Source: Desulfobacterales bacterium (GTDB lineage Bacteria; Desulfobacterota; Desulfobacteria; Desulfobacterales; JALSRD01). From it: a stretch of 64,000 nucleotides of DNA. Each line of letters opens with the position of its first letter. Positions within the stretch are counted from its first letter, which is position 1. The notes beneath the pieces were generated by a model that had not been told where the DNA came from, did not search any database, and saw only the letters and a program-made list of their open reading frames with translations. Made by a program: the position numbers and the translations under genes. Shown in pieces: positions 1 through 64,000 of the stretch. The stretch lies in contig JALSRD010000041.1 in the NCBI GenBank assembly GCA_026984935.1, positions 62,001 to 126,000 on the forward strand, given 5' to 3'.

Positions 1-57
1 CTTGGCGCAAACTCCATAACGTCTTCATGCCGGCCGTTTCACTTTCAGCCCCGCCCC

Positions 58-276
58 CTATACTTCGGAGGGTGTTCTCCCTCCGAAAGATTGGTGAGGG
101 CGTTCATCATTGTAAAAAACGAAGTATCTCTTCAGACCAGCCACGAGCTCTGCCACGCTCTCGTAGTCCCGGATATAGATGTCTTCGTATTTGACCGTAG
201 GCCATAGATCCACCATGATGTTGTCCATGGCCCGGCCTTTGCCGTCCATGCTGATGGCAATGAAAGTATTCCGAAC
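58..276 (-). pseudogene. IS3-family transposase (orfB/integrase) 3' remnant
   Basis: This is the C-terminal end of an IS3-type DDE integrase. The sequence shows the family motifs ISMDGKGRAMDN, TVKYED, FVFYNDERPHQ and TPSEV before a stop at the low-coordinate end. The catalytic glutamate normally found in the VERLWRTVKYE block is gone: the block reads MVDLWPTVKYE, one residue short. The open frame extends upstream only to about position 276, where it runs into sequence related to the dispersed repeat found elsewhere in this window. No orfA and no IS ends are visible. It is a dead fragment, and it marks this edge as a site of past insertions. Confidence 0.8.
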
Positions 277-376
277 ATACCCATTTAGTAAAAAGCGCTG
301 GCTTTAATTCAAAGGCAACCATAGGATAATATTTCTAATTTAAAAGTTTACAAAATTGTCTGTGCAGGATTCAGGT
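271..376 (+). repeat. Partial, diverged copy of the dispersed MITE-like repeat (copy D)
   Basis: The segment begins with CCGAACATACC, which is found inside the full repeat copies, and ends with CAAAATTGTCTGTGCAGGAT followed by TCAGG, the right end of the element. The middle is diverged and the left half is missing, apparently replaced by the IS3 remnant. The five bases after the end are TATTA, identical to the right flank of copy C at 48760. Confidence 0.65.
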
Positions 377-491
377 ATTAAAAGCACGGTGGAACTGGAT
401 ATTCACCTATTGAGATTCGAATATAGCACCTGACGGCAACTAAATTGAAAAAGCCAGCACCGCATCAAGGATGGCACTTTCCGCTTTTAAA

Positions 492-1049
492 TTACTGCAA
501 GGAATTGTTCAGCGATTTCCATATTAACATACAGGGTTTTTTGAAAAGTTTGGTTTCAATTTCTTGAAATTCACTGGTCGATAAAGCAAGGGTACGAATT
601 TTACGTTTTATATAACGTTCAGTTTTTTTGCATAAGTCTGAAAGTTGGTAGCGATCGATATCTCCAACGAGCAGCAGATCGATAATACCCGAATCTTTGC
701 CTTCAGCGTAATCTCCCAGGAGGTAAGCCTGCTCGAGTTTCCCCAAACGGTTGACAATGCCGTCAATGACCTGGTCAATTCCCATGACCTTGGCGACCAT
801 GGATTTCAATTCCGGAAACAAGGCGTAGTCTGTGTTGGCCCTGTAATAGACCTTGCGGCCGTTTTTTTCCGATTTCAATAAGTTGGTTTTTTCCAATTGA
901 TTCAATTCCAGCCGTACAGCATTGGTGGAAACACCGAACTCCTTAGCCAGCTCCCGCAGATAGGCACGGGTTTGGGGATTGAAAAAAAGACGGACCAGGA
1001 GCTTGATCCTTGTCTTGGAGCCGATGATGCCGGTTAAAATGTTATCCAT
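492..1049 (-). CDS. Winged-helix regulator with a degenerate nucleotidyltransferase-like domain
   Basis: The 185-residue protein has an N-terminal winged helix (about residues 10-70, including YLRELAKEFGVSTNAVRLEL and a basic wing ending GRKVYYRAN). Its C-terminal region (about 100-165) resembles minimal nucleotidyltransferases: the usual G-S is LLGDYAEG and the usual D-x-D is IIDLLLVG. Loss of a catalytic position suggests a sensor role rather than an enzyme. It is divergent from the sugar-modifying fusion gene that starts at 1394, so it may control surface polysaccharide genes. A TATAAT box ends 16 bases before the ATG and an inverted repeat lies just upstream, consistent with self-regulation. 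It looks AT-richer than the core genes. The domain reading is inferred from motifs. Confidence 0.75.
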   Translation of the reverse strand: MDNILTGIIGSKTRIKLLVRLFFNPQTRAYLRELAKEFGVSTNAVRLELNQLEKTNLLKSEKNGRKVYYRANTDYALFPELKSMVAKVMGIDQVIDGIVNRLGKLEQAYLLGDYAEGKDSGIIDLLLVGDIDRYQLSDLCKKTERYIKRKIRTLALSTSEFQEIETKLFKKPCMLIWKSLNNSLQ

Positions 1050-1065
1050 TACAGGTCGGATGGCG

Positions 1066-1093
1066 ATTATAAATGAGTAATAAAACTACTCAT
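1066..1093 (-). promoter_or_regulatory. Promoter and operator palindrome of the winged-helix regulator
   Basis: On the minus strand a perfect TATAAT (plus positions 1066-1071) lies 16 bases from the ATG at 1049, giving a leader of only about 10 nt with no clear Shine-Dalgarno. Directly upstream is a perfect inverted repeat, ATGAGTA-N7-TACTCAT (1073-1093), filling the interval between -10 and the expected -35. A protein bound there would block RNA polymerase, so autoregulation by the adjacent winged-helix protein is the simplest reading. That reading is inference. Confidence 0.6.
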
Positions 1094-1393
1094 AAAACAA
1101 CATGAGATTATTGTCAAGGCCAATGTCGTCCACGCTTCGGTTTGTCGGGCGCTGTTTAGCGGTCAAGACCTGGTTTGTGCGAACGGCACTTCGCGAAGAT
1201 GGGCGAACCGCATCAATCCTTGCTCATTTTAAATGTTTTGTTGTAATCAAAAGTAATTGTCAGCCAGTACCTAATGCTTGGCGGCCAGGCGGCCGAAGAT
1301 AACAGCAGAGCAGCCAGATTGCCGTTAAAACCCTTATCGGTACTTCGGGCTGCAGACTTTAACAGGATGAAGTTCAGGCAGAAAGGAAAATAA
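1094..1393. other. Divergent intergenic region, no gene seen
   Basis: Together with the operator segment this forms the spacer between the minus-strand regulator and the plus-strand sugar enzyme fusion. No convincing reading frame or RNA is visible. GAAAGG lies about 7 bases before the ATG at 1394 and serves as its ribosome binding site. Confidence 0.6.
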
Positions 1394-3046
1394 ATGGCAC
1401 CGTTAGCTGCTGATTCGAATGCCTTTGAGGAACCTGAAAAACCCCTATTGGTTGCTGTGGTCGGGACCGGCTACTGGGGGAAGAACCTGGTGCGCAACTA
1501 TCACAATTTGGGTGTACTAAAAATGGTGTGCGACAAGGATGCCGATACATTGGCAACCTTCAAGAAAACCTACCCGGACGTGGAAGTGTCGCCGGCTTTT
1601 GACGAGGTGCTGCAGCGCAGCGATATCGATGGCGTCATCATTGCGACGCCGGCTGAAACGCACTTTTCCCTGGCACGCGAGGCGCTGGTGGCCGAAAAGC
1701 ATGTCTACGTGGAAAAGCCGCTGGTGCTGCAAAAGCGTGAGGCCATGGAACTGATCGACCTGGCCGAATCGGTGCAGCGCATTCTGATGGTGGGGCATCT
1801 GCTGCAGTACCACCCGGTTTTCGTCAAACTCAAGGCGCTGGCCGCCAAAGGCGAACTGGGGCGCATCAATTACATCTATTCCCATCGGCTGAATCTCGGC
1901 AAGATCCGGCGCGAAGAGAATATCCTATGGTCCTTTGCGCCCCATGACATATCGATGATCCTGTCTCTGGCGGGGGAAAGGCCGGAGAGTGTGGCCGCCA
2001 CGGGAGGCAACTACCTGCACCGCCAAATTGCCGATGTGACGACCACGCACATCGATTTTCCTTCGGGGCTGAAAGCGCATATTTTCGTCTCATGGCTGCA
2101 CCCGTTCAAGGAACAGAAACTCGTGGTCGTCGGAGACCGCAAGATGGCGGTGTTCGATGATACGCGCCCCTGGAATGAGAAACTGGCGCTTTACGCGCAC
2201 CAGATTAACTGGGAAAGCAATGCGCCTGTTCCGCTGAAGGCCGATCCGGAATATGTTGAGGTGCCGCAGAACGAGCCCCTGCGCTTGGAATGTCAACATT
2301 TTTTACATTCCATGCGCATCGGCAAAAATCCTGTTACCGATGGACGGGAGGGCCTGAGGGTGCTGGGCGTGTTAAAAGCCGCCCAGCAGTCGCTGGACGA
2401 AAATGCGCAGAAAATTCCGTTCGACACCCGCACCGAGTCGGGCAGAAAAGCGGAAACGGCCGCCGGCCGCAATTTTTTTGTCCATCCTTCATCCGTCGTC
2501 GATGACGGTGCCAAGATCGGCGATGGCAGCAAAATCTGGCATTTTACACATATTTTGTCCGAGTCGAACATCGGCAGAAACTGCAGCATCGGCCAAAATG
2601 TGGTGATCGGCCCCCGGGTAGCCGTCGGCGACAACTGCAAGGTGCAGAACAACGTGAGTATCTATGAGGGCGTCACCCTCGAAGAGGGCGTGTTCTGCGG
2701 GCCTTCCATGGTTTTTACCAATGTTTACAACCCGCGCGCCGAGATTCGCAAGATGGACCAGCTGCGGATGACACGCGTGAAACGCGGTGCGACGATCGGC
2801 GCCAATGCGACCATCGTGTGCGGCGTCACCATCGGGCGTTATGCTTTTGTCGGCGCCGGCGCCGTAGTGACGCGCAATATCCCCGATCATGCGTTGGTGG
2901 TGGGCAATCCCGCCCGGCAGATCGGTTGGGCCTGCCAATGCGGTGAACGGCTAAATAAAGACCTGAACTGTAATGTGTGCGGACGGGTCTATGAGAGGAA
3001 TGATGGGCCGCCGGAAACGATTCGGTTGATAGAAAACCGCAGTTAG
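1394..3046 (+). CDS. Gfo/Idh/MocA sugar dehydrogenase fused to a left-handed beta-helix N-acetyltransferase
   Basis: A 550-residue two-enzyme fusion. Residues about 18-345 form an NAD-dependent Gfo/Idh/MocA oxidoreductase with the Rossmann motif VGTGYWG (23-29) and the EKPL catalytic-loop signature. Residues about 360-510 are hexapeptide repeats ([36 protein letters not shown]) like the WbpD/WlbB UDP-sugar N-acetyltransferases. The C-terminus adds a CQC...CNVC pair that looks like a small zinc ribbon. In O-antigen pathways that make UDP-2,3-diacetamido sugars these two activities are usually separate genes (WbpB and WbpD types); the aminotransferase of that pathway is not here. A cytoplasmic role in nucleotide-sugar synthesis for surface glycans is inferred. 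Confidence 0.85.
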
Positions 3047-3050
3047 ATAT

Positions 3051-3788
3051 TTATGATTTCAGTTCCAATCGATAGATTAAGGTAGGAATAAAAGACGCGA
3101 GTCGATCAAGGAAGCTGTCTGAGAGTTTTGCGGCAATATTAGCCGCCACGCCTTTATCGCCCTCGATGGACAGCGTTTCACGCAAGGCGCGGGCGCCGAG
3201 GTTACGGTATTTGAATCCAGCATCTTTTAGAAGGTTTTCAAGAACACGGAGGCTTAACGGTTCACAATCATAGTGTACACCGCGGTGCATCATTCGTAAA
3301 AATGGGCCGCGCAAATACCGTGGAATCCAACTCAGGAAAGCAAGGCGGTAATGTGGTTCAACCAGCGCCCAGCGGTTGGGGACGGCAAGGTAGGCAATGG
3401 CATGCGGGTTCATAACGCGATGCATTTCGCTAAGGTGATGCCTCTGGGCAGAAAGGTTTCCAACATGTTCAATAACATGGTTGGTAATGACTACGTCAAA
3501 ACGATCATTGGAAAAGGGGAGCGTGGTATCCGCGACCTGCCGAAAATCAAAACCCTTCCGAAGCTGGCGCTGATCGACCACATCCACGGCGGTGACCTGG
3601 TATGCGATGGTCGGATGGCTTGCGAAGTAGTGGGCGATGCCACCTGAACCGGTACCGATTTCCAACATCCGAATCGGCTGAGGTCTTGCAGAGAGGTTCA
3701 GTAATCGTTCGATTTTGAGAGCTTTTAGACGACGAGAACGCAGGTCGAGAACTGCATGGGGCCACCGATCCGGGGGTTGGGAAGCCAT
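3051..3788 (-). CDS. Class I SAM-dependent methyltransferase
   Basis: The 245-residue protein carries the SAM-binding motif I (MLEIGTGSGGIAHYF, about residues 41-55), an acidic motif II (TAVDVV) and the post-motif FDVVITNHVIEHV typical of Methyltransf_11/UbiE-like enzymes. The substrate cannot be read. It ends four bases from the convergent sugar-enzyme fusion. A C-terminal segment with several aromatic and basic residues may touch membrane or a lipid-linked substrate. Given the neighbour, a role in modifying a surface glycan is possible but unproven. Confidence 0.75.
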   Translation of the reverse strand: MASQPPDRWPHAVLDLRSRRLKALKIERLLNLSARPQPIRMLEIGTGSGGIAHYFASHPTIAYQVTAVDVVDQRQLRKGFDFRQVADTTLPFSNDRFDVVITNHVIEHVGNLSAQRHHLSEMHRVMNPHAIAYLAVPNRWALVEPHYRLAFLSWIPRYLRGPFLRMMHRGVHYDCEPLSLRVLENLLKDAGFKYRNLGARALRETLSIEGDKGVAANIAAKLSDSFLDRLASFIPTLIYRLELKS

Positions 3789-3878
3789 TACGATATTCTC
3801 TCCATGTTGTCACAGATCTGCCTGAGGTTTTCGCCAATTGCTGTCTATGGCGATGCTTCTGACAGTAGATGCCGATTT

Positions 3879-3915
3879 AAAAGCCCCGTACCGCCTGATA
3901 GGGGAGGGGTTTTTT
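3879..3915 (-). terminator. Candidate bidirectional Rho-independent terminator
   Basis: AAAA(G)CCCC at 3879-3887 can pair with GGGG(T)4 at 3906-3913, with one bulged G and an 18-nt loop, next to a run of six Ts on the plus strand and CTTTT on the minus strand. It lies about 85 bases past the stop of the minus-strand GIY-YIG gene. Confidence 0.4.
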
Positions 3916-3997
3916 GTTATGAGCAGAGCAGAAGCGATTTTGTGGGCATTTTCGCTCTTTTTTGAAACAGGTTTTTGAAAAATTGTGCTGGAAAAGT

Positions 3998-4516
3998 TTA
4001 CAACCCCATCATTGATTTGAAGACCGCGGCGTTGTCCGAGGTTTTCCCCTTGCCGCCCCGTAAAACACCTGCGATACCCCATTTTGGCAGGTTCTTGGTG
4101 TTTTTCGCGTTCTTAACCTCAGGGTTCTTAACAACAGCCGACTGAATCAAAAAAACTTCGGTCTGATCGATGACACTTTTGGGGATTTTTTTCGGGCTTC
4201 CGGGCAGACAAACAAAGAACATCACGGGCTTTCCTTTTTTGCCGGACCAGAGGACATCGTTATATTTCTTCAGTTTATGAGACTGGAAGGTCTCCTGTTG
4301 GAAGCCTTTGGTGGTTTGACCCACATACCAGGGCGTGTGGCCTTTCCCGGCTTTTAAAGCAAAAACATAGCAGCCGTGTTTTTTTCTGAAAGGTCTCGTA
4401 AATTCACTATCCCAGAATGAGGAAATTTCGTCGTCTGAGACGTGTTTTTTCAAGCCGGTTCCAGAAAATGGGATTTCAAAGGGTCCGAAAACTTTGAGAA
4501 GGGTTTCAGGCGGCAT
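3998..4516 (-). CDS. GIY-YIG-like domain protein of unknown role
   Basis: The 172-residue protein contains a variant GIY-YIG signature: GCYVFAL near residue 48 and WYVGQTTKG near 62, followed by a conserved-looking glutamate in QTEVFLIQ around 118. GIY-YIG domains are single-site endonucleases in UvrC, homing enzymes and stand-alone proteins. Here the first block is GCY rather than GIY. The C-terminus is basic and ends in a small tail (FKSMMGL). It starts 48 bases downstream of the decayed gene at 4564-6005, on the same strand, so the two may once have been cotranscribed. Nuclease activity is inferred from the motif only. Confidence 0.65.
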   Translation of the reverse strand: MPPETLLKVFGPFEIPFSGTGLKKHVSDDEISSFWDSEFTRPFRKKHGCYVFALKAGKGHTPWYVGQTTKGFQQETFQSHKLKKYNDVLWSGKKGKPVMFFVCLPGSPKKIPKSVIDQTEVFLIQSAVVKNPEVKNAKNTKNLPKWGIAGVLRGGKGKTSDNAAVFKSMMGL

Positions 4517-4563
4517 AGCTGTGGGCTCTTTCCCGGATTTTGTTGAGGGCCAATTTAAAAGGT

Positions 4564-6005
4564 TTAATCTCTTCCGCTTTTATCGGTCGTATGTAAGTTG
4601 GGCTTAAATTTTTTAGAATTTCGGTTGGACTTTTGTTTGCCGCAGGCGGGACAAGCACTGTTGCAGACAGGGCAGAGCGGATGCAGGTTTTCGCAGAACC
4701 GGAGATTCACGGTGCCCTGGCCGCAACCGGCGCATACCAGCGGGTCGACGGTTTTGGTCAGGGGGTTGTATATCATGGAGACACGTGTTCTTCGGCGGCC
4801 CACGGCAATGCGGTAGAGAATCTTGACCGCCGGTGTGCGAATCAGCTGCGCCGCGCACAGCCGGAGCTTGACGCGGATGCTGTATTTTTTTACCTGAATT
4901 TTGCAAGCGTCGCGTTTGCCGCCTATACAAGGCGCAGGGCATGCAGCTGTAGTATACAGACGCAAATGCCCTGCAACATGGTAGAGGCGGTAAAATCGGC
5001 GCTCCCGCAGGGCAGACAATTTTGAAGTCAAAATGGAAGGTTTCCGAACATACCAATGACGCTAAAAAATATCGCGCTGCATCCATAGACAACCATGAGA
5101 TAACATTACAATCTTATAAGTTTTCAAAATTGTCTGTGCAAGATTCAGGTTTTAACAGGTCCCGGCGTTTCCTCTTCAGTTCCGCGGGAATCAGGCGGAT
5201 TTTTTCCTGGCGCTCGGAAATCAGCTGATCGGACAAACCAGTGCGCCGCAAGCTCTGTTGCATTTCCTGCCGCGCATCAAACGATCAAACCCCTGGCTTT
5301 TGAGGTAGTGAAACTTCAAATGATAGCTGACCACCGGCACCGACGCCCCGGCGGTGGCCAGCATGGGCTCGAGTAGCGCTGAACCCTAACTTACCGCGTG
5401 GGGCCCGCTGGCGTCGGCGTTTGGGTTTACGATCAGGTGATCGGGCACTTCCAGACGCCGGGCGAGTTCGCCTGACATGAGGACTTCAAGGCCCTGGAGG
5501 GTAGGTTCCGTTACGGGGCCATGCTCCCGGAAGAAGTGTTGCGTGAATTGCTCCAGGCTGTGGTTGGAGTCAGAGTTCAAAGTTTTCCCCGAAAAGTTTT
5601 TCATCCAGAGATTTTGTTTTGCCGTACTGGGTTTTCGAACGTTTCAGGCGTGCCGCCAGCTGGTTGAAACCGGTGTCGCGCGCTTTCTGGGAATCGGATT
5701 TTATCCAGATATCGTACACCCTTCCTGAAAAATCTTTTTCATCGCGAACACGTCCCAGGATCATGTCGATTTCGACGCGGGTCAAAGGGGCCCGGAAAGA
5801 AGTTTCATCCGTGGAAATGGTGACCGGGATTTCGGGAAGCCGGCGGGTTTCGGGTTGTCGCTTAGCGGCTGGCTTTGGGCTGCCGGCGGCGGTTGATTTT
5901 GCTGCGGTGGCCGCCTTGCCTTGCGGTTTCGCCGGATCGAGCGGGGTTTTGGCTTGCACTTCGGTTTTTGCTGCTGCCGGCGGCGGCAGGAAAATTTTAT
6001 GGAAT
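4564..6005 (-). pseudogene. Decayed gene of unknown family, interrupted by repeat copy A
   Basis: Reading from high to low coordinates, successive frames give coherent protein pieces. They are an Ala/Pro-rich start followed by TSFRAPLTRVEIDMILG; then LEQFTQHFFREHGPVTEP; then PVVSYHLKFHYLKSQGFDRL; then SLRRTGLSDQLISERQEKIR; then, after the inserted repeat, YSIRVKLRLCAAQLI and a C-terminus with a cysteine cluster (LVCAGCG, LHPLCPVC, CPACGKQ). At least two frame changes and stops (near 5570-5604, 5386 and 5270) separate the pieces. The cysteine cluster suggests zinc binding. I do not recognise the family. The 5' end near 6005 is set by an in-frame stop and may itself be truncated. Confidence 0.6.
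4893..5149 (+). mobile_element. MITE-like dispersed repeat, copy A
   Basis: A 257-bp element with inverted ends: left CCTGAATTTTGCA, right (read inverted) CCTGAATCTTGCA. It is flanked by TTTTA on both sides (4888-4892 and 5150-5154), a likely 5-bp target duplication. It interrupts the decayed gene at 4564-6005. Removing the element and one TTTTA rejoins the frame as D-L-L-K-K-Y-S-I-R. Inside, CAGGGCAT (4935-4942) pairs with ATGCCCTG (4966-4973), and CAGACAATTTTGA near 5014 pairs with TCAAAATTGTCTG near 5124. It has no transposase, so movement would need an enzyme encoded elsewhere. Confidence 0.85.
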
Positions 6006-6458
6006 CAGTTAAACTCCGATCATCTCAGGATCATCGATCACGCGGAATCATCGACTAGGTTTTTGCTTGGAAGGGCAGGCCGGGTGCAGAGCCTCAAGCA
6101 GTGGAGATGATCCCTTTAAATCCGTGCAAAACTACTACAGGAATCTTTAAAGATCAAGAATGGGGTCGGGGCATAATCAGCGACCATAGGATCCAGGAAT
6201 TCGAATAGAAGGCGTTTCCTCGTATTTTTCCGATTGCGGGTTGAGATTTCATTTCGGGGGTAAAGTCACATAAAACCTGCCGCCACTGCTGGACTCTTCA
6301 CCACCGAATCCGCAGCCGGATCCACCAATGGCACCCGTTTGACTGTAACAAAATGCCAGGTGGGGGCGGTTTTGTCTGCCGACGTACAGGGCAAAAACAA
6401 AACCGTGATTTTCGCAATATGTCCTTGACATAAAGAAGAATACTGACATCCTTTCTTT
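6006..6458. other. Intergenic stretch before the ATPase; possible small frame only
   Basis: No gene with family support is visible. A minus-strand frame at about 6249-6428 (59 codons from an ATG at 6428, Gly/Ser-rich towards its end) is weakly protein-like but has no recognisable motif. TTGACA at 6424-6429 is a possible -35 box for the ATPase gene, without a good -10 match. Confidence 0.4.
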
Positions 6459-7749
6459 ATGGAAAAGAAAGAAATTATAAAGTCGCTCATCCGCGAATTT
6501 CATCACCGACCGCTTCCCCGATATACTCTGCGGGAAATTTTAATTCCGCTGACGACAGGCAAAATTGTCATCTTGATTGGCGCCAGAAGAAGCGGGAAGA
6601 CGTTTTTGCTCTACCAGATCATGGACCAGTTGCTCAGGGAAAAGGATAAAAACAGTTTGGTTTTTATTAATTTTGAAGATGAGCGTTTGGATCTTCATGT
6701 CTGGGAAGCTGACCTTATTTTGCAAGCCTACCGTGAGCTGTATCCGGACCGTGATTTGACACGCTGCTGGTTTCTTTTTGATGAGATTCAAAATCTTTTC
6801 GGCTGGGAAAAAATTTGTACGCAGGCTCTATGACACGGTTTCGCATCGAATCTTTCTCACCGGATCCGATGCAAAAATGCTCAGTTCAGAAATTGCGACC
6901 GCTTTGCGTGGCCGGAGTATCAGCTATGAGGTTTTCCCTTTAAGTTTCAGAGAATATCTGGGCTTCAAGAAAATATCCATCGATTTTTACGTGCCGGAAA
7001 TAAGAGGAGCTATTTTTAATGCCCTGGAATCCTATCTTGAATTCGGTGGGTTTCCGGAAATGGTATCCGTTTCTGATGAAGATGTCAGGTATCGAGTTCT
7101 TCAGGAGTATTTCGAGGTCATGCTGTTCCGGGACATTGTTGAGCATTACGGCGTCAAGAATCTCGTGGCGTTAAAATTTTTTATCAAACGCCTTTTTGCA
7201 AGCGCCACCAAACCGGTGTCAATCAATCGTATCTACAATGACTTGAAATCATCCGGGATCAAAATAGGGAAAAACAGCCTTGACACCTTTCTGGAACAAA
7301 CAGAAGCCATATTTCTTGCGCAGACGCTGAGAAAGTATTCTCCCAAGCTGTCGGTTCAGGAATTTGGTGAAAGGAAAATTTTTATCATTGATAATGGGCT
7401 TCTCAATGCTGTGGTTTTCAAGTTTTCGGCCGACAGGGGCAAAGCGATGGAACAAGTCGTGTTCTGGGAGCTTCGACGGAGAGGCAAGTGCCTTTTTTCC
7501 CTGAAAAACGGCTATGAATGTGACTTTATCAGTGTTTCCAAATCTGGCAAAATCACGGATGTTATGCAGGTGTGCAGCGACCTTGGCGATCCTCATACGT
7601 TGTCCCGGGAAGTCAAAGGACTGAAAGCCGCCTGCCGCCAGACTGGATCTTCTAATGGCACCATCATCACTTACGACCGACAAGACCGGATAGAAAGTGA
7701 CGGCGTCGTCATACGTCTTGTGCCGCTGCCGGTTTTCCTCTGCCAATAG
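6459..7749 (+). pseudogene. AAA ATPase with DUF4143-type C-terminus, frameshifted
   Basis: Two overlapping frames together encode one protein of about 429 residues. The first frame (to 6833) has Walker A LIGARRSGKTFLL near residue 40 and Walker B CWFLFDEIQN near 108. The second continues with RIFLTGSDAKMLSSEIATAL, LRGRSISYEVFPLSF and the restriction-nuclease-like tail typical of DUF4143 proteins. The switch lies at the six As in GGGAAAAAATTTG (about 6807-6812); with five As the frame reads W-E-K-F-V-R-R-L-Y-D without a break. This is either a true mutation, a programmed slip or a base-calling error. Such ATPases are common, mobile and of unclear function. It looks AT-richer than its neighbours. 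Confidence 0.8.
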
Positions 7750-8077
7750 CGAGTGCCCATCCACGAATCGATTTTGGGCACTAATGAAGTTTCCAATCCA
7801 AAAAATCGGACTTTTTGTGCAAGGTCGATAAAATCAAGTGATTACGCGGAGACGTACTTTCGTACGTCGCACAAGGAATCCCGCAGATTAACGCAGAGAT
7901 TGCGCAAAAAGGTCATTTATGGATGGAAACTAGCGAAGTAGCCCCACAGCGCAACAGGTTCGTTGTGGTTTGTCCCGGGAATTGGGTTTGCCCAAAAATA
8001 ATTTGGCGTTTTGGAAAGACGGTCCATCCCGCACAGTGGCATTGCGAGCGCCGGTCGGGAAAGAGCAATGCACACCG
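7750..8077. other. Intergenic stretch with a short perfect hairpin
   Basis: Between the ATPase and the minus-strand phosphatase no reading frame is convincing. The only structure seen is GACGTAC-TTTC-GTACGTC (7852-7869), a 7-bp stem with a 4-nt loop and no T-run, so it is not a standard terminator. Confidence 0.5.
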
Positions 8078-8731
8078 TTATTTGAAAAATGCCAGGATCT
8101 GGCGCGGGCGGGCGATGAGCGTGTCGGCGCCGGCCTTTTGCAGTTCCTCTTTGGACCGGAATCCCCACAGCGCGCCGGCGGCCAGCATGCCGGCGGCGCG
8201 CGCCGTCTTTATGTCCACGCCGCTGTCGCCCAGAAAAATGAAATCGGAAGGAGACAGCTTCAGGTGGCGGGCGATTTCCAGGGCGCCGGCGGGATCGGGT
8301 TTGCGCAAGACGTTTTCACGGTGTCCCAAAAGCGGTTCGAAATGCCAGTGAGGCAGCAGCTTGGCCACCGCCTCGAGCGCCATGGCGTGCGGTTTGTTGG
8401 AGAGAATCGCCATCTTGACGTTTTCGGCGGACAGCGCGTCGAGCATTGCGGGAATACCGTCGTAAGGCCGCGTGCGGACATCCCAGCTGCGGGCGTAGAT
8501 TTCAAGAAAGGCTTTGAGGCAGCGCTCGCGGATTGCAGGATCTTGCCGTTCCTGCGGCAGTGCGCGTTGAATCAGCACAGGAGAGCCGTCGCCCACGAAC
8601 CGGCGGTAGGCTTCCGTTGCATGCGTAGGGAAGCCGAAACGCTGCAGCGCGGCGTTGGCCGCCGTTGCCAGATCGTCCAGGGTGTTGAGCAGCGTGCCAT
8701 CTAGGTCGAAGATCATCGCGCGATAAGCCAT
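8078..8731 (-). CDS. gph: HAD-family phosphatase, phosphoglycolate phosphatase-like
   Basis: The 217-residue protein starts with the HAD nucleophile motif MIFDLDGTLLNTLDDLA (about residues 6-22), has a helical cap (ANAALQRFGFPTHATEAYRRF), motif II MAILSNKP, the lysine in RKPDPAGALEIA and motif IV FLGDSGVDIKTARAAGM. This order and length match Gph, which removes 2-phosphoglycolate formed during DNA 3'-end repair. Substrate assignment within this HAD subgroup is uncertain, so pyrophosphatase or another phosphatase remains possible. It is a single gene on the minus strand, with repeat copy B beginning about 40 bases upstream of its start. Confidence 0.75.
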   Translation of the reverse strand: MAYRAMIFDLDGTLLNTLDDLATAANAALQRFGFPTHATEAYRRFVGDGSPVLIQRALPQERQDPAIRERCLKAFLEIYARSWDVRTRPYDGIPAMLDALSAENVKMAILSNKPHAMALEAVAKLLPHWHFEPLLGHRENVLRKPDPAGALEIARHLKLSPSDFIFLGDSGVDIKTARAAGMLAAGALWGFRSKEELQKAGADTLIARPRQILAFFK

Positions 8732-8770
8732 CTGGTTGCACTCTCCGTAGAATCAGAAAGGGTTTTAAGA

Positions 8771-9022
8771 CCTGAATCCTGCACAGACAATTTTGAAAAT
8801 TTTGAATTAGATATATTATCCAGTCGTTACCTGTGAATTGCACCAGGTGTTGTTTGCCTGACGGATATGCTCGGCATGCTTCCATTTTTTTTCAAAACTG
8901 TCTGCCCTGCGCAAGCGTCGATTTCACCGCATCTACCGTGTTGCCGGGCATTTGCGGCAACCCACTACAGCTGCATGCTGCGCCTTGTATAGGCGGCAAA
9001 CGCGACGCTTGCAAAATTCAGG
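8771..9022 (-). mobile_element. MITE-like dispersed repeat, copy B (inverted)
   Basis: In the minus orientation this 252-bp segment matches copy A through its left third (terminal CCTGAATTTTGCAAGCG and GCCGCCTATACAAGGCGCAG), the TCTGCCCTGC-GAG-CG block and its right end (TTTTCAAAATTGTCTGTGCA). The stretch between is more diverged. Flanking 5-mers are TAAGA (8766-8770) and TGAGA (9023-9027), four of five matching. It lies between gph and vapC and carries no gene. Confidence 0.8.
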
Positions 9023-9044
9023 TGAGAAACGGTTCTGTCAGGGG

Positions 9045-9470
9045 TCAGATGAGAGGGTTTTTCCATTTCAGTTTGGGGAAACGGGCGAAATCAGAATCAG
9101 TGGAGGCCAGTTCGCATCCATGTTCGATGGCCAACGCCGCCAGATGTGCGTCCGTAACCAGATTGGCGACCGCCTGCCCCGCGTTGAGCATCTCCCTGAA
9201 AACGGACCAGTGCCGTGCGGTGGGCCGGATGATTCTCGTGGAAGGCTGATCCAGCCAGCTCTGTACGCGTACAAGTGCCTGTTCGAGAGATAGCGGGTAC
9301 TCGAAAACCCTGGGATTGGTCCCGATACGAATAAAGGCGGACAAAACCGTCCAGCACAGGCATATCACACCCGTGCCGGACAGTTGTTCGTCCCACCATT
9401 CACATGCTTGCAGGTTAAGGGGATGAAGCGCGTCCTCCGCATACAATAAAATATTCGCATCCACCAGCAT
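9045..9470 (-). CDS. vapC: PIN-domain toxin, VapC family
   Basis: The protein of about 141 residues has the PIN acidic residues in the expected order: MLVDANILLYAED at the N-terminus, a mid acidic region, and VTDAHLAALAIEHG plus ASTDSDFARFP at the C-terminus. VapC toxins are Mg-dependent RNases that cleave tRNA or rRNA until neutralised by VapB. The ATG at 9470 overlaps the TGA of the antitoxin gene (TGATG), so translation is coupled. A TTG one codon earlier is less likely to be the start. It ends 22 bases from repeat copy B. Target specificity cannot be read. Confidence 0.85.
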   Translation of the reverse strand: MLVDANILLYAEDALHPLNLQACEWWDEQLSGTGVICLCWTVLSAFIRIGTNPRVFEYPLSLEQALVRVQSWLDQPSTRIIRPTARHWSVFREMLNAGQAVANLVTDAHLAALAIEHGCELASTDSDFARFPKLKWKNPLI

Positions 9471-9715
9471 CAACGGGCATCCTCACCCTCAATGCGGGCC
9501 AGCAGTTCCTGGATATTATCGATGTTGCGGCCCTGCCGGAGGCCCATCTTGTGGGGTTTCGTTTTATAGCGGCGTTGCTTTGCGGGCTTTTCCACCTGGT
9601 CCAGGCCGGCATGCAGGGCTTCGTTGATAACCGTCTTAAAGGGTGTGTTCAATTTGGCGGCGATGGCCCGCGCACGTTCAAGCACCTCATCGTCTATATT
9701 TAATGTCGTTCGCAT
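9470..9715 (-). CDS. vapB: Ribbon-helix-helix antitoxin, VapB family
   Basis: The 81-residue protein begins MRTTLNIDDEVLERARAIA, the typical ribbon-helix-helix DNA-binding start of VapB antitoxins, then a basic linker and an acidic tail (NIQELLARIEGEDAR) that would occupy the toxin. It is the first gene of the pair. No Shine-Dalgarno precedes the ATG. The promoter's -10 box ends six bases before the ATG, so the message probably begins at the start codon. Confidence 0.85.
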   Translation of the reverse strand: MRTTLNIDDEVLERARAIAAKLNTPFKTVINEALHAGLDQVEKPAKQRRYKTKPHKMGLRQGRNIDNIQELLARIEGEDAR

Positions 9716-9718
9716 ACA

Positions 9719-9749
9719 GACATCATAGCATCGTTTCGGATGATGTCAA
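9719..9749 (-). promoter_or_regulatory. vapBC promoter overlapped by an operator palindrome
   Basis: On the minus strand TTGACA (plus 9744-9749) and TATGAT (9722-9727) are 16 bases apart. The inverted repeat GACATCAT-N13-ATGATGTC (9719-9747) covers both boxes. VapBC complexes repress their own promoters through such sites. The expected transcription start is 9715, the A of the vapB ATG. Confidence 0.75.
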
Positions 9750-9917
9750 GGCATCACTTGGCGTTTTGTTCGCAACCGGTCTGAATCCCGGCGTTGACAG
9801 GTTTTACAGGCTGAACGACCGGATGTCATCTTGCATCGACGTTGTACGCAAAGACGAATTTTGATTCCGCCAGTTTCATGGGGTGGGCAGGAGCCTTTTA
9901 CTTTGCAGGAGCCCTTT

Positions 9918-9946
9918 TTGACAACCGCACTGTCGTGTCATAGATT
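9918..9946 (+). promoter_or_regulatory. Candidate sigma-70 promoter of cysE
   Basis: TTGACA (9918-9923), a 17-base spacer, then TAGATT (9941-9946), about 57 bases before the cysE ATG. The rest of the 287-base vapB-cysE spacer shows nothing else. Confidence 0.5.
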
Positions 9947-10002
9947 TTACTATATCTGTTTCTTCGAAATGTCAAAGCCCGAGAGGTATAAGGAGCGCAA
10001 CC

Positions 10003-10953
10003 ATGGCCGACGATCTGACAATGCCCGCTGACACCTGCAAAATGGAAGCCCAGGAGGTTTCCAGGTTCAGGGAACTTCTGCCGGACGTCATCGAACAGGT
10101 GGTCGCCAGCTGTGACGATGCGGACAGCTGCACACACATCGACTACGAGCCGATTCCCTCGCGGCACATGGTCATCGAAATCATCGAGCGTCTGCGGGAC
10201 ATTCTCTTCCCCGGTTATTTCGCGCGCCAGAAAATCGATCCGGTCAATCTGAAATACAGTATGGGCCAATCGCTTTCCAGTGTTTTTGACCTGCTATCAG
10301 AGCAGATCGCGCTGAGTTTCCGGCACGACTGTTTCCGCTACGACCTGGCCTGCATGAATTGTGAAACTCAGGGATGCCAGATGGCCATCGAACTGCTGCG
10401 GGCACTGCCGCACATTCGCCGCGTGCTGGCCACCGATGTGACAGCCACCTACCAGGGGGATCCGGCCGCGCGCAGTGCCGATGAAATCATTTTCAGCTAT
10501 CCCGGTATTTTCGCGGTTACCGTGTACCGCGTGGCGCATCAGCTGTACATGCTGAAAGTCCCGCTGCTGCCGCGCATCATGACGGAGTATGCCCACAGCA
10601 TTACCGGTATTGATATCCACCCCGGCGCGCGGATTGGGAAGCGCTTTGTCGTCGATCACGGCACCGGTGTGGTCATCGGTGAAACCACCGAGATCGGCAA
10701 TAACGTGCGCATCTACCAGGGTGTGACCCTGGGGGCGCTTTCGCTGCCTCCCGATGCCGGTGACCGCCTGCGGGGGAAAAAGCGCCACCCCACCATCGAG
10801 GACGACGTGATCATTTATTCCGGCGCCACCATTCTGGGCGGCGAAACCGTTATCGGCGCCCGTTCCGTCATCGGCGGCAATGTCTGGCTGACGGAGTCTG
10901 TCCCACCGGATACCAAAGTGCTCATGGAAACGCCGCGCCTGGTCTACCGTTAG
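10003..10953 (+). CDS. cysE: Serine O-acetyltransferase
   Basis: The 316-residue enzyme makes O-acetylserine from serine and acetyl-CoA, the committed step of cysteine synthesis. An N-terminal helical region of about 180 residues precedes a left-handed beta-helix with hexapeptide repeats ([56 protein letters not shown]). Histidines in DIHPGA and VDHGTG match the catalytic positions of the family. It is longer than E. coli CysE (273), with an extended N-terminus carrying a few cysteines. It is followed after 131 bases by cysK, its usual partner. GAGGTATAAGGAG precedes the ATG. Confidence 0.93.
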
Positions 10954-11084
10954 TCGCCGGAATCGGCGGCGCCCCCAATGGCCGTCTGCAGCGCAGCCGT
11001 CATACATGTGCCTTAATGTTCGGCGGAATTTGATTGCAAGCAGACGTTCGCATTCCTGAACCCGCTGAGAAAAAGGAGTCCATC

Positions 11085-12005
11085 ATGCCCACATATTCAG
11101 AGATCAGTCAAACCATCGGTGGGACGCCGCTGGTGCGCTTGAACCGTATCGCCAACGAGCTGGATGCCGAAATTCTGGCCAAGCTCGAATTTTTCAACCC
11201 GCTTTCCAGCGTCAAGGACCGCATCGCCGCTTCCATGCTGGCAGCCGCTGAAAAGGACGGTCAGATCGACAGCCAAACCCTGATCGTCGAGCCGACCTCC
11301 GGCAACACCGGCATCGCACTGGCATTTATCTGTGCGGCCCGAGGCTACCGGCTGTGTCTGACCATGCCGGACACCATGAGCATGGAACGGCGCAAATTGC
11401 TCCACCAACTGGGCGCCGAACTGGTGCTGACGCCCGGGGAAAAAGGCATTAACGGGACCATCGAAAAGGCCCGCCGGATTTTGTCCGAAAACGAGAATGC
11501 CTTTATGCCCGACCAGTTCAGCAACCCGGCCAATCCCCGGATTCACCGGGAAACCACCGCTGAAGAGATCTGGCAGGACACCGACGGCCGGGTCGACATC
11601 CTGGTGGCGGGCGTGGGTACCGGCGGCACCGTCACCGGTGTGGGACAGGTCATCAAGTCCCGCAACCCGGATTTCAAAGTGGTGGCCGTGGAACCTGCGG
11701 ATTCGGCGGTTCTCTCCGGCGGCAGCCCCGGTCCCCACAAGATCCAGGGCATCGGAGCCGGCTTTATCCCTGAGGTGCTGGATCGTGACGTGATCGACGA
11801 TGTCGTCGCCGTTTCCAACGATGATGCTTTTGAAACCGCACGGCGCACCGCCAAAAGCGAGGGGCTCCTGTGCGGCATTTCTTCCGGCGCGGCGTTGTGG
11901 GCGGCCATGCAAGTCGCGCGGCGCAGAGAAAACAAGGGCAAGCGCATCGTCGTGATTTTGCCCAGCGGCGGCGAGCGCTATATCAGCACGGATCTCTTCA
12001 GGTAG
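11085..12005 (+). CDS. cysK: Cysteine synthase A (O-acetylserine sulfhydrylase)
   Basis: The 306-residue PLP enzyme converts O-acetylserine and sulfide to cysteine. The PLP lysine is in [11 protein letters not shown] (about residue 44), the asparagine/serine substrate loop is [12 protein letters not shown], the phosphate-binding loop is [10 protein letters not shown] and the C-terminal SSGAALWAA serine contacts the pyridine nitrogen. The start at 11085 is chosen because AAAAAGGAG lies just before it; the open frame extends 17 codons further up without support. With cysE it forms a cysteine biosynthesis pair suited to an organism with abundant sulfide. Confidence 0.95.
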
Positions 12006-12248
12006 CGGCGGCTGAAGTGCGCGTACGCCGGATCGCAAGTTCCCAAATTTCCGGCAACGCCGCGTCAATTGCCTTTCGGTTTTGCTTCGGCGTACAGCCG
12101 ATCGCCTGGTGGCATTTCAAGAATTCGTCGCTACGCTCCCCCGGCCGGCTTGATTCCGCCAAGGGCGGGATTGGCGCTCTTGGGCAGCTCCCCGAGGTTT
12201 TTTTGGAGAGGATGCACCGGGTCCAGTCAGATCCGTTTCAGAGCGGTG

Positions 12249-12971
12249 CTACGGCAGGCGGATACCCATGGCCTGCAACTGGGCGCTGGCCTGTGCGCTC
12301 CAGCCGCGGTTGGCTCGGGGGCTGGCCGGGCTGGGGTGCAGAATTCCACCTACCACAACCGGACTGTTCGCCAGGGCCTGGCGCGCCTGGCTGGCAGCGA
12401 ATTTGCCGATGCCAACCACGCAATGTGGCGCCAGGACCTCCACGGTCCGGCGCAGGGCTTGGTCGCAGGCGGCGAGCAGGTTGCTTTTTTCGGCCGCCTT
12501 CAACTTGTTCGGCGTGCGGTTGCGCCCGCTTTGCTCGATAAAGAGCAATGGGCAGTAGTTGGCCACGAAAAAGCGGGCGAAGAACTTGTCCGGCGTGCCG
12601 AACGTCTCGGCGGCCCAGCCCCACAGACGCCGGCCGCTGACCTCGCTGCGGCGGCAGTCAAATCCATGAACCGGCCGTTTGGGATGCGTCTGCGGCGGCC
12701 GCCGGACATCCCCATGGATGCCCAACCATTCGACGACCATGCTGATTTCTCCAAAGGGGACGCCGGTCTGGGCCATGCCCCAGGGACCGGGGTTCATGCC
12801 CAGCAGTACGATTTCCTTTGGAGCGCCGGCATAGCGCCGCAGGTAATGATTGTAAGGCGTGCGCGCATAGACCAGTGGATTGTAAACATGGGTCACCGGT
12901 AGTGAAAAACGTAAGCCGGCCAATGCGGCGACCAGTTCGTCGGTGACTTCTTGCAGGCGTGCGTAAACCAT
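12249..12971 (-). CDS. SMUG-type (family 3) uracil-DNA glycosylase
   Basis: The 240-residue protein has the SMUG motif GMNPGPWGMAQTGVPFGE (about residues 58-75) and the C-terminal HPSPASP motif. This family flips and removes uracil, and in characterised bacterial members xanthine or hypoxanthine, from DNA. It is the last gene of a minus-strand run DUF302-mutM-this gene. The ATG at 12971 leaves 11 bases after mutM; a TTG at 13001 would overlap mutM. A second uracil glycosylase of family 4 lies at 53917, so uracil repair is duplicated in this genome. Confidence 0.88.
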   Translation of the reverse strand: MVYARLQEVTDELVAALAGLRFSLPVTHVYNPLVYARTPYNHYLRRYAGAPKEIVLLGMNPGPWGMAQTGVPFGEISMVVEWLGIHGDVRRPPQTHPKRPVHGFDCRRSEVSGRRLWGWAAETFGTPDKFFARFFVANYCPLLFIEQSGRNRTPNKLKAAEKSNLLAACDQALRRTVEVLAPHCVVGIGKFAASQARQALANSPVVVGGILHPSPASPRANRGWSAQASAQLQAMGIRLP

Positions 12972-12982
12972 ACGTGAATTGC

Positions 12983-13816
12983 CTATGGCAGTTGTTGGCA
13001 ATGTGGGCAGATGTGCGTGCCGCGCTGTGCGACCACCAGGCGGACAAGGGGCGTTTGACAGCGCGGGCAGGGAAGGCCGCTGCGGCGAAAGACCTTCAGA
13101 CGGTCCTGGTTGCGGCCCCGGCGGCCGGCCACCGAGTAGAAATTCGTATCACCGCCGCCCAGGGTGGTGCCCATGCCGGCAAGGCCCTGCCGCAGTACTT
13201 TGCGGATGGCGCGGTGCAGGCGGCGGATCTCAGCGGGTGTCAGCGTATCGGCCTGCCGGCCGGGATGGATGCCGGCGTTCCAAAGTGCCTCGTCGGTGTA
13301 AATGTTGCCGAGACCGGCGATGAAGTGCTGGTCGAGCAAGAGGGGCTTGATCTGCCGCCGCCGGCCGGAAAGGCGCTTTTCCAGCAGCTTTGCGGAAAAG
13401 GCGCGGCCCAGCGGTTCGGGCCCCAGGCGGTCCAGTATGCTGTGTGCATCGTCTGTCAGGTAGAAGCGCCCGAATTTGCGCGTGTCGTGAAAGCGGAGCT
13501 GGACACGGCTGCCCAACTCCAGGATGACATGCTCATGTTTCAGCCGCGGCGTGCCGCGCGCTTTCAATGCCAGGCGGCCGCTCATGCGCAAGTGAATCAG
13601 CAGGTAGGCGCCGGAAGCAAAGTCGAAGATAATGTACTTCCCCCGCCGCCGGATCGCGCCTATGGTTTCTCCGCGTATGCGCCGGCAAAAGCCTTTCGCG
13701 TCCTCACCGGCCACCGTACGGGGCCAGAAAACACGCGCATCGGTGATGGACATGCCGGCCAGGCCGGCCCCGTTCAGCCCATCAACGATGGTCTGTACTT
13801 CGGGAAGTTCAGGCAT
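12983..13816 (-). CDS. mutM: Formamidopyrimidine-DNA glycosylase
   Basis: The 277-residue bifunctional glycosylase/AP lyase removes 8-oxoguanine and FapyG. After the initiator Met is the catalytic proline and glutamate (MPELPEVQTI). Lysine 57-like and DNA-contact motifs follow (RRRGKYIIF, LRMSGRL, HDTRKFGRF), then the H2TH region (LLDQHFIAGLGNIYTDEAL) and a C-terminal zinc finger CPRC...CPHC. The start is fixed by the obligatory MPELPE; the open frame runs much further upstream as a shadow of the DUF302 gene. It sits 8 bases after that gene and 11 before the SMUG-type gene. Confidence 0.95.
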   Translation of the reverse strand: MPELPEVQTIVDGLNGAGLAGMSITDARVFWPRTVAGEDAKGFCRRIRGETIGAIRRRGKYIIFDFASGAYLLIHLRMSGRLALKARGTPRLKHEHVILELGSRVQLRFHDTRKFGRFYLTDDAHSILDRLGPEPLGRAFSAKLLEKRLSGRRRQIKPLLLDQHFIAGLGNIYTDEALWNAGIHPGRQADTLTPAEIRRLHRAIRKVLRQGLAGMGTTLGGGDTNFYSVAGRRGRNQDRLKVFRRSGLPCPRCQTPLVRLVVAQRGTHICPHCQQLP

Positions 13817-13824
13817 GCGGGCTT

Positions 13825-14283
13825 TCAGGGCGCAGTGGCGCTGTGCGCGAAATTGGCGAGCGCCTTGGCGATCTTTGCCAATACTGCCTTGCCGCATGTC
13901 CCGATCCCATGACGTCGGGCCAGGTATTGGGGGTCGTTGTAGGACAGCCAGACCTGTCCGCCTGCATCCTTCCAGATAAGGGCCTTCTGTGGCAGATCGA
14001 TGGCCGTCGTTTGGGCGCAGATCATCAGCGATGAACCGATTTTGGGGTTGCCGAAGATGATCAGTTCGGTGGGGCGCAGGTTTTTGCCGACCTTGGCAGC
14101 GGCGGCACTGTGATCGATGCGTGCAAAGACGGTCATGCCTTTTTGCTGCAAAGCTGATTGCAGGCGGTCGGCAGTTTTTTTGACGGGAAAAGTACTTTTG
14201 ACGCTTATCAATCCATCGGCAGCCAGCGCAGCCGTGGATGAAAAGAACAGGCAAACCAGAAAGACAACAGCGATTTTACGCAT
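13825..14283 (-). CDS. Exported DUF302 domain protein
   Basis: The 152-residue protein has a clear Sec signal (MRKIAVVFLVCLFFSSTAALA, cut after ALA) and then a DUF302 domain: TADRLQSALQQKGMTVFARIDHS, the ELIIFGNPKIGSSLM core and LPQKALIW. DUF302 proteins are periplasmic or secreted and of unknown biochemical role. It is the first gene of the run leading into mutM and the SMUG-type glycosylase, an unusual pairing of an exported protein with DNA repair that may simply reflect shared transcription. AAAAGGGGAT serves as ribosome binding site. Confidence 0.82.
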   Translation of the reverse strand: MRKIAVVFLVCLFFSSTAALAADGLISVKSTFPVKKTADRLQSALQQKGMTVFARIDHSAAAAKVGKNLRPTELIIFGNPKIGSSLMICAQTTAIDLPQKALIWKDAGGQVWLSYNDPQYLARRHGIGTCGKAVLAKIAKALANFAHSATAP

Positions 14284-14446
14284 GGCGGATCCCCTTTTAT
14301 TGGATAATAACGATGAATAAAAACATTATAACACAGCTTGTTCGGTTTTCAAGTGGGGATCATCGGTGCTGGCCGGCCACGCAGGATGGGTTTGAAGACC
14401 TGCTTTCATTTCGCAGGCCCTTTGGCGGGTCGCCTGCTGTTTTCGG

Positions 14447-14474
14447 TTTACATGCTGATATTTGGTCTTATACT
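14447..14474 (+). promoter_or_regulatory. Candidate promoter of the histone-like gene
   Basis: TTTACA (14447-14452), 16 bases, then TATACT (14469-14474), both five of six to consensus. A start near 14481 gives a leader of about 175 nt before the ATG at 14657. The 373-base spacer from 14284 holds no other feature that I can support. Confidence 0.5.
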
Positions 14475-14656
14475 AGGGAAGCAATCCAATGCTTTTTCTG
14501 GCGGTAATTGCTTTTGATGGCGATGGAAGACAAAGTAACCTTGACATATTCATACAAAATGTGGCAAAGAGAACCGACAACAGCCAGATGCCTGGACAAG
14601 CAGAACCAGTTTTACCATCGCCCCAGAACAGCACCTTTACGGAAGGAGGGTACTTT

Positions 14657-15055
14657 ATGCCGGAATTTGAATTAATTTTAAAGACAGTTTCGGAAGGACT
14701 CAAGGCAATGGCGCAGGGCATAGAAAGCCTGGCGGGCCAGATTGACAGCCTGAGTCAAACCAAGGTGAAACCAAAGCCGAGCGCCAAACCGGCTTCGAAA
14801 AAGAAAACATCTAAAGCATCGGCAGCCAAAAAAGCCGTCAAGGGCAAGGTCGCCGCCAAGGCATCCAAAGCCAAGCCGCTGACGGCCATTGAAAAGATAT
14901 ACGGCTTCGTCGCCCGGGCCAAAAACGGCATTGACGTGGAAACCCTGATGAAAAAAACCGGGTATAACAGCAAAAAAGTGTACAATGTACTGTACAAATT
15001 AAAAAAACAAAACAAGATCAAAAGCCTCGGCAGAGGAAAATACGCAAAAAGCTGA
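14657..15055 (+). CDS. Lysine/alanine-rich histone-like protein with C-terminal winged helix
   Basis: A 132-residue protein in three parts: a helical N-terminus (residues 1-35, SEGLKAMAQGIESLAGQIDS), a Lys/Ala/Ser-rich low-complexity linker (about 38-80, like histone H1 tails) and a C-terminal winged-helix-like domain (IEKIYGFVARAKNGIDVETL, TGYNSKKVYNVLYKLKKQ, ending in a basic wing). This arrangement suggests a DNA-binding, nucleoid-associated protein. GGAAGGAGGG lies 8 bases before the ATG; an upstream in-frame ATG at 14489 has no such site. The exact family is not recognised. Confidence 0.75.
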   Translation: MPEFELILKTVSEGLKAMAQGIESLAGQIDSLSQTKVKPKPSAKPASKKKTSKASAAKKAVKGKVAAKASKAKPLTAIEKIYGFVARAKNGIDVETLMKKTGYNSKKVYNVLYKLKKQNKIKSLGRGKYAKS

Positions 15056-15150
15056 AGCCGCCGGTATTTTGCTGGACACCTTGCATGCAAGCGGCGTCTG
15101 CGGGGGCTTTTTATGGGCGAAGCGGGCATAAACCCGGGGGGTGACCCTCA

Positions 15151-15831
15151 ATGGCCAAGACAGAAAAAGCCCGGCGGATTGTTTTTTGCGACTTCGACGG
15201 CACGATAACCGCCGAAGAGACTTTTGTAAAACTGCTTCAACGCTTTGCGCCTTTGCTGTATCCATTGAAAGCCCGGCGGATGAAAAGCGGTGAAATCACC
15301 CTCAAGCAGGCTGTGCGCAGCTTGCTTGAATCCATTCCGGCAGCGCGCTATCCTGAAATGCTGGACTACATCCGCGGCCAGAAACTGCGGCCCGGGTTCG
15401 AGGCTTTTCTGGATTTGATGCGGTCTTGCAATGTGCCGGTGGTCGTGATTTCCGGGGGGCTGCGTGGCCTGGTGACCGCGCGACTCGGTGCACTGACTGA
15501 AAAGATAGAGGGGATTTATGCCGCCGATGTTCGGACGGATTCCCAATTTCTTACAGTGCACTCCGATTTTGAGGGAAGAGACGAACTGGTTTCAAAAGTC
15601 GATGTCATGCGCCGGTACGATTATGAACAGGCGATTGTGGTCGGCAATGGCATCACCGACGTAAAAATGTCCGGCGGTGCATCGCTGATTTTTGCCCGCG
15701 GTTATCTGGCGGAGCACCTGAGAAGGCATCGCGTGGCCTTCCAGCCCTGGCGTGATTTTTTTGATGTTGCCGGGTTTCTGGCCCAGCGCTGGAAGGCGAT
15801 TTGCCGACTGCCTTCGAGCGGGGGCGGCTGA
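15151..15831 (+). CDS. HAD-IB phosphatase, MtnX-like
   Basis: The 226-residue protein opens with the HAD motif IVFCDFDGTITAEETFVKLL, has motif II VVVISGGLRGLV and the late acidic motif VVGNGITDVKMSGGAS, the pattern of the MtnX/SerB-like group (2-hydroxy-3-keto-5-methylthiopentenyl-1-phosphate phosphatase). No other methionine-salvage gene is nearby, so the substrate is unproven. It follows the histone-like gene by 95 bases and is followed by a convergent gene. Confidence 0.7.
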   Translation: MAKTEKARRIVFCDFDGTITAEETFVKLLQRFAPLLYPLKARRMKSGEITLKQAVRSLLESIPAARYPEMLDYIRGQKLRPGFEAFLDLMRSCNVPVVVISGGLRGLVTARLGALTEKIEGIYAADVRTDSQFLTVHSDFEGRDELVSKVDVMRRYDYEQAIVVGNGITDVKMSGGASLIFARGYLAEHLRRHRVAFQPWRDFFDVAGFLAQRWKAICRLPSSGGG

Positions 15832-15879
15832 CTTCTTACGCCAGTCGGCGTTTCACTGACAGCCGGCCGGTGAACGGAA

Positions 15880-16572
15880 TCAAACTGAGAAGTGGCGATC
15901 CAGCATCCGGCGCATCACACGATTAACGCGCGCGATGTCCTGCGGATTGCCGGTCAACGCCGCGGCCTTTTGGATGTAACGGCCGGACGTCAGTTCATGG
16001 GCTCCGTTTTGGGCGATCTGAAGGATACTCGCGCGGGTGACTTCCAGGTGGAACTGCAGCCCCAGGACTTTCTCCCGATATAAAAAAGCCTGGTGGATGC
16101 AGCCCCGGCTGCTGGCCAGCAACACTGCCTGCGCCGGCAGGTCATAGGTGTCGCCGTGCCAGTGAAATACATTGAGCTGCGGCGGAACACCCGCCAGCAG
16201 AGGAGAGTCTTTTCCTTCCGGCGTCAGCGCCACCGGGAACCAGCCGATTTCCTTGTAGCGGTTGGGATAGACCGGGGCACCCAGCGCTGCGGCGATGAGC
16301 TGGCTTCCCAGGCAGATGCCCAGAAGCGGCTTTTGCAGGGCGATGAAGGCTGCGATGAACTTCTTTTCCTGCACAAGCCAGGGGAATTGCGCTTCATCAT
16401 TGACGCCCATGGGCCCGCCCATAACGATCAGGGCATCCATTGCGTGGACGTCCGGCAGATGAAATGACCGGTAGAACTGCGTGACGGACAGCTGGTGGCC
16501 ATGGTCCTGGATCCAGTCTGCAATACTCCCCAGCCCTTCAAAAGGAACATGCTGGAAGCAGTGAATCCGCAT
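15880..16572 (-). CDS. Class I glutamine amidotransferase domain protein (GuaA-like)
   Basis: A 230-residue stand-alone GATase1. It has the nucleophile elbow GICLGSQLIAAALG (about residues 85-98), the oxyanion region VMGGPMGVNDEAQFPWL and the catalytic His-x-Glu in LGLQFHLEV. The early MRIHCFQHVPFEGLGSI resembles amidotransferases annotated as GMP synthase glutamine-hydrolysing-like, which lack the synthetase half. The acceptor is unknown. The start at 16572 is supported by AGGAAGG upstream; it lies 14 bases after the enoyl-CoA hydratase gene and is probably cotranscribed. Confidence 0.8.
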   Translation of the reverse strand: MRIHCFQHVPFEGLGSIADWIQDHGHQLSVTQFYRSFHLPDVHAMDALIVMGGPMGVNDEAQFPWLVQEKKFIAAFIALQKPLLGICLGSQLIAAALGAPVYPNRYKEIGWFPVALTPEGKDSPLLAGVPPQLNVFHWHGDTYDLPAQAVLLASSRGCIHQAFLYREKVLGLQFHLEVTRASILQIAQNGAHELTSGRYIQKAAALTGNPQDIARVNRVMRRMLDRHFSV

Positions 16573-16586
16573 TTCGGAAATCCTTC

Positions 16587-17333
16587 CTAAAATTTTTCGG
16601 CGGCCTGATGCAGCAGTTTCTGGACCGGCCCCTGAAACCAGCAATCCAGAAAATTGCTGTGGATGTCCCGGGCGGTTTCCCGGTACCTGGCGCATATGCT
16701 TTCCACGCGTGTCTGCTTCATTGTCGCGAAAGCCGGCTGCGCCTTGGATGCCAATTGGTCGATTTTTGCAACAGCCCGGGATTCGACCTGCTCTTTATCA
16801 AAAATGTCATCCACCAGGCCGATGGCGCCTGCGGCCGGCGGATCCAGGAATTCGCCGCCATACAGCATCGCCGTGGCCGCCCGGTCGCCCACCAGTTGGC
16901 GCAGCATCAGATCGGCCAGGTAGGGGACGGGGACACCGATATTGATTTCGTTGAAACCGATCAGGGTGCGGCCGGCCGCGGCCAGGCGAAAATCGCAGGT
17001 CAGCGCCAAAATGGCCCCGCCGGCGGTGGCATGGCCGGCAATTGCGCAGGCCGTAGGCAGCGGCAAGCTGTACAGATCCAGTACGACTTGGTTGAAGTTT
17101 TTCAAAAATTCCGCCATCTGGGTGCGATCAAGGGAGAGCAGCTGCGGCAGGTCCAGGCCGATACTGAAAAACTTGCGTCCACCGGCCAGCACCAGGCCGT
17201 TAAAGCCCTTGCGGATGGCCGCTGCAGCTGCGGCGATGTCTTGCAGCAGCTGCGGACCGATGGCGTTGGTCACACCGTTGTTCAGGCGCAGCAGAGCCAC
17301 TTTCCCGTGGTCTTCGAGGGTGGCACAGAGCAT
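16587..17333 (-). CDS. Enoyl-CoA hydratase/isomerase family protein
   Basis: The 248-residue crotonase-fold protein has the oxyanion-hole segments LVLAGGRKFFSIGLDLPQL and IAGHATAGGAILALTCDFRLAA. The position of the usual catalytic glutamate reads GFNEINIGVPVPYLADLMLR, so one Glu (NEI) is retained and the second is replaced. This resembles isomerase-type members. It is the first of two genes with the glutamine amidotransferase. GGAGA precedes the start. A role in acyl-CoA metabolism is inferred; the substrate is not known. Confidence 0.8.
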   Translation of the reverse strand: MLCATLEDHGKVALLRLNNGVTNAIGPQLLQDIAAAAAAIRKGFNGLVLAGGRKFFSIGLDLPQLLSLDRTQMAEFLKNFNQVVLDLYSLPLPTACAIAGHATAGGAILALTCDFRLAAAGRTLIGFNEINIGVPVPYLADLMLRQLVGDRAATAMLYGGEFLDPPAAGAIGLVDDIFDKEQVESRAVAKIDQLASKAQPAFATMKQTRVESICARYRETARDIHSNFLDCWFQGPVQKLLHQAAEKF

Positions 17334-17381
17334 GTTGTTATTCTCCGTTGAACGGCAGCGCGCGATAATCAGCGTGCATTG

Positions 17382-17759
17382 CTACTCATCGGCACGCGTT
17401 ATGCGGATGTGGGCGCCGCCTTGAACGTCGCGCAGCCGGCCGGGATCATCCGATATGCGACCGAAAATGTTGACCGGGCTATAGGCGCGCGGCTGTTCAT
17501 CCTCACTGACCGGCGTAGGCCCGAAGAATATACAGAAAGCGGCGCCTGCCGGCCAGTAGGCCAGTGTGCCGATTTCCACGTCGGTGACGGCATCTGCGGC
17601 CGCTTCGATCTGCACAGGAATGTCGAAGTAGATTTCGTTTCCCCAACGGTTGACCGTGCCTTCGAGAGGAAGCGCTGCGGCGATACGGCGGGCTGTGGGC
17701 GTGTCGTTTAAAGCGGCGCGCAATACGAGCTGCTGGACCGAGATGTCAATGTGCAGCAT
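17382..17759 (-). CDS. Cyclophilin-like fold protein (TM1367 type)
   Basis: The 125-residue protein resembles the small archaeal/bacterial cyclophilin-like family. It has an N-terminal strand with DTPTARRIAAALPLEGTVNR, then WGNEIYFDIPV, IGTLAYWPAGAAFCIFFGPT and a GRISDDPGRLRDV segment. These proteins have the cyclophilin barrel but lack the isomerase active-site arginine, and their role is unknown. It lies 49 bases upstream of the enoyl-CoA hydratase start on the same strand, so it likely leads that transcript. Confidence 0.7.
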   Translation of the reverse strand: MLHIDISVQQLVLRAALNDTPTARRIAAALPLEGTVNRWGNEIYFDIPVQIEAAADAVTDVEIGTLAYWPAGAAFCIFFGPTPVSEDEQPRAYSPVNIFGRISDDPGRLRDVQGGAHIRITRADE

Positions 17760-18390
17760 GGCGGAAGGTTCCTCAATCTGGGTGTCAAAAAGGTTTTTAA
17801 GGGGTTGTTTCCAATTTCGCAGGGCATTTTAACGGCCGGGCGCGTTTTGTACAAGCAAAAATTGATGCGGCCGGGTTTTGTCGTTATGCACAATGGCGAT
17901 AGGGTGATGCCCGGGAGGTTCAAAAACGAGCGCGGAGAAGGGAGAACCCGCAGGGGGAGGCGCCGCCACGAATCTGCTAAAAGTTTCCCGCAATGCGGTT
18001 GTAGACCCCGGCGCAAATCACGTTTTTAATGGATGCGGTTAAGTTTTCTGTTTGGTGATGCCCGGTGTAAAGATGCACCTGCACCCGAGAAAGCGTTTTT
18101 CAGCAGATTCAGTTGTAAAAGAGCGGCTGCGTCCCCTATGTCATGCGGTTGAAATTATCCAGAGCAAAAACGATGCCATTTCGGGTGGTACGCACGTGTA
18201 TGCATATAGCACGCAATATCAGGATATTGCAAAAAAGAGCATTCGTTTGATAAAAAGCGGACGGCAAAAAATGTCAACAAAATGACAAAAAGCGTCAGGC
18301 GCGGCTTTTGGATATGTTCCCGACCCTTCTCAGGCATAGGGTTTTGGAAAGGTGTTGCATGCATTCGGCCGCCTTGAGTTGTGTTGTGCC
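17760..18390. other. Long intergenic stretch containing an 18-bp palindrome
   Basis: No coding frame is convincing over these 631 bases. The clearest feature is the perfect palindrome GCAATATC-AG-GATATTGC at 18213-18230, 163 bases past the stop of the XRE-cupin gene and about 450 bases upstream of the cyclophilin-like gene. It could be a regulator site. The rest appears to be plain AT/GC-mixed sequence. Confidence 0.5.
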
Positions 18391-19029
18391 CTATCCGCCG
18401 TAAAGCACGGCCACGATGGTGGCCTTATCGGATTTGGCGGTTACCAAGTGCGGGATGGTGGACAGGTAGTAGGCGCTGTCTCCAGGTTCCAGTTCGAAGG
18501 CTTCTTCACCGATTTGCAGGGCTACGATGCCGTCTAGAACAAAAATGAACTCCTCACCCTCGTGGATAGATCGGTCTTCATCCGGCGCTTGTGAAAGGCG
18601 CACGATAAGCGCTTCCATGTGACGGCCCTTGACTTCGGGCGCCAGGTCTTTGTATGTGTATATCTCACGGTTTCCACGGTGCGATGTCGATCGCGATATG
18701 CTCTTGCGCTCTGTCTTGCGGGTGATGGAGTAAAGCCGGTCGCCCCTGCCGGCGATGATGCGGCCGAAAGCGGCGTCCAGGGCTTTGGACAGCTTGATGA
18801 GAGTCCCCAGCTGGGGCTGGATCTGGCTGGTTTCAATACCGGCGAGGGTCTCGACAGCGAAACCGGTCAGCCGTGAAACATCCTCCAGCGAAAGTCCTTT
18901 TTCTTTCCTGAGGGCTGCCACACGCTGTCCGATTTCCTGGATATTTTCTTTTTCACCGGCGGCGATGTCTCCGGTTAGGTCTTCAAAATAATCGACGCAC
19001 ACGTAGTGCTTTCGGGGGTCGTCTACCAT
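18391..19029 (-). CDS. XRE-family regulator with C-terminal cupin sensor
   Basis: A 212-residue one-component regulator. Residues about 31-85 are a Cro/CI-type helix-turn-helix (IGQRVAALRKEKGLSLEDVS...TGFAVETLAGIE). Residues about 125-205 are a cupin barrel (EDRSIHEGEEFIFVLDGIVAL, LEPGDSAYYLSTIPH). Such proteins often sit near acyl-CoA or amino-acid metabolism genes and sense a small ligand in the cupin. The start at 19029 is chosen for the AAGGAGG 15 bases upstream; ATGs at 19074 and 19095 lack this. Targets may be its minus-strand neighbours, which is inference. Confidence 0.85.
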   Translation of the reverse strand: MVDDPRKHYVCVDYFEDLTGDIAAGEKENIQEIGQRVAALRKEKGLSLEDVSRLTGFAVETLAGIETSQIQPQLGTLIKLSKALDAAFGRIIAGRGDRLYSITRKTERKSISRSTSHRGNREIYTYKDLAPEVKGRHMEALIVRLSQAPDEDRSIHEGEEFIFVLDGIVALQIGEEAFELEPGDSAYYLSTIPHLVTAKSDKATIVAVLYGG

Positions 19030-19171
19030 ACCTTCTTCCTCCTTGAATTCCACATTCGTTGTATCGCTGGACATTTTTCGTGCGCATATATCCACTTCGG
19101 CTGAATGTCAACTGCAGCCATCCACGGGCGCATGCAAAGCGTGGCCGTCAGCGTGTGTATCCATCCCTGGA

Positions 19172-19864
19172 TTATCTCGCCGTGGCGCTGGTGATCGCCT
19201 TGATCAGTGCATCGGCCTGGTGGTTGACGACTTTATGCAGCGTTAAAATGTCCCGGACTGTCACCGGTTTGCCGTAGTATGCCCTGTTCAGACGCTCATG
19301 GGGCTTGAGTCCGCCGCCTTTCAGGCTGACGCCGCCGTATAAGCCTTTGCCGTGGGAAAAGGCGTAAACGTCGGCAGTGACGTTGGCCGTGCCGCCGGCG
19401 CCCACGGGGCCGGCCGCCACGCTGGCGTCCACACCCAGCTTAAAGGAGTTGGACAAAAAGCGGCTGACTCCCTTTTGGGTCATCACCATCAGAACCACCT
19501 CGGCCACCTCAACGCCGGCCTGCAGGCCCAAGGACGCGTTGCCCATGGTGAGAAAAGCGGGATAGCTCCATTTGCCGGTTTTGGCATCGTGGATCAGCAC
19601 GACGCCGTTGCCCTCGGATCCGCCCACGATAAAGCCGGCCTTGACCATGTGCGGGATGATCACCAACGCCTTGGCGTCTTTGAGGTGTTCACGGAACCAG
19701 CTCATGTTTTTGTCGGACTCGATGTGGCGGAAGGCGGCTTGGGCCTGCGTGACCAGTTTGTCCGGGTTGACTTTTTGCTGGGATGCAGCGGCAGTGCCGG
19801 CCGCATATATGATGCCGGCTGCGATCAGCAGCCAGGCGCCTGTCGATCTTCGGTTTCGGGTCAT
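19172..19864 (-). CDS. Exported SYLF (Ysc84) domain protein
   Basis: The 230-residue protein starts with a basic region and a hydrophobic signal segment (WLLIAAGIIYAAGTAAASQ), then a SYLF/Ysc84 domain: FRHIESDKNMSWFREHLKDA, ALVIIPHMVKAGFIVGGSEG, WSYPAFLTMGNASLGLQAG, VSLKGGGLKPHERLN. SYLF domains bind phosphoinositides in eukaryotes; bacterial exported forms are of unknown function. Its ATG overlaps the TGA of the aldehyde oxidoreductase gene (ATGA), with AAAAGGAG in the end of that gene as ribosome site, so the two are translationally coupled. Confidence 0.85.
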   Translation of the reverse strand: MTRNRRSTGAWLLIAAGIIYAAGTAAASQQKVNPDKLVTQAQAAFRHIESDKNMSWFREHLKDAKALVIIPHMVKAGFIVGGSEGNGVVLIHDAKTGKWSYPAFLTMGNASLGLQAGVEVAEVVLMVMTQKGVSRFLSNSFKLGVDASVAAGPVGAGGTANVTADVYAFSHGKGLYGGVSLKGGGLKPHERLNRAYYGKPVTVRDILTLHKVVNHQADALIKAITSATAR

Positions 19865-21651
19865 CCTGGGTCTCCTTTTGACTTTTGTGCGCCTGCCGGG
19901 ACGTCGGGCGGAATGCCGTCCGCGTTCCAACCCCTCAAGCGATAGTAGTCTGCAACCATGGTGCGCATCTCGTTTTCGCTGATCCGCCGGCCGTCGGGCA
20001 GCGCCTCCTGGAAAAAGCGTTTCGGCAGCCGGTCATCGGCGCTGGTGAATCCCTCCCGCAGGTTAAACCGCCGGGTGCTGTCCGTCACCCGTGCGGCCAG
20101 CTGTTGCAGATCTGCTTTTTCCAGCTCCAGGCCGGTGGTCAGAAAGATGATCCGGGACAGATCTTCCCAGGGGTAGAAGTCACGATAAAAGCGGCACAGG
20201 ATCAGGCAGTCGAAGAGCGTGCAGCGGTCCTCGAAATCCAGAAACATCTCGGCCTTGCCGGCGGTTTGATCGGGATCGATCAGGCCGGACAGCTCGGCCT
20301 TGTAAAAGGTGGCGCGCAGGTGGCAGGCGCCGCGATCGCTGACGGCATAGGCCAGCCCCATGCCCTTGAGCGCCCGGGGGTCGTAACCGGGGGGCTCGAG
20401 GCCCTTGACATGGATGGCCAGATCCTGCAGATCCAGTTCGGCGGCAGCATGGCGGATGCCATCGGCCAGCAGGTCGCCGATCCCCTGGCGCGCGGCGATT
20501 TTTTCCAACAGGCTGGCAACCTGTTCGGGACGTCCGTAATCCAGCCTTTCCCTGATTTTGCCCCTCTTCGAAGCTTCGATGGCAAAAGCTGCAAGATTGC
20601 CGGCGCTGATGGTGTCCATGCCCAAACGGTCACAGATATCGTTGAGATAGGCAATTTCTTCGATGCTGCCGATCATGCACAGACCACCGAAGGCATAGAT
20701 GGTTTCATATTCGGGGCCTTCCACGGTAAGTCCCTTGTGGCGGCCTTCAAGAATCCGGCTGAGGTTGCCGCAGGCCATGAAGCAGGTCATACAGGCACGC
20801 GGCTGCACCTTGCAGCGCGAAGTCAGACTCGGGGCGTTTATTTTTTCCCAAAAGGCGTATTCTCCGGCCGACCAGTAGCGTGTGGGAAATCCCCCGGCCT
20901 GGTTGAGCAGCGCCACCATCATGGGGGTTCCCTGGCTGCGGTAGGCCTCAGCCGCGGCGTGATGCTTCAAGTCCTTGAGCATGCGGCGCGCATATTGCCG
21001 GGCTTCTTCCGGGTGTGCCAGCACACGCTCGGCGTTGCCGGCAAAGGCAATCCCCTTGATATTCTTGGCACCCAACACGGCCCCCATGCCGGTGCGCCCG
21101 GCCGAACGCCAGTAGTCATTTTCCACCACCGCGAAACGCACACCCTTTTCGCCGGCCGGGCCGATGACCATAACACCGGATCTGCGCGTCTTCAGGCGGG
21201 ATTTGATGGCGTCTTCAGCGGCGTAGGTTTCCATGCCCCACAACTCGGCGGCATCGTGGAAAACGACGCGCGAATCGTCGATTTCAATCCAGACGGGCTT
21301 TTCGGCGGCGCCGTGGATGATCATGGCGTCGTAACCGCAGCGGTTCATGGCGACGGCCAACTTGCCGCCGCTGTAGGATTCCGCGTACCCGCCGGTCAGC
21401 GGGGACTTGGAGAAGATACCATGGCGGCAGGAACCGTAGATGGGGCTTCCGGAGGCCGGGCCCAGGGCCAGCAGCAGGTGGTTTTCCGGCGCCAGCGGGT
21501 CGACGCCCACCGGGTTGTATTGCAGCAGCAGCTGCGTGGCCAGTCCTTTGCCGCCCAGGCAACTGCGCAACAGCGCATCATCCAGTGACTGCGGTGCAGC
21601 GGTACGGCTGCCGGCGTCGATAATCAATGCTTTGTTGAAAAAACCTTGCAT
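19861..21651 (-). CDS. aor: Aldehyde:ferredoxin oxidoreductase, tungsten-pterin type
   Basis: The 596-residue enzyme oxidises aldehydes to carboxylates with ferredoxin, or runs in reverse, using a tungsten bis-pterin and one 4Fe-4S cluster. N-terminal AOR domain signatures include CLGGKGLATQLLLQYN, GPASGSPIYGSCRHGIFSKS and GRTGMGAVLGAKNIKGIAF. The cluster cysteines are in RACMTCFMACGNL with a late C in RCTLFDCLILC. A DRLGMDTISAGN segment matches the conserved pterin region. Length is typical. It is divergent from the TAXI-TRAP cluster and overlaps the SYLF gene by four bases. GGAGAG precedes the start. Substrate range cannot be read. Confidence 0.93.
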   Translation of the reverse strand: MQGFFNKALIIDAGSRTAAPQSLDDALLRSCLGGKGLATQLLLQYNPVGVDPLAPENHLLLALGPASGSPIYGSCRHGIFSKSPLTGGYAESYSGGKLAVAMNRCGYDAMIIHGAAEKPVWIEIDDSRVVFHDAAELWGMETYAAEDAIKSRLKTRRSGVMVIGPAGEKGVRFAVVENDYWRSAGRTGMGAVLGAKNIKGIAFAGNAERVLAHPEEARQYARRMLKDLKHHAAAEAYRSQGTPMMVALLNQAGGFPTRYWSAGEYAFWEKINAPSLTSRCKVQPRACMTCFMACGNLSRILEGRHKGLTVEGPEYETIYAFGGLCMIGSIEEIAYLNDICDRLGMDTISAGNLAAFAIEASKRGKIRERLDYGRPEQVASLLEKIAARQGIGDLLADGIRHAAAELDLQDLAIHVKGLEPPGYDPRALKGMGLAYAVSDRGACHLRATFYKAELSGLIDPDQTAGKAEMFLDFEDRCTLFDCLILCRFYRDFYPWEDLSRIIFLTTGLELEKADLQQLAARVTDSTRRFNLREGFTSADDRLPKRFFQEALPDGRRISENEMRTMVADYYRLRGWNADGIPPDVPAGAQKSKGDPG

Positions 21652-21866
21652 AATGCTCTCCTGTGGGTCGTGTGTCTCCGGCCTTGCATCGGCTTGGCCT
21701 GCATTGGCCTGGATTTAATCTTTGCAGAAATCGCGTCTGAAAGCAAGCCCGTGATGGCCCGCAGCGGCAAATAAAAGTTGACAACTCCCGGCCGGGTATG
21801 CTTTGCGTTTAAAGGCTGAAGGAACGGGCCGGACAAAACCGACAACAGGCAAAGGAGGGTGCGAAG

Positions 21867-22298
21867 ATGTTGCGACAACGATTGCTCACGGTATGCATAG
21901 GCGTTATGCTGGCGGCCACGGGCCTGGTTTTGACGTGCAGCGGCCAGGTTCTGGCAGGCTCCGACAGTGAAACTTTTGCCTGTGTCCCGCAGGCCAACCT
22001 GGATCAGACCATCGCCCCCCAGGCCCGGCTTGAGGACTTCTCATGTTCGCTGAAGAAATGGAAAGGCGAAAAAGTACTTCATTTCCATGTGAAGATTAAA
22101 AATGTCAGCGAAAAACCCCAGCGCTTCCGGGTGAACATCTTTCTGGACAACGGCAAGGCCGTGGGCGGCCTGATTCCCCGCAAGACCAAGAAAGGTCTGG
22201 TTAAACCGGGGGCCAGCGCTGCTTTCGTATATCCGGTGCGGGGAATGACCGGAAAACCGCAAGCCGTTACATTGTTGATCAAAACCATGGGCCGGTAG
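21867..22298 (+). CDS. Small exported protein of unknown family next to a TRAP transporter
   Basis: The 143-residue protein has a signal peptide (LLTVCIGVMLAATGLVLTCS, cut near QVLAG) and a mature part with two cysteines (FACVPQ, FSCSLKKW) that could form a disulfide, then a beta-rich stretch (KVLHFHVKIKNVSEKPQRF, VNIFLDNGKAVGGLIP) resembling an immunoglobulin-like fold. AAAGGAGGG sits before the ATG. It starts the plus-strand run with the TAXI binding protein 26 bases later, so a periplasmic accessory role in the same transport system is possible. I do not recognise a family. Confidence 0.65.
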   Translation: MLRQRLLTVCIGVMLAATGLVLTCSGQVLAGSDSETFACVPQANLDQTIAPQARLEDFSCSLKKWKGEKVLHFHVKIKNVSEKPQRFRVNIFLDNGKAVGGLIPRKTKKGLVKPGASAAFVYPVRGMTGKPQAVTLLIKTMGR

Positions 22299-22324
22299 AG
22301 CCTGCAAAAGGGGGAGGATAAGCG

Positions 22325-23290
22325 ATGAAGCGATTGAGCCTGACGATTTTCCTGTGTGTACTTGTGGCGCTGGCGGTACCGGCGGCTGCCAAAACCACCT
22401 TTGTCTCCATCGGCACCGGCGGCACCGGGGGAATTTACTACCCTTACGGCGGTGGTGTGGCCGAGATCTGGTCAAAATACGTACCCGGCGTCAAGGCGGT
22501 TGCCGAGGTCACCGGGGCCAGCGTTGAAAACGTCAAGCTGGCCCACCGCGGGGAAACCGTGGTCGGGGAAGTGATGGGTGATGTGGCTGTGGCCGGCTTC
22601 AACGGGCTGTCGAAATTCAAGGGTAAGAAGTACAACATCCTGAGCATGGCGGTCATGTACCCCAACCTGCTGCAGGTGGTTACTTTGAAAAAAAGCGGCA
22701 TTACCAACATCGAACAGGTTAAGGGCCGCAATATCAGTACGGGCAGCCCGGGAAGCGGCACCAACTTCATGGCCGAGGCGGTATTCAAGGCGCTGGGCAT
22801 TCCACTCGACGCTTACAAGGATAGTCGACTTTCCTTTACGGAGAGCGCCAATGCGCTGCGGGACGGTACTATCGATGTGGGCATCTGGTCTGTGGGGCCA
22901 GGCACCAGCTCCATTCTCGATCTGGCCACCACCCACGATATCCGCATCATTGCATTTACACCTCAGCAGATCAAAAAGGTCCTGGCGGCCAACCCGACCT
23001 ACTCGTCGGTAAAACTTGCCGGCGGGCTTTACCGAGGCGTCGACAAAGCCGTGCAAACAATCGGCGTGTGGAACGTGATGATCTGTCAGAAGTCTCTGGA
23101 TACGGATCTGGTATACCGGCTTGTCAAGGCCCTGTACGCCCACAACGACTACCTGCGCGAGATACATCCCTCAGCGGCCTATACGACACCTGAAAATGCG
23201 GTAAAGTACTCACCCATTCCGCTGCACCCGGGCACCATCCGCTACCTGAAGGAAAAAGGCATTCAGGTGCCCGACCGCCTGTTGCCCTGA
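22325..23290 (+). CDS. TAXI-family TRAP transporter solute-binding protein
   Basis: The 321-residue periplasmic receptor has a signal peptide (LTIFLCVLVALAVPAAA) and then the TAXI hallmark FVSIGTGGTGGIYYPYGGGVA, followed by VTGASVENVKLAHRGE, NISTGSPGSGTNFMAEAVF and WSVGPGTSSILDLA. It delivers substrate to the fused permease two genes on. Ligands of TAXI proteins are mostly unknown, with glutamate and other organic acids proposed. GGGGAGGAT is the ribosome site, and its TGA overlaps the next ATG (TGATG). Confidence 0.93.
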   Translation: MKRLSLTIFLCVLVALAVPAAAKTTFVSIGTGGTGGIYYPYGGGVAEIWSKYVPGVKAVAEVTGASVENVKLAHRGETVVGEVMGDVAVAGFNGLSKFKGKKYNILSMAVMYPNLLQVVTLKKSGITNIEQVKGRNISTGSPGSGTNFMAEAVFKALGIPLDAYKDSRLSFTESANALRDGTIDVGIWSVGPGTSSILDLATTHDIRIIAFTPQQIKKVLAANPTYSSVKLAGGLYRGVDKAVQTIGVWNVMICQKSLDTDLVYRLVKALYAHNDYLREIHPSAAYTTPENAVKYSPIPLHPGTIRYLKEKGIQVPDRLLP

Positions 23291-23850
23291 TGGACGTCCC
23301 ATCGATCCGGCGGCGGCTCCCGCGCCTTCTGGCTGCTGCTGCCGGCCTGGCGGCTGTGTTGCTGCTGGCCGCCGGACTGCTGCCCGGCGGTCTGGAGCTG
23401 CGGGTGACGCCGGTGGCCGGCCGAGCGCCGCTTTTGGTGCTGCCCATGAAAGCCGGCGAGACGTTCACCATCCGGTATTATCACTCGGTTGAAAATGCCC
23501 CCATCTGGGAAACCCACAGCGTGGACAAAAACGGGCGCATCTATATTGAAGAGGAGCGTTACCTGAAGTTCGGCGCCGGCATGGGGCGCATGCCCGGCGT
23601 GGGACACATGGTGATGCGCGGTCCTTATGAGGCCATCGAGAATATGCACATGCCCACGGGAAACTTTATCCTGCGTATCGGTAGCCCCGGTGTCGACCAC
23701 ACCGTCATCTGGCGCGGCATTGAGAAAAATCTATCGGCGGTGGCGCCCCACCGCGCGGTGCGTTTTGCGGCGCGGCCGGTCAGCCTCCTGTACGAGCTGT
23801 GGCGCCGTGTTTTCCCACCTACCGCCACGCCGGTCGCCGGGAGTAAATGA
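23290..23850 (+). CDS. DUF1850 domain protein, TRAP-associated
   Basis: The 186-residue protein has an N-terminal membrane anchor (LLAAAAGLAAVLLLAAGLLP) and the DUF1850 pattern: PMKAGETFTIRYYHSVENAP, WETHSVDKNGRIYIEEERYL and GMGRMPGVGHMVMRGPYEAI. DUF1850 genes lie between TAXI binding proteins and permeases in many bacteria and probably aid assembly or ligand handover at the membrane. It overlaps both neighbours (TGATG upstream, ATGA downstream), which supports one transcript with coupled translation. Confidence 0.88.
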   Translation: MDVPSIRRRLPRLLAAAAGLAAVLLLAAGLLPGGLELRVTPVAGRAPLLVLPMKAGETFTIRYYHSVENAPIWETHSVDKNGRIYIEEERYLKFGAGMGRMPGVGHMVMRGPYEAIENMHMPTGNFILRIGSPGVDHTVIWRGIEKNLSAVAPHRAVRFAARPVSLLYELWRRVFPPTATPVAGSK

Positions 23851-25883
23851 TGGCGCCATCCTCCCGTAAATCGCCGATGTCCGGCAATACGGCGACGGCA
23901 GACGCCATGCACGCGGACAGCAACCCGCGCCTGACGTCCGTAACTGCCAGGGTGGTGATGGCCATCGCCGTGAGTCTGAGCCTCTACCAGCTTTACACGG
24001 CCGGTATCGCCGCCCTGACCGCGCTGGTGCAGCGCTCCATCCACCTGGGGGCGATTCTCAGCCTGACCTATCTCCTCAAACCGCCCTTTAAATCGGCCCG
24101 CAAGGATAAACTGACGCTCTGGCTGGTTTTGGACTGGTTGCTGGTGGGCGCATCCATCTACTGCACCTACTACATCTGCAGCAATCTGAGCGCGATCTTC
24201 GAGCGTCAGGGCGACTGGCTGCGCATGGATCTGGTGGTGAGTGTTGTCGGTGTCCTGCTGGTGCTGGAAGCCTGCCGCCGGGTGATCGGCTGGATCATGA
24301 CCGGTGTGTGCCTACTGGCCATTTTGTATGCCATATACGGCCCCTACATGCCGGAGCTGATCATGCACAAGGGGTACAGCATCGAGCGCATTGCCACCAC
24401 CTTGTGGCTGACCACCGAAGGCGTTTTCGGCCTGCCCTTGGGGGTGGCCGCCACGTTCGTGTTCGTGTTCGTGCTTTTCGGTGCTTTTCTGGAGTCCACC
24501 GGCGGTGGGAATTTCTTCATCGAACTGGCCTACGCCCTGACCGGACGCTTTTCCGGCGGCCCCGCCAAGACCGCCGTGGTGGCTTCCGGATTCATGGGAT
24601 CGGTCTCCGGATCGGCGGTGGGCAACGTGGTGGCCACCGGTTCTTTTACCATTCCCATGATGAAGCGCGTGGGTTATCGGCCGCATGTGGCCGGTGCCAT
24701 CGAAGCCGCCGCCTCCACCGGCGGCCAGCTGATGCCGCCTATCATGGGGGCCGGTGCCTTCCTGATGGCCGAATTTACCAACACCAGCTACCTGACGATT
24801 ATCAAGATCGCCCTGATACCGGCTGTCATGTACTACCTGACGGTCCTGCTGTTCGTACACTACGAGGCCAAGAAGTACGGCATGGAGGGCCAGCCCAGAG
24901 AGAGCCTGCCCAGGGCCCTTACGGTGCTCAGGGAAGGATTACATTTCGTGGTGCCGGTTGGCATTCTGGTCTATGTGCTGCTGGCCAACTACTCGCCCAT
25001 GATGGCCGGCTTCGTGGCGGTGGTCAGCACCCTGGCCGCCAGCCTGGCGGCCGACACGCTGCGCTGGATGGGTGGGGGGCGCAAAACCACGGCAGGAGTC
25101 GATCTGCCGCCGTCGCCGGCCGGATTTGCCGCCGTAGAAGTGAAATCCATTGTCAGTGCGCTGGAAAAAGGCGCCCGCAATGCCGTCATGGTTTCCATCG
25201 CCTGTGCGGCCGCCGGTGTCATCGTGGGCATGGTCACGCTGACCGGCATGGGCCTGAAATTCTCCAGCCTGGTGTTGGACTTAAGCTTTGGTATCCGTGC
25301 ACTGGCGATACTTTTGATCGGTGCGGCTTCACTGGTGCTCGGCATGGGCCTGCCGGTGACGGCCAGCTACATCGTGCTGGCCACACTGGCGGGGCCTGCG
25401 CTGCTCAACATGGGTGTCCCCCTGCTGGTGGCGCACATGATCGTATTCTGGTATTCTCAGGATGCCAATGTCACGCCGCCGGTGAGTCTGGCCAGTTTCG
25501 CCGGCGCCGGCGTGGCCGGCGCCAATCCCATGCGCACGGCTTTTACCTCCTGGAAGTTGGCCAAGGGGCTTTACATCATCCCGCTGATCATGGCTTACCG
25601 GCCGCTTCTGGGCATCGGCAAGCATTACTCCCTGCTGCACTGGAGCGTGGTGTTGACAGTGGTTACCACGACTCTGGGGCTGGTGGCCTTTGCATCGGCG
25701 CTGGAGCGCTACCTGCTGCGGCGTGCCACCTGGCTGGAAACGATCCTTTTATGGCTGGCCGCCGCCGGCCTTTTCTGGCCGGATTACTGGGCCGATGCCT
25801 TTGGTCTGGCAGCCTGGACCGCGGTGCTTTTGCTGCAGAAATTTTCCGTGCCCGGCCGACGCATGCGCCTTGAGCCAGGATAA
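23847..25883 (+). CDS. TRAP transporter fused permease (small plus large membrane subunit), TAXI type
   Basis: The 678-residue polytopic protein has about 16-18 hydrophobic segments. An N-terminal four-helix part corresponds to the small membrane subunit (VVMAIAVSLSLYQLY and WLVLDWLLVGASIYCTYYIC). The larger part carries the DctM signatures VVASGFMGSVSGSAVGNVVA, STGGQLMPPIMGAGAFLMAE and, in the second half, LGMGLPVTASYIVLATLAGP and QDANVTPPVSLASFAGAGVA. It uses ion gradients to import the ligand delivered by the TAXI protein. Length is typical of fused TAXI permeases. Confidence 0.93.
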   Translation: MMAPSSRKSPMSGNTATADAMHADSNPRLTSVTARVVMAIAVSLSLYQLYTAGIAALTALVQRSIHLGAILSLTYLLKPPFKSARKDKLTLWLVLDWLLVGASIYCTYYICSNLSAIFERQGDWLRMDLVVSVVGVLLVLEACRRVIGWIMTGVCLLAILYAIYGPYMPELIMHKGYSIERIATTLWLTTEGVFGLPLGVAATFVFVFVLFGAFLESTGGGNFFIELAYALTGRFSGGPAKTAVVASGFMGSVSGSAVGNVVATGSFTIPMMKRVGYRPHVAGAIEAAASTGGQLMPPIMGAGAFLMAEFTNTSYLTIIKIALIPAVMYYLTVLLFVHYEAKKYGMEGQPRESLPRALTVLREGLHFVVPVGILVYVLLANYSPMMAGFVAVVSTLAASLAADTLRWMGGGRKTTAGVDLPPSPAGFAAVEVKSIVSALEKGARNAVMVSIACAAAGVIVGMVTLTGMGLKFSSLVLDLSFGIRALAILLIGAASLVLGMGLPVTASYIVLATLAGPALLNMGVPLLVAHMIVFWYSQDANVTPPVSLASFAGAGVAGANPMRTAFTSWKLAKGLYIIPLIMAYRPLLGIGKHYSLLHWSVVLTVVTTTLGLVAFASALERYLLRRATWLETILLWLAAAGLFWPDYWADAFGLAAWTAVLLLQKFSVPGRRMRLEPG

Positions 25884-25996
25884 TACCCGTCGGAGGAATT
25901 TGCCGCCGCCGGTCATAAAAAAGGCCCCGCAGTGTGTCGCAGCAGAAGTATTTGGCCGTAAACTCTTGCACGTTCTTACTCGGGGGAAGATCCGCC

Positions 25997-26902
25997 ATGC
26001 AACAGTACCTCAAACTCCTGCGTGACATTATGGATTACGGCGTCGAAAGCCAGGACCGCACCGGTACCGGAACGATTTCCATTTTCGGCTACCAGAACCG
26101 CTACGACCTACGCTCCGGATTTCCGCTGCTGACCACCAAGAAGGTGTTCATGCGCGGCATTACCCATGAGCTGCTCTGGTTCCTGCGTGGCGAAACCAAC
26201 ATTCGCTACCTGGTGCAAAACGATGTTAAGATATGGAATGAATGGCCTTTCCAGCACTATCTGGCGGAAAACAGCCTCCAGGAAAAGTTCCCGAAATATT
26301 CAGAACAATGGCATGATAAGCTGAAAGAATTTATTGAAAAAATAAAAACGGATGCGGCTTTTGCGGCGCGCTGGGGTGAACTGGGTCCGGTTTACGGCCG
26401 CCAGTGGCGCAATTTCAACGGGGTCGACCAGATCGAGAAGGTGATCGCGCAGATCCGCACAAACCCGTTTTCCCGGCGCCTGATCGTATCGGCATGGAAC
26501 CCGGCCGAAGTCGAGGAGATGGCACGCGCCGGGCTGCCCCCGTGCCATACCCTGTTCCAGTTTTACGTGCGTCGCAATGCCCTTTCCTGCCAGCTCTACC
26601 AGCGAAGTGCCGATGTTTTTCTGGGCGTGCCCTTCAACATCGCCTCCTATGCGCTGCTGACATGGATTGTCGCCAAGCTGTGCGACCTTGAAGTTTCGGA
26701 ATTTGTGCATACTTTCGGTGATGCACACATCTATCTGAATCACCTGGATGCCGTCCGCGAGCAGCTGGAGCGCCAACCCGGACCGTTGCCGCAGATGCGC
26801 ATCCACGGAGCGCAGCGTTGCGTAGAAGATTTCCGGTTTGAAGATTTCGAACTGGTGGGGTATCGCCCCCAGCCGGCCATCCGGGCACCCATTTCGGTGT
26901 AG
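25997..26902 (+). CDS. thyA: Thymidylate synthase
   Basis: The 301-residue ThyA makes dTMP from dUMP with methylene-tetrahydrofolate. Visible motifs are [15 protein letters not shown], the phosphate-binding [15 protein letters not shown], the nucleophile cysteine in [33 protein letters not shown] and [16 protein letters not shown]. An insertion around residues 85-120 ([20 protein letters not shown]) is usual for the longer ThyA type. The start at 25997 fits the family; the open frame begins 21 codons earlier without support. It is followed by pyrD, another pyrimidine gene. Confidence 0.95.
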
Positions 26903-26940
26903 GGCCGTGCAAAGGCGCAGGCATTTTTTAAAAAGGTAAC

Positions 26941-27906
26941 GTGCACATGCACAGGGCACTTGATCTCAGCGTGGATATCGGCGGTCTGCGCCTTGAAAAC
27001 CCCGTCTTGACGGCTTCCGGAACCTTTGGATACGGCGGGGAGTACGCCGGCCTGGTCGATTTGAACCGCCTGGGGGGCATCATCGTCAAGGGCCTTTCGC
27101 TGGCACCGTGCCCCGGCAACCCGCCGCCGCGCATCGTGGAAACGCCCTGCGGCATGTTGAATGCCATCGGGCTGGAAAACATCGGCATTGATGCTTTTGA
27201 AAAGCACCGCCTGCCTTTTCTGAAACGCTTTAAAACGCCGGTGATTGCCAACATATATGGCCAGACCGACGCCGAATATGCGGCGCTGGCCGCGCGCATC
27301 GATAACATCTCCGGGATTGCCGGAATCGAGGTCAATATTTCGTGCCCCAATGTACGTGCCGGCGGCATGGCATTCGGAGTGGACGCGCAAAGCGCATACG
27401 ACCTGGTGCACCTGGTGCGGCAACGTACGGAAAAACACCTGATGGTCAAGCTGTCGCCCAATGTCACCGATGTAACCGTTATCGCACGCGCAGTGGTTTC
27501 CGCCGGCGCCGACGCGGTCTCGCTGATCAACACACTGACCGGTATGGCCATCGATATCGAGACGCGCAGGCCGAAGCTGGCCAACGTTACCGGCGGCCTT
27601 TCCGGGCCGGCGATCAAACCCGTTGCGCTGCGCATGGTGTGGCAGGTGGCTGCGAGCATCGACCGTCCGGTAATCGGCATCGGCGGTATCGCGACCGCTG
27701 AAGATGCACTGGAATTCATGATTGCCGGCGCGGCGGCCGTTGAAGTCGGGACGGCGACGTTCAACAATCCGCGTGCAACGCAGGAAATTGTGGCGGGGAT
27801 TGAACAATTTATGCAAGCAAGGCACATCAGCAAAATTTCCGATATCAGCGGTACGCTCGATACCGGAACCCATCGACAACGGAAAGGAGCCGATAATGGA
27901 GTTTGA
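26941..27906 (+). CDS. pyrD: Dihydroorotate dehydrogenase, class 1B catalytic subunit
   Basis: The FMN barrel enzyme oxidises dihydroorotate to orotate. It has ENPVLTASGTFGYGGEY, GGIIVKGLS, the catalytic cysteine loop in VNISCPNVRAGG, LINTLTGMAID, GGLSGPAIKPVALRMVW and GIGGIATAEDALEFM. The cysteine base and sequence type are those of class 1B, which normally pairs with the iron-sulfur/FAD subunit PyrK, but no pyrK is nearby. The GTG at 26941 or the ATG at 26947 may be the start. Its 3' end overlaps the first codons of the ferritin-like gene by 11 bases. Confidence 0.92.
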   Translation: MHMHRALDLSVDIGGLRLENPVLTASGTFGYGGEYAGLVDLNRLGGIIVKGLSLAPCPGNPPPRIVETPCGMLNAIGLENIGIDAFEKHRLPFLKRFKTPVIANIYGQTDAEYAALAARIDNISGIAGIEVNISCPNVRAGGMAFGVDAQSAYDLVHLVRQRTEKHLMVKLSPNVTDVTVIARAVVSAGADAVSLINTLTGMAIDIETRRPKLANVTGGLSGPAIKPVALRMVWQVAASIDRPVIGIGGIATAEDALEFMIAGAAAVEVGTATFNNPRATQEIVAGIEQFMQARHISKISDISGTLDTGTHRQRKGADNGV

Positions 27907-28363
27907 AAACCTGGAAGCGATTGTGGATTTTGCCATTCAAAAGGAAAAGGAGGCCGCCGAGTTCTACGAAACGGCCAGCCACGAGGAGGCCCTCTCGGGA
28001 TCCAAGCAGATGCTGCTCGAGTTCGCCGAACAGGAGCGCAAACACCAGGCGCTTTTGGAAAAATATTCCCGGGAAGGCCTCGACGAAAGCATTCGGACTT
28101 ACAAGTACAAGTGGATCACGGACATCAAGCGCAGCGACTTCGTCGATGACATCGAATACAAGCCCGGCATGGTGTACCATGAGCTGTTGCTGCTGGCCAT
28201 GAAACGCGAGGAAAAAGCGCTGGCCTTGTACAACGAGCTGCTGCGGCAGGTGGAAAGCGAGGACGCCAAGCAGCTTTTTAAGATGCTCTGCCAGGAAGAG
28301 GCCAAACACAAGCTGGCACTGGAGACCATGTACGACGACTACATGGCCGAGATGGGCGACTAG
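27896..28363 (+). CDS. Ferritin-like/rubrerythrin-type diiron protein
   Basis: A 155-residue four-helix protein. Helices carry the carboxylate/histidine ligands of the ferritin-like fold: IVDFAIQKEKEAAEFYETAS, LLEFAEQERKHQALLEKYSR, YHELLLLAMKREEKALALYN and MLCQEEAKHKLALETMYDDY. The E...ExxH repeats are those of rubrerythrin-type peroxide or oxygen-stress proteins. It lacks the C-terminal rubredoxin domain. AAAGGAG lies 7 bases before the ATG, inside the end of pyrD. Confidence 0.85.
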   Translation: MEFENLEAIVDFAIQKEKEAAEFYETASHEEALSGSKQMLLEFAEQERKHQALLEKYSREGLDESIRTYKYKWITDIKRSDFVDDIEYKPGMVYHELLLLAMKREEKALALYNELLRQVESEDAKQLFKMLCQEEAKHKLALETMYDDYMAEMGD

Positions 28364-28606
28364 GCGGAACGATTCCGGAATAAAATGGCATTCATCCGTT
28401 CATGCCTCCCATCTGGCTGTGTTGCCCAAACCACGACATATTCCCGATATGCCGAAGTTTGCGCGCCTGGCCGGACGGGCGCCTTGACGGCTTCGGAGCG
28501 TCACCGTAGCTCCGAATCTGGCCACCAATCGGCAATTGCGGTCGCTGGCGGCTGAACTTGCGTGCCGGGGACCGATTTCAGCTGTCTGGAGACGCGCTTT
28601 GCTGTA

Positions 28607-28648
28607 AAACCGGCGCACGGTCCCGTGAGATGGGATGTGCGCCGGTTT
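28607..28648 (-). terminator. Strong hairpin terminator at the end of the ilv-leu operon
   Basis: Perfect 12-bp arms AAACCGGCGCAC (28607-28618) and GTGCGCCGGTTT (28637-28648) enclose 18 nt that can pair further (TCCC/GGGA). It lies directly past the leuA stop. T-runs are modest on both strands (TTTCTTTT plus, GGTTTTAC minus). The spacer back to the ferritin-like gene also holds TTCGGAGC-N9-GCTCCGAA near 28493; no gene is seen there. Confidence 0.75.
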
Positions 28649-28651
28649 CTT

Positions 28652-30190
28652 TTAAACATCGCCCGATGTTTTGACCGGGTGGCGTTTGAGGTATTCCAGG
28701 CGGTTTAAGCCGTTGATGTAGGCCTTGGCACCGGCGGTGATGATGTCCGGGTCCGCCCCCCGGCCCAGTGCGACCAAGCCGTTTTCACGCAATCGGACGG
28801 TGACTTCTCCCTGGGCATCGGCCCCGCCGGTGAGCGCACTGACCGAAAAGCGCAGCAGCTCGGATTCGGTGCCCGTCAGCTGTACAATGGTGTTGAAGGT
28901 AGAGTCGATGGGGCCGTTGCCGTACCCGGCGCCCTTTACCGAGCGGCCGTTGATGGACAGCTTGACGCTGGCCATGGGCAGGACCGTGGTGCCGCTGGTG
29001 ACCTGCAGGTACTCGAGTTTGAAAACATCGGCGGACTGCAGAATCCCCTCGCTGATGATCACTTCCAGATCCTCGTCCACCAGGTGTTTTTTCTTGTCAG
29101 CCAGCTGTTTGAATTTCGTAAAAACGGTATTGAGCTCCTCGTCGGAAAGTTCGTACCCCAGGTCTTTCAGGTGGGACCGCAGGGCGTGCCGGCCCGAATG
29201 CTTTCCCAATACCATGCGGTTGCGGTTCAGGCCCACGGTTTCGGGACGCATGATTTCATAGGTCATGGGGTTCTTGAGGACGCCGTCCTGGTGGATGCCG
29301 GCTTCGTGGGCAAAGGCATTGGCGCCCACCACGGCCTTGTTGGGCTGCACCAGGATGCCGGTGATCATGCTGACCAGACGGCTGCTGGGAACGATCTGCT
29401 GGGTATGGATGTCGGTGTGCAGCGGCATGCGGTTGGAGCGCGTATGCAGCGCCATGACCACTTCTTCGAGAGAGGTGTTGCCGGCACGTTCGCCGATGCC
29501 GTTGATGGTGACTTCGGCCTGGCGTGCGCCGGCGGCAATGGCCGCCAGCGTATTGGCCGTGGCCAGGCCCAGGTCGTTGTGGCAGTGAACGGAAAAAACG
29601 GCTTTGGCGATGTTGGGCGTGTGCTGGCGCACGTATGCGACCAGTTCGGAAAATTCGCTGGGTATCGCGTAGCCCACTGTGTCCGGCAGGTTGACGGTGG
29701 TGGCGCCGGCGTCGATGACGGCCTCGAACACCCGGCAGAGGAAGTCCCGGTCGCTGCGCGAGCCGTCTTCCGCCGAAAATTCGACATCCGGAGTAAACGA
29801 CCGGGCGTACTTCACCGCCTCCACGGCGGCGGCCAACACCTCGTCGCGGCTCATGCGCAGCTTGTACTGCAGGTGGATGTCGGAGGTGGCGATAAACGTG
29901 TGGATGCGCGGTGACGCAGCGTTCTGCACCGCACCCCAGGCGCGTTCGAGATCGGACTTGGCGGTGCGCGCCAGCGCAGCCACACGGGGTTTTTTCAGTT
30001 TGGATGCGATTTGGGATACGGCATCGAAATCGCCCTCGGAGGCCGCCGGGAAACCAGCCTCGATGACATCCACGCCCAGCTTTTCCAGCTGCATGGCCAG
30101 GCGCACTTTTTCGGCGGCGTTCATGCTGGCCCCGGGGGACTGCTCGCCGTCTCTCAAGGTGGTGTCGAAGATGATAACTTTTTCGCTCAT
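28652..30190 (-). CDS. leuA: 2-Isopropylmalate synthase
   Basis: The 512-residue enzyme condenses 2-ketoisovalerate with acetyl-CoA, the first step of leucine synthesis. It has the DRE-TIM start IFDTTLRDGEQSPGASM, the metal-binding FSVHCHNDLGLATANTLAA, GERAGNTSLEEVVMAL and the HEAGIHQDGVLKN segment. The C-terminal LeuA regulatory domain (about 390-505) should confer leucine feedback. Its ATG overlaps the TGA of cimA (ATGA). As last gene of the operon it shares the attenuator near 35.6 kb. Confidence 0.95.
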   Translation of the reverse strand: MSEKVIIFDTTLRDGEQSPGASMNAAEKVRLAMQLEKLGVDVIEAGFPAASEGDFDAVSQIASKLKKPRVAALARTAKSDLERAWGAVQNAASPRIHTFIATSDIHLQYKLRMSRDEVLAAAVEAVKYARSFTPDVEFSAEDGSRSDRDFLCRVFEAVIDAGATTVNLPDTVGYAIPSEFSELVAYVRQHTPNIAKAVFSVHCHNDLGLATANTLAAIAAGARQAEVTINGIGERAGNTSLEEVVMALHTRSNRMPLHTDIHTQQIVPSSRLVSMITGILVQPNKAVVGANAFAHEAGIHQDGVLKNPMTYEIMRPETVGLNRNRMVLGKHSGRHALRSHLKDLGYELSDEELNTVFTKFKQLADKKKHLVDEDLEVIISEGILQSADVFKLEYLQVTSGTTVLPMASVKLSINGRSVKGAGYGNGPIDSTFNTIVQLTGTESELLRFSVSALTGGADAQGEVTVRLRENGLVALGRGADPDIITAGAKAYINGLNRLEYLKRHPVKTSGDV

Positions 30191-31803
30191 GGTTTGGCTC
30201 CTGTGGGGTTTGCCGCCTGCTTGGACAGCTTGTAGTGGAAACTGTCGGCCAGCGCCTGCCAGCTGGCTTCGATGATGTCTTCGGAGACGCCGATGGTGCT
30301 CCAGATATCCTCCTGGTCGCGGGACTCGATGGAAACCCGCACACGGGCCGCTGTGCCGGCACGGCCGTCGATCACGCGCACCTTGAAATCCACCAGGCGC
30401 ATGGCCGCCAGCTCCGGAAAAAACTTGTGCAGGGCCTTGCGCAGGGCATTGTCCAGCGCGCTCACCGGCCCCAGTCCCTCGGCCGCGGTGATTTCCTCCT
30501 GTCCCTGGACCGATATCTTGATGGTGGCATGTGCCGAGCAGGGCTTGTTTTTGTCTTTTTCGATGCTGATGCGGAACGATTCGAGATCGAAAACCGGCCT
30601 GAAGCGTTGGGTGAGCTTTTCGATCAGGATTTTAAAGGAACCGTCGGCCGCCTCGAACTCGTACCCCTGATGCTCCAGGTCCTTGACTTTGGAGACGATT
30701 TTCCGGCAGTCGGCGCCGTTGTCGTCGAGATCCAGCCCCAGCTCGCGGGCCTTGTACACCACGTTGCTTTTGCCGGAAAGGTCCGACACCAGTACGCGGC
30801 GCCGGTTGCCCACGGTCTGCGGGTCGAGGTGCTCGTAGGCGCGGGCAACTTTCATGACGGCATTGACATGCACGCCGCCCTTGTGCGCAAAAGCGCTGTT
30901 GCCCACGAAGGGGCGCGCGTCGTAGGGGGTCATGTTGGCCGTGTCGCTGACGAAACGTGACAGGCTCTTTAAGCGCGCCAGGTTTTGGTCCGAGACACAG
31001 GGCCGCTGCATCTTGACCGTCAGTACGGGTATGATCGATGTCAGGTCCGCATTGCCGCAGCGCTCGCCGTACCCGTTGATGGTGCCCTGGACCATGCAGG
31101 CGCCGGCCTTGACGGCGGCCAGGGTGTTGGCCACGGCCAACCCGCTGTCGTTGTGGGTATGGATCCCCAGGCGCGGGGGCGCAGCCTGTCGGCGGTTTCC
31201 GATATCGGCCAGAAAATGTCGTACGCGGGCCACGATTTCCAGCACGTCGAAGGGCAGGCTGCCGCCGTTGGTGTCGCACAGCACGACAGTGTCGGCGCCG
31301 CTTTCTGCTGCCGCCTTGAGCGTTTCGAGAGCGTAGGACGGGTTTTCGCGGTAGCCGTCGAAAAAATGCTCGGCATCGTAGATCACCTCGCGCTTGTTTT
31401 CCCGGAGATAGGCGACGCTTTCGCCGATCATCTTCAGGTTTTCGGCCAGCGTGGTGTGCATAACCTGTTCGACGTGCAGGTCCCAGCTCTTGCCAAAGAC
31501 CGTCACAGCCGCGGTTTTGCTGCGCAGCAGGGCCATGATGCTTGGGTCGTCCTCCGGCGCCATATCCGGCCGGCGCGTGGCCCCGAAAGCGGTGATGCAT
31601 GCGGTTTTGAAGGGCGTGCGCTGGGCCAGTTCGAAGAATTCGATATCGCGGGGGTTGGAGCCCGGCCACCCCCCCTCGATATAGTGAAATCCCATTTCGT
31701 CCAGCCGCTGGGCAATGCCGATTTTCTCGGCCGCCGAAAAGCTGATTTTCTCGCCCTGGGTGCCGTCGCGCAGCGTGGTGTCGTACAAGAGGATCGGGTC
31801 CAT
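30187..31803 (-). CDS. cimA: (R)-Citramalate synthase
   Basis: The 538-residue enzyme condenses pyruvate with acetyl-CoA and so supplies 2-ketobutyrate for isoleucine without threonine deaminase. It has LLYDTTLRDGTQGEKISFSA, the CimA-typical YIEGGWPGSNPRD, HTHNDSGLAVANTLAAV, NGYGERCGNADLTSIIPVL and FAHKGGVHVNAVMK, then a regulatory domain from about 410. These features separate it from LeuA and homocitrate synthase. The start at 31803 is preceded by AAAGGAA. A hairpin lies between it and ilvC. Confidence 0.93.
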   Translation of the reverse strand: MDPILLYDTTLRDGTQGEKISFSAAEKIGIAQRLDEMGFHYIEGGWPGSNPRDIEFFELAQRTPFKTACITAFGATRRPDMAPEDDPSIMALLRSKTAAVTVFGKSWDLHVEQVMHTTLAENLKMIGESVAYLRENKREVIYDAEHFFDGYRENPSYALETLKAAAESGADTVVLCDTNGGSLPFDVLEIVARVRHFLADIGNRRQAAPPRLGIHTHNDSGLAVANTLAAVKAGACMVQGTINGYGERCGNADLTSIIPVLTVKMQRPCVSDQNLARLKSLSRFVSDTANMTPYDARPFVGNSAFAHKGGVHVNAVMKVARAYEHLDPQTVGNRRRVLVSDLSGKSNVVYKARELGLDLDDNGADCRKIVSKVKDLEHQGYEFEAADGSFKILIEKLTQRFRPVFDLESFRISIEKDKNKPCSAHATIKISVQGQEEITAAEGLGPVSALDNALRKALHKFFPELAAMRLVDFKVRVIDGRAGTAARVRVSIESRDQEDIWSTIGVSEDIIEASWQALADSFHYKLSKQAANPTGAKP

Positions 31804-31823
31804 GATGGCTATTCCTTTGCAAA

Positions 31824-31854
31824 ACGAAAAGCGCGGCCATTTGGGGCCGCGCTT
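31824..31854 (-). terminator. Internal hairpin with T-tract between ilvC and cimA
   Basis: AAGCGCGGCC (31829-31838) and GGCCGCGCTT (31845-31854) form a perfect 10-bp stem with a 6-nt loop. On the minus strand it is followed by TTCGTTTT. It would reduce read-through from ilvBNC into cimA-leuA, or protect the upstream mRNA 3' end. Confidence 0.65.
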
Positions 31855-31865
31855 GACGTGTTTGG

Positions 31866-32918
31866 TCAGCGGGAGCGGTTTTCGGGCCGCAGGGAGCGTA
31901 CAGCTGCGCCGGCGCGCCACATTTCCGAGTTTTTGATGACATCCAGTTCCCGCTGCAGTTTGTCGCGGTAGTCGGGTGCGCGGTTGGCGTCCAGCACGCG
32001 CTGGGTCTCCTGACCCGATTCGACGCGTTGGTAAAGGTCGTCGAAAACCGGTGCCACGGCATCGCGGAACTTGGGCGCCCAGTCCAGCGCACCGCGCTGG
32101 GCGGTGGTGCTGCAGTTGGAGAACATCCAGTCCATGCCGTTTTGCGCCACCAGGCGGATCAGGCTCTGGGTGAGCTCCTCGACGGTTTCGTTAAACGCCT
32201 CGCTGGGGCTGTGGCCGTGCTTGCGCAAGAGGTTGTACTGGGCTTCCATCACGCCGGCCAGGCACCCCATCAGCACGCCGCGCTCACCGGTCAGGTCCGA
32301 GAGGACCTCTTTTTCGAAAGTGGTCGGGAAAAGATATCCCGAACCGATGGCGATGCCGGTGGCCAGGGTGCGCTGGCGCGCCCGGCCGGTGAAATCCTGG
32401 TGGATGGCGAAACTCGAGTTGATGCCGCTGCCTTCCAGGAAATTGGTGCGCACCGTGCGGCCCGAGCCCTTGGGGGCGACGAGGATCACGTCGACATCGG
32501 ACGGCGGCACCACGCCGGTGCGGTCACTGAAAACGATGGAGAAGCCGTGGGAAAAATACAGCGCGTCGCCCGGTGCAAGGCAACTCTTGATCTGCGGCCA
32601 GGTTTCCATCTGTCCGGCATCGGAAAGCAGAAACTGGATAATGGTGCCGCGCGTGGCGGCCTCGGTCAGCGGGAAGAGCGTTTCGCCGGGGACGAAGCCG
32701 TCGTCAACGGCGCGCTGCCAGGATTTACCCCCCTCACGCTGGCCCACGATGACGTTGATGCCGTTGTCGCGCAGGTTGAGTGCCTGGCCGGGCCCCTGAA
32801 CGCCGTATCCCAAAACGGCGACGGTTTCATGCGCCAGGACTTCCTGTGCCTTTTGGAGTGGGAATTCCTCTGATGTAATCACTTCTTCTTCAACACCGCC
32901 AAAATCGATGATGGCCAT
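31866..32918 (-). CDS. ilvC: Ketol-acid reductoisomerase
   Basis: The 350-residue NAD(P)H enzyme converts acetolactate and acetohydroxybutyrate to the dihydroxy acids. It has the Rossmann motif VAVLGYGVQGPGQALNLRDN, then IVGQREGGKSWQRA, LYFSHGFSIVF, VDVILVAPKGSGRTVRTNFL and the metal ligands in LTGERGVLMGCLAGVMEAQY and FNETVEELTQSLIRL. The GPGQ version of the first motif and the glutamine/arginine in VGQRE affect the cofactor loop, so NADH or NADPH preference is open. It lies 49 bases after ilvN. Confidence 0.94.
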   Translation of the reverse strand: MAIIDFGGVEEEVITSEEFPLQKAQEVLAHETVAVLGYGVQGPGQALNLRDNGINVIVGQREGGKSWQRAVDDGFVPGETLFPLTEAATRGTIIQFLLSDAGQMETWPQIKSCLAPGDALYFSHGFSIVFSDRTGVVPPSDVDVILVAPKGSGRTVRTNFLEGSGINSSFAIHQDFTGRARQRTLATGIAIGSGYLFPTTFEKEVLSDLTGERGVLMGCLAGVMEAQYNLLRKHGHSPSEAFNETVEELTQSLIRLVAQNGMDWMFSNCSTTAQRGALDWAPKFRDAVAPVFDDLYQRVESGQETQRVLDANRAPDYRDKLQRELDVIKNSEMWRAGAAVRSLRPENRSR

Positions 32919-32967
32919 TGGTCTCTCCTTCTATGGTTGAGTTGTTGCCCGGCATAATGCCCGGGCG

Positions 32968-33456
32968 TTAATTGGGTTCTCTGAACAGGGCAATGGGTCC
33001 GGTACGGGCGATCTTCTTGATGCCCATGGGCTTCAACAGGTTCAGCAGGGCCGCAAGCTTGCCTTCATCGCCTGTGACTTCCAGGATGTAGTGCCCCGGA
33101 CCCACATCCACCACCTTGCATCTGAAAATGTCGACGATGCGCAGAATCTCGGCGCGGTGCTGGGCTTTGGCTTTGACACAGATGAGCGCCATTTCGCGCT
33201 TGACGGCCTTGGGGCCGGTGAGGTCGCGTATTTTGCGCACATTGACCAGTTTGTTGAGCTGCTTTTCGATCTGTTCCACGATGGGTGCATCGGCCCGTGA
33301 AACAATGGTGATGCGCGAGACTTCCGGATCCAGGGTTTCCGCCACACAGAGGCTGTCGATATTGAAATCGCGGCCGCTGAAAAGACCCACCACCCGTGAC
33401 AGGACACCGGGCACGTTGTCGACAAGCATGGAAAAAATGTGTTTTTCTTCTTTCAT
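32968..33456 (-). CDS. ilvN: Acetolactate synthase small (regulatory) subunit
   Basis: The 162-residue protein has an N-terminal ACT domain (HIFSMLVDNVPGVLSRVVGL, RDFNIDSLCVAETLDPEVSR) and the C-terminal ACT-like region (ALICVKAKAQHRAEILRIVD, VGPGHYILEVTGDEGKLAAL). It activates IlvB and mediates valine feedback. The ATG at 33456 starts the conserved MKEEKHIFSML; the frame further upstream is a shadow of ilvB. Length matches IlvH-type subunits of about 160 residues. Confidence 0.95.
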   Translation of the reverse strand: MKEEKHIFSMLVDNVPGVLSRVVGLFSGRDFNIDSLCVAETLDPEVSRITIVSRADAPIVEQIEKQLNKLVNVRKIRDLTGPKAVKREMALICVKAKAQHRAEILRIVDIFRCKVVDVGPGHYILEVTGDEGKLAALLNLLKPMGIKKIARTGPIALFREPN

Positions 33457-33514
33457 GACAGACCTCGCCGTTTTCGATGCAATCGGAAGGATGGACGTGA
33501 CATCCTGGGGGTAT

Positions 33515-35200
33515 TTACACCAGCAGCATTTCCGTAATCGGCGCGCCGGCCGGCACCATGGGGTAAACGCACTCTTCGCGGTCCACCGCAAAATCCATGA
33601 TAACAGGCGCCGGTGTTTCGATGCCTTTGCGCAGTACTGCTTCGACTTCTTCGGGACGCGTGGCGCGCAGGCCCAGCGCACCGTAGGCTTCGGCCAGTTT
33701 GACAAAGTCGGGCGCACAGTCCATGCAGGTGCAGGCATAGCGCCTGTCGTAGAAAAGCTCCTGCCACTGGCGGACCATGCCCAGGTAGCAGTTGTTCAAA
33801 ATGACGACTTTAATGGGCGTCTGGCACTGTACGGCTGTGGCCATTTCCTGGATGTTCATCTGGATGCTGCCGTCGCCGGCCACATCCACCACCAGCGCAT
33901 CGGGACAGGCGATCTGGGCGCCGATGGCCGCCGGCAGCCCGAAGCCCATGGTCCCCAGGCCGCCGGAGGTGACGAAGCGGTTGGGGGCGTTGAAGTGGTA
34001 AAACTGAGCGGCCCACATCTGGTTTTGGCCCACCTCGGTGGTGACGATGGCGTCTCCATGGGTCAGTTCGAACAGTTTTTCGATCACGAATTGCGGCTTG
34101 ATGGTATCTTTCTGGCGGTAGGCCAGGGGGTTGGTATTTTTCCAGTGCTCGATGCGTGCAAACCATTTTTTACGGCGGGTCGCCAGACCCTCCATCTGCT
34201 GCGTATCAATCAGCTGGTTGAGCTGTTCGAGGGCCAGTTTGCAGTCACCCACGACGGGAATGGCAACGGGCACGTTCTTGCGGATGGAGGTGGGGTCGAT
34301 GTCGATGTGCACGATTTTGGCCTGGGGGGCGAAGGTGTCGGTTTTACCGGTGACACGGTCGTCGAAGCGCACGCCCACAGAAATCATCAGGTCGCAGGCG
34401 CCGGCGGCCATGTTGGCGCGGTAGGTGCCGTGCATGCCGATCATGCCGAGCCACAGCGGATCGGTTCCCGGAAAGGCCCCCAGGCCCATGAGCGATGCGG
34501 TCACCGGCATCTGGGCCTTGCGCGCCAGTTCCACCAGATCCTGAGAGGCACCCGACAGAATCACTCCGCCGCCTACGAAAACCAGCGGGCGCTCCGCCCG
34601 TTCAATCAGTTTAGCCACCCGCTGCAGCTGCTTCTGGTTGGGACGGTAATTGGGACGGTAGGAGGGCAGGTCCACCGGCGGCGGCGGTGTATAGGCGGCC
34701 TTGTTGTTGGCGATGTCCTTGGGGATATCCACCAGCACCGGCCCCGGGCGGCCCGAGCGGGCAATGTGAAAGGCCTGCTTGATCACCGTGGCCAGGTCCT
34801 CGGTACGTTTGACCAGGTAGTTGTGTTTGGTGCAGGGTCGCGTGATACCAACGATATCCACTTCCTGGAAAGCGTCGTTGCCGATCAGGTGGGTGGGTAC
34901 CTGCCCGGTAATCACCACCAGCGGGATGGAGTCCATGTAGGCCGAGGCAATGCCGGTTACCGTGTTGGTGGCGCCGGGACCGGAAGTCACCAGGCAGACG
35001 CCCACACGGCCGCTGACACGTGCGTATCCGTCGGCGGCATGCACGGCCCCCTGTTCGTGGCGGACCAGCACGTGGCGGATATCGGTTTTGATCAATTCGT
35101 CGTAGATGTCGATGACGGCACCTCCGGGATAGCCGAAGATGGTATCAACCTTCTCATCGGCAAAGGCCTTCATCAGAATCTGTGCACCGGTCAGTTTCAT
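33515..35200 (-). CDS. ilvB: Acetolactate synthase large (catalytic) subunit
   Basis: The 561-residue ThDP/FAD enzyme makes acetolactate and acetohydroxybutyrate. Visible are TIFGYPGGAVIDIYDEL, the activating glutamate in VRHEQGAVHAADGYARVSG, the central FAD domain, and the ThDP motif beginning VVDVAGDGSIQMNIQEMATA and continuing to VILNNCYLGMVRQW. Length is standard. AGGGGAG precedes the ATG. It is the first structural gene after the attenuator, separated from the terminator by about 385 bases of untranslated, possibly structured RNA. Confidence 0.96.
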   Translation of the reverse strand: MKLTGAQILMKAFADEKVDTIFGYPGGAVIDIYDELIKTDIRHVLVRHEQGAVHAADGYARVSGRVGVCLVTSGPGATNTVTGIASAYMDSIPLVVITGQVPTHLIGNDAFQEVDIVGITRPCTKHNYLVKRTEDLATVIKQAFHIARSGRPGPVLVDIPKDIANNKAAYTPPPPVDLPSYRPNYRPNQKQLQRVAKLIERAERPLVFVGGGVILSGASQDLVELARKAQMPVTASLMGLGAFPGTDPLWLGMIGMHGTYRANMAAGACDLMISVGVRFDDRVTGKTDTFAPQAKIVHIDIDPTSIRKNVPVAIPVVGDCKLALEQLNQLIDTQQMEGLATRRKKWFARIEHWKNTNPLAYRQKDTIKPQFVIEKLFELTHGDAIVTTEVGQNQMWAAQFYHFNAPNRFVTSGGLGTMGFGLPAAIGAQIACPDALVVDVAGDGSIQMNIQEMATAVQCQTPIKVVILNNCYLGMVRQWQELFYDRRYACTCMDCAPDFVKLAEAYGALGLRATRPEEVEAVLRKGIETPAPVIMDFAVDREECVYPMVPAGAPITEMLLV

Positions 35201-35583
35201 GGCTCATCTCCCCTGTTTGTGGCCGCTGGCGTGTAAAAAGATGTCTCTGGCGAAGTTAAGCTTGCGCCCTACACTGGGTATTGCGGCACCCCTTCCGACT
35301 CCGGGAATGACGCTTGGGCACAAGTTTGTTGCGCTGCAAAAGTGAAGGTTGCGTAAAAAGTCCGGATTTCCTGCTTCCGCAAGCCTTTTCGAAAGCGATG
35401 CGGGCCTGCGCCAAATCCCGAAAACGTGGCGCTTTTTCTCCTCAAACAGGTTGGGCTTTGGCGCTCAACCCTGCAGCGCACTTTTCGACGCAAAGTCTTG
35501 AAATCCGCTCAAGACCGGCTTTTTACGGGCCTGTAAAAGTGCCATGGGCCGAAAGCGGTCGGCTCCGCCAACGGTCGTTTTGC
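35201..35583 (-). other. Long untranslated region between ilv attenuator and ilvB with nested inverted repeats
   Basis: No convincing frame occupies this segment. On the message strand two nested perfect 8-bp inverted repeats are visible: outer GCGCTGCA/TGCAGCGC (35472-35479 with 35331-35338) and inner GCGCCAAA/TTTGGCGC (35457-35464 with 35408-35415). A further palindrome-like TTTTACGGGCCTGTAAAA lies near 35520-35537. An RNA fold over about 150 nt is suggested; its function is unknown. Confidence 0.45.
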
Positions 35584-35623
35584 AAAAAAAAAACCGTTAT
35601 CGCGGCCAGGCTGATAACGGTTT
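35584..35623 (-). terminator. ilv attenuator terminator
   Basis: On the minus strand an 11-bp stem (arms at 35613-35623 and 35591-35601) with an 11-nt loop is followed at once by a ten-T tract (35584-35593). It lies 26 bases past the leader peptide stop codon, the geometry of a transcription attenuator. Confidence 0.85.
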
Positions 35624-35665
35624 TTAAAGCAAGTATGTATTGTCGATGCTAGGCCATTATCAACC
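35609..35665 (-). promoter_or_regulatory. ilv antiterminator pairing
   Basis: GGTTGATAA on the minus strand (plus 35657-35665, the last codons of the leader peptide) can pair over nine positions, one of them G-U, with TTATCAGCC (plus 35609-35617). The second segment overlaps the 5' arm and loop of the terminator, so the two folds exclude each other. A ribosome stalled on the earlier Ile/Leu/Val codons would leave the pairing free; one that reaches the stop would cover it. Confidence 0.7.
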
Positions 35666-35747
35666 TCTTTTCCCCGCAGCGGTTAAGGCATACCGCTACG
35701 AGGCTTCCAATAAGGAGAATAATGTCAAAAATGGCGCTGCGTGTCAT
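35649..35747 (-). CDS. ilvL: ilv operon leader peptide
   Basis: A 32-codon frame begins at ATG 35747 with AGGG about 10 bases upstream and ends TAG at 35649. Twelve of the 32 residues are Ile, Leu or Val, with a block I-I-L-L-I at codons 9-13 and L-V, V, L at codons 16-21. Length and composition match leader peptides of enterobacterial ilv operons, although the sequence is different. It lies downstream of a promoter and immediately before a terminator, in front of ilvB. Its role would be to sense charged tRNAs for the branched-chain amino acids. Confidence 0.85.
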   Translation of the reverse strand: MTRSAIFDIILLIGSLVAVCLNRCGEKRLIMA

Positions 35748-35781
35748 ACGAAAATACCCTGATGTAGTAAATTTCCAATCA

Positions 35782-35810
35782 CTTCTACCACCCGTAAAGT
35801 CGGTTGTCAA
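35782..35810 (-). promoter_or_regulatory. ilv operon promoter
   Basis: On the minus strand a consensus TTGACA (plus 35805-35810), 17 bases, then TAGAAG (35782-35787). The predicted start near 35775 gives about 28 nt before the leader peptide. The -35 box contains the TGA stop of topA. Confidence 0.7.
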
Positions 35811-38113
35811 GTATTTTTATTTTCTTCAGGGGGATTGTCGCCAGCCGGCTCCCGGTAGCCGCATTCCTTATGCATACAGGCCACGTAGATGCCCTCTTTC
35901 TTGGTGCTGCGCTGGACGAGAAACGGCGCACCGCACTGCGGGCAGGGCTTTTTTACCGGTTGGTCCCACATGGCGAAATCGCAGTCCGGAAAGCGGCTGC
36001 AGCCGTAAAAGGTGCGACCGCGGCGTGAGGTGCGCTGCACCAGGGTGCCGCTGCAGGCCGGCCGGGGACAGCCGATGCCCGTGTCTTTGCCCTTGCCGTT
36101 TAATGACTGCGTGTGCTTGCATTCCGGGTAGCCGCTGCAGGCCAGAAAGGTGCCGTAGCGGCCCTCCTTGATGAGCATGGCCCGGCCGCAGAGGGCACAT
36201 TTCTCATCCGAAGCCTTTCCGTTGGGAGCGCTGTTGAATTCGATCTGCCCTTTGGCATTGCGGGTGTAGTTGCGGGTAAAGGTGCATTCCGGGTACCCGC
36301 TGCAGGCCAGGAAAAGGCCGTTTTTGCCCATCTTGATGCGCAGATCGTGCTGGCCGCAGGCCGGGCAGGTGATTTCAGTGGGCAGTCCGTCCGCCTTCAT
36401 GCTGAGCATACGTTCCGTGGCGCTGTCCAGGCTGCGCCGAAACGCATGGTAAAAGCGGCCGAGTGCCTCTATTGCCCGTGTGTTGCCGGCTTCAATGCGA
36501 TCGAGTTCATCTTCCATGCGGGCGGTGAAGGCAACATCGAAAATATCCGGAAAACTGCTGACCAAAAGATCGTTGACCACGAAACCCAGTTCGCTGGGAT
36601 GAAAGTAGCCCTTGACCAGTTCTACATATCCCTTGCCGCGGATGGTGGAGAGAATGGACGCGTAAGTGCTGGGGCGCCCGATGCCGTTTTCTTCCAGTTC
36701 CTTGACCAGCGATGCCTCTGAGAAACGCGGCGGCGGTGCGGTGAAGTGCTGCTTGGGAATCAGCTCGCGGCAGTTTAAAGCCGCACCTTCCCGAATCTCG
36801 GGAAGCTTCGCAGCTTCCTTGCGGCGGCGGCTTTCAATTTCATCGTCGGCGGACTGGTAAAGTTTCATGAAGCCCGGAAACCGGATGGACGACCCGCTGG
36901 CATTGAAAAGATAGACACCGCAACGAATGGATATGCTGTTTTGGTCGATGAGGGCTTCTTTCATCTGCGAAGCCACAAAGCGCTGCCAGATCAGGCGATA
37001 GAGCTTCAGTTGGTCGGCGCTGAGGTAGGCCGCCATTTTTTCAGGCGTATGGTCTACAGATGTGGGCCGAATGGCCTCATGGGCGTCCTGCACTTTCTTG
37101 CGGTTTTTGAAAAAACGCGGTTTGGCAATGGCATAGTCCTGGCCGATATGCTCACGGATGAAAGACAGCGCATGGTTGGCGGCCTCGGCGGCGATGCGCG
37201 TCGAATCCGTGCGCATATAGGTTATCAGGCCGGTGGGTTCACCGGTGCCCAGCGAAATGCCCTCGTACAGCTGCTGGGCAACGACCATGGTCTTGCGGGC
37301 CGTAAAGTGCAGTTTGCGGATAGCCTCCTGTTGCAGCTTGCTGGTGATAAAGGGCGGCAGTGGATTGCGTTTGCGCGTCTTTTTTAAAACCTTTTCCACC
37401 ACGAAAGGGTTTTCGGAGAGCTCTTGGACGATGCCTAGAGCCTGTTTTTCGTTTGTAATGTGGATTTTTTCGCCGTTTTTGCGGACGAGTTTGGCGTCGA
37501 AGGGGGGCGGATGGTCTGCCAGCAGGTTGGCCGTTATTGACCAGTATTCCTGGGGCTCAAAGGCCTGGATGGCGCGTTCGCGTTCACAGATGATGCGCAC
37601 GGCCACGGATTGCACGCGGCCGGCTGAAAGGCCGCGTTTGACCTTGCGCCATAAAAGAGGGGATACATTGTAGCCCACCAGGCGGTCCAGGATGCGGCGT
37701 GCCTGCTGGGCCTCGTATTTGTTGGCGTTGAGTCCTTCAGGGGCAGCAATCGCCGAAAGGATCGCGTTACGCGTCAGTTCATGGAACAATACACGATGAA
37801 AATTGCGCCCCTTTTTTTTCAGAACTTCGGCGGCGTGCCAGGCGATGGCTTCACCCTCGCGGTCCGGGTCCGGGGCCAGGTAAATGTCGCGGGCACTGCC
37901 GGCCGCCTTTTTCAACGCCTGCACCACTTTTTGCTTGCCGGGAATGGTGCGGTACTTGGGCTTGAACCCGTCTTCGATGTCGATGCCCATCTCCTTGGCC
38001 GGCAGATCCTTGATGTGCCCGACGGTGGCCGCTACGTTGTAATCCTTTCCCAGGTATCGCTTGAGCGTGCGTATTTTTGTCGGTGATTCGACGATCACCA
38101 GCGGTTTGTCCAA
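35807..38113 (-). CDS. topA: DNA topoisomerase I
   Basis: The 768-residue type IA enzyme relaxes negative supercoils. The Toprim domain opens the protein (LVIVESPTKIRTLKRYLG, APDPDREGEAIAWH), the catalytic tyrosine is in GLITYMRTDSTR (about residue 305) and a conserved ENGIGRPSTYASILSTI follows. The C-terminus has four zinc-ribbon repeats starting CPACG, CALCG, CPRPAC and CPQCG, ending in CMHKEC. It lies 24 bases after dprA on the same strand, and its stop codon is embedded in the -35 box of the ilv promoter. Confidence 0.96.
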   Translation of the reverse strand: MDKPLVIVESPTKIRTLKRYLGKDYNVAATVGHIKDLPAKEMGIDIEDGFKPKYRTIPGKQKVVQALKKAAGSARDIYLAPDPDREGEAIAWHAAEVLKKKGRNFHRVLFHELTRNAILSAIAAPEGLNANKYEAQQARRILDRLVGYNVSPLLWRKVKRGLSAGRVQSVAVRIICERERAIQAFEPQEYWSITANLLADHPPPFDAKLVRKNGEKIHITNEKQALGIVQELSENPFVVEKVLKKTRKRNPLPPFITSKLQQEAIRKLHFTARKTMVVAQQLYEGISLGTGEPTGLITYMRTDSTRIAAEAANHALSFIREHIGQDYAIAKPRFFKNRKKVQDAHEAIRPTSVDHTPEKMAAYLSADQLKLYRLIWQRFVASQMKEALIDQNSISIRCGVYLFNASGSSIRFPGFMKLYQSADDEIESRRRKEAAKLPEIREGAALNCRELIPKQHFTAPPPRFSEASLVKELEENGIGRPSTYASILSTIRGKGYVELVKGYFHPSELGFVVNDLLVSSFPDIFDVAFTARMEDELDRIEAGNTRAIEALGRFYHAFRRSLDSATERMLSMKADGLPTEITCPACGQHDLRIKMGKNGLFLACSGYPECTFTRNYTRNAKGQIEFNSAPNGKASDEKCALCGRAMLIKEGRYGTFLACSGYPECKHTQSLNGKGKDTGIGCPRPACSGTLVQRTSRRGRTFYGCSRFPDCDFAMWDQPVKKPCPQCGAPFLVQRSTKKEGIYVACMHKECGYREPAGDNPPEENKNT

Positions 38114-38137
38114 TTTTCACTCCCATTTTTGCAGAAT

Positions 38138-39265
38138 TTATCTGGAGGGCTCGCTTTGGGGGTCGGCCAGCAGAAACCGTTTCCCCGGTTCCTGGCAGGC
38201 GAGGTTACAAAGTTCCAACTCGAGCAGGGCGGCGGCCAGTTTGCCGGGCGCAAGGGCTGTTTTACGGGCCAGTTCATCGATGTGCAGTGCGTAAGGCCCG
38301 AGGGCCCGGTAAACCCGGCGTGCATCGGACGAAAGGCCGTCAGCGGCACCGCTGGGCGGCTCTGTTTCGGTTGCAGGCCGTGTATCGCCGGCATCCAGCA
38401 TGGGCGCCAGTTCTTCAACGATGTCCATGGTGTGTTCCACCAGTTTGGCACCCTGTTTGATCAACGCGTGTGTGCCGCTGCTCTTAAAAGAACGAATGCT
38501 TCCGGGGACGGCAAAAACCTCGCGATTCTGTTCGGCGGCCAGACGGGCCGTGATCAGCGATCCACTTTTGTGCGCGGCCTCCACCACCACCGTTCCCAGG
38601 CAGATCCCGGAAATGATCCGGTTTCTGGCCGGAAAATTGTGCGCCTCCGGTTTCGCGTCTAACTTCAATTCGGACAGGACGGCGCCGTTTTTAGAAATCC
38701 GGTGGAAAAGCCTGCGGTTTTCCGGGGGGTAGATCCGATCCAGCCCGCTGCCCAGTACGGCAAGTGTCCGGCCTCCGGCCGCCAACGCACCCTCGTGGGC
38801 CGCGGTATCGATACCGCGCGCCATCCCGCTGACAATGACAAAGCCCATATCGGCCAGTTCGCTGCTCAGGCGTCTGGCCACCGAAATGCCGTAAGCGGTT
38901 GCCGTGCGGCTGCCGACAATGGCCACGCTGCGTGCGGACGGCGGCAGGTTGCCGCACACATACAGGAAGGGCGGCGGATCGGCAATCCGGCGCAGCAGGG
39001 ACGGATACCGGTCATCTGGCAGGGTGACGATATGGTATTTTCTATTCCGGACCCTCTCGAGTTCGGCTTTTTGATCCGCCGCCGGGCGCCGGCCGTGGAT
39101 GGCGGTAATGACCCGGTCTGTAATTCCCGGGACGGCCGCCAGATCCGCCGGCCTGGCCCGCAGTACGGCCTGAGGGGATCCGAAAGCGTCGAGCAGGCGT
39201 TTAAACAGGTGGTTGCCGATTCCCGGAACGCTTTTTAACACGAACCATGGCTCCAGTTTTTCCAT
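38138..39265 (-). CDS. dprA: DNA-processing protein DprA/Smf
   Basis: The 375-residue protein loads RecA on incoming single-stranded DNA during transformation. An N-terminal helix-hairpin-helix-like part (VPGIGNHLFKRLLDAFG) precedes the Rossmann domain with SVAIVGSRTATAYGISVARR, IVSGMARGIDTAAHEGALAA and TLAVLGSGLDRIYPPENRRL. A C-terminal winged-helix-like DprA domain (about 310-370) ends the protein. It sits between secF and topA; the dprA-topA pairing is common across bacteria. Confidence 0.94.
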   Translation of the reverse strand: MEKLEPWFVLKSVPGIGNHLFKRLLDAFGSPQAVLRARPADLAAVPGITDRVITAIHGRRPAADQKAELERVRNRKYHIVTLPDDRYPSLLRRIADPPPFLYVCGNLPPSARSVAIVGSRTATAYGISVARRLSSELADMGFVIVSGMARGIDTAAHEGALAAGGRTLAVLGSGLDRIYPPENRRLFHRISKNGAVLSELKLDAKPEAHNFPARNRIISGICLGTVVVEAAHKSGSLITARLAAEQNREVFAVPGSIRSFKSSGTHALIKQGAKLVEHTMDIVEELAPMLDAGDTRPATETEPPSGAADGLSSDARRVYRALGPYALHIDELARKTALAPGKLAAALLELELCNLACQEPGKRFLLADPQSEPSR

Positions 39266-39292
39266 AAAGGAGTATTCCAGGCCGGCAGGCGC

Positions 39293-40333
39293 CTATTTCT
39301 TTTTACCCTGACGCTGCCACGCCAGCAGGATCGGACTGGCCACATAAATCGAGGAATAGGTTCCCACGACGATGCCTACGATCATGGCCAGCGCAAAATC
39401 ATGAATGATGCCGCCGCCCAGGACAAAGAGCGCCACCACGGCCATCAGCGTCGTCAGGGAGGTGAGCACGGTGCGGCTCAGGGTCTGGTTGATGCTCTGG
39501 TTGATGATGGTATCGAAGCTGCTCTTGTGGGATTTGCGCAGGTTTTCACGGATGCGGTCGAAGACGATAATCGTGTCGTTCAACGAGTAGCCGATGATGG
39601 TCAGGAGGGCGGCGATGATGTCCAGGGTGAAATCCTTGTTCAGCAGCGAAAAGATCCCCACGGTGATGGTCACGTCGTGAATCAGCGCCACAATCGCGCC
39701 CATGGCGTATTTCAGATGCAGGAACCAGAACAGGATCAGGGTAACCACGAGGGCCGCCGCAATCAGTAAGGCGATGCTGGCCGTAAAGAGCGATAAAAGG
39801 TATACCGCGCCCATCAGTGCGGCGGCCATGACGCCGCTCAAAACCCATTTGTATTCGAATCGTCCGGATATATAAATGGTAATGAAAAGCAGGGAGTAAA
39901 AGATTGCAAAAAGGGCCTTTTCCTTCAGGTCCTTGCCGACCTTGGGCCCAACCATCTCAACCCGCCGCACGGTGGCGGCCTGTCCGGTCGATTTTGTCAG
40001 AGCCTGCTGAATCTTATCGGAAAAGCCCTCATCGGTCATCGCGGAGCGATCGGTTCGTATCAGATATTCATTGGCCTGTGAGCTGCCGAAGAGCTGCACT
40101 GAAACGTTGTTGACATCAAGGGTTTTCAGGCCGTCCTTGATATGTGCGATGCTGACAGGCGCAGAAAATTTAACCTGGATCAGCGTCCCGCCGGCGAAAT
40201 CGATGCCGTACTTGGGGCCGCCGTGGAAGATCAGCGAGGCAATACTGATCAGGATCATCAGGCCGGAAACGGAAAAGGCGATTTTGCGTTTGCCGCTGAA
40301 GTCGATGTTTACATCGGGTTTGATAAACTGCAT
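39293..40333 (-). CDS. secF: Protein translocase subunit SecF
   Basis: The 346-residue inner-membrane protein has six predicted transmembrane segments. It has the N-terminal KYGIDFAGGTLIQVKFSAPV, a periplasmic domain (about 40-150) and the conserved GYSLNDTIIVFDRIRENLRK, SRTVLTSLTTLMAVVALFVL and SSIYVASPILLAWQ. With SecD and YajC it uses proton motive force to complete export through SecYEG. It follows secD by 57 bases. Confidence 0.95.
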   Translation of the reverse strand: MQFIKPDVNIDFSGKRKIAFSVSGLMILISIASLIFHGGPKYGIDFAGGTLIQVKFSAPVSIAHIKDGLKTLDVNNVSVQLFGSSQANEYLIRTDRSAMTDEGFSDKIQQALTKSTGQAATVRRVEMVGPKVGKDLKEKALFAIFYSLLFITIYISGRFEYKWVLSGVMAAALMGAVYLLSLFTASIALLIAAALVVTLILFWFLHLKYAMGAIVALIHDVTITVGIFSLLNKDFTLDIIAALLTIIGYSLNDTIIVFDRIRENLRKSHKSSFDTIINQSINQTLSRTVLTSLTTLMAVVALFVLGGGIIHDFALAMIVGIVVGTYSSIYVASPILLAWQRQGKKK

Positions 40334-40390
40334 GTAAAGTGTCCTCTCAGGTGAAGGCCCTTGCCGGTGCGCCAGGCGCCTGTCCGGCCG

Positions 40391-41965
40391 CTAGATGCTC
40401 AGTTTTTTCATCTTGCGATTGACCAGCAGGTAATCGAAGATCGCACGCGTCAGGATCAGGGCCGTGAAAAGGCTGGCGATGACACCCAGGCTGAGGGTGA
40501 CCGCAAAGCCCTTGACCGGACCGGTGCCGAACTCGAAGAGCACCACGGCCGCGATCAGGGTGGTCACGTTGGCATCTAAAATAGTCAGGGTGGCACGGTC
40601 ATAGCCGGCGTCCACCGCGGCGCGGGGCGTCTTGCCGATGCCCAGTTCCTCGCGAATCCGTTCGAAGATCAGCACGTTTGCATCGACGGCCATGCCGATG
40701 GTCAGGATAATGCCCGCGATGCCGGGCAGCGTCAGCGTGGCCTGGAAACCGGCCAGTCCGCTGCCGATCAGAAGAATGTTGAGCATCAGGGCCACGTCGG
40801 CGATTACCCCGGACATCTGGTAGTAAACCGCCATGAAAAGCACGACCAAAACGCCGCCCACCAGCATGGAAATCAGGCCCTGGCGAATGGAATCCGACCC
40901 CAGCGAGGGGCCCACCGTGCGCTCTTCCAGAACCTTGACCGGTGCCGGCAGGGCGCCTGCCCGCAGCACGATGGCCAGGTCGTGGGCGCTGTTGGCGTCG
41001 AAATGGCCCGTGATACGGGCCTGCCCGCCGGTGATTTTTTCCTGGATGACCGGTGCCGAGTAGACCCGGTTGTCCAGCACGATGGCCAGGCGCTTGTTGA
41101 CATTTTCACCGGTGACGCGGGCGAAAATCCGCCCACCTTTCTTATCGAAAGCGATGGATACATAGGGTTCGTTGTACTGCGAATCGATCTGCACGCGCGC
41201 GTCTTTCAGGTGCGCACCGGTCAGCAGCGTTCTCTTTTTGACCAGGTAGGGGGTTTTGATGGTGCGCTGGGTGGTGGGATCCTGGCGGTATTCGTAAAGG
41301 ATTTCGTCTCCCGGCGGCACCTGTCCGTTCAAAGCCTCATCGACATTGTGGGCTTCATCCAGCAACTTGAATTCCAGCAGGGCGGTTTTGCCGATCAGGT
41401 CTTTGGCGCGTTTGGTGTCCTTGACCCCCGGGAGCTGGATGAGAATCCGGTTCTGGCCCTGCTTGCGGATATCCGGTTCGCTGACGCCGAATTGGTCGAT
41501 GCGGTTGCGGATGGTTTCCAGGGCCTGGTCGGTGGCGTTTTTCTTGATGCGCAGAACCTCCTTGTCCGGCAGGTCCAGAACCACGGACAGTGCGTCGCCG
41601 TCGCTGTTGCGCGTAACCATGCGCAGATCCTTGTAATCGGTATCCAGGAGCTTGTCGAAGTTTTCAATGTTCTTGGCGCCCTTGATGCGGACCTCGATTT
41701 TGTTGCCCGCAACACGTCCCACCTGCACGTAGTGAATGCGTTTGCGCTTCATCTGTGTCCGCAACTCGTGGGCGATACGTTCGATGGTGGTTTCAACCGC
41801 CTTGTCGACTTCGACTTCCAGCACCAGGTGCATGCCGCCCTGCAGATCCAGGCCCAGGTTGATCTTTTTATGCGGCCAGGTACCCGGCTTGAGCGTTGGA
41901 ATCAGGTACACGATCGACGCGGCGATTACCGCCAGGATAAAGGCCGCTCTCCATGTAAATTTCAT
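40391..41965 (-). CDS. secD: Protein translocase subunit SecD
   Basis: The 524-residue partner of SecF. It has LGLDLQGGMHLVLEVEVDKA near the N-terminus, the periplasmic P1 region with TIRNRIDQFGVSEPDIRKQG and ILIQLPGVKDTKRAKDLIG, then the six-helix membrane block with LTLPGIAGIILTIGMAVDAN and VLIFERIREELGIGKTPRAA. Length is that of the shorter, non-enterobacterial SecD type. It lies 187 bases downstream of yajC. Confidence 0.95.
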   Translation of the reverse strand: MKFTWRAAFILAVIAASIVYLIPTLKPGTWPHKKINLGLDLQGGMHLVLEVEVDKAVETTIERIAHELRTQMKRKRIHYVQVGRVAGNKIEVRIKGAKNIENFDKLLDTDYKDLRMVTRNSDGDALSVVLDLPDKEVLRIKKNATDQALETIRNRIDQFGVSEPDIRKQGQNRILIQLPGVKDTKRAKDLIGKTALLEFKLLDEAHNVDEALNGQVPPGDEILYEYRQDPTTQRTIKTPYLVKKRTLLTGAHLKDARVQIDSQYNEPYVSIAFDKKGGRIFARVTGENVNKRLAIVLDNRVYSAPVIQEKITGGQARITGHFDANSAHDLAIVLRAGALPAPVKVLEERTVGPSLGSDSIRQGLISMLVGGVLVVLFMAVYYQMSGVIADVALMLNILLIGSGLAGFQATLTLPGIAGIILTIGMAVDANVLIFERIREELGIGKTPRAAVDAGYDRATLTILDANVTTLIAAVVLFEFGTGPVKGFAVTLSLGVIASLFTALILTRAIFDYLLVNRKMKKLSI

Positions 41966-42152
41966 TGCCTGCTGTCCCTTCTGCCGTCCTTTGCATCGGA
42001 CGGCTGGAAACCGGTTTCAGGCGCTGGCTGGCGCCTGCCGGCCGTTACACGCAAGTCCGGGCATGCATCCGCCTCCGCAATGCTCAGCACCCGTGCGCCG
42101 CGCAGCGGTAACGACTCGCCGCGCGCCCGACAAAGCGGTCGCCTACCGGATG

Positions 42153-42521
42153 TCACTTGGTCTTTTTTGAATCCGATGCACCGGATTTTGATGGCTGGGA
42201 TTGCCCCTGGGGTCCGGTCTGCAGCAGTCCGGCGACGTTGCCGCGGTTGAGCTTCACGCGAACCTTGTCGGATATTTCGACCGTCAGGGTGCTGTCGGAG
42301 ACCGCGGTGATCCGGCCGTGAAGACCACCGCTGGTAACGATGCGGTCTCCTTTTTTCAGGTTGTTGACCATCTGCCGATGCTCTTTGGTCTTTTTCTGCT
42401 GGGGCCGGATCAGCAAAAAGTAGAAGATCACAAACATCAAAATCAGCGGTACAAACGAGGCGAAGCCGTTTGCACCCGCACCACCGACTCCAGACTTGCC
42501 CATGGCGTACGCAATATTCAT
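42153..42521 (-). CDS. yajC: Preprotein translocase subunit YajC
   Basis: The 122-residue protein has a single membrane helix (FVPLILMFVIFYFLLIRPQQ), the RPQQKKTKEH motif and the cytoplasmic VNNLKKGDRIVTSGGLHGRI domain. The C-terminal 20 residues are Ser/Gln/Lys-rich. It starts the yajC-secD-secF-dprA-topA run. The ATG at 42521 has AGGAGG about 10 bases upstream; a TTG one codon earlier is unlikely. Confidence 0.95.
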   Translation of the reverse strand: MNIAYAMGKSGVGGAGANGFASFVPLILMFVIFYFLLIRPQQKKTKEHRQMVNNLKKGDRIVTSGGLHGRITAVSDSTLTVEISDKVRVKLNRGNVAGLLQTGPQGQSQPSKSGASDSKKTK

Positions 42522-42789
42522 CAAGGTAAAACCTCCTCGTTGGCCGTCTCTCCGCTTTTGCGAGAGACTGTAAGTGTCGTCCGGCTGGCAGTTGAGGATG
42601 TATCCCTATCGGCGCACCGGACCGTGATGCGTAAAAATGGCGCTCATATACTGCAATCAAAGTCTAAGGTCAATTCTTTCCTGGATCTTTCTTGAAAAAT
42701 GGGTGCGGGATATCAATATGCCAAAGCGGATACGCCCGGTCTGGCGGGGAAAAATTCGACTGCAGCGGTGGCGCACAGCAAAGGCGACG

Positions 42790-43884
42790 TCACTGGTCGG
42801 CAGGGATCCACAGCGTTTCGCCGTCAAAGCGGATATGTTTTACATTGCGGTAGTCAATCTGGTTCAGCAGTGCCAGGACTTTGCCCATGTTGAAAACCAC
42901 AATCTTGCTGTGCGGTTGAATCATGTTCAGGTTGACGTCCAGTTTATGCTCACGGACGTTGTAGATATACACCATGTTTTCAGAGAATTTCAGGATTTTC
43001 CCAATCCCCGAGCTGTACCCCCGGGGATTGGGCTCGTCGGATTCGGGAGACAGGTTGATTCCCTTGCGGGCGAAAAAATCGCGCAGGAATTTAAAATGTA
43101 CATTCCAGATATTGTCGCCGGGGCGCACCAGGTAAATGCCGTAGGCTTCGGTATCGCGGGAGGGCATGATGCGCGACTTGATCCGGGATTCAAGATCGCG
43201 TTTGTGGTCCTGCAGGTTTCGGATGGCGGCTTCGGTTTTATCTTTTTCGTCACCGGTGACATTTGCCAGCTGCGCCCGCCGCCGGTCAATCTCGTCGTTG
43301 AGCTCCTGATACTTGCGGTAAAGGTCAAGGGTTTTTTTCAGCTCGGCAACTCTTTTGGAGTAGCGGTCGGAAAGCTGGGGATTGCCGGTGATATCCGGAT
43401 TAGCCAGTTTTTTTACGAGATTGCTGTATTCCTGCTGGGCTTCGGCAATGCGCTTGCGGAAAAGCTGCGCTTCGTGCTGCCGCAACCGGGCACCGGTCTG
43501 GCCGCTGAGGTCCTTCTCGATCATTTCGCCGCGCTTCAGACGGATTTTATCAAGAATTTCCTGCATGGGGATGGTGGATTTGCCCACCTGGATGGATTCA
43601 TTGGGCTTTACGATCATATCGACACCGGAATCGATGCCGAAGCGCTCCTTGCGCTTTTTCATCATTGCAGCAAGGCTTTTGTCTTTGGAAATTTCGTCCA
43701 TCCCCAGGGTTTTCGGGGAGGGAATGGGGACCGTTACCTTCGGAGATGTGGTCTCCTGACGGGGGCCGGGTGCCTTGCGGTTCAGCCAGTACCATAAAGC
43801 GGTGCTGAAAACGGCAACCAGCACGATACACAGTATGACGATACCGGCGGCCCGGCCGCGTATGTTTTTAAGCCGTGTGATCAT
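42790..43884 (-). CDS. Membrane-anchored coiled-coil protein with LysM-like C-terminus
   Basis: A protein of about 364 residues. It has a short basic start, one membrane helix (AAGIVILCIVLVAVFSTALW), a proline-rich linker, a long charged helical stretch (about 100-245, with heptad-like RRAQLANVTGDEKDKTEAA) and a region YGIYLVRPGDNIWNVHFKFL that resembles the first half of a LysM peptidoglycan-binding motif. It probably faces the periplasm and touches the cell wall. The ATG at 43884 has AGGAAGG at good spacing. It lies 83 bases after the rng gene. No specific family is recognised. Confidence 0.65.
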   Translation of the reverse strand: MITRLKNIRGRAAGIVILCIVLVAVFSTALWYWLNRKAPGPRQETTSPKVTVPIPSPKTLGMDEISKDKSLAAMMKKRKERFGIDSGVDMIVKPNESIQVGKSTIPMQEILDKIRLKRGEMIEKDLSGQTGARLRQHEAQLFRKRIAEAQQEYSNLVKKLANPDITGNPQLSDRYSKRVAELKKTLDLYRKYQELNDEIDRRRAQLANVTGDEKDKTEAAIRNLQDHKRDLESRIKSRIMPSRDTEAYGIYLVRPGDNIWNVHFKFLRDFFARKGINLSPESDEPNPRGYSSGIGKILKFSENMVYIYNVREHKLDVNLNMIQPHSKIVVFNMGKVLALLNQIDYRNVKHIRFDGETLWIPADQ

Positions 43885-43967
43885 TACGGTCATCCTTCCT
43901 GCGCAGGGGGACAGCCGTAGCAGTACGCAAAAACACGAAAGGGGCGTGTCCCTTCTGCACAAAATGC

Positions 43968-45428
43968 CTAGGCGGTGACGATGCGGTCTTCACCGGGCTG
44001 CATTTGCGCATCGGCCTCGATGCTGATGGACAGGTTGCGCTTTACCTCCAGATCGACCAGTTCTTTGCGTTTTTTATTGAGCAGGTAATCGGCCACCTGC
44101 GGTGGAACAATGCCGGTGATGGCATGCGCCTCGGAACGTATGGATTCCAGACTCAATTTGCGCAAAAAACCGAGTCCCAGGGTTTCCGGTGAGGGAATTA
44201 CGCCTTTGCCGTGGCAGCATTTGCAGGGAATATGGCTGCCGTATTCGATGGAGGGCCGGATGCGCTGTCGGGACAGCTCCATGAGGCCGAACATGGAAAT
44301 ACGGCCCACACGGGTCTTGGCACGATCGCGCTTCAGGTGTTCCTTCAAGGTACGTTCGACCTGGGTTTTGTGTTTGACGTCGCGCATGTCGATAAAATCG
44401 ATGACGATCAAGCCGCCCAGGTCCCGCAAACGCAGCTGTCGGGCGATTTCTTCGGCGGCTTCGAGATTGGTCACCAGCGCGGTCTGTTCGATGGACTCCT
44501 TCTGTGTCGCTTTGCCTGAATTGACGTCGATGGCGACCAACGCCTCGGTGGGTGCGATAACGATGGAGGCGCCCGATTTGAGCTGCACCCGGCTTTCGAA
44601 GATGGATGCGATCTGTTCCTCCAGTTGGCATTTCGAAAAGATCGGCTTGTCCCCGCGGTACTGCTTCACGATTTTGGCGTGCTTGGGAGAAATTACCTTG
44701 ATAAAGTTCTTGGCTTCCTGAAAAGCCGCCGGGTCGTCGATCAGAATTTCAGAGACATCAGTGGTGAAATAGTCCCGGATGGAGCGCACGATGAAATTGC
44801 GTTCCTTGTACAGCAGCGCCGGGGTTTCAACCTGTGCGACACTGGCCTTGATGCTTTTCCACAGGCGCATAAGGTATCTCAAATCCTTGGTGATCTGTGT
44901 TTTGTTGCCGTTCATTCCGGCCGTGCGGACGATCAGGCCATAATTTTCAGGCAATGTGAGGGACTGCACGATGTCTTTCAGGCGCTGGCGTTCGGCTTCA
45001 TCTTCGATTTTGCGCGATATGCCGCGGTTGTCATTGCCGGGCATCAGCACAACATAGCGGCCGGCCAGCGAGATGAAGGTGGTCAGCATGGCGCCTTTTT
45101 TCATGATGGGGTCTTTGGTGACCTGAACCATCAGTTCCTGGCCTTTTTTGACCAGACTGCGGATGGAGCGGTCGCCGCCAGCCGTATCCTGGTAATAGTC
45201 ACTGTGAATATCGTGTTTTTGTAGAAATCCGTGCCGTTCGGCGCCGTAGTTCACGAAAACTGCCTGCAGGCTCGGTTCAATGCGGGTGATCACACCCTTG
45301 TAGATGTTGCCCTGGGTGACTTCCCGGACGCTGCTTTCGATATGGAAATCCTCCAGTTTGTCATCTTTTACTTTGGCGATGCGGCATTCGTCGTGATCGA
45401 CAGCGTTGATTAAAATCTTGGTGCTCAT
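43968..45428 (-). CDS. rng: Ribonuclease E/G family endoribonuclease
   Basis: The 486-residue RNase has an S1 domain (about 36-125: VTQGNIYKGVITRIEPSLQA, HGFLQKHDIH), the 5'-sensor/RNase H-like region, catalytic aspartates in LVAIDVNSGKATQ and GLIVIDFIDMRD, and a zinc-link-like cluster CKCCHGKGVI. It lacks the long C-terminal scaffold of RNase E, so it is of the RNase G type, which matures rRNA and decays mRNA. The ATG at 45428 starts the conserved MSTKILINAV. It is divergent from leuS. Confidence 0.93.
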   Translation of the reverse strand: MSTKILINAVDHDECRIAKVKDDKLEDFHIESSVREVTQGNIYKGVITRIEPSLQAVFVNYGAERHGFLQKHDIHSDYYQDTAGGDRSIRSLVKKGQELMVQVTKDPIMKKGAMLTTFISLAGRYVVLMPGNDNRGISRKIEDEAERQRLKDIVQSLTLPENYGLIVRTAGMNGNKTQITKDLRYLMRLWKSIKASVAQVETPALLYKERNFIVRSIRDYFTTDVSEILIDDPAAFQEAKNFIKVISPKHAKIVKQYRGDKPIFSKCQLEEQIASIFESRVQLKSGASIVIAPTEALVAIDVNSGKATQKESIEQTALVTNLEAAEEIARQLRLRDLGGLIVIDFIDMRDVKHKTQVERTLKEHLKRDRAKTRVGRISMFGLMELSRQRIRPSIEYGSHIPCKCCHGKGVIPSPETLGLGFLRKLSLESIRSEAHAITGIVPPQVADYLLNKKRKELVDLEVKRNLSISIEADAQMQPGEDRIVTA

Positions 45429-45729
45429 AAATGTTTTGTTCCCGTCTGGTTTATTTGAATTAAATATTCCTGTTTTCCATAAGTTATATCTCATTCGGGA
45501 CAGCTTCCGGCAGCCGTCACCGAAGTCGGACGCGTTAACTGGTTTGATATGAAATTGCCCATCACAAGTCAATCGATTTCTGAAAACCCGGCTTTAAAGC
45601 AGCTTTAGCTATGGCTTGCTATTTCACACGGTTTGTGGCATGAGGGTCCAAAGCGTTCCCCCGGTTGCCGATGCGGCCGCCGGCCGGCCGCAACTTCGAG
45701 AGGCAACTACAGCAGAGGCAGTTCTTAAA
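45429..45729. other. Divergent rng-leuS intergenic region
   Basis: No gene is seen in these 301 bases. On the minus strand GATATAACTT near 45480-45490 could be a -10 element for rng, without a good -35. Frames extending leuS upstream to 45616 lack homology and a ribosome site. Confidence 0.5.
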
Positions 45730-48318
45730 ATGGACCAGCAATACGACCCGCACAAAATCGAAAGCAAGTGGCAACGGGCCTGGGAGGAAAACGCGGCCTT
45801 CCAGGTGCAGGAAGACCCCCACAAACCGAAATACTACCTGCTGGAAATGTTTCCCTATCCATCCGGCAAGATCCACATGGGGCACGTGCGCAACTATACC
45901 ATCGGAGATGTGGTGGCACGCTACAAAACCATGCAGGGCTATAACGTGTTGCACCCTATGGGCTGGGACGCCTTCGGCATGCCAGCTGAAAACGCCGCCA
46001 TCGCCAACAACAGCCATCCCGCCCGCTGGACCTACGAAAACATCCGCAACATGCGTGCACAGCTCAAGCGCCTGGGTTTTTCCTATGACTGGAAACGTGA
46101 GATCGCCACCTGCAGACCGGAGTACTATCGTTGGGAGCAGTGGCTTTTCCTGCAGATGTATGCGCGCCGGATGGTCTATCGCAAAGAATCCTATGTGAAC
46201 TGGTGTGCATCCTGCCAGACGGTGCTGGCCAATGAACAGGTGGAATCCGGCATGTGCTGGCGCTGCGGCCGGGAAGTCAGGCAAAAGAAGCTCTGGCAGT
46301 GGTTTTTCAGAATCACCGACTACGCAGAGGATTTGCTGGCATACTGTGACCGCCTGCCCGGCTGGCCGGACAAAGTCATCAGCATGCAGAAAAACTGGAT
46401 CGGCAGGAGCGAAGGCGCGCGCATCGATTTCGAGGTGGCGCAACGGGCCGAAAAGATCGCAGTTTTCACCACCCGCCCTGATACGCTTTTTGGCGCGACC
46501 TTCATGTGCCTGGCGCCCGAGCATCCGCTGGTGCTCCAATTGTCCAAAGGCACGCCGCAGGCTGACGAAGTGGCCCGGTTTGTCGAGCGCATGGCGCTGC
46601 AGGATCGCTCCAGCCGGACGATCGACGGCTATGAAAAGGAAGGTGTTTTTACGGGCGTATACTGCATCAACCCGGCCAGCGGCCGCCGCATGCCGGTTTA
46701 CACGGCCAATTTTGCGCTCATGGAGTACGGCACCGGCGCCGTCATGTCCGTGCCGGCCCACGATCAGCGCGATTTCGAGTTCGCCAGAAAATACGGCCTG
46801 GAAATCGTGCCGGTGGTGCAGCCGGAAGGCGAAGGGCACGCTGCCGGCGAAATGACCGCCGCCTACACCGGCCCCGGCCGTATGGTCAATTCCGGACGCT
46901 ACGACGGGATGGTGAACACCGAGGCCATGCCCCGCATCGTCGCAGATCTGGCAGAAAAGGGGTATGCCCAAAAGACCGTCAGCTACCGGCTGCGGGACTG
47001 GGGGATTTCCCGACAGCGCTACTGGGGCGCTCCCATTCCCATTGTCCACTGCACGCATTGCGGTGTCGTGCCCGTTCCGGAAACGGATCTGCCCATTGAA
47101 CTGCCCGAAGACGCCAACCTGCTCGAAGGCGGGCGGTCACCGCTGCCGGAGCTCGATTCGTTCGTGCACACGGTCTGCCCCAGGTGCGGTGCCGACGCCC
47201 GCCGCGAGACAGATACCATGGATACATTCGTGGAGTCGTCGTGGTACTTTGAGCGCTACTGCAGCCCAAATTGGACGCGGGGGATGTTCGACAAGCGGGC
47301 CGTCAGCTACTGGATGCCGGTGGATCAATACATCGGCGGCGTGGAGCATGCCATTTTGCACCTGCTCTACTCGCGCTATTTTACGCGCGTGCTGAAAGAC
47401 CTCGGGCTTGTGGATTACAAAGAGCCCTTCACACGCCTGCTCACCCAGGGGATGGTCTGCAAGGAAACGCTGGCCTGTCCGCGGCATGGTTTTCTTTTGC
47501 CGGAGGAAGTTCGCGAAAACGACAGCGGGCGCGTATGTAAAACGTGCAGCCGACCGGTTGTGGTGGGCCGTGTTGAGAAAATGTCCAAGTCGAAAAAGAA
47601 CGTCGTCGATCCCAACGTGCTGCTGGACCGGTACGGTGCCGACACAACGCGCCTCTTCTGCCTGTTCGCGGCTCCGCCGGAACGGGATCTGGAGTGGAGC
47701 GAAAAGGGGGTCGAGGGCGGATACCGCTTTTTGAAGCGTGTCTGGCGCCTGGTCGCGGACTGCCAGGGCCGGATCCAGGCTTGCAAGCCCTACGAGGGGC
47801 ATGATGCCGCACTTGCCGAACCCTGGCGCGGGCTGTACAAAAAAAGCCACCAAAGCATTGCAAAAGTCATTCATGACATTGAAGCGCGTTTTCATTTCAA
47901 CACGGCGATCTCCGCCGTCATGGAGCTGGTGAATACGATTTCGGCAGTGGAGCGCCACGAACCGGACTTGCACGGGAAGTCGGTGCTGCGATTTGCGATC
48001 GAAACAGTGGTGCGTCTGCTGGCGCCCATCGTACCCCATTTCGCGGAGGAAATCTGGCAGCAGCTGGGGGGTCGGGGCAGCATTTTTCTGGCCGGCTGGC
48101 CGGCTTACCGCCAGGATGCACTGACCGCCGATGAAGTGCTGGTGGTCGTGCAGGTCAATGGCAAGCTGCGCAGCCGGTTTACGGTGGACAGGGGTACGGA
48201 TGAGGATACGCTCAGGGAAATGGCGTTGAAAGACGAACGCATCGTGAACTTTCTGGGCGAACGCAAGGTGAAAAAGGTCATCGTGGTCAGGGAGAAACTG
48301 GTGAACATCGTTGTGTGA
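45730..48318 (+). CDS. leuS: Leucyl-tRNA synthetase
   Basis: The 862-residue class I synthetase has the HIGH-type HMGHVRN at residues 49-55 and KMSKSKKN near residue 620. Between lie the CP1 editing domain ([40 protein letters not shown]) and zinc-type cysteines (CASC, CWRCG). The C-terminal anticodon and tail domains end with [17 protein letters not shown]. The start at 45730 gives the family N-terminus [14 protein letters not shown]. It normally precedes lptE, here separated from it by repeat copy C. Confidence 0.96.
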
Positions 48319-48502
48319 GGGCCGCCGAAAGAAACGGAGCCACTGATGGCACGCGTCGATTTTCGTACGGCCCCAGGGCGCGCGTCTCGGCAGCGCCGTT
48401 GCACGCCGATCGCATGGGGTTTTCCGGCGGCAAAGCGCCCCGGGCAAAAAGACAGGTCCGGAGGGGGATTTTCTTTTTTCGGGGCCCAATATAGAGCTGT
48501 TA

Positions 48503-48759
48503 CCCGAATCTTGCAAGCGTCGCGTTTGCCGCCTATGCAAGGCGCAAGGCATGCAGCTGTGGGGGGCTACCGCAAATGCCTTGCAGCGCAGTAGATGCGG
48601 TGAGATCGGCACTTTCGCAGGGCAGACAATCTTGAAGTCAAAATGGAAGGTTTCCGAACATACCAATGACGCTAAAAAATATCGCGCTGCATCCATAGAC
48701 AACCATTAGATAACATTACAATTTTATAAGATTTCAAAATTGTCTGTGCAAGATTCAGG
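48503..48759 (+). mobile_element. MITE-like dispersed repeat, copy C
   Basis: This 257-bp copy is colinear with copy A and nearly identical in its right 140 bases (for example TGGAAGGTTTCCGAACATAC and CGCTGCATCCATAGACAACC). Ends are CCCGAATCTTGCA (left) and CCTGAATCTTGCA (right, inverted). Flanking 5-mers are TGTTA and TATTA. Its internal hairpin is CAAGGCAT (48545-48552) with ATGCCTTG (48576-48583). It lies between leuS and lptE. The rest of the 48319-48831 spacer holds no gene. Confidence 0.85.
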
Positions 48760-48831
48760 TATTAACTTGTCGGCCATGCAGGGTCGGCGCCACAGTCGCT
48801 GGAATCAGCAGGGCGGAGGAGGCAAGGTTTG

Positions 48832-49341
48832 GTGAAAGTAAAAGTTGTGGTGGGTGTCGTCATTTTGAGTTTTTTGCTGACGGGTTGCGGGTACCATTTT
48901 CGCGGTAGCGGGGCTTTTCCCAAAGGCGTCAAAACTGTTTACATCAAACAGTTCGAAAACCGGACCTCTGAAACCGGGATCGAGAGCCAGTTTACCAACG
49001 ATCTGGTGAACGAATTCATTCTCAACCGCAAGGGCGCGCTGGTGCCCCAGAAGGCGGCTGATGCCGTCATCAACGGTGTGATCCGCACGATCCGTACCGA
49101 AAGCATCGCACGCAGCGGAAACCTGCAGTCCCAGCAGCGGCGCGTGATTATCACCGTGGATGTGACCCTGCGGAACCAGGGGGGGCAGCGCATCTGGTTT
49201 GCCGGCGGGATCAGTGACAATCAGGAGTACGATACCGGCGCGGACCGGCAGGCGACCGACGTCAATAAACGCCAGGCCATCAAGCTTCTGTCCGAGAAGA
49301 TGGCCCAGAAGATTTACGACCGCTTAACCGAGGATTTCTAG
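48832..49341 (+). CDS. lptE: LPS-assembly lipoprotein LptE
   Basis: The 169-residue lipoprotein has a signal with lipobox LTGC (cysteine about residue 20) followed by the LptE start GYHFRGSGAFPKGVKTVYIK. It then has VRTIRTESI-like strands and the C-terminal helix AIKLLSEKMAQKIYDRL. It plugs the LptD barrel in the outer membrane. The GTG at 48832 is preceded by GGAGGAGG; a TTG one codon earlier is possible. Its presence shows an outer membrane with LPS transport. Confidence 0.88.
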   Translation: MKVKVVVGVVILSFLLTGCGYHFRGSGAFPKGVKTVYIKQFENRTSETGIESQFTNDLVNEFILNRKGALVPQKAADAVINGVIRTIRTESIARSGNLQSQQRRVIITVDVTLRNQGGQRIWFAGGISDNQEYDTGADRQATDVNKRQAIKLLSEKMAQKIYDRLTEDF

Positions 49342-49473
49342 ATTTTCCGGGCGGTGGGCGCGATGCCGCCCGCCGGGTCTGCAGCCGGCGTCGGGCGCCG
49401 GCCGGCGTGGAAGCCAGGTGCGGCGTTTTTCGGCACGCCGAGGCGGAAACGGCGGCCGGCGGATTGAACAAAA

Positions 49474-49503
49474 ACGGACAGCCCCCGGGCAAGGGCTGTC
49501 CGT
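49474..49503 (-). terminator. rpsT terminator
   Basis: Perfect 11-bp arms ACGGACAGCCC (49474-49484) and GGGCTGTCCGT (49493-49503) with an 8-nt loop. On the minus strand a TTTTTGTT tract follows. It ends transcription about 50 bases past the rpsT stop and may also face lptE. Confidence 0.88.
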
Positions 49504-49552
49504 TCGTGTCCCTGAGACATGCGCATAGGCAGTATCTCCCAGGCGCGAAACG

Positions 49553-49819
49553 TTATGTTGAAATTTTGTTGGCCAGCTTCGTCAGCCGCGAAACCTTGCG
49601 TGCCGCCGTTCGTTTGTGAAGGGCGCCTTTTTGCGCTGCTTTGCAGATGATCGATTTGGCGCTGTTGAGCTTTTCCAGAACCAGTTCGGCAGACCCTTCT
49701 GCCGCCGCCTGGCGGACGCTTTTGACAGCTGTTTTTGTATGGGTCCGCATGGATTTGTTGCGTAGGCGGCGGCGTTCATTCTGCCGCATGCGCTTGAGTG
49801 CCGACTTGTGATTCGCCAA
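49553..49819 (-). CDS. rpsT: Small ribosomal subunit protein bS20
   Basis: The 88-residue basic, helical protein matches S20: MANHKSALKRMRQNERRRLR at the start, KSMRTHTKTAVKSVRQA, ELVLEKLNSAKSIICKAAQK and GALHKRTAARKVSRLTKLAN. It binds 16S rRNA. It is a single-gene transcript between convergent lptE and divergent murJ, with its own promoter and terminator, as is usual for rpsT beside murJ. Confidence 0.96.
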   Translation of the reverse strand: MANHKSALKRMRQNERRRLRNKSMRTHTKTAVKSVRQAAAEGSAELVLEKLNSAKSIICKAAQKGALHKRTAARKVSRLTKLANKIST

Positions 49820-49873
49820 TTTAAAATACTCCTTTCAAGTTAGCTGTGCTGTTTCTGTTTTACTTAAACTTCC

Positions 49874-49902
49874 CAAATAACAAGACTCAGATTCTTTGTC
49901 AA
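49874..49902 (-). promoter_or_regulatory. rpsT promoter
   Basis: On the minus strand TTGACA (plus 49897-49902), 17 bases, then TATTTG (49874-49879), about 55 bases before the rpsT ATG. Confidence 0.5.
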
Positions 49903-49933
49903 GTTTTATGGACGCCTTTGAAATACTTTGTTG

Positions 49934-51523
49934 ATGCATCCCATGGCCTTGCAGCGATCGGAAAATCACCGTGTCACCCGGGCCGCTGGAGTGGTCGGCC
50001 TGGCCACTTTGTTCAGTCGTTTGCTGGGGTTTTTGCGCGATGCCCTGGTGGCCTATTTCCTGGGCGCTGGATTTGCAACAGACACTTTTTTCACGGCATT
50101 CAGAGTTCCCAGCCTCATGCGCCGGCTTTTTGCCGAAGGGTCGCTGAGCGTTTCTTTTGTGCCGGTGTTCATGGAGCAGGCGGCGCGCCATGGACAGCCG
50201 GAAGCCTTCGAAATGGCACGCTCGGCATTCAGGATATCCGCACTCGTGCTGCTGGGCGGCACGGTACTGGGTCTGGTGGGCGCGCCCCTGATCGTAAAGG
50301 GACTGGCGCCAGGCTTTATCCGGCACGGTGCCCAACTGGCGCTTACCGTCAGGCTGACGCGCATCATGCTGCCCTATATCTTTTTCGTCGGGCTGGCGGC
50401 GCTCAGCATGGGCATACTGAACGCCCTGGGGCATTTTGCCTCTCCCGCCTTTGCACCGGCAGTATTGAACCTGTCGATCATCGGATGCTTGCTCTTCGTT
50501 TCGCCGCACCTTTCGCAGCCGGTTTATGGCCTGGCGATGGGCGTGGTTGCCGGCGGTGTGCTGCAGCTGCTGCTGCAACTGCCGGCGCTTTTGCAAAAAC
50601 GCTTCTTTTTATGGCAGAAAGCGCGCCTCTGTCATCCGGCGCTGAAACAGGTGGCCCGCAAAATGCTGCCGGTGGTGTTCGGCCTTTCCGTGTATCAGAT
50701 AAACATCGTGGTCGGAAATCTTCTGGCATCCACCCTGGCGCGGGGCAGCATTTCCTATCTTTATTATGCGGACCGGCTGGTCCAGTTCCCCATGGGATTG
50801 TTCGGCATGGCCGCGGCCACCGCAGTGCTGCCGAGCTTGTCGCGGCAGGCGGCGGCCGGCGACCTAAAAGCGCTGGTGCATACCTTCCAACACACCATGA
50901 AACTGGTGACGGCCATTATCCTGCCGGCCATGATTGGGCTGATCATCCTGAGAAGACCGATTGTCGCCCTGCTTTTTCAACGCGGTGCTTTCGGCCTGCA
51001 AAGTGTTCGATTGACGGCCGGCGCACTTTTATACTATGGAATGGGATTATGGGCATTTTCAACGGTGCGCATCGTAGTAATGCTTTTTTACGCCCTTCAG
51101 GATACGGCGACGCCCGTGCGCACGGCGGTCATTGCCATAGCTTTTAATGCCGTATGCGGCGTGGTGCTGATGCGGTGGATGGGGTACGGCGGGCTGGCGT
51201 TGGCTGCTTCGCTGGCATCGGCGCTCAACCTGGGGTTGCTGGTGCATGCATTGAAACAGAAGATCGGTTTGCGCATTTCCGGGAAGCAGCTGGTTTTCTA
51301 CGTTAAATCCACCGTCTGCGCGCTGGGGATGGGGGTCGGCGTATGGAACCTGGCGCGCATGCTGCCGCCGGGCGTACAGCCTGCCCCCTGGAAGCTGTTG
51401 TTGGGCGTTTGCGGTTGCATCAGCGCCGGAGTGATACTATACAGTATACTGTTTTTGGCGGTAAATCCGTCAGAAATGCACGAACTCAGGGCCTTTGTGC
51501 GTAAAAGCAGGGCGATACGATGA
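49934..51523 (+). CDS. murJ: Lipid II flippase MurJ
   Basis: The protein of about 529 residues is a 14-helix MOP-family flippase. It has the MurJ start LATLFSRLLGFLRDALVAYF, the central-cavity segment DTFFTAFRVPSLMRRLFAEG and FVPVFMEQAARHG, and later YLYYADRLVQFPMGLFGMAA and ALQDTATPVRTAVIAIAFNA. It moves lipid II across the inner membrane for peptidoglycan synthesis. The start may be 49934 or 49943; neither has a strong ribosome site. It overlaps the next gene by four bases. Confidence 0.94.
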   Translation: MHPMALQRSENHRVTRAAGVVGLATLFSRLLGFLRDALVAYFLGAGFATDTFFTAFRVPSLMRRLFAEGSLSVSFVPVFMEQAARHGQPEAFEMARSAFRISALVLLGGTVLGLVGAPLIVKGLAPGFIRHGAQLALTVRLTRIMLPYIFFVGLAALSMGILNALGHFASPAFAPAVLNLSIIGCLLFVSPHLSQPVYGLAMGVVAGGVLQLLLQLPALLQKRFFLWQKARLCHPALKQVARKMLPVVFGLSVYQINIVVGNLLASTLARGSISYLYYADRLVQFPMGLFGMAAATAVLPSLSRQAAAGDLKALVHTFQHTMKLVTAIILPAMIGLIILRRPIVALLFQRGAFGLQSVRLTAGALLYYGMGLWAFSTVRIVVMLFYALQDTATPVRTAVIAIAFNAVCGVVLMRWMGYGGLALAASLASALNLGLLVHALKQKIGLRISGKQLVFYVKSTVCALGMGVGVWNLARMLPPGVQPAPWKLLLGVCGCISAGVILYSILFLAVNPSEMHELRAFVRKSRAIR

Positions 51524-51819
51524 TTTTCAGACACGGCCTGGTTTTGAATCTGGCGATTCTTTTCCTGGTCCTTTTGCTGCTGCTGATCATTTTCGGGGAC
51601 AAGGGGATTGTCGACCTGCAGCGGCTCAAAGCGGACCGTGAAGATCTGATCGGCTTGAATATGCGCATTGAACGGAAAAATCAGGAACTCTTTCGCGAAG
51701 TCAACCGTCTGAAGAGCGACCCCGATTACATCGAGAGCATTGCCCGCCGTGAGCTGGGGCTGGTGGGCAAAAAAGAAGTGATCTTCAAATCCAGACAGCC
51801 CGCAAAAAACGCACCCTAG
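51520..51819 (+). CDS. ftsB: FtsB/DivIC-type septum formation protein
   Basis: The 99-residue bitopic protein has a membrane helix (LNLAILFLVLLLLLIIFGDK), then a coiled coil (LQRLKADREDLIGLNMRIER) and the conserved RLKSDPDYIESIARRELGLV end. FtsB links FtsL and FtsQ in the divisome. Its ATG overlaps the TGA of murJ, so it is coupled to the flippase gene. Confidence 0.88.
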   Translation: MIFRHGLVLNLAILFLVLLLLLIIFGDKGIVDLQRLKADREDLIGLNMRIERKNQELFREVNRLKSDPDYIESIARRELGLVGKKEVIFKSRQPAKNAP

Positions 51820-51879
51820 CTGCGTGAGGCCCCCGCGCCGGACCCCAACGGCGCTGAGGCAGGAGGGATTGATGAGGGT

Positions 51880-52149
51880 ATGCCGGACAAGCTGTTTTAT
51901 ACCAAAACCATGGCCCGGGTGTATGCCAAGCAGGGGGATCTGGTGCGTGCCGCGCGCATCTACCGCTATCTTCTGTCTGAAACACCCGGCCGTCAGGATC
52001 TGGAACAGGCACTGGCTGAGGTTGACCGTCAGATCGGCGATTGCCAGGCGCGTGACGAGCACCTGAGGGGGTTGCTGGGTCGCTGGCTTGCGCTGTTGCT
52101 GCACGCGAACGGGATGCAGAAGCTGAACACACTAACCAAAAGGAGGTAG
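51880..52149 (+). CDS. Short TPR-like protein
   Basis: The 89-residue protein has one recognisable helical repeat (FYTKTMARVYAKQGDLVRAA, RIYRYLLSETPGRQDLEQAL), the pattern of a tetratricopeptide motif, then an amphipathic helix and a basic end. No signal is seen. It lies between the ftsB-like gene and the lipoprotein gene on the same strand and may act with the envelope proteins around it. Function unknown. Confidence 0.6.
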   Translation: MPDKLFYTKTMARVYAKQGDLVRAARIYRYLLSETPGRQDLEQALAEVDRQIGDCQARDEHLRGLLGRWLALLLHANGMQKLNTLTKRR

Positions 52150-52153
52150 GTGC

Positions 52154-52633
52154 ATGCAGGCGATGTTGCGAAAAAGGAATGCCATTGTCATCTTGGCGGT
52201 GGGAATGGGTCTGTGGCTGGCGGCAGCCGGATGTACTTCTTTCCAGGACGAAGGCAAGACGTCCGCCAAACCAAAAGCGGTCGAGAAAAAAAACGCGCCA
52301 CTGTACTACGATTTCGGAGATGTGCTGATTCCCAAAGCGCTGGGCCTGGATCGCCAAAAGTCCTTCGTGCAGAAACTTCCCGGGTCGACCACCGGGGTGC
52401 TTACTTTCAGCGGGCGGGTGGACACGGAGACCCTGATCGCCTTTTTCAACAACAGCATGGCCATGGACAACTGGAAGCAGATCATGTTCTTCAAGTCCTC
52501 ACCGCGTACGATCATGCTGTTTGCCAAGCAGAACCGGCGCTGCATTATCCGCATCGATGACCAGACACTGACGACCCGTGTCGAGATATGGGTCGCGCCG
52601 GTAAGTGCGGCCAGCGGGCTGTTAAAACAGTAG
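52154..52633 (+). CDS. Lipoprotein of unknown function
   Basis: The 159-residue protein has a lipoprotein signal with AAAGC lipobox (VILAVGMGLWLAAAGC), a charged linker and a compact domain with YYDFGDVLIPKALGLDRQKS, TTGVLTFSGRVDTETLIAFF and FAKQNRRCIIRIDDQTLTTR. The second half resembles small alpha/beta domains that bind envelope partners. AGGAGG lies upstream of the start, inside the end of the TPR-like gene. No family name is claimed. Confidence 0.7.
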   Translation: MQAMLRKRNAIVILAVGMGLWLAAAGCTSFQDEGKTSAKPKAVEKKNAPLYYDFGDVLIPKALGLDRQKSFVQKLPGSTTGVLTFSGRVDTETLIAFFNNSMAMDNWKQIMFFKSSPRTIMLFAKQNRRCIIRIDDQTLTTRVEIWVAPVSAASGLLKQ

Positions 52634-52702
52634 TCGATATGTGCTGGGCATAGGTTGAGAGGATCCCGCCGTGCGAGTGGCGGGACCAGGGGCCGGGGCA
52701 AA

Positions 52703-53914
52703 ATGGGATACGGGTTTGACAAAAAAGCGGTCGTGCTGGGGGTAAGCGGCGGGATTGCAGCATACAAAAGCGTTGAAATCCTGCGCCTGCTCAAACAGGC
52801 CAACGCCGAGGTGCGGGTGATGATGACCGCCAATGCGGCCCGTTTTATCGGCGCACTGACCTTCGAGGCGCTGTCCGGCCGCCCGGTATGCCAGAGCCTT
52901 TTTGCGCCCGGCGACGAAGCTTCCATCCGGCACATCGAATGGGCGCAGGCGGCGGATGCAGTCGTCATCGCGCCGGCCACTGCCAACCTCATCGGCAAAT
53001 TGGCGGGCGGCATCGCCGATGACGCATTGAGCACCTTCATGCTGGCTGTAACCGCACCGGTGCTCATCTGCCCGGCCATGAACAGCACCATGTACGAACA
53101 TCCTGCGGTACAGGCCAACTTGGCACGCCTGGCCGAATTCGGGTACCGCATTGTACCCCCCGATTCAGGAGAACTGGCCTGCGGCACCACCGGTCCCGGG
53201 CGCCTGCCGGATCCCGCGATCATTGTCGCCCATTTGGCCGGTTGCCTGGCGGATCAGGACCTGCGCGGCCGGCGGGTGCTGGTGACCGCCGGGCCCACCC
53301 GGGAGGTCATCGATCCGGTGCGCTATATCAGCAACCCGTCCTCGGGCAAGATGGGATACGCCCTGGCCGCCGCCGCCCAGCAGCGCGGTGCGCAGGTTAC
53401 CCTGATCTCCGGACCCAGCGTATTGCCGGATCCGGTGGGCGTGGCGGTGATCCGGGTGGAAAGTGCTGACCAGATGGCCGCAGCGGTGTTTGACTGCCTT
53501 GAAGACAGCGACATCGTTGTCAAAGCGGCAGCCGTTTCAGACTACCGTCCGCGAGAGCCCAGGCCGCAAAAGATCAAGAAAGGCCAGCCCCGTATGGTAC
53601 TGGAGCTGGAAAAAACCCGCGATATCCTGATGGAAATCGGCCGCCGCAAACGCGGCCAGTTCCTGGTCGGTTTTGCCGCTGAAACCCAGGATCTGGAAAA
53701 AAACGCTGAAAAGAAACTGGTTGCCAAAAACCTGGACATGATTGCCGCCAACCGTGTGGGACAGAAGGGCAGCGGCGGGTTCGCCGACGATGAGAACCAG
53801 TTGACGCTTTTTTATGCCAACGGCAATAAGGAGGTGCTGCCGTTGATGGCCAAGGACGCACTGGCGCATCAGCTGTGGGACCGCATTCTGGCCCAGATGG
53901 CGATAGCCGCCTGA
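52703..53914 (+). CDS. coaBC: Bifunctional phosphopantothenoylcysteine decarboxylase/phosphopantothenate-cysteine ligase
   Basis: The 403-residue enzyme performs two steps of coenzyme A synthesis. The CoaC flavoprotein half (residues 1-190) has VVLGVSGGIAAYKSVEILR, the catalytic His in SIRHIEWAQAADAVVIAPAT, the PAMNSTMYEHPAVQ substrate clamp and the GELACGTTGPGRL cysteine flap. The CoaB half begins at VLVTAGPTREVIDPVRYISN and ends with MIAANRVGQKGSGGFADDEN. The start at 52703 is chosen because the sequence before it is not conserved. Confidence 0.95.
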   Translation: MGYGFDKKAVVLGVSGGIAAYKSVEILRLLKQANAEVRVMMTANAARFIGALTFEALSGRPVCQSLFAPGDEASIRHIEWAQAADAVVIAPATANLIGKLAGGIADDALSTFMLAVTAPVLICPAMNSTMYEHPAVQANLARLAEFGYRIVPPDSGELACGTTGPGRLPDPAIIVAHLAGCLADQDLRGRRVLVTAGPTREVIDPVRYISNPSSGKMGYALAAAAQQRGAQVTLISGPSVLPDPVGVAVIRVESADQMAAAVFDCLEDSDIVVKAAAVSDYRPREPRPQKIKKGQPRMVLELEKTRDILMEIGRRKRGQFLVGFAAETQDLEKNAEKKLVAKNLDMIAANRVGQKGSGGFADDENQLTLFYANGNKEVLPLMAKDALAHQLWDRILAQMAIAA

Positions 53915-53916
53915 GC

Positions 53917-54672
53917 ATGGATCCGATGACCTTGCAAAAAGACCATGCTTTGCCGGCAAGGGGCAGCTGCCGGCAGCAGTTTGCCGGCCTGGTGCAAGAG
54001 ATTCGCCGCAGCTTGCAGTCCGCGGCGTCCAAGGGGATGCGCGGCTTCGAGTGCACGCCGATGACGCTGGAACGGATCGCGTGCTGGGGTGCGGCCCGGG
54101 AAACGGTTCCGGAATCGCTGGAGGCGATCCGCACCGATCTTGGCGATTGCACGCGCTGCCGCCTCTCGGCACAGCGTCAAAAGATCGTTTTCGGCGACGG
54201 AAACCCCGAAGCGGATCTCATGTTCGTGGGCGAGGGGCCGGGCTACGCGGAAGATCGTAGCGGGCTGCCCTTCGTGGGTCGTGCCGGACAGCTGCTGACG
54301 CGCATCATTCAGGCCATGGGCCTGACCCGTGAGCAGGTCTATATCGGCAATATCGTCAAGTGCCGGCCGCCGCGCAACCGCAACCCGCAGCCGGATGAGA
54401 TCCGCACCTGCTTCCCGTTTTTGCAGCGGCAGATTGCCGCTATCCGGCCGCGCTTTATCTGCGCCTTGGGCGGGGTTGCGGCACAGACGCTGCTGGACAC
54501 CGATACGCCGATTTCAAGGCTGCGGGGACGGCTGCATGATTGCAGCGGCATCCAGGTGATGCCGACATTCCACCCCTCCTACCTGCTGCGCAATCCTGAA
54601 AAAAAGCGCGCTGTCTGGCAGGACATGCAGCTGGTGATGGAAGCTATGCGCAAAAACAGCGGCGGACACTGA
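53917..54672 (+). CDS. Family 4 (type a) uracil-DNA glycosylase, 4Fe-4S
   Basis: The 251-residue glycosylase has an N-terminal extension of about 70 residues and the family 4 domain. Its motifs are DCTRCRLSAQRQKIVFGDGN (two cluster cysteines), the active-site MFVGEGPGYAEDRSGLPFVG and GNIVKCRPPRNRNPQPDEIR with the remaining cysteines, and the leucine-loop HPSYLLRN. It removes uracil from single- and double-stranded DNA. It starts two bases after the coaBC stop and ends two bases before the nfeD start, indicating one transcript. Confidence 0.93.
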   Translation: MDPMTLQKDHALPARGSCRQQFAGLVQEIRRSLQSAASKGMRGFECTPMTLERIACWGAARETVPESLEAIRTDLGDCTRCRLSAQRQKIVFGDGNPEADLMFVGEGPGYAEDRSGLPFVGRAGQLLTRIIQAMGLTREQVYIGNIVKCRPPRNRNPQPDEIRTCFPFLQRQIAAIRPRFICALGGVAAQTLLDTDTPISRLRGRLHDCSGIQVMPTFHPSYLLRNPEKKRAVWQDMQLVMEAMRKNSGGH

Positions 54673-54674
54673 AC

Positions 54675-56021
54675 ATGCATACGCATCCGACCAACCAATC
54701 TGCAGCCACACGACAGCGCAAAGCGGCCAGATGGCTGATGGCAGGCCTTCTGATCGCGGGACTGGGCGGTCTCCTGCTGGTGGCGGCCCCCCTGTATGCC
54801 GTTGACGGCGGTGCGGTTCTGATTCTTAAGATATCGGGTTCCATCAACCCTGCGGTGGCGGATTTCATCCAGGAAGGTATCCAGCAGGCCGAAAAGGAGC
54901 AGGCGGCCTGCCTGGTCATCGAGATGGATACGCCCGGTGGCCTGGCATCCTCCATGCGCAGTATCGTCAAGGCTTTTTACGCCAGCCGGGTGCCGGTGGT
55001 GGTTTATGTTGCGCCTTCCGGTGCGCGCGCCGCCTCGGCCGGTGTGATGATCACCATGGCGGCGGACATTGCGGCCATGGCACCCGGCACCAATATCGGT
55101 GCCGCGCATCCGGTGGGAGCCGGCGGCCGGGACATCGGCGGCAGCATGGCCGAAAAAGTGGTCAACGATATGGTGGCCCAGGCCCGCAGTATCGCGGCAA
55201 AGCGCGGCCGCAACGTCGCGTGGGCGGAAGCCGCTGTGCGCAAGAGTGTATCGATCACTGCCGAAGAGGCCCTGAAGAAGCAGGTCATCGATCTGGTTGC
55301 CCGCAACATGGACGAGCTGATCAAAAAAATAAACGGCCGCCGGTTGAAAGGCCGCGGTGTGCTGCACATCGACCCCGCCAGGCGACGTGTCTTCAAAGAG
55401 GGGCTGCGCACCAGGATACTGAAAACCATCAGCGATCCCAATATTGCCTATATTCTGATGATGATCGGGCTGGCGGGTCTGTATTTCGAGCTTTCCCATC
55501 CCGGCGCCGTCTTCCCCGGCGTAGTCGGCGGCATCGCCATTGTGCTGGCCTTTTTCGCCTTTCAAACCCTGCCGGTAAACACCGCCGGTATCCTGCTGAT
55601 TCTGCTGGCCATCGTTTTCTTCGTACTGGAATTGAAAATCGCCAGTTACGGTCTGCTGAGTCTGGCCGGTGTGGCCTCGCTGGTGCTGGGATCGATAATG
55701 CTCTTCGGGTCCGCCTCTTCGGATTTGCACGTGTCGCTGCAGGTGATGTTGCCCACCGTCATCGTTGTGTCGGGTTTTTTCGTGGCCGTGGCGGCACTGG
55801 CCTTCAAAGCCTACATGTCCAAGCCGATGACCGGGGCGCGGGGGCTGGTGGGCGAAATCGGGGTGGTCAAAGAGGCGCTGGACCTTCAGGGCAAGGTCTT
55901 GGTGCACGGCGAACTGTGGCAAGCCAGGGCCAGTACGCCGCTGGCCGTCGGCACCAAGGTGCGCGTGGTGCGATTTACGCGTGGACTGGTGCTGGAAGTC
56001 GAAGCCCTACAGGAATCATGA
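54675..56021 (+). CDS. nfeD: NfeD-type membrane serine protease
   Basis: A 448-residue protein. A signal/anchor segment precedes a ClpP-class protease domain (about 48-235) with VIEMDTPGGLASSMRSIVKA and the catalytic serine in SGARAASAGVMITMAADIAA, plus the lysine in GGSMAEKVVNDMVAQARSIA. Four or five membrane helices (about 270-390) and a C-terminal OB-fold NfeD domain (RGLVGEIGVVKEALDLQGKV) follow. NfeD proteases pair with stomatin-like proteins, and the slipin gene follows after 57 bases. Confidence 0.93.
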   Translation: MHTHPTNQSAATRQRKAARWLMAGLLIAGLGGLLLVAAPLYAVDGGAVLILKISGSINPAVADFIQEGIQQAEKEQAACLVIEMDTPGGLASSMRSIVKAFYASRVPVVVYVAPSGARAASAGVMITMAADIAAMAPGTNIGAAHPVGAGGRDIGGSMAEKVVNDMVAQARSIAAKRGRNVAWAEAAVRKSVSITAEEALKKQVIDLVARNMDELIKKINGRRLKGRGVLHIDPARRRVFKEGLRTRILKTISDPNIAYILMMIGLAGLYFELSHPGAVFPGVVGGIAIVLAFFAFQTLPVNTAGILLILLAIVFFVLELKIASYGLLSLAGVASLVLGSIMLFGSASSDLHVSLQVMLPTVIVVSGFFVAVAALAFKAYMSKPMTGARGLVGEIGVVKEALDLQGKVLVHGELWQARASTPLAVGTKVRVVRFTRGLVLEVEALQES

Positions 56022-56078
56022 AATTCGTCGATTGTTATTAATCCGATAACTTATGGGAAAACCCTAAAGGAGCTTAAC

Positions 56079-56867
56079 ATGTACCCCCTGATAGCCATCG
56101 TTGTGCTGCTGGTCCTGTATCTCGCATCAGCCCTGCGGATCCTGAACGAATACGAACGCGGCGTGGTGTTTCGTCTGGGAAGGGTCATCGATGCCAAAGG
56201 GCCGGGACTGATTATTCTGATTCCGATCATCGACAAGATGACCAAGGTCAGCATGCGGCTGGTGGCCATGGATGTGGACCCTCAGGACGTGATCACACGG
56301 GACAACGTTTCGGTGAAGGTCAACGCGGTGATTTATTTCCGTGTGATCATTCCGGTCAAGGCCATCGTTGAGGTGGAGAATTACAGCTACGCCATGGCAC
56401 AGCTGGCGCAGACCACCTTGCGCAGCGTATGCGGACAGGCCGACCTCGACGAACTGCTGTCGGCCAGAGACAAGATCAACAGCCATCTGCAGGAGATCCT
56501 GGACACCCACACCGATCCCTGGGGCATCAAGGTGGCCACCGTGGAGCTGAAGCACATCGATCTGCCCCAGGAAATGCAGCGCGCCATGGCACGCCAGGCC
56601 GAGGCTGAAAGAGAGCGGCGCGCAAAGGTGATCAATGCCGAGGGCGAATACCAGGCGGCCGCCAAACTGGCCGAAGCGGCCGAGATCATCCATGCGCACC
56701 CCATCGCGCTGCAGCTTAGATACCTGCAGACCATGCGCGAAATGTCCACCGAAAGCAACACCAATACGTTCTTCCCGTTTCCCATGGATCTCTTCCGGCC
56801 GCTGCTGCAGCTGCTCGACGAAAAAGCCGACCGGGGAAAGACGCCGAATAACGGAACAAAATCTTGA
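56079..56867 (+). CDS. Slipin (stomatin/SPFH family)
   Basis: The 262-residue protein has an N-terminal membrane hairpin ([20 protein letters not shown]) and the SPFH domain: [60 protein letters not shown] and [21 protein letters not shown] helical C-terminus follows ([20 protein letters not shown]). It forms oligomers that organise membrane microdomains with NfeD. AAAGGAG is the ribosome site. Its TGA lies inside the -35 box of the next promoter. Confidence 0.95.
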
Positions 56868-56893
56868 CAGATACAAGCAAATTGGGATAAATT
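56864..56893 (+). promoter_or_regulatory. Promoter of the structured leader/small RNA
   Basis: TTGACA (56864-56869), 18 bases, then TAAATT (56888-56893). The stop codon of the slipin gene is part of the -35 box. The predicted start is near 56900. Confidence 0.5.
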
Positions 56894-56899
56894 AGAAGT

Positions 56900-57035
56900 T
56901 TACAAAACACGTTTCTTCGGGCGCCGGCGGGAATGTGAGGCCCATGGGCCGTGGTTTGCCGAAGAGGCGGGCACGATGTGCTGCTGTGGGAAGTGACCGG
57001 AGTTTGGCGGGGGCCTTTGAGCCTCCGCTTATTGT
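56900..57035 (+). ncRNA. Candidate structured small RNA or attenuating leader
   Basis: After the promoter follow, in order: TCTTCGG (56914-56920) pairing with CCGAAGA (56959-56965) around a GGCCCATGGGCC palindrome (56939-56950); a short GCAC/GTGC hairpin near 56971; and a terminator stem. No reading frame covers it. It could be a free small RNA of about 135 nt or a riboswitch-like leader for the gene at 57081. I could not match it with confidence to 6S RNA, cobalamin or other known classes. Confidence 0.5.
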
Positions 57036-57037
57036 TT
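57007..57037 (+). terminator. Terminator of the structured leader
   Basis: GCGGGGGC (57007-57014) pairs with GCCTCCGC (57021-57028) over eight positions, one of them G-U, with a 6-nt loop, followed by TTATTGTTT. It lies 44 bases before the next start codon. Confidence 0.65.
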
Positions 57038-57080
57038 CCATACGGATCTCAGAAAAGGGAAAAGGAGGCTGGATTTAGAG

Positions 57081-57410
57081 ATGGGTACCAAACAGGCAAA
57101 AGGCGCCAAAGAAAAGCCCCTTGAAAAAATGACGGCCAAGGAACTGCGGGATATTGCCAAGGAAATACCTGAAATAACTGGTGTTTACGGGATGAATAAG
57201 ACCGAGTTGCTCAGTGCCGTCAAGAAAGCCCGCGGGATCGAAGAGGACATCGGCCGGCGGAGCAACGCATCGGTTCGGGACATCAAGAAACAAATCCGAA
57301 AACTGAAAAATGAGCGCGAAAAGGCACTGGAGCGTGAAGATCCCAGGATGGCGGCTATTTTCCGGAAACGAATTATCCGATTGAAGAAAAAAACCCGTCG
57401 CGCGGCTTAG
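57081..57410 (+). CDS. Small basic protein with Rho N-terminal-like (SAP-like) motif
   Basis: The 109-residue protein has an early helical motif MTAKELRDIAKEIPEITGVY followed by MNKTELLSAVKKARGI, the two-helix pattern of Rho N-terminal/SAP-like nucleic-acid-binding domains. A long basic helix then follows (ASVRDIKKQIRKLKNEREKA), ending RLKKKTRRAA. It may bind RNA or DNA. AAAAGGAGG precedes the start by about 12 bases. It lies 7 bases before the HAD gene and follows the structured leader, so it would be the first gene controlled by it. Confidence 0.7.
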   Translation: MGTKQAKGAKEKPLEKMTAKELRDIAKEIPEITGVYGMNKTELLSAVKKARGIEEDIGRRSNASVRDIKKQIRKLKNEREKALEREDPRMAAIFRKRIIRLKKKTRRAA

Positions 57411-57417
57411 TGTCGAA

Positions 57418-58017
57418 ATGTCCGGCACCCGGATCGATCCGGCAAAAATTGCTTTCGATGTGGACGGGGTCGTCGCCGACACCATGGGGCTGTTTCTCGA
57501 TATCGTACGCACCGAGTTTCATGTGGCCGGCCTGCGGTACGCGGACCTCACCTGCTATGAATTGGAGCGCTGTACCGGCCTGAGCGGCGAGATCATCGGC
57601 ACCGTTGTTCAGCAGCTGACCGATGGCAAGTACCGGCTGCCGCTGAAAGCCTTTGCCGGGGCTGCATCGGTTTTGGGACGTATTGCCGCCTGCCGGCGAC
57701 CCGTGCTTTTTGTGACCGCCAGGCCTTACCCGGGGCCACTGACGGCATGGTTCCAGGAGTGCCTGAAGCTGCCGCCGGCAGCGGTGGAAATCGTGGCCAT
57801 CGGCTCCTTTGAGGCCAAGGCACAGGCACTGGTCGAAAGGGAAATATCCTTTTTCGTGGAAGACCGCCTGGAAACCTGCTTCACGTTGCAGGCGGCGGGG
57901 GTTACGCCGGTGGTCTTCCGGCAGCCCTGGAATCGTCGGCCGCATCCTTTTCTGGAAGTGGGCAGTTGGCGGGAAATCGCAGCCTTGTTGGCCCTGCAAG
58001 AGGAAAAGATGGCATGA
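57418..58017 (+). CDS. HAD-family hydrolase, 5'-nucleotidase-like
   Basis: The 199-residue protein has the HAD nucleophile IAFDVDGVVADTMGLFLDIV (about residues 11-30), a small cap, motif II VLFVTARPYPGPLTAWFQEC and the acidic ISFFVEDRLETCFTLQAAGV. This resembles short 5'(3')-deoxyribonucleotidase-type HAD proteins, but the substrate is unknown. Its TGA overlaps the xerC ATG (ATGA), so it is coupled to the recombinase. Confidence 0.75.
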   Translation: MSGTRIDPAKIAFDVDGVVADTMGLFLDIVRTEFHVAGLRYADLTCYELERCTGLSGEIIGTVVQQLTDGKYRLPLKAFAGAASVLGRIAACRRPVLFVTARPYPGPLTAWFQECLKLPPAAVEIVAIGSFEAKAQALVEREISFFVEDRLETCFTLQAAGVTPVVFRQPWNRRPHPFLEVGSWREIAALLALQEEKMA

Positions 58018-58949
58018 CAGGATCCATCCGGCAACTGTTCGATGCTTTTATCACCCATCTGTCCGCAGAGAAGGGATATTCACAGCATACCTGCCGGGCT
58101 TACCGTCGGGACCTTGACGAGTTTGCAAATTTCCTGGCGTCAACCCCGGCGGCATCGTTGCCGGCTGATGAAACCCGGCTGGACGGCCGCCTGCTGCAGC
58201 ACCTGGATCATATAACGCTGCGCGCATACCTGGCCCGGCTGCATCGGAAAAACTGCAAGGCGACGATCGCGCGCAAGCTCTCGGCACTGCGGTCGTTTTT
58301 TCGGTTTCTTTTGAAAAACGGCTACCTGGATGCCAACCCGGCGGCTTATGTATTGACGCCCAAACGGGGCCGATGCATACCCCGTTATCTCAGCGTGGAT
58401 GACATGTTTCATCTGCTCGACACCATGCCCGCAGACAACCTGCTGGCGCTGAGAAACCGCGCCATGTTCGAGACCCTCTATGGATCGGGGATCCGCGTGG
58501 CTGAACTGGTGGGGCTCAATGGCGGTGACGTCGATACGCAAAACCGCACCGTACGTGTACTGGGGAAGGGGGCCAGGGAACGCGTGGTGCCGCTGGGGCG
58601 AAAAGCGGCACAGGCCATCGAAGCTTATCGGCAACGGCTTAAGCTCGAAGGCCGCCTGCCCGGGGGCCCCGCGGATGCCCTCTTCATGAATAAATACGGG
58701 GGCCGGCTCAGTGCCCGTTCTGTCGGGCGTATTTTGAACCGGCTGTCCCGGACGGCCGGGCTGGGGCAACCGGTATCGCCGCATGCCCTGCGCCATTCGT
58801 TTGCCACCCACCTGCTCGATGCCGGCGCGGATTTGCGGGCGGTGCAGGAACTGTTGGGGCATCGCAGCCTTTCGACCACCCAGCGCTATACCCACGTGAG
58901 CATCAGCCGGCTTACCGAAGTGTACGACAAGGCACACCCCCGACGATAG
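58014..58949 (+). CDS. xerC: Tyrosine recombinase XerC
   Basis: The 311-residue recombinase has the N-terminal SAM-like core-binding domain (FITHLSAEKGYSQHTCRAYR). The catalytic residues are arginine in GSGIRVAELVGL, lysine in the beta-hairpin VLGKGARERVVPLG, HxxR in HALRHSFATHL, histidine in LGHRSLSTTQRYTHV and the tyrosine in that last segment. With XerD it resolves chromosome dimers at dif. Gene order xerC-hslV-hslU is widespread, which supports the name over a phage integrase. Confidence 0.93.
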   Translation: MTGSIRQLFDAFITHLSAEKGYSQHTCRAYRRDLDEFANFLASTPAASLPADETRLDGRLLQHLDHITLRAYLARLHRKNCKATIARKLSALRSFFRFLLKNGYLDANPAAYVLTPKRGRCIPRYLSVDDMFHLLDTMPADNLLALRNRAMFETLYGSGIRVAELVGLNGGDVDTQNRTVRVLGKGARERVVPLGRKAAQAIEAYRQRLKLEGRLPGGPADALFMNKYGGRLSARSVGRILNRLSRTAGLGQPVSPHALRHSFATHLLDAGADLRAVQELLGHRSLSTTQRYTHVSISRLTEVYDKAHPRR

Positions 58950-58964
58950 GGTGCAGGGGAAAAA

Positions 58965-59537
58965 ATGGAAAAGCGATATCCACAGGGCAATGACGGCGGG
59001 CGCCTGCCGCACTTTCACGGCACCACCATCCTGGCGGTGCGCCGCGATGGCAAGGTGGCCGTTGCCGGGGATGGCCAGGTCACGCTGGGGGATTCGGTGG
59101 TGAAACACCACGCCCGCAAGGTGCGCAAGATTTACAACGACCGCATTATCGTCGGTTTTGCCGGTGCCACCGCCGATGCCCTCAATCTCACCGAACGGCT
59201 GGAGGGCAAACTGGAGCGTTTCAACGGCAACCTGACCCGGGCGGCGGTGGAACTGGCGCGTGACTGGCGCACGGACAAGGTGCTCCGGCGCCTGGAAGCC
59301 GTTATGGTCGCCGTCGACGAAAAAAGCATGTACCTGGTTTCCGGCAACGGTGATGTCATCGAACCGGACGCCGGCATCCTCGCCGTGGGATCCGGCGGAG
59401 TGGCGGCCCATGCGGCCGCCAGTGCCCTAGCCGGGCATACCCGGCTGAATGCACGGGAAATTATCGAAAGCGCCATGAAAATCGCCGGGGATCTCTGTAT
59501 CTACACCAACCATGTGGTGACCATCGAGGAACTTTGA
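58965..59537 (+). CDS. hslV: ATP-dependent protease subunit HslV
   Basis: The 190-residue proteasome-like peptidase has the catalytic threonine in [20 protein letters not shown], then [40 protein letters not shown] and [18 protein letters not shown]. The threonine is at about residue 20, so a 19-residue propeptide must be removed, longer than the one-residue leader of E. coli HslV. No alternative start lies closer. It forms hexamers that dock to HslU. Confidence 0.94.
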
Positions 59538-59662
59538 CCAGGAATTACGAATGCAATATGATGGTTAAACCTTGCGCAGGCAACCTGGAAAATTGATGCC
59601 GTGGCAATGGCGGTTTACAGCCAGAGCCCGAATGGACGCTTGGAATTCGGGAAAACATATCT

Positions 59663-61015
59663 ATGGAAAACTTAAAGCCATCCGAAATTGTCCGTAAACT
59701 GGACAGGTACATCATCGGCCAGGATAAAGCCAAGCGCTCGGTGGCCATCGCGCTGCGCAACCGCTGGCGGCGGCAGCAGGTGCCGGACGATCTGCGCGAC
59801 GAGATTGCGCCCAAGAACATCATCCTCATTGGGCCCACCGGTGTTGGCAAAACGGAAATTGCGCGCCGGCTGTCGCTGCTGACGGATTCGCCCTTTTCCA
59901 AGGTTGAGGCTTCCAAATTCACCGAAGTCGGCTACGTGGGACGGGATGTGGAATCCATGGTGCGGGACCTGGTGGAACTGACGGTCAACAGTCTCAAGGC
60001 GCGGCAGCAGAATGCGATCCAGCCGCGGGCGCAACAGGCCGCTGAAGAGCGCCTGCTCGACATCCTGCTGCCCCCGCCGCCTGTGCACCAAGCACCGGAA
60101 GCACCGGCCACGCCGGCGGAGGATGGCGCCGGTCGAAACGCCACGCGCGAGAAACTGCGCCAGATGCTTCACAGTGGACGTCTTTCCGAGCGCTACGTGG
60201 ACCTGGAGGTTGCCGAGCGCAACATGCCCATGGTGGAGATCTTTTCCAATATGGGCATGGAGGAAATGGGGATTAATTTCAAAGACATGTTGGGAGGTCT
60301 TTTGCCCAAAAACACCCGCCGGCGCAAGGTCAAGGTCCCGGAGGCGCTGGAGATACTCACCCAGGAGGAGGCACAGAACCTGGTGGACATGGACCGGGTG
60401 GTCAAGGAGGCTGTCAAGAAAGTCGAGCAGTCGGGGATCATCTTTCTGGATGAAATCGACAAAATCGCCGGGGGGGATTCCAGGCATGGCCCGGATGTGT
60501 CGCGGGAAGGCGTACAGCGGGATCTGCTGCCCATTGTCGAAGGATCGACGGTGACGACCAAGTACGGGCCGGTTAAGACAGACCACATCCTGTTTATCGC
60601 TTCGGGCGCTTTTCACACGGTGAAACCCTCTGACCTGATCCCTGAACTGCAGGGACGTTTCCCCATCCGTGTGGAGCTGGATTCCCTGGGCCGCGAGGAA
60701 TTCGTGCGCATTTTGACCGAGCCGCGCAATGCACTGCTGCTGCAGTACATGGCCCTGCTCCGAACCGAAGGCGTCGAAATCGCGTTTGAAGACGATGCCG
60801 TGACGGCGGTGGCACGCATCGCCCAGGAAGTCAACGAGTCCACGGAGAACATCGGCGCGCGCCGCCTGCACACGCTGATGGAGTACCTGCTGGAGGAAAT
60901 TCTCTTCCAGGCGCCTGATCTTGCCGAAAAAACGTTGACCATTGATGCGGCTTATGTTGAAGAAAGGCTGAAGGACGTCAGGGACGACCAGGATCTGAGC
61001 CGCTATATCCTGTAA
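59663..61015 (+). CDS. hslU: ATP-dependent protease ATPase subunit HslU
   Basis: The 450-residue AAA+ unfoldase has [20 protein letters not shown], Walker [19 protein letters not shown], the pore motif in [20 protein letters not shown], the I-domain insertion (about 100-225), Walker [14 protein letters not shown] and the sensor regions [15 protein letters not shown] and [17 protein letters not shown]. The C-terminus [10 protein letters not shown] inserts into HslV. It follows hslV after 125 bases. Confidence 0.96.
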
Positions 61016-61061
61016 GCGGCGTACACCGAGAGGTAAGCACGCCAGAACCGCGAAAAAGAAC

Positions 61062-61952
61062 ATGCCTGAAACCCGAGCGCCATACCGTGTTGCCGACATC
61101 CTGGTGGAATGCCTGCCATACATCCGCCGTTTTGCGGGCATGACGCTGGTCATCAAGTACGGCGGGCATGCCATGGTGGATGAACAGCTGAAGGCGGATT
61201 TCGCGCGGGATGTCACCCTGCTCAAATTTGTCGGGCTGCACCCTGTCGTCGTGCACGGCGGCGGCCCCCAGATCAACACCGTACTGGAACGTATGGGGAT
61301 CCGCTCGCGCTTCGTCAAGGGACTGCGCCTGACCGATGCGCCCACCATGGATGTGGTGGAAATGGTGCTGGGCGGCAAGGTCAACAAGGCCATCGTCACA
61401 CAGATCAACCAGCAGGGCGGCAAGGCCGTGGGCCTCAGCGGCAAGGACGGCGGGCTGATCCAGGCGCGCAAACTGCAGGTGGTACATCACAGCGCGGAAG
61501 GCGCCGCACCGGAGATCATCGATCCCGGCCTGGTAGGTGAAGTGACGGACATCCGCCCGGAAATCATTCACACGCTGAGCAGCAGGGGGTTTATCCCCAT
61601 CATTGCACCGGTGGGCAGCGGGAGCAGTGGCGAAACCTACAACATCAACGCCGATCTGGTGGCCTCGCGCATGGCCATGGCTCTTTCAGCCGGCCGCCTG
61701 ATCTACCTGACCGACGTAGACGGCGTGCTGGATGCCGAAGGCTCCCTGATCTCTTCCATCGATGCCGGTGCCGTCGGCCGTATGGTAGCCGCCGGCAGTG
61801 TCCACGGCGGCATGATTCCGAAGATGCAGTGTGCCATCGATGCGGTGGCGGCGGGGGTGAAAAAAGTGGCCGTTATCAACGGTACCCGGCGGCACGCCCT
61901 CCTGCTGGAACTATTCACCGACCAGGGAATCGGAACGGAAGTCGTATCATGA
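61062..61952 (+). CDS. argB: Acetylglutamate kinase
   Basis: The 296-residue amino acid kinase phosphorylates N-acetylglutamate in arginine synthesis. It has [20 protein letters not shown], the GGGPQIN loop in [34 protein letters not shown], the substrate and nucleotide residues in [16 protein letters not shown] and [16 protein letters not shown]. The N-terminal helix ([15 protein letters not shown]) is that of the arginine-feedback type. Its TGA overlaps the argD ATG (ATGA). Confidence 0.96.
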
Positions 61953-63136
61953 AAAATGAACTCATGAAACAAGCCGACCGGGTGATGGCACCGACCTACC
62001 AGCGCTATCCGCTGGTGATCGCACGCGGACAGGGTTGCATGCTCTGGGATGTACAGGGCAGGTCTTATGTGGATTTCGTGGCCGGCATCGCCGTCTGCAG
62101 CCTGGGCCATGCCCACCCCGCCGTGGTGCGGGCCCTCAAGGCACAGGCGGATGTCCTCTGGCATGTATCCAACCTGTACTATACACAGCCGCAGGCCGAC
62201 CTGGCGGACAGGCTCACGCAGCGCTGCTTCGCCGAACGCGTTTTTTTCTGCAACAGCGGGGCTGAGGCCAACGAGGCCGCCATCAAACTGGCGCGAAAGT
62301 ACTTCAAGGACCACGGGCAGCCGCAGCGCTACCGCATCCTTGCCATGCAGCAGTCCTTTCACGGCCGCACCATGGCCACCTTGTCCGCCACCGGGCAGGA
62401 TAAAATTAAAAAGGGCTTCGAGCCGCTGCTGGAAGGTTTTGATTTTGTGCCTTTCAATGATGCAAAGGCCGTTGCAGAAGCCATCGGCGCACAAACCTGC
62501 GCCGTGATGCTCGAACCGGTCCAGGGCGAAGGCGGTGTGTGTGTACCCGACAATGACTACCTGCCGCGCGTGCGTGAGATCTGTGAGCGCGCCGGCGTGC
62601 TGCTGATTTTCGACGAGATCCAGTGCGGCATGGGGCGCACCGGGCGGCTGTTTGCCCACGAGCACTGGCGGACCGCGCCGCACATCATGACTCTGGCCAA
62701 GGCCATGGCCAACGGACTGCCCATGGGCGCCATGCTGGCCGGCGCGCGGGTGATGGAGAGCTTCGGGCCCGGCGCCCACGCCACCACCTTCGGTGGTACA
62801 CCCCTGGTGGCCGCCGCCGCCCTGGCCACACTGGAGGCGTTCGAGGACGAAAACGTGGTGGCACGCTGTGCCGAGACCGGAACGTACTTCCGAGAGCGGC
62901 TGGAAGGGCTTGCCGCGCGCCACAGCTGCGCGCTGGAAGTACGGGGACTTGGGCTGCTGCTGGGGCTTGTGCTGGACAGGCCGGCCGCTGACATCGTTGC
63001 CGCCTGCATGCAGCGGGGCTTTCTGGTCAACTGTGTGCAGGGCGACATCCTGCGCTTCGCGCCGCCGCTGATCATCGAAAAAACGCACATCGACGCGCTC
63101 ATCGACTGCCTGGACGAAGTGCTGGATGCACAGTAA
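61949..63136 (+). CDS. argD: Acetylornithine aminotransferase
   Basis: The 395-residue PLP enzyme has [60 protein letters not shown], the aspartate in [20 protein letters not shown] and the PLP lysine in [18 protein letters not shown]. It forms acetylornithine and may also serve lysine synthesis. The ATG at 61949 gives the family start. A CGGCAGGC-N6-GCCTGCCG hairpin (63139-63160) follows the stop, without a T-tract. Confidence 0.94.
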
Positions 63137-63194
63137 CGCGGCAGGCTTCTGTGCCTGCCGAACCTTGGGGTTGCTGCATGATGAGATGTGGCCC

Positions 63195-63218
63195 GTGGAG
63201 ATGGGACTCGAACCCAAC
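63195..63218 (-). other. tRNA/tmRNA 3'-end-like fragment
   Basis: On the minus strand the sequence reads GTTGGGTTCGAGTCCCATCT then CCAC, the T-arm and part of an acceptor stem of a tRNA-like RNA. No D-arm, anticodon arm or 5' acceptor strand lies in the adjoining 150 bases, so this is a fragment only, possibly an old integration scar. Confidence 0.4.
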
Positions 63219-63258
63219 CGCATTTCGATAGGGATTAAGGGGAGGAGAGGGGTTTTCC

Positions 63259-64000
63259 GTGGCTGAAAAAATCGACAAGGTGGTATTGGCATACTCCGGC
63301 GGCCTGGACACGTCCGTCATTTTAAAATGGCTCATCGAAACCTACGACTGCGAGGTGATCGCTTTTTCAGCAGATCTGGGGCAGGCCGATGACTTTGAAA
63401 AAATCCGGCAGAACGCGATCCGCACCGGGGCGGCCAAGGTCTACATCGAAGACCTGACTACTGAATTCGTCAAAGACTTCGTGTTTCCCGCCTTTCGGGC
63501 CAACGCCATTTACGAGGGCAGTTACCTGCTGGGCACCTCGCTGGCGCGGCCGCTGATTGCCAAAAGACAGATCGAAATCGCCAAACAGGAAAGCGCCGAC
63601 GCTGTCAGCCACGGGGCGACCGGCAAGGGAAACGATCAGGTACGCTTCGAACTCGCCTATCTCGGGCTGGAGCCGCATATCAAAATCGTGGCGCCCTGGC
63701 GCGAATGGGACTTGAATTCACGAAGTGCGCTGATGGCCTTTGCCGCCAGCCACGGCATCCCGGTGCCGGCCACGCGTGCAAAGCCTTACAGCACGGACTG
63801 GAATCTGCTACACATCAGCTATGAAGGCGGCATTCTGGAGGATCCGTGGAACGCGCCGCCGGATGACATATTTACGCTGACGGTGTCGCCGCGGGAGGCA
63901 CCGGATGCGCCCGAAGAAATCGAAATCACGTTTTCGTCCGGTGATCCTGTGGCCGTCAACGACCGGAAACTCCCGCCGGCCGATATGCTGCGGGAACTCA
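63259..64000 (+). CDS. argG: Argininosuccinate synthase (3' end beyond the window)
   Basis: The first 247 codons are present. The ATP-binding motif [18 protein letters not shown] lies at the start, then [40 protein letters not shown] and the citrulline/aspartate region [20 protein letters not shown]. It joins citrulline and aspartate. The GTG start at 63259 has GGAGAGG upstream. It follows argD directly; argF, often placed between them, is absent here. Confidence 0.95.

Follow-up and report, generated by a model that had tools for sequence, protein, structure and literature searches.

A 257-bp MITE-like insertion in a relic gene of a Desulfobacterales bacterium, with a hairpin splitting one of its terminal inverted repeats

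The window analysed here is a 64,000-nucleotide stretch of a contig (JALSRD010000041.1) of a Desulfobacterales bacterium, whose genome is denoted G000. Near its left end lies a 257-bp MITE-like element with a hairpin at its left end, called copy A (4893–5149, plus strand), recognised by its matches elsewhere in the same genome, their uniform length, and its DNA fold. It is bordered by two TTTTA target-site duplications (4888–4892 on the left and 5150–5154 on the right), both assigned by reading the junction and comparing the copies. Copy A separates two halves of a minus-strand reading frame: the upstream half, QEMQQSLRR...RRDLLK (5155–5271), aligns without gaps to its protein family at 57–65% identity, and the downstream half (4564–4892), starting with KYSIRVKL and comprising a Cys-rich C-terminus, is 45–61% identical to the homologues. 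Further upstream on the same strand is an N-terminal remnant of the host gene with one TAG stop (5272–5585, boundaries approximate, from piecewise alignment to homologues) and, beyond it, an ORF (5570–5959) whose C-terminal part looks by inspection like the tail of a SNF2-type helicase, the remainder of the helicase being missing. Just downstream of the host gene the minus strand bears a 172-aa ORF (3998–4516), putatively of the GIY-YIG type judging by eye. The window also contains three other, older copies of the element: one of 257 bp and 89% identity (48503–48759, plus strand), one of 252 bp and 79% identity (8771–9022, minus strand), and a truncated one comprising the right half only (259–375, plus strand).

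The right terminal inverted repeat of copy A is unsplit (5123–5149, plus strand; reverse complement CCTGAATCTTGCACAGACAATTTTGAA) and ends with TGCAAGATTCAGG at 5137–5149, the end motif of this type of element being CCTGAATYTTGCA. Read inward, it consists of CCTGAATCTTGCA directly followed by CAGACAATTTTGAA. On the left (all plus strand), the first 13 nt of the repeat, CCTGAATTTTGCA (4893–4905), differ from the right end by one mismatch and are followed by 107 nt (4906–5012) that fold as a hairpin, conserved and with compensatory changes, after which the repeat resumes with CAGACAATTTTGAA (5013–5026), matching nt 14–27 of the right end in 14 of 14 positions. The inverted repeats thus measure 13 nt with one mismatch, and 27 nt once the hairpin is skipped. 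The DNA-fold z-score of the whole element is −8.3. Copy A carries no transposase frame and is, at 257 bp, too short for one.

Removal of 4893–5149 together with one TTTTA, as proposed in an earlier note on this DNA, proved exact: it yields a single minus-strand frame of 152 aa that includes RRDLLKKYSIRVKLRLCAAQLIRTPAVK and reads D-L-L-K-K-Y-S-I-R-V-K-L-R-L across the joint, with the codons AELKRKRRDLLK and KYSIRVKLRLCAAQLIRTPAVK meeting at the junction. The insert and the duplication add up to 262 bp, which is not divisible by three, so the insertion broke the reading frame. However, an open joined frame is weak proof by itself, because joined frames of at least 150 aa are also obtained at 11 of 22 other copies examined. 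Moreover, judged by copy A in isolation, the ends could be shifted leftward by three or more bases into a run of T with no change to the empty site. The element ends are fixed instead by the symmetry of the inverted repeats and by the other copies; the neighbouring T and A are target sequence, outside the element, since duplications AAATA (twice) and TATTT also occur. The earlier note had taken the junction as direct evidence of insertion that settled the ends and the duplication length. The insertion, its 257 bp and the 5-bp duplication stand, but the frame at copy A does not suffice on its own, and the proof is carried by the homologues and the copy statistics. A 155-aa minus-strand ORF at 4564–5031, which gene-calling software could annotate, is chimeric, with its start derived from the MITE and the remainder from the host relic.

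The search for uninterrupted homologues that the earlier note had recommended was run with the fused 135-aa sequence. Of 389 genomes sampled from the order, 65, its own included, contain a match, as do eight named contigs, mostly from Desulfobacterales or Desulfobacteraceae metagenome assemblies. The protein is contiguous through the junction in 32 of 32 loci compared, with a wholly gapless alignment in 26 (some of the 32 were found in both searches and are the same sequence). For example, RRDLLK and KYSIRVKL, which meet at the junction in the window, correspond to KADLFKKYSIRVKL in one homologue; a second uninterrupted junction reads DELERKKADLFKKYSIRVKLELC. Both flanks, which the note had described as reading as protein, align to the same proteins and are adjacent there, and the repeat is part of none of the homologues compared, so neither of the two outcomes named in the note as refuting an insertion was found. 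Related genomes therefore provide insert-free homologous proteins, corresponding to the empty site expected of a MITE.

In the G000 genome, copy A has 41 matches, most of them 94–98% identical, which indicates recent spread; nearly all full copies are 257 bp long. The end patterns were found at 57 left and 53 right ends, with no matches to the reversed control patterns; these are numbers of ends rather than of copies because many contigs end inside the element. Both flanks could be read at 30 copies; an exact 5-bp duplication borders 24 of these (shuffled mean 2.6, maximum 8), in most cases starting with T and ending with A, and among the lengths from 3 to 8 tried over these copies no length except 5 gave an exact match. 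Hence the element has the features of a MITE—terminal inverted repeats, a target-site duplication, and short, multiple, dispersed copies—and copy A is confirmed as a 257-bp insertion with a 5-bp TTTTA duplication in a minus-strand frame, its ends and duplication length being established by these observations. Internal-deletion forms of 165 and 184 bp (L016 and L042) with intact ends and 5-bp duplications were also noted. No matches to the element were found in plasmids and viral contigs.

The account in the earlier note implies that an intact gene was interrupted by the repeat, which is at odds with the premature stop, the loss of some 125 residues, and the reduction of the neighbouring helicase to its tail. 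Intact homologues of the host protein are about 350–415 aa long, and most have the Cys-rich C-terminus; between the N-terminal remnant and the upstream half about 125 homologue residues are absent and the frame changes. In the locus L098 the homologue directly follows a gene for a 727-aa SNF2-type helicase, in which helicase domains were found, and the end of the 5570–5959 ORF matches, by inspection, the last ~70 residues of that helicase. The two genes of L098 (78–3384; SNF2-type helicase and a Cys-rich protein of ~370 aa) form a two-gene unit, and the helicase resembles those of defence systems, its best PADLOC match being DrmD. For the host protein itself, neither Pfam nor NCBIfam had a family scoring above the cut-off, and none of the PADLOC matches was convincing. 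The host gene is thus a pseudogene, a relic with at least two lesions besides the insertion. The insertion may have come before or after inactivation and need not have been its cause.

The plan of copy A, a left repeat split after nt 13, recurs in 17 elements of six genomes (G000, G022, G029, G066, G070, and G088), selected for showing paired ends, which carry quite different inverted-repeat sequences. The inserted stretch is 105–109 nt long in 13 of them and 115–131 nt in the other four. Past the split, 10–14 of 14 positions match the right end (shuffled maxima 10–11), G029_203 being the sole element not exceeding its own shuffles. An alignment of full elements shows that the hairpin core is common to the members. 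Copy A belongs to an order-wide group of elements of ~200–285 bp whose left repeat, ~27 bp in length, is split by a hairpin of ~107 nt. Searching 96 sampled relatives with a covariance model located the hairpin in 43, and as many as 37 were scored in one genome. The papers searched, whose coverage was incomplete and did not include the original description of the element Chunjie, contained no description of such a group, which is apparently widespread and undescribed.

In an alignment of 15 hairpin sequences, 14 of 28 pairs are changed on both sides and 94.2% of the cells are paired, values that flatter the structure, since it was derived from this very alignment, whose members are related. 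Pairing falls to 29–40% when the partner is slid, and none of 500 shuffles reached the observed values. Helix 4, with double changes in eight of its nine pairs, would be hard to explain without conserved pairing. Two observations speak against an essential hairpin. L042 has lost most of it while keeping an exact duplication, a loss that may have followed insertion, and two copies in G022 (L068 and L070) show apparently the same inner-hairpin deletion with the basal stem left, suggesting that the element could move in a version lacking the inner arms. Four loci (L054, L060, L180, and L034) have an extra small palindrome, GTCCCGCC...GGCGGGA, where the hairpins usually have AGATGCGG.

The enzyme responsible for the movement of copy A can be approached through its ends. 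Matches to PF13701, the transposase of the IS1380 family, occur in 141 of 389 genomes of the order, and several of these loci (L109, L114, and L120) resemble copy A in their ends and carry T/A-rich duplications of 5 bp, for instance CCTAAAAAATGC with TGTTA, CCCGGATCCTGC with TTTAT, and CCCAGATTCTGC with TTAAA. The end sequences and the duplication size point to an IS1380-type transposase as the probable mover. No element with ends identical to those of copy A was found among the PF13701 loci inspected, and the hairpin was present at none of the 30 IS1380-type loci in which it was sought. In the G000 assembly there were no matches to PF13701, PF01609, or PF13546, and inspection by eye of a set of unpaired element ends revealed no recognisable transposase beside them. 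Because the assembly contains no PF13701, the element is labelled IS1380-like in its ends and not an IS1380 derivative. A multi-copy IS could be missing from the assembly, as the latter breaks at many copies; the source of the transposase has been lost, lies outside the fragmented assembly, or belongs to a different type.

The complete genome G070 shows a different duplication length, 4 bp, exact in 7 of 18 cases (0.8 after shuffling), in forms such as TTAG, CTAA, and TTAA. This difference, 4 bp in G070 versus 5 bp in G000, suggests that different transposases move elements sharing the hairpin. IS701 was considered as the mover in G070 on account of the YTAR-like 4-bp duplications, but was rejected, there being no PF13546 match in that genome; the two PF13546 loci in G022 had no ends matching the element. 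In the single 3.9-Mb contig of G070 the end motif CCCGRATATTTCAYGA (with up to two mismatches) occurs ~247 times, versus 4 for the reversed pattern, and some of these motifs are paired only tens of bases apart.

The best explanation, to which a probability of about 90% is given, is that copy A is a MITE transposed in trans by a DDE enzyme, presumably of the IS1380 type, into a SNF2-helicase unit that is now a relic, with the hairpin as a probable functional part. The transposase would recognise the inverted repeats and join the element to the T/A-rich target with a 5-bp stagger, whose filling-in would give the TTTTA duplication; the target would have been a gene of the two-gene unit, today carrying several lesions. 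The hairpin would most likely fold on a single strand exposed in the course of transposition and mark the left end. Its conservation with compensatory changes argues that it serves, or once served, a function in these elements. A broader proposal, of an order-wide MITE superfamily in which the same covarying hairpin of ~107 nt is kept, across differing inverted repeats and duplication lengths, as a functional cis-structure for more than one transposase, is put forward tentatively, at less than even odds.

The notion that copy A is no insertion at all, the frame match being fortuitous and the flanks coming from different proteins, draws on the frequency of open joined frames in the genome, but can practically be dismissed given the adjacency of both flanks in the same proteins of many genomes and the presence of the repeat, with duplications of its own, at dozens of other places. 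The role of the hairpin leaves more room for alternatives. It might act once transcribed into RNA, and not as DNA, for instance by regulating the expression of the transposase in a parent element since lost. Covariation is equally expected of an RNA, and pairing cannot separate the two; nevertheless, such an RNA seems doubtful, since nothing in the window reaches an Rfam gathering score, the matches in four loci stayed below the threshold, the hairpin has no Rfam entry, and a parent element was not found. It is rather unlikely that the hairpin is an independent REP-like mobile repeat, inserted once in the left repeat of a MITE and passively carried since. One G070 copy (L170/L055) does have the hairpin without recognisable ends, L026 and L206 are similar in the hairpin only, and some elements have lost much of it, but hairpin-only copies can be decayed elements, the hairpin occupies the same offset within a paired-end element in most loci examined, and the compensatory changes speak against passive carriage.

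Bacterial MITEs are usually viewed as shrunken insertion sequences, with selection acting on little beyond their ends. The insertion of copy A is by itself ordinary, a MITE in a dead gene; the interest lies in the wider group with its fixed, covarying hairpin within one inverted repeat. There, one end of a MITE holds a structured module whose base pairing is kept by compensatory change in many lineages, and the split-repeat group offers a way of testing whether MITEs can retain a cis-structure aiding their own movement. For annotation, the 155-aa chimera described above illustrates how MITE-type repeats give rise to mixed ORFs.

Among known systems, Chunjie, a 235-bp MITE of Geobacter uraniireducens, has inverted and direct repeats and is present in 38 copies of 178–235 bp, one of them within an operon (reviewed in PMC10969869). 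As described there, it resembles the copy A group in being a multi-copy MITE with size variants; the terms "hairpin" and "IS1380" are both absent from the review text. The IS1380 family (PF13701), which includes ISEcp1, has, at several loci of the order, ends starting with CCT or CCC that are similar to those of copy A, together with 5-bp T/A-rich duplications, but its members are ~1.6 kb long, encode a transposase, and lacked the hairpin where tested. REP/REPIN repeats, associated with RAYT (Y1) transposases, are, like copy A, short, multi-copy, hairpin-forming, and non-coding, whereas the copy A group differs from them in its terminal inverted repeats, its target-site duplications, and its length of 200–285 bp.
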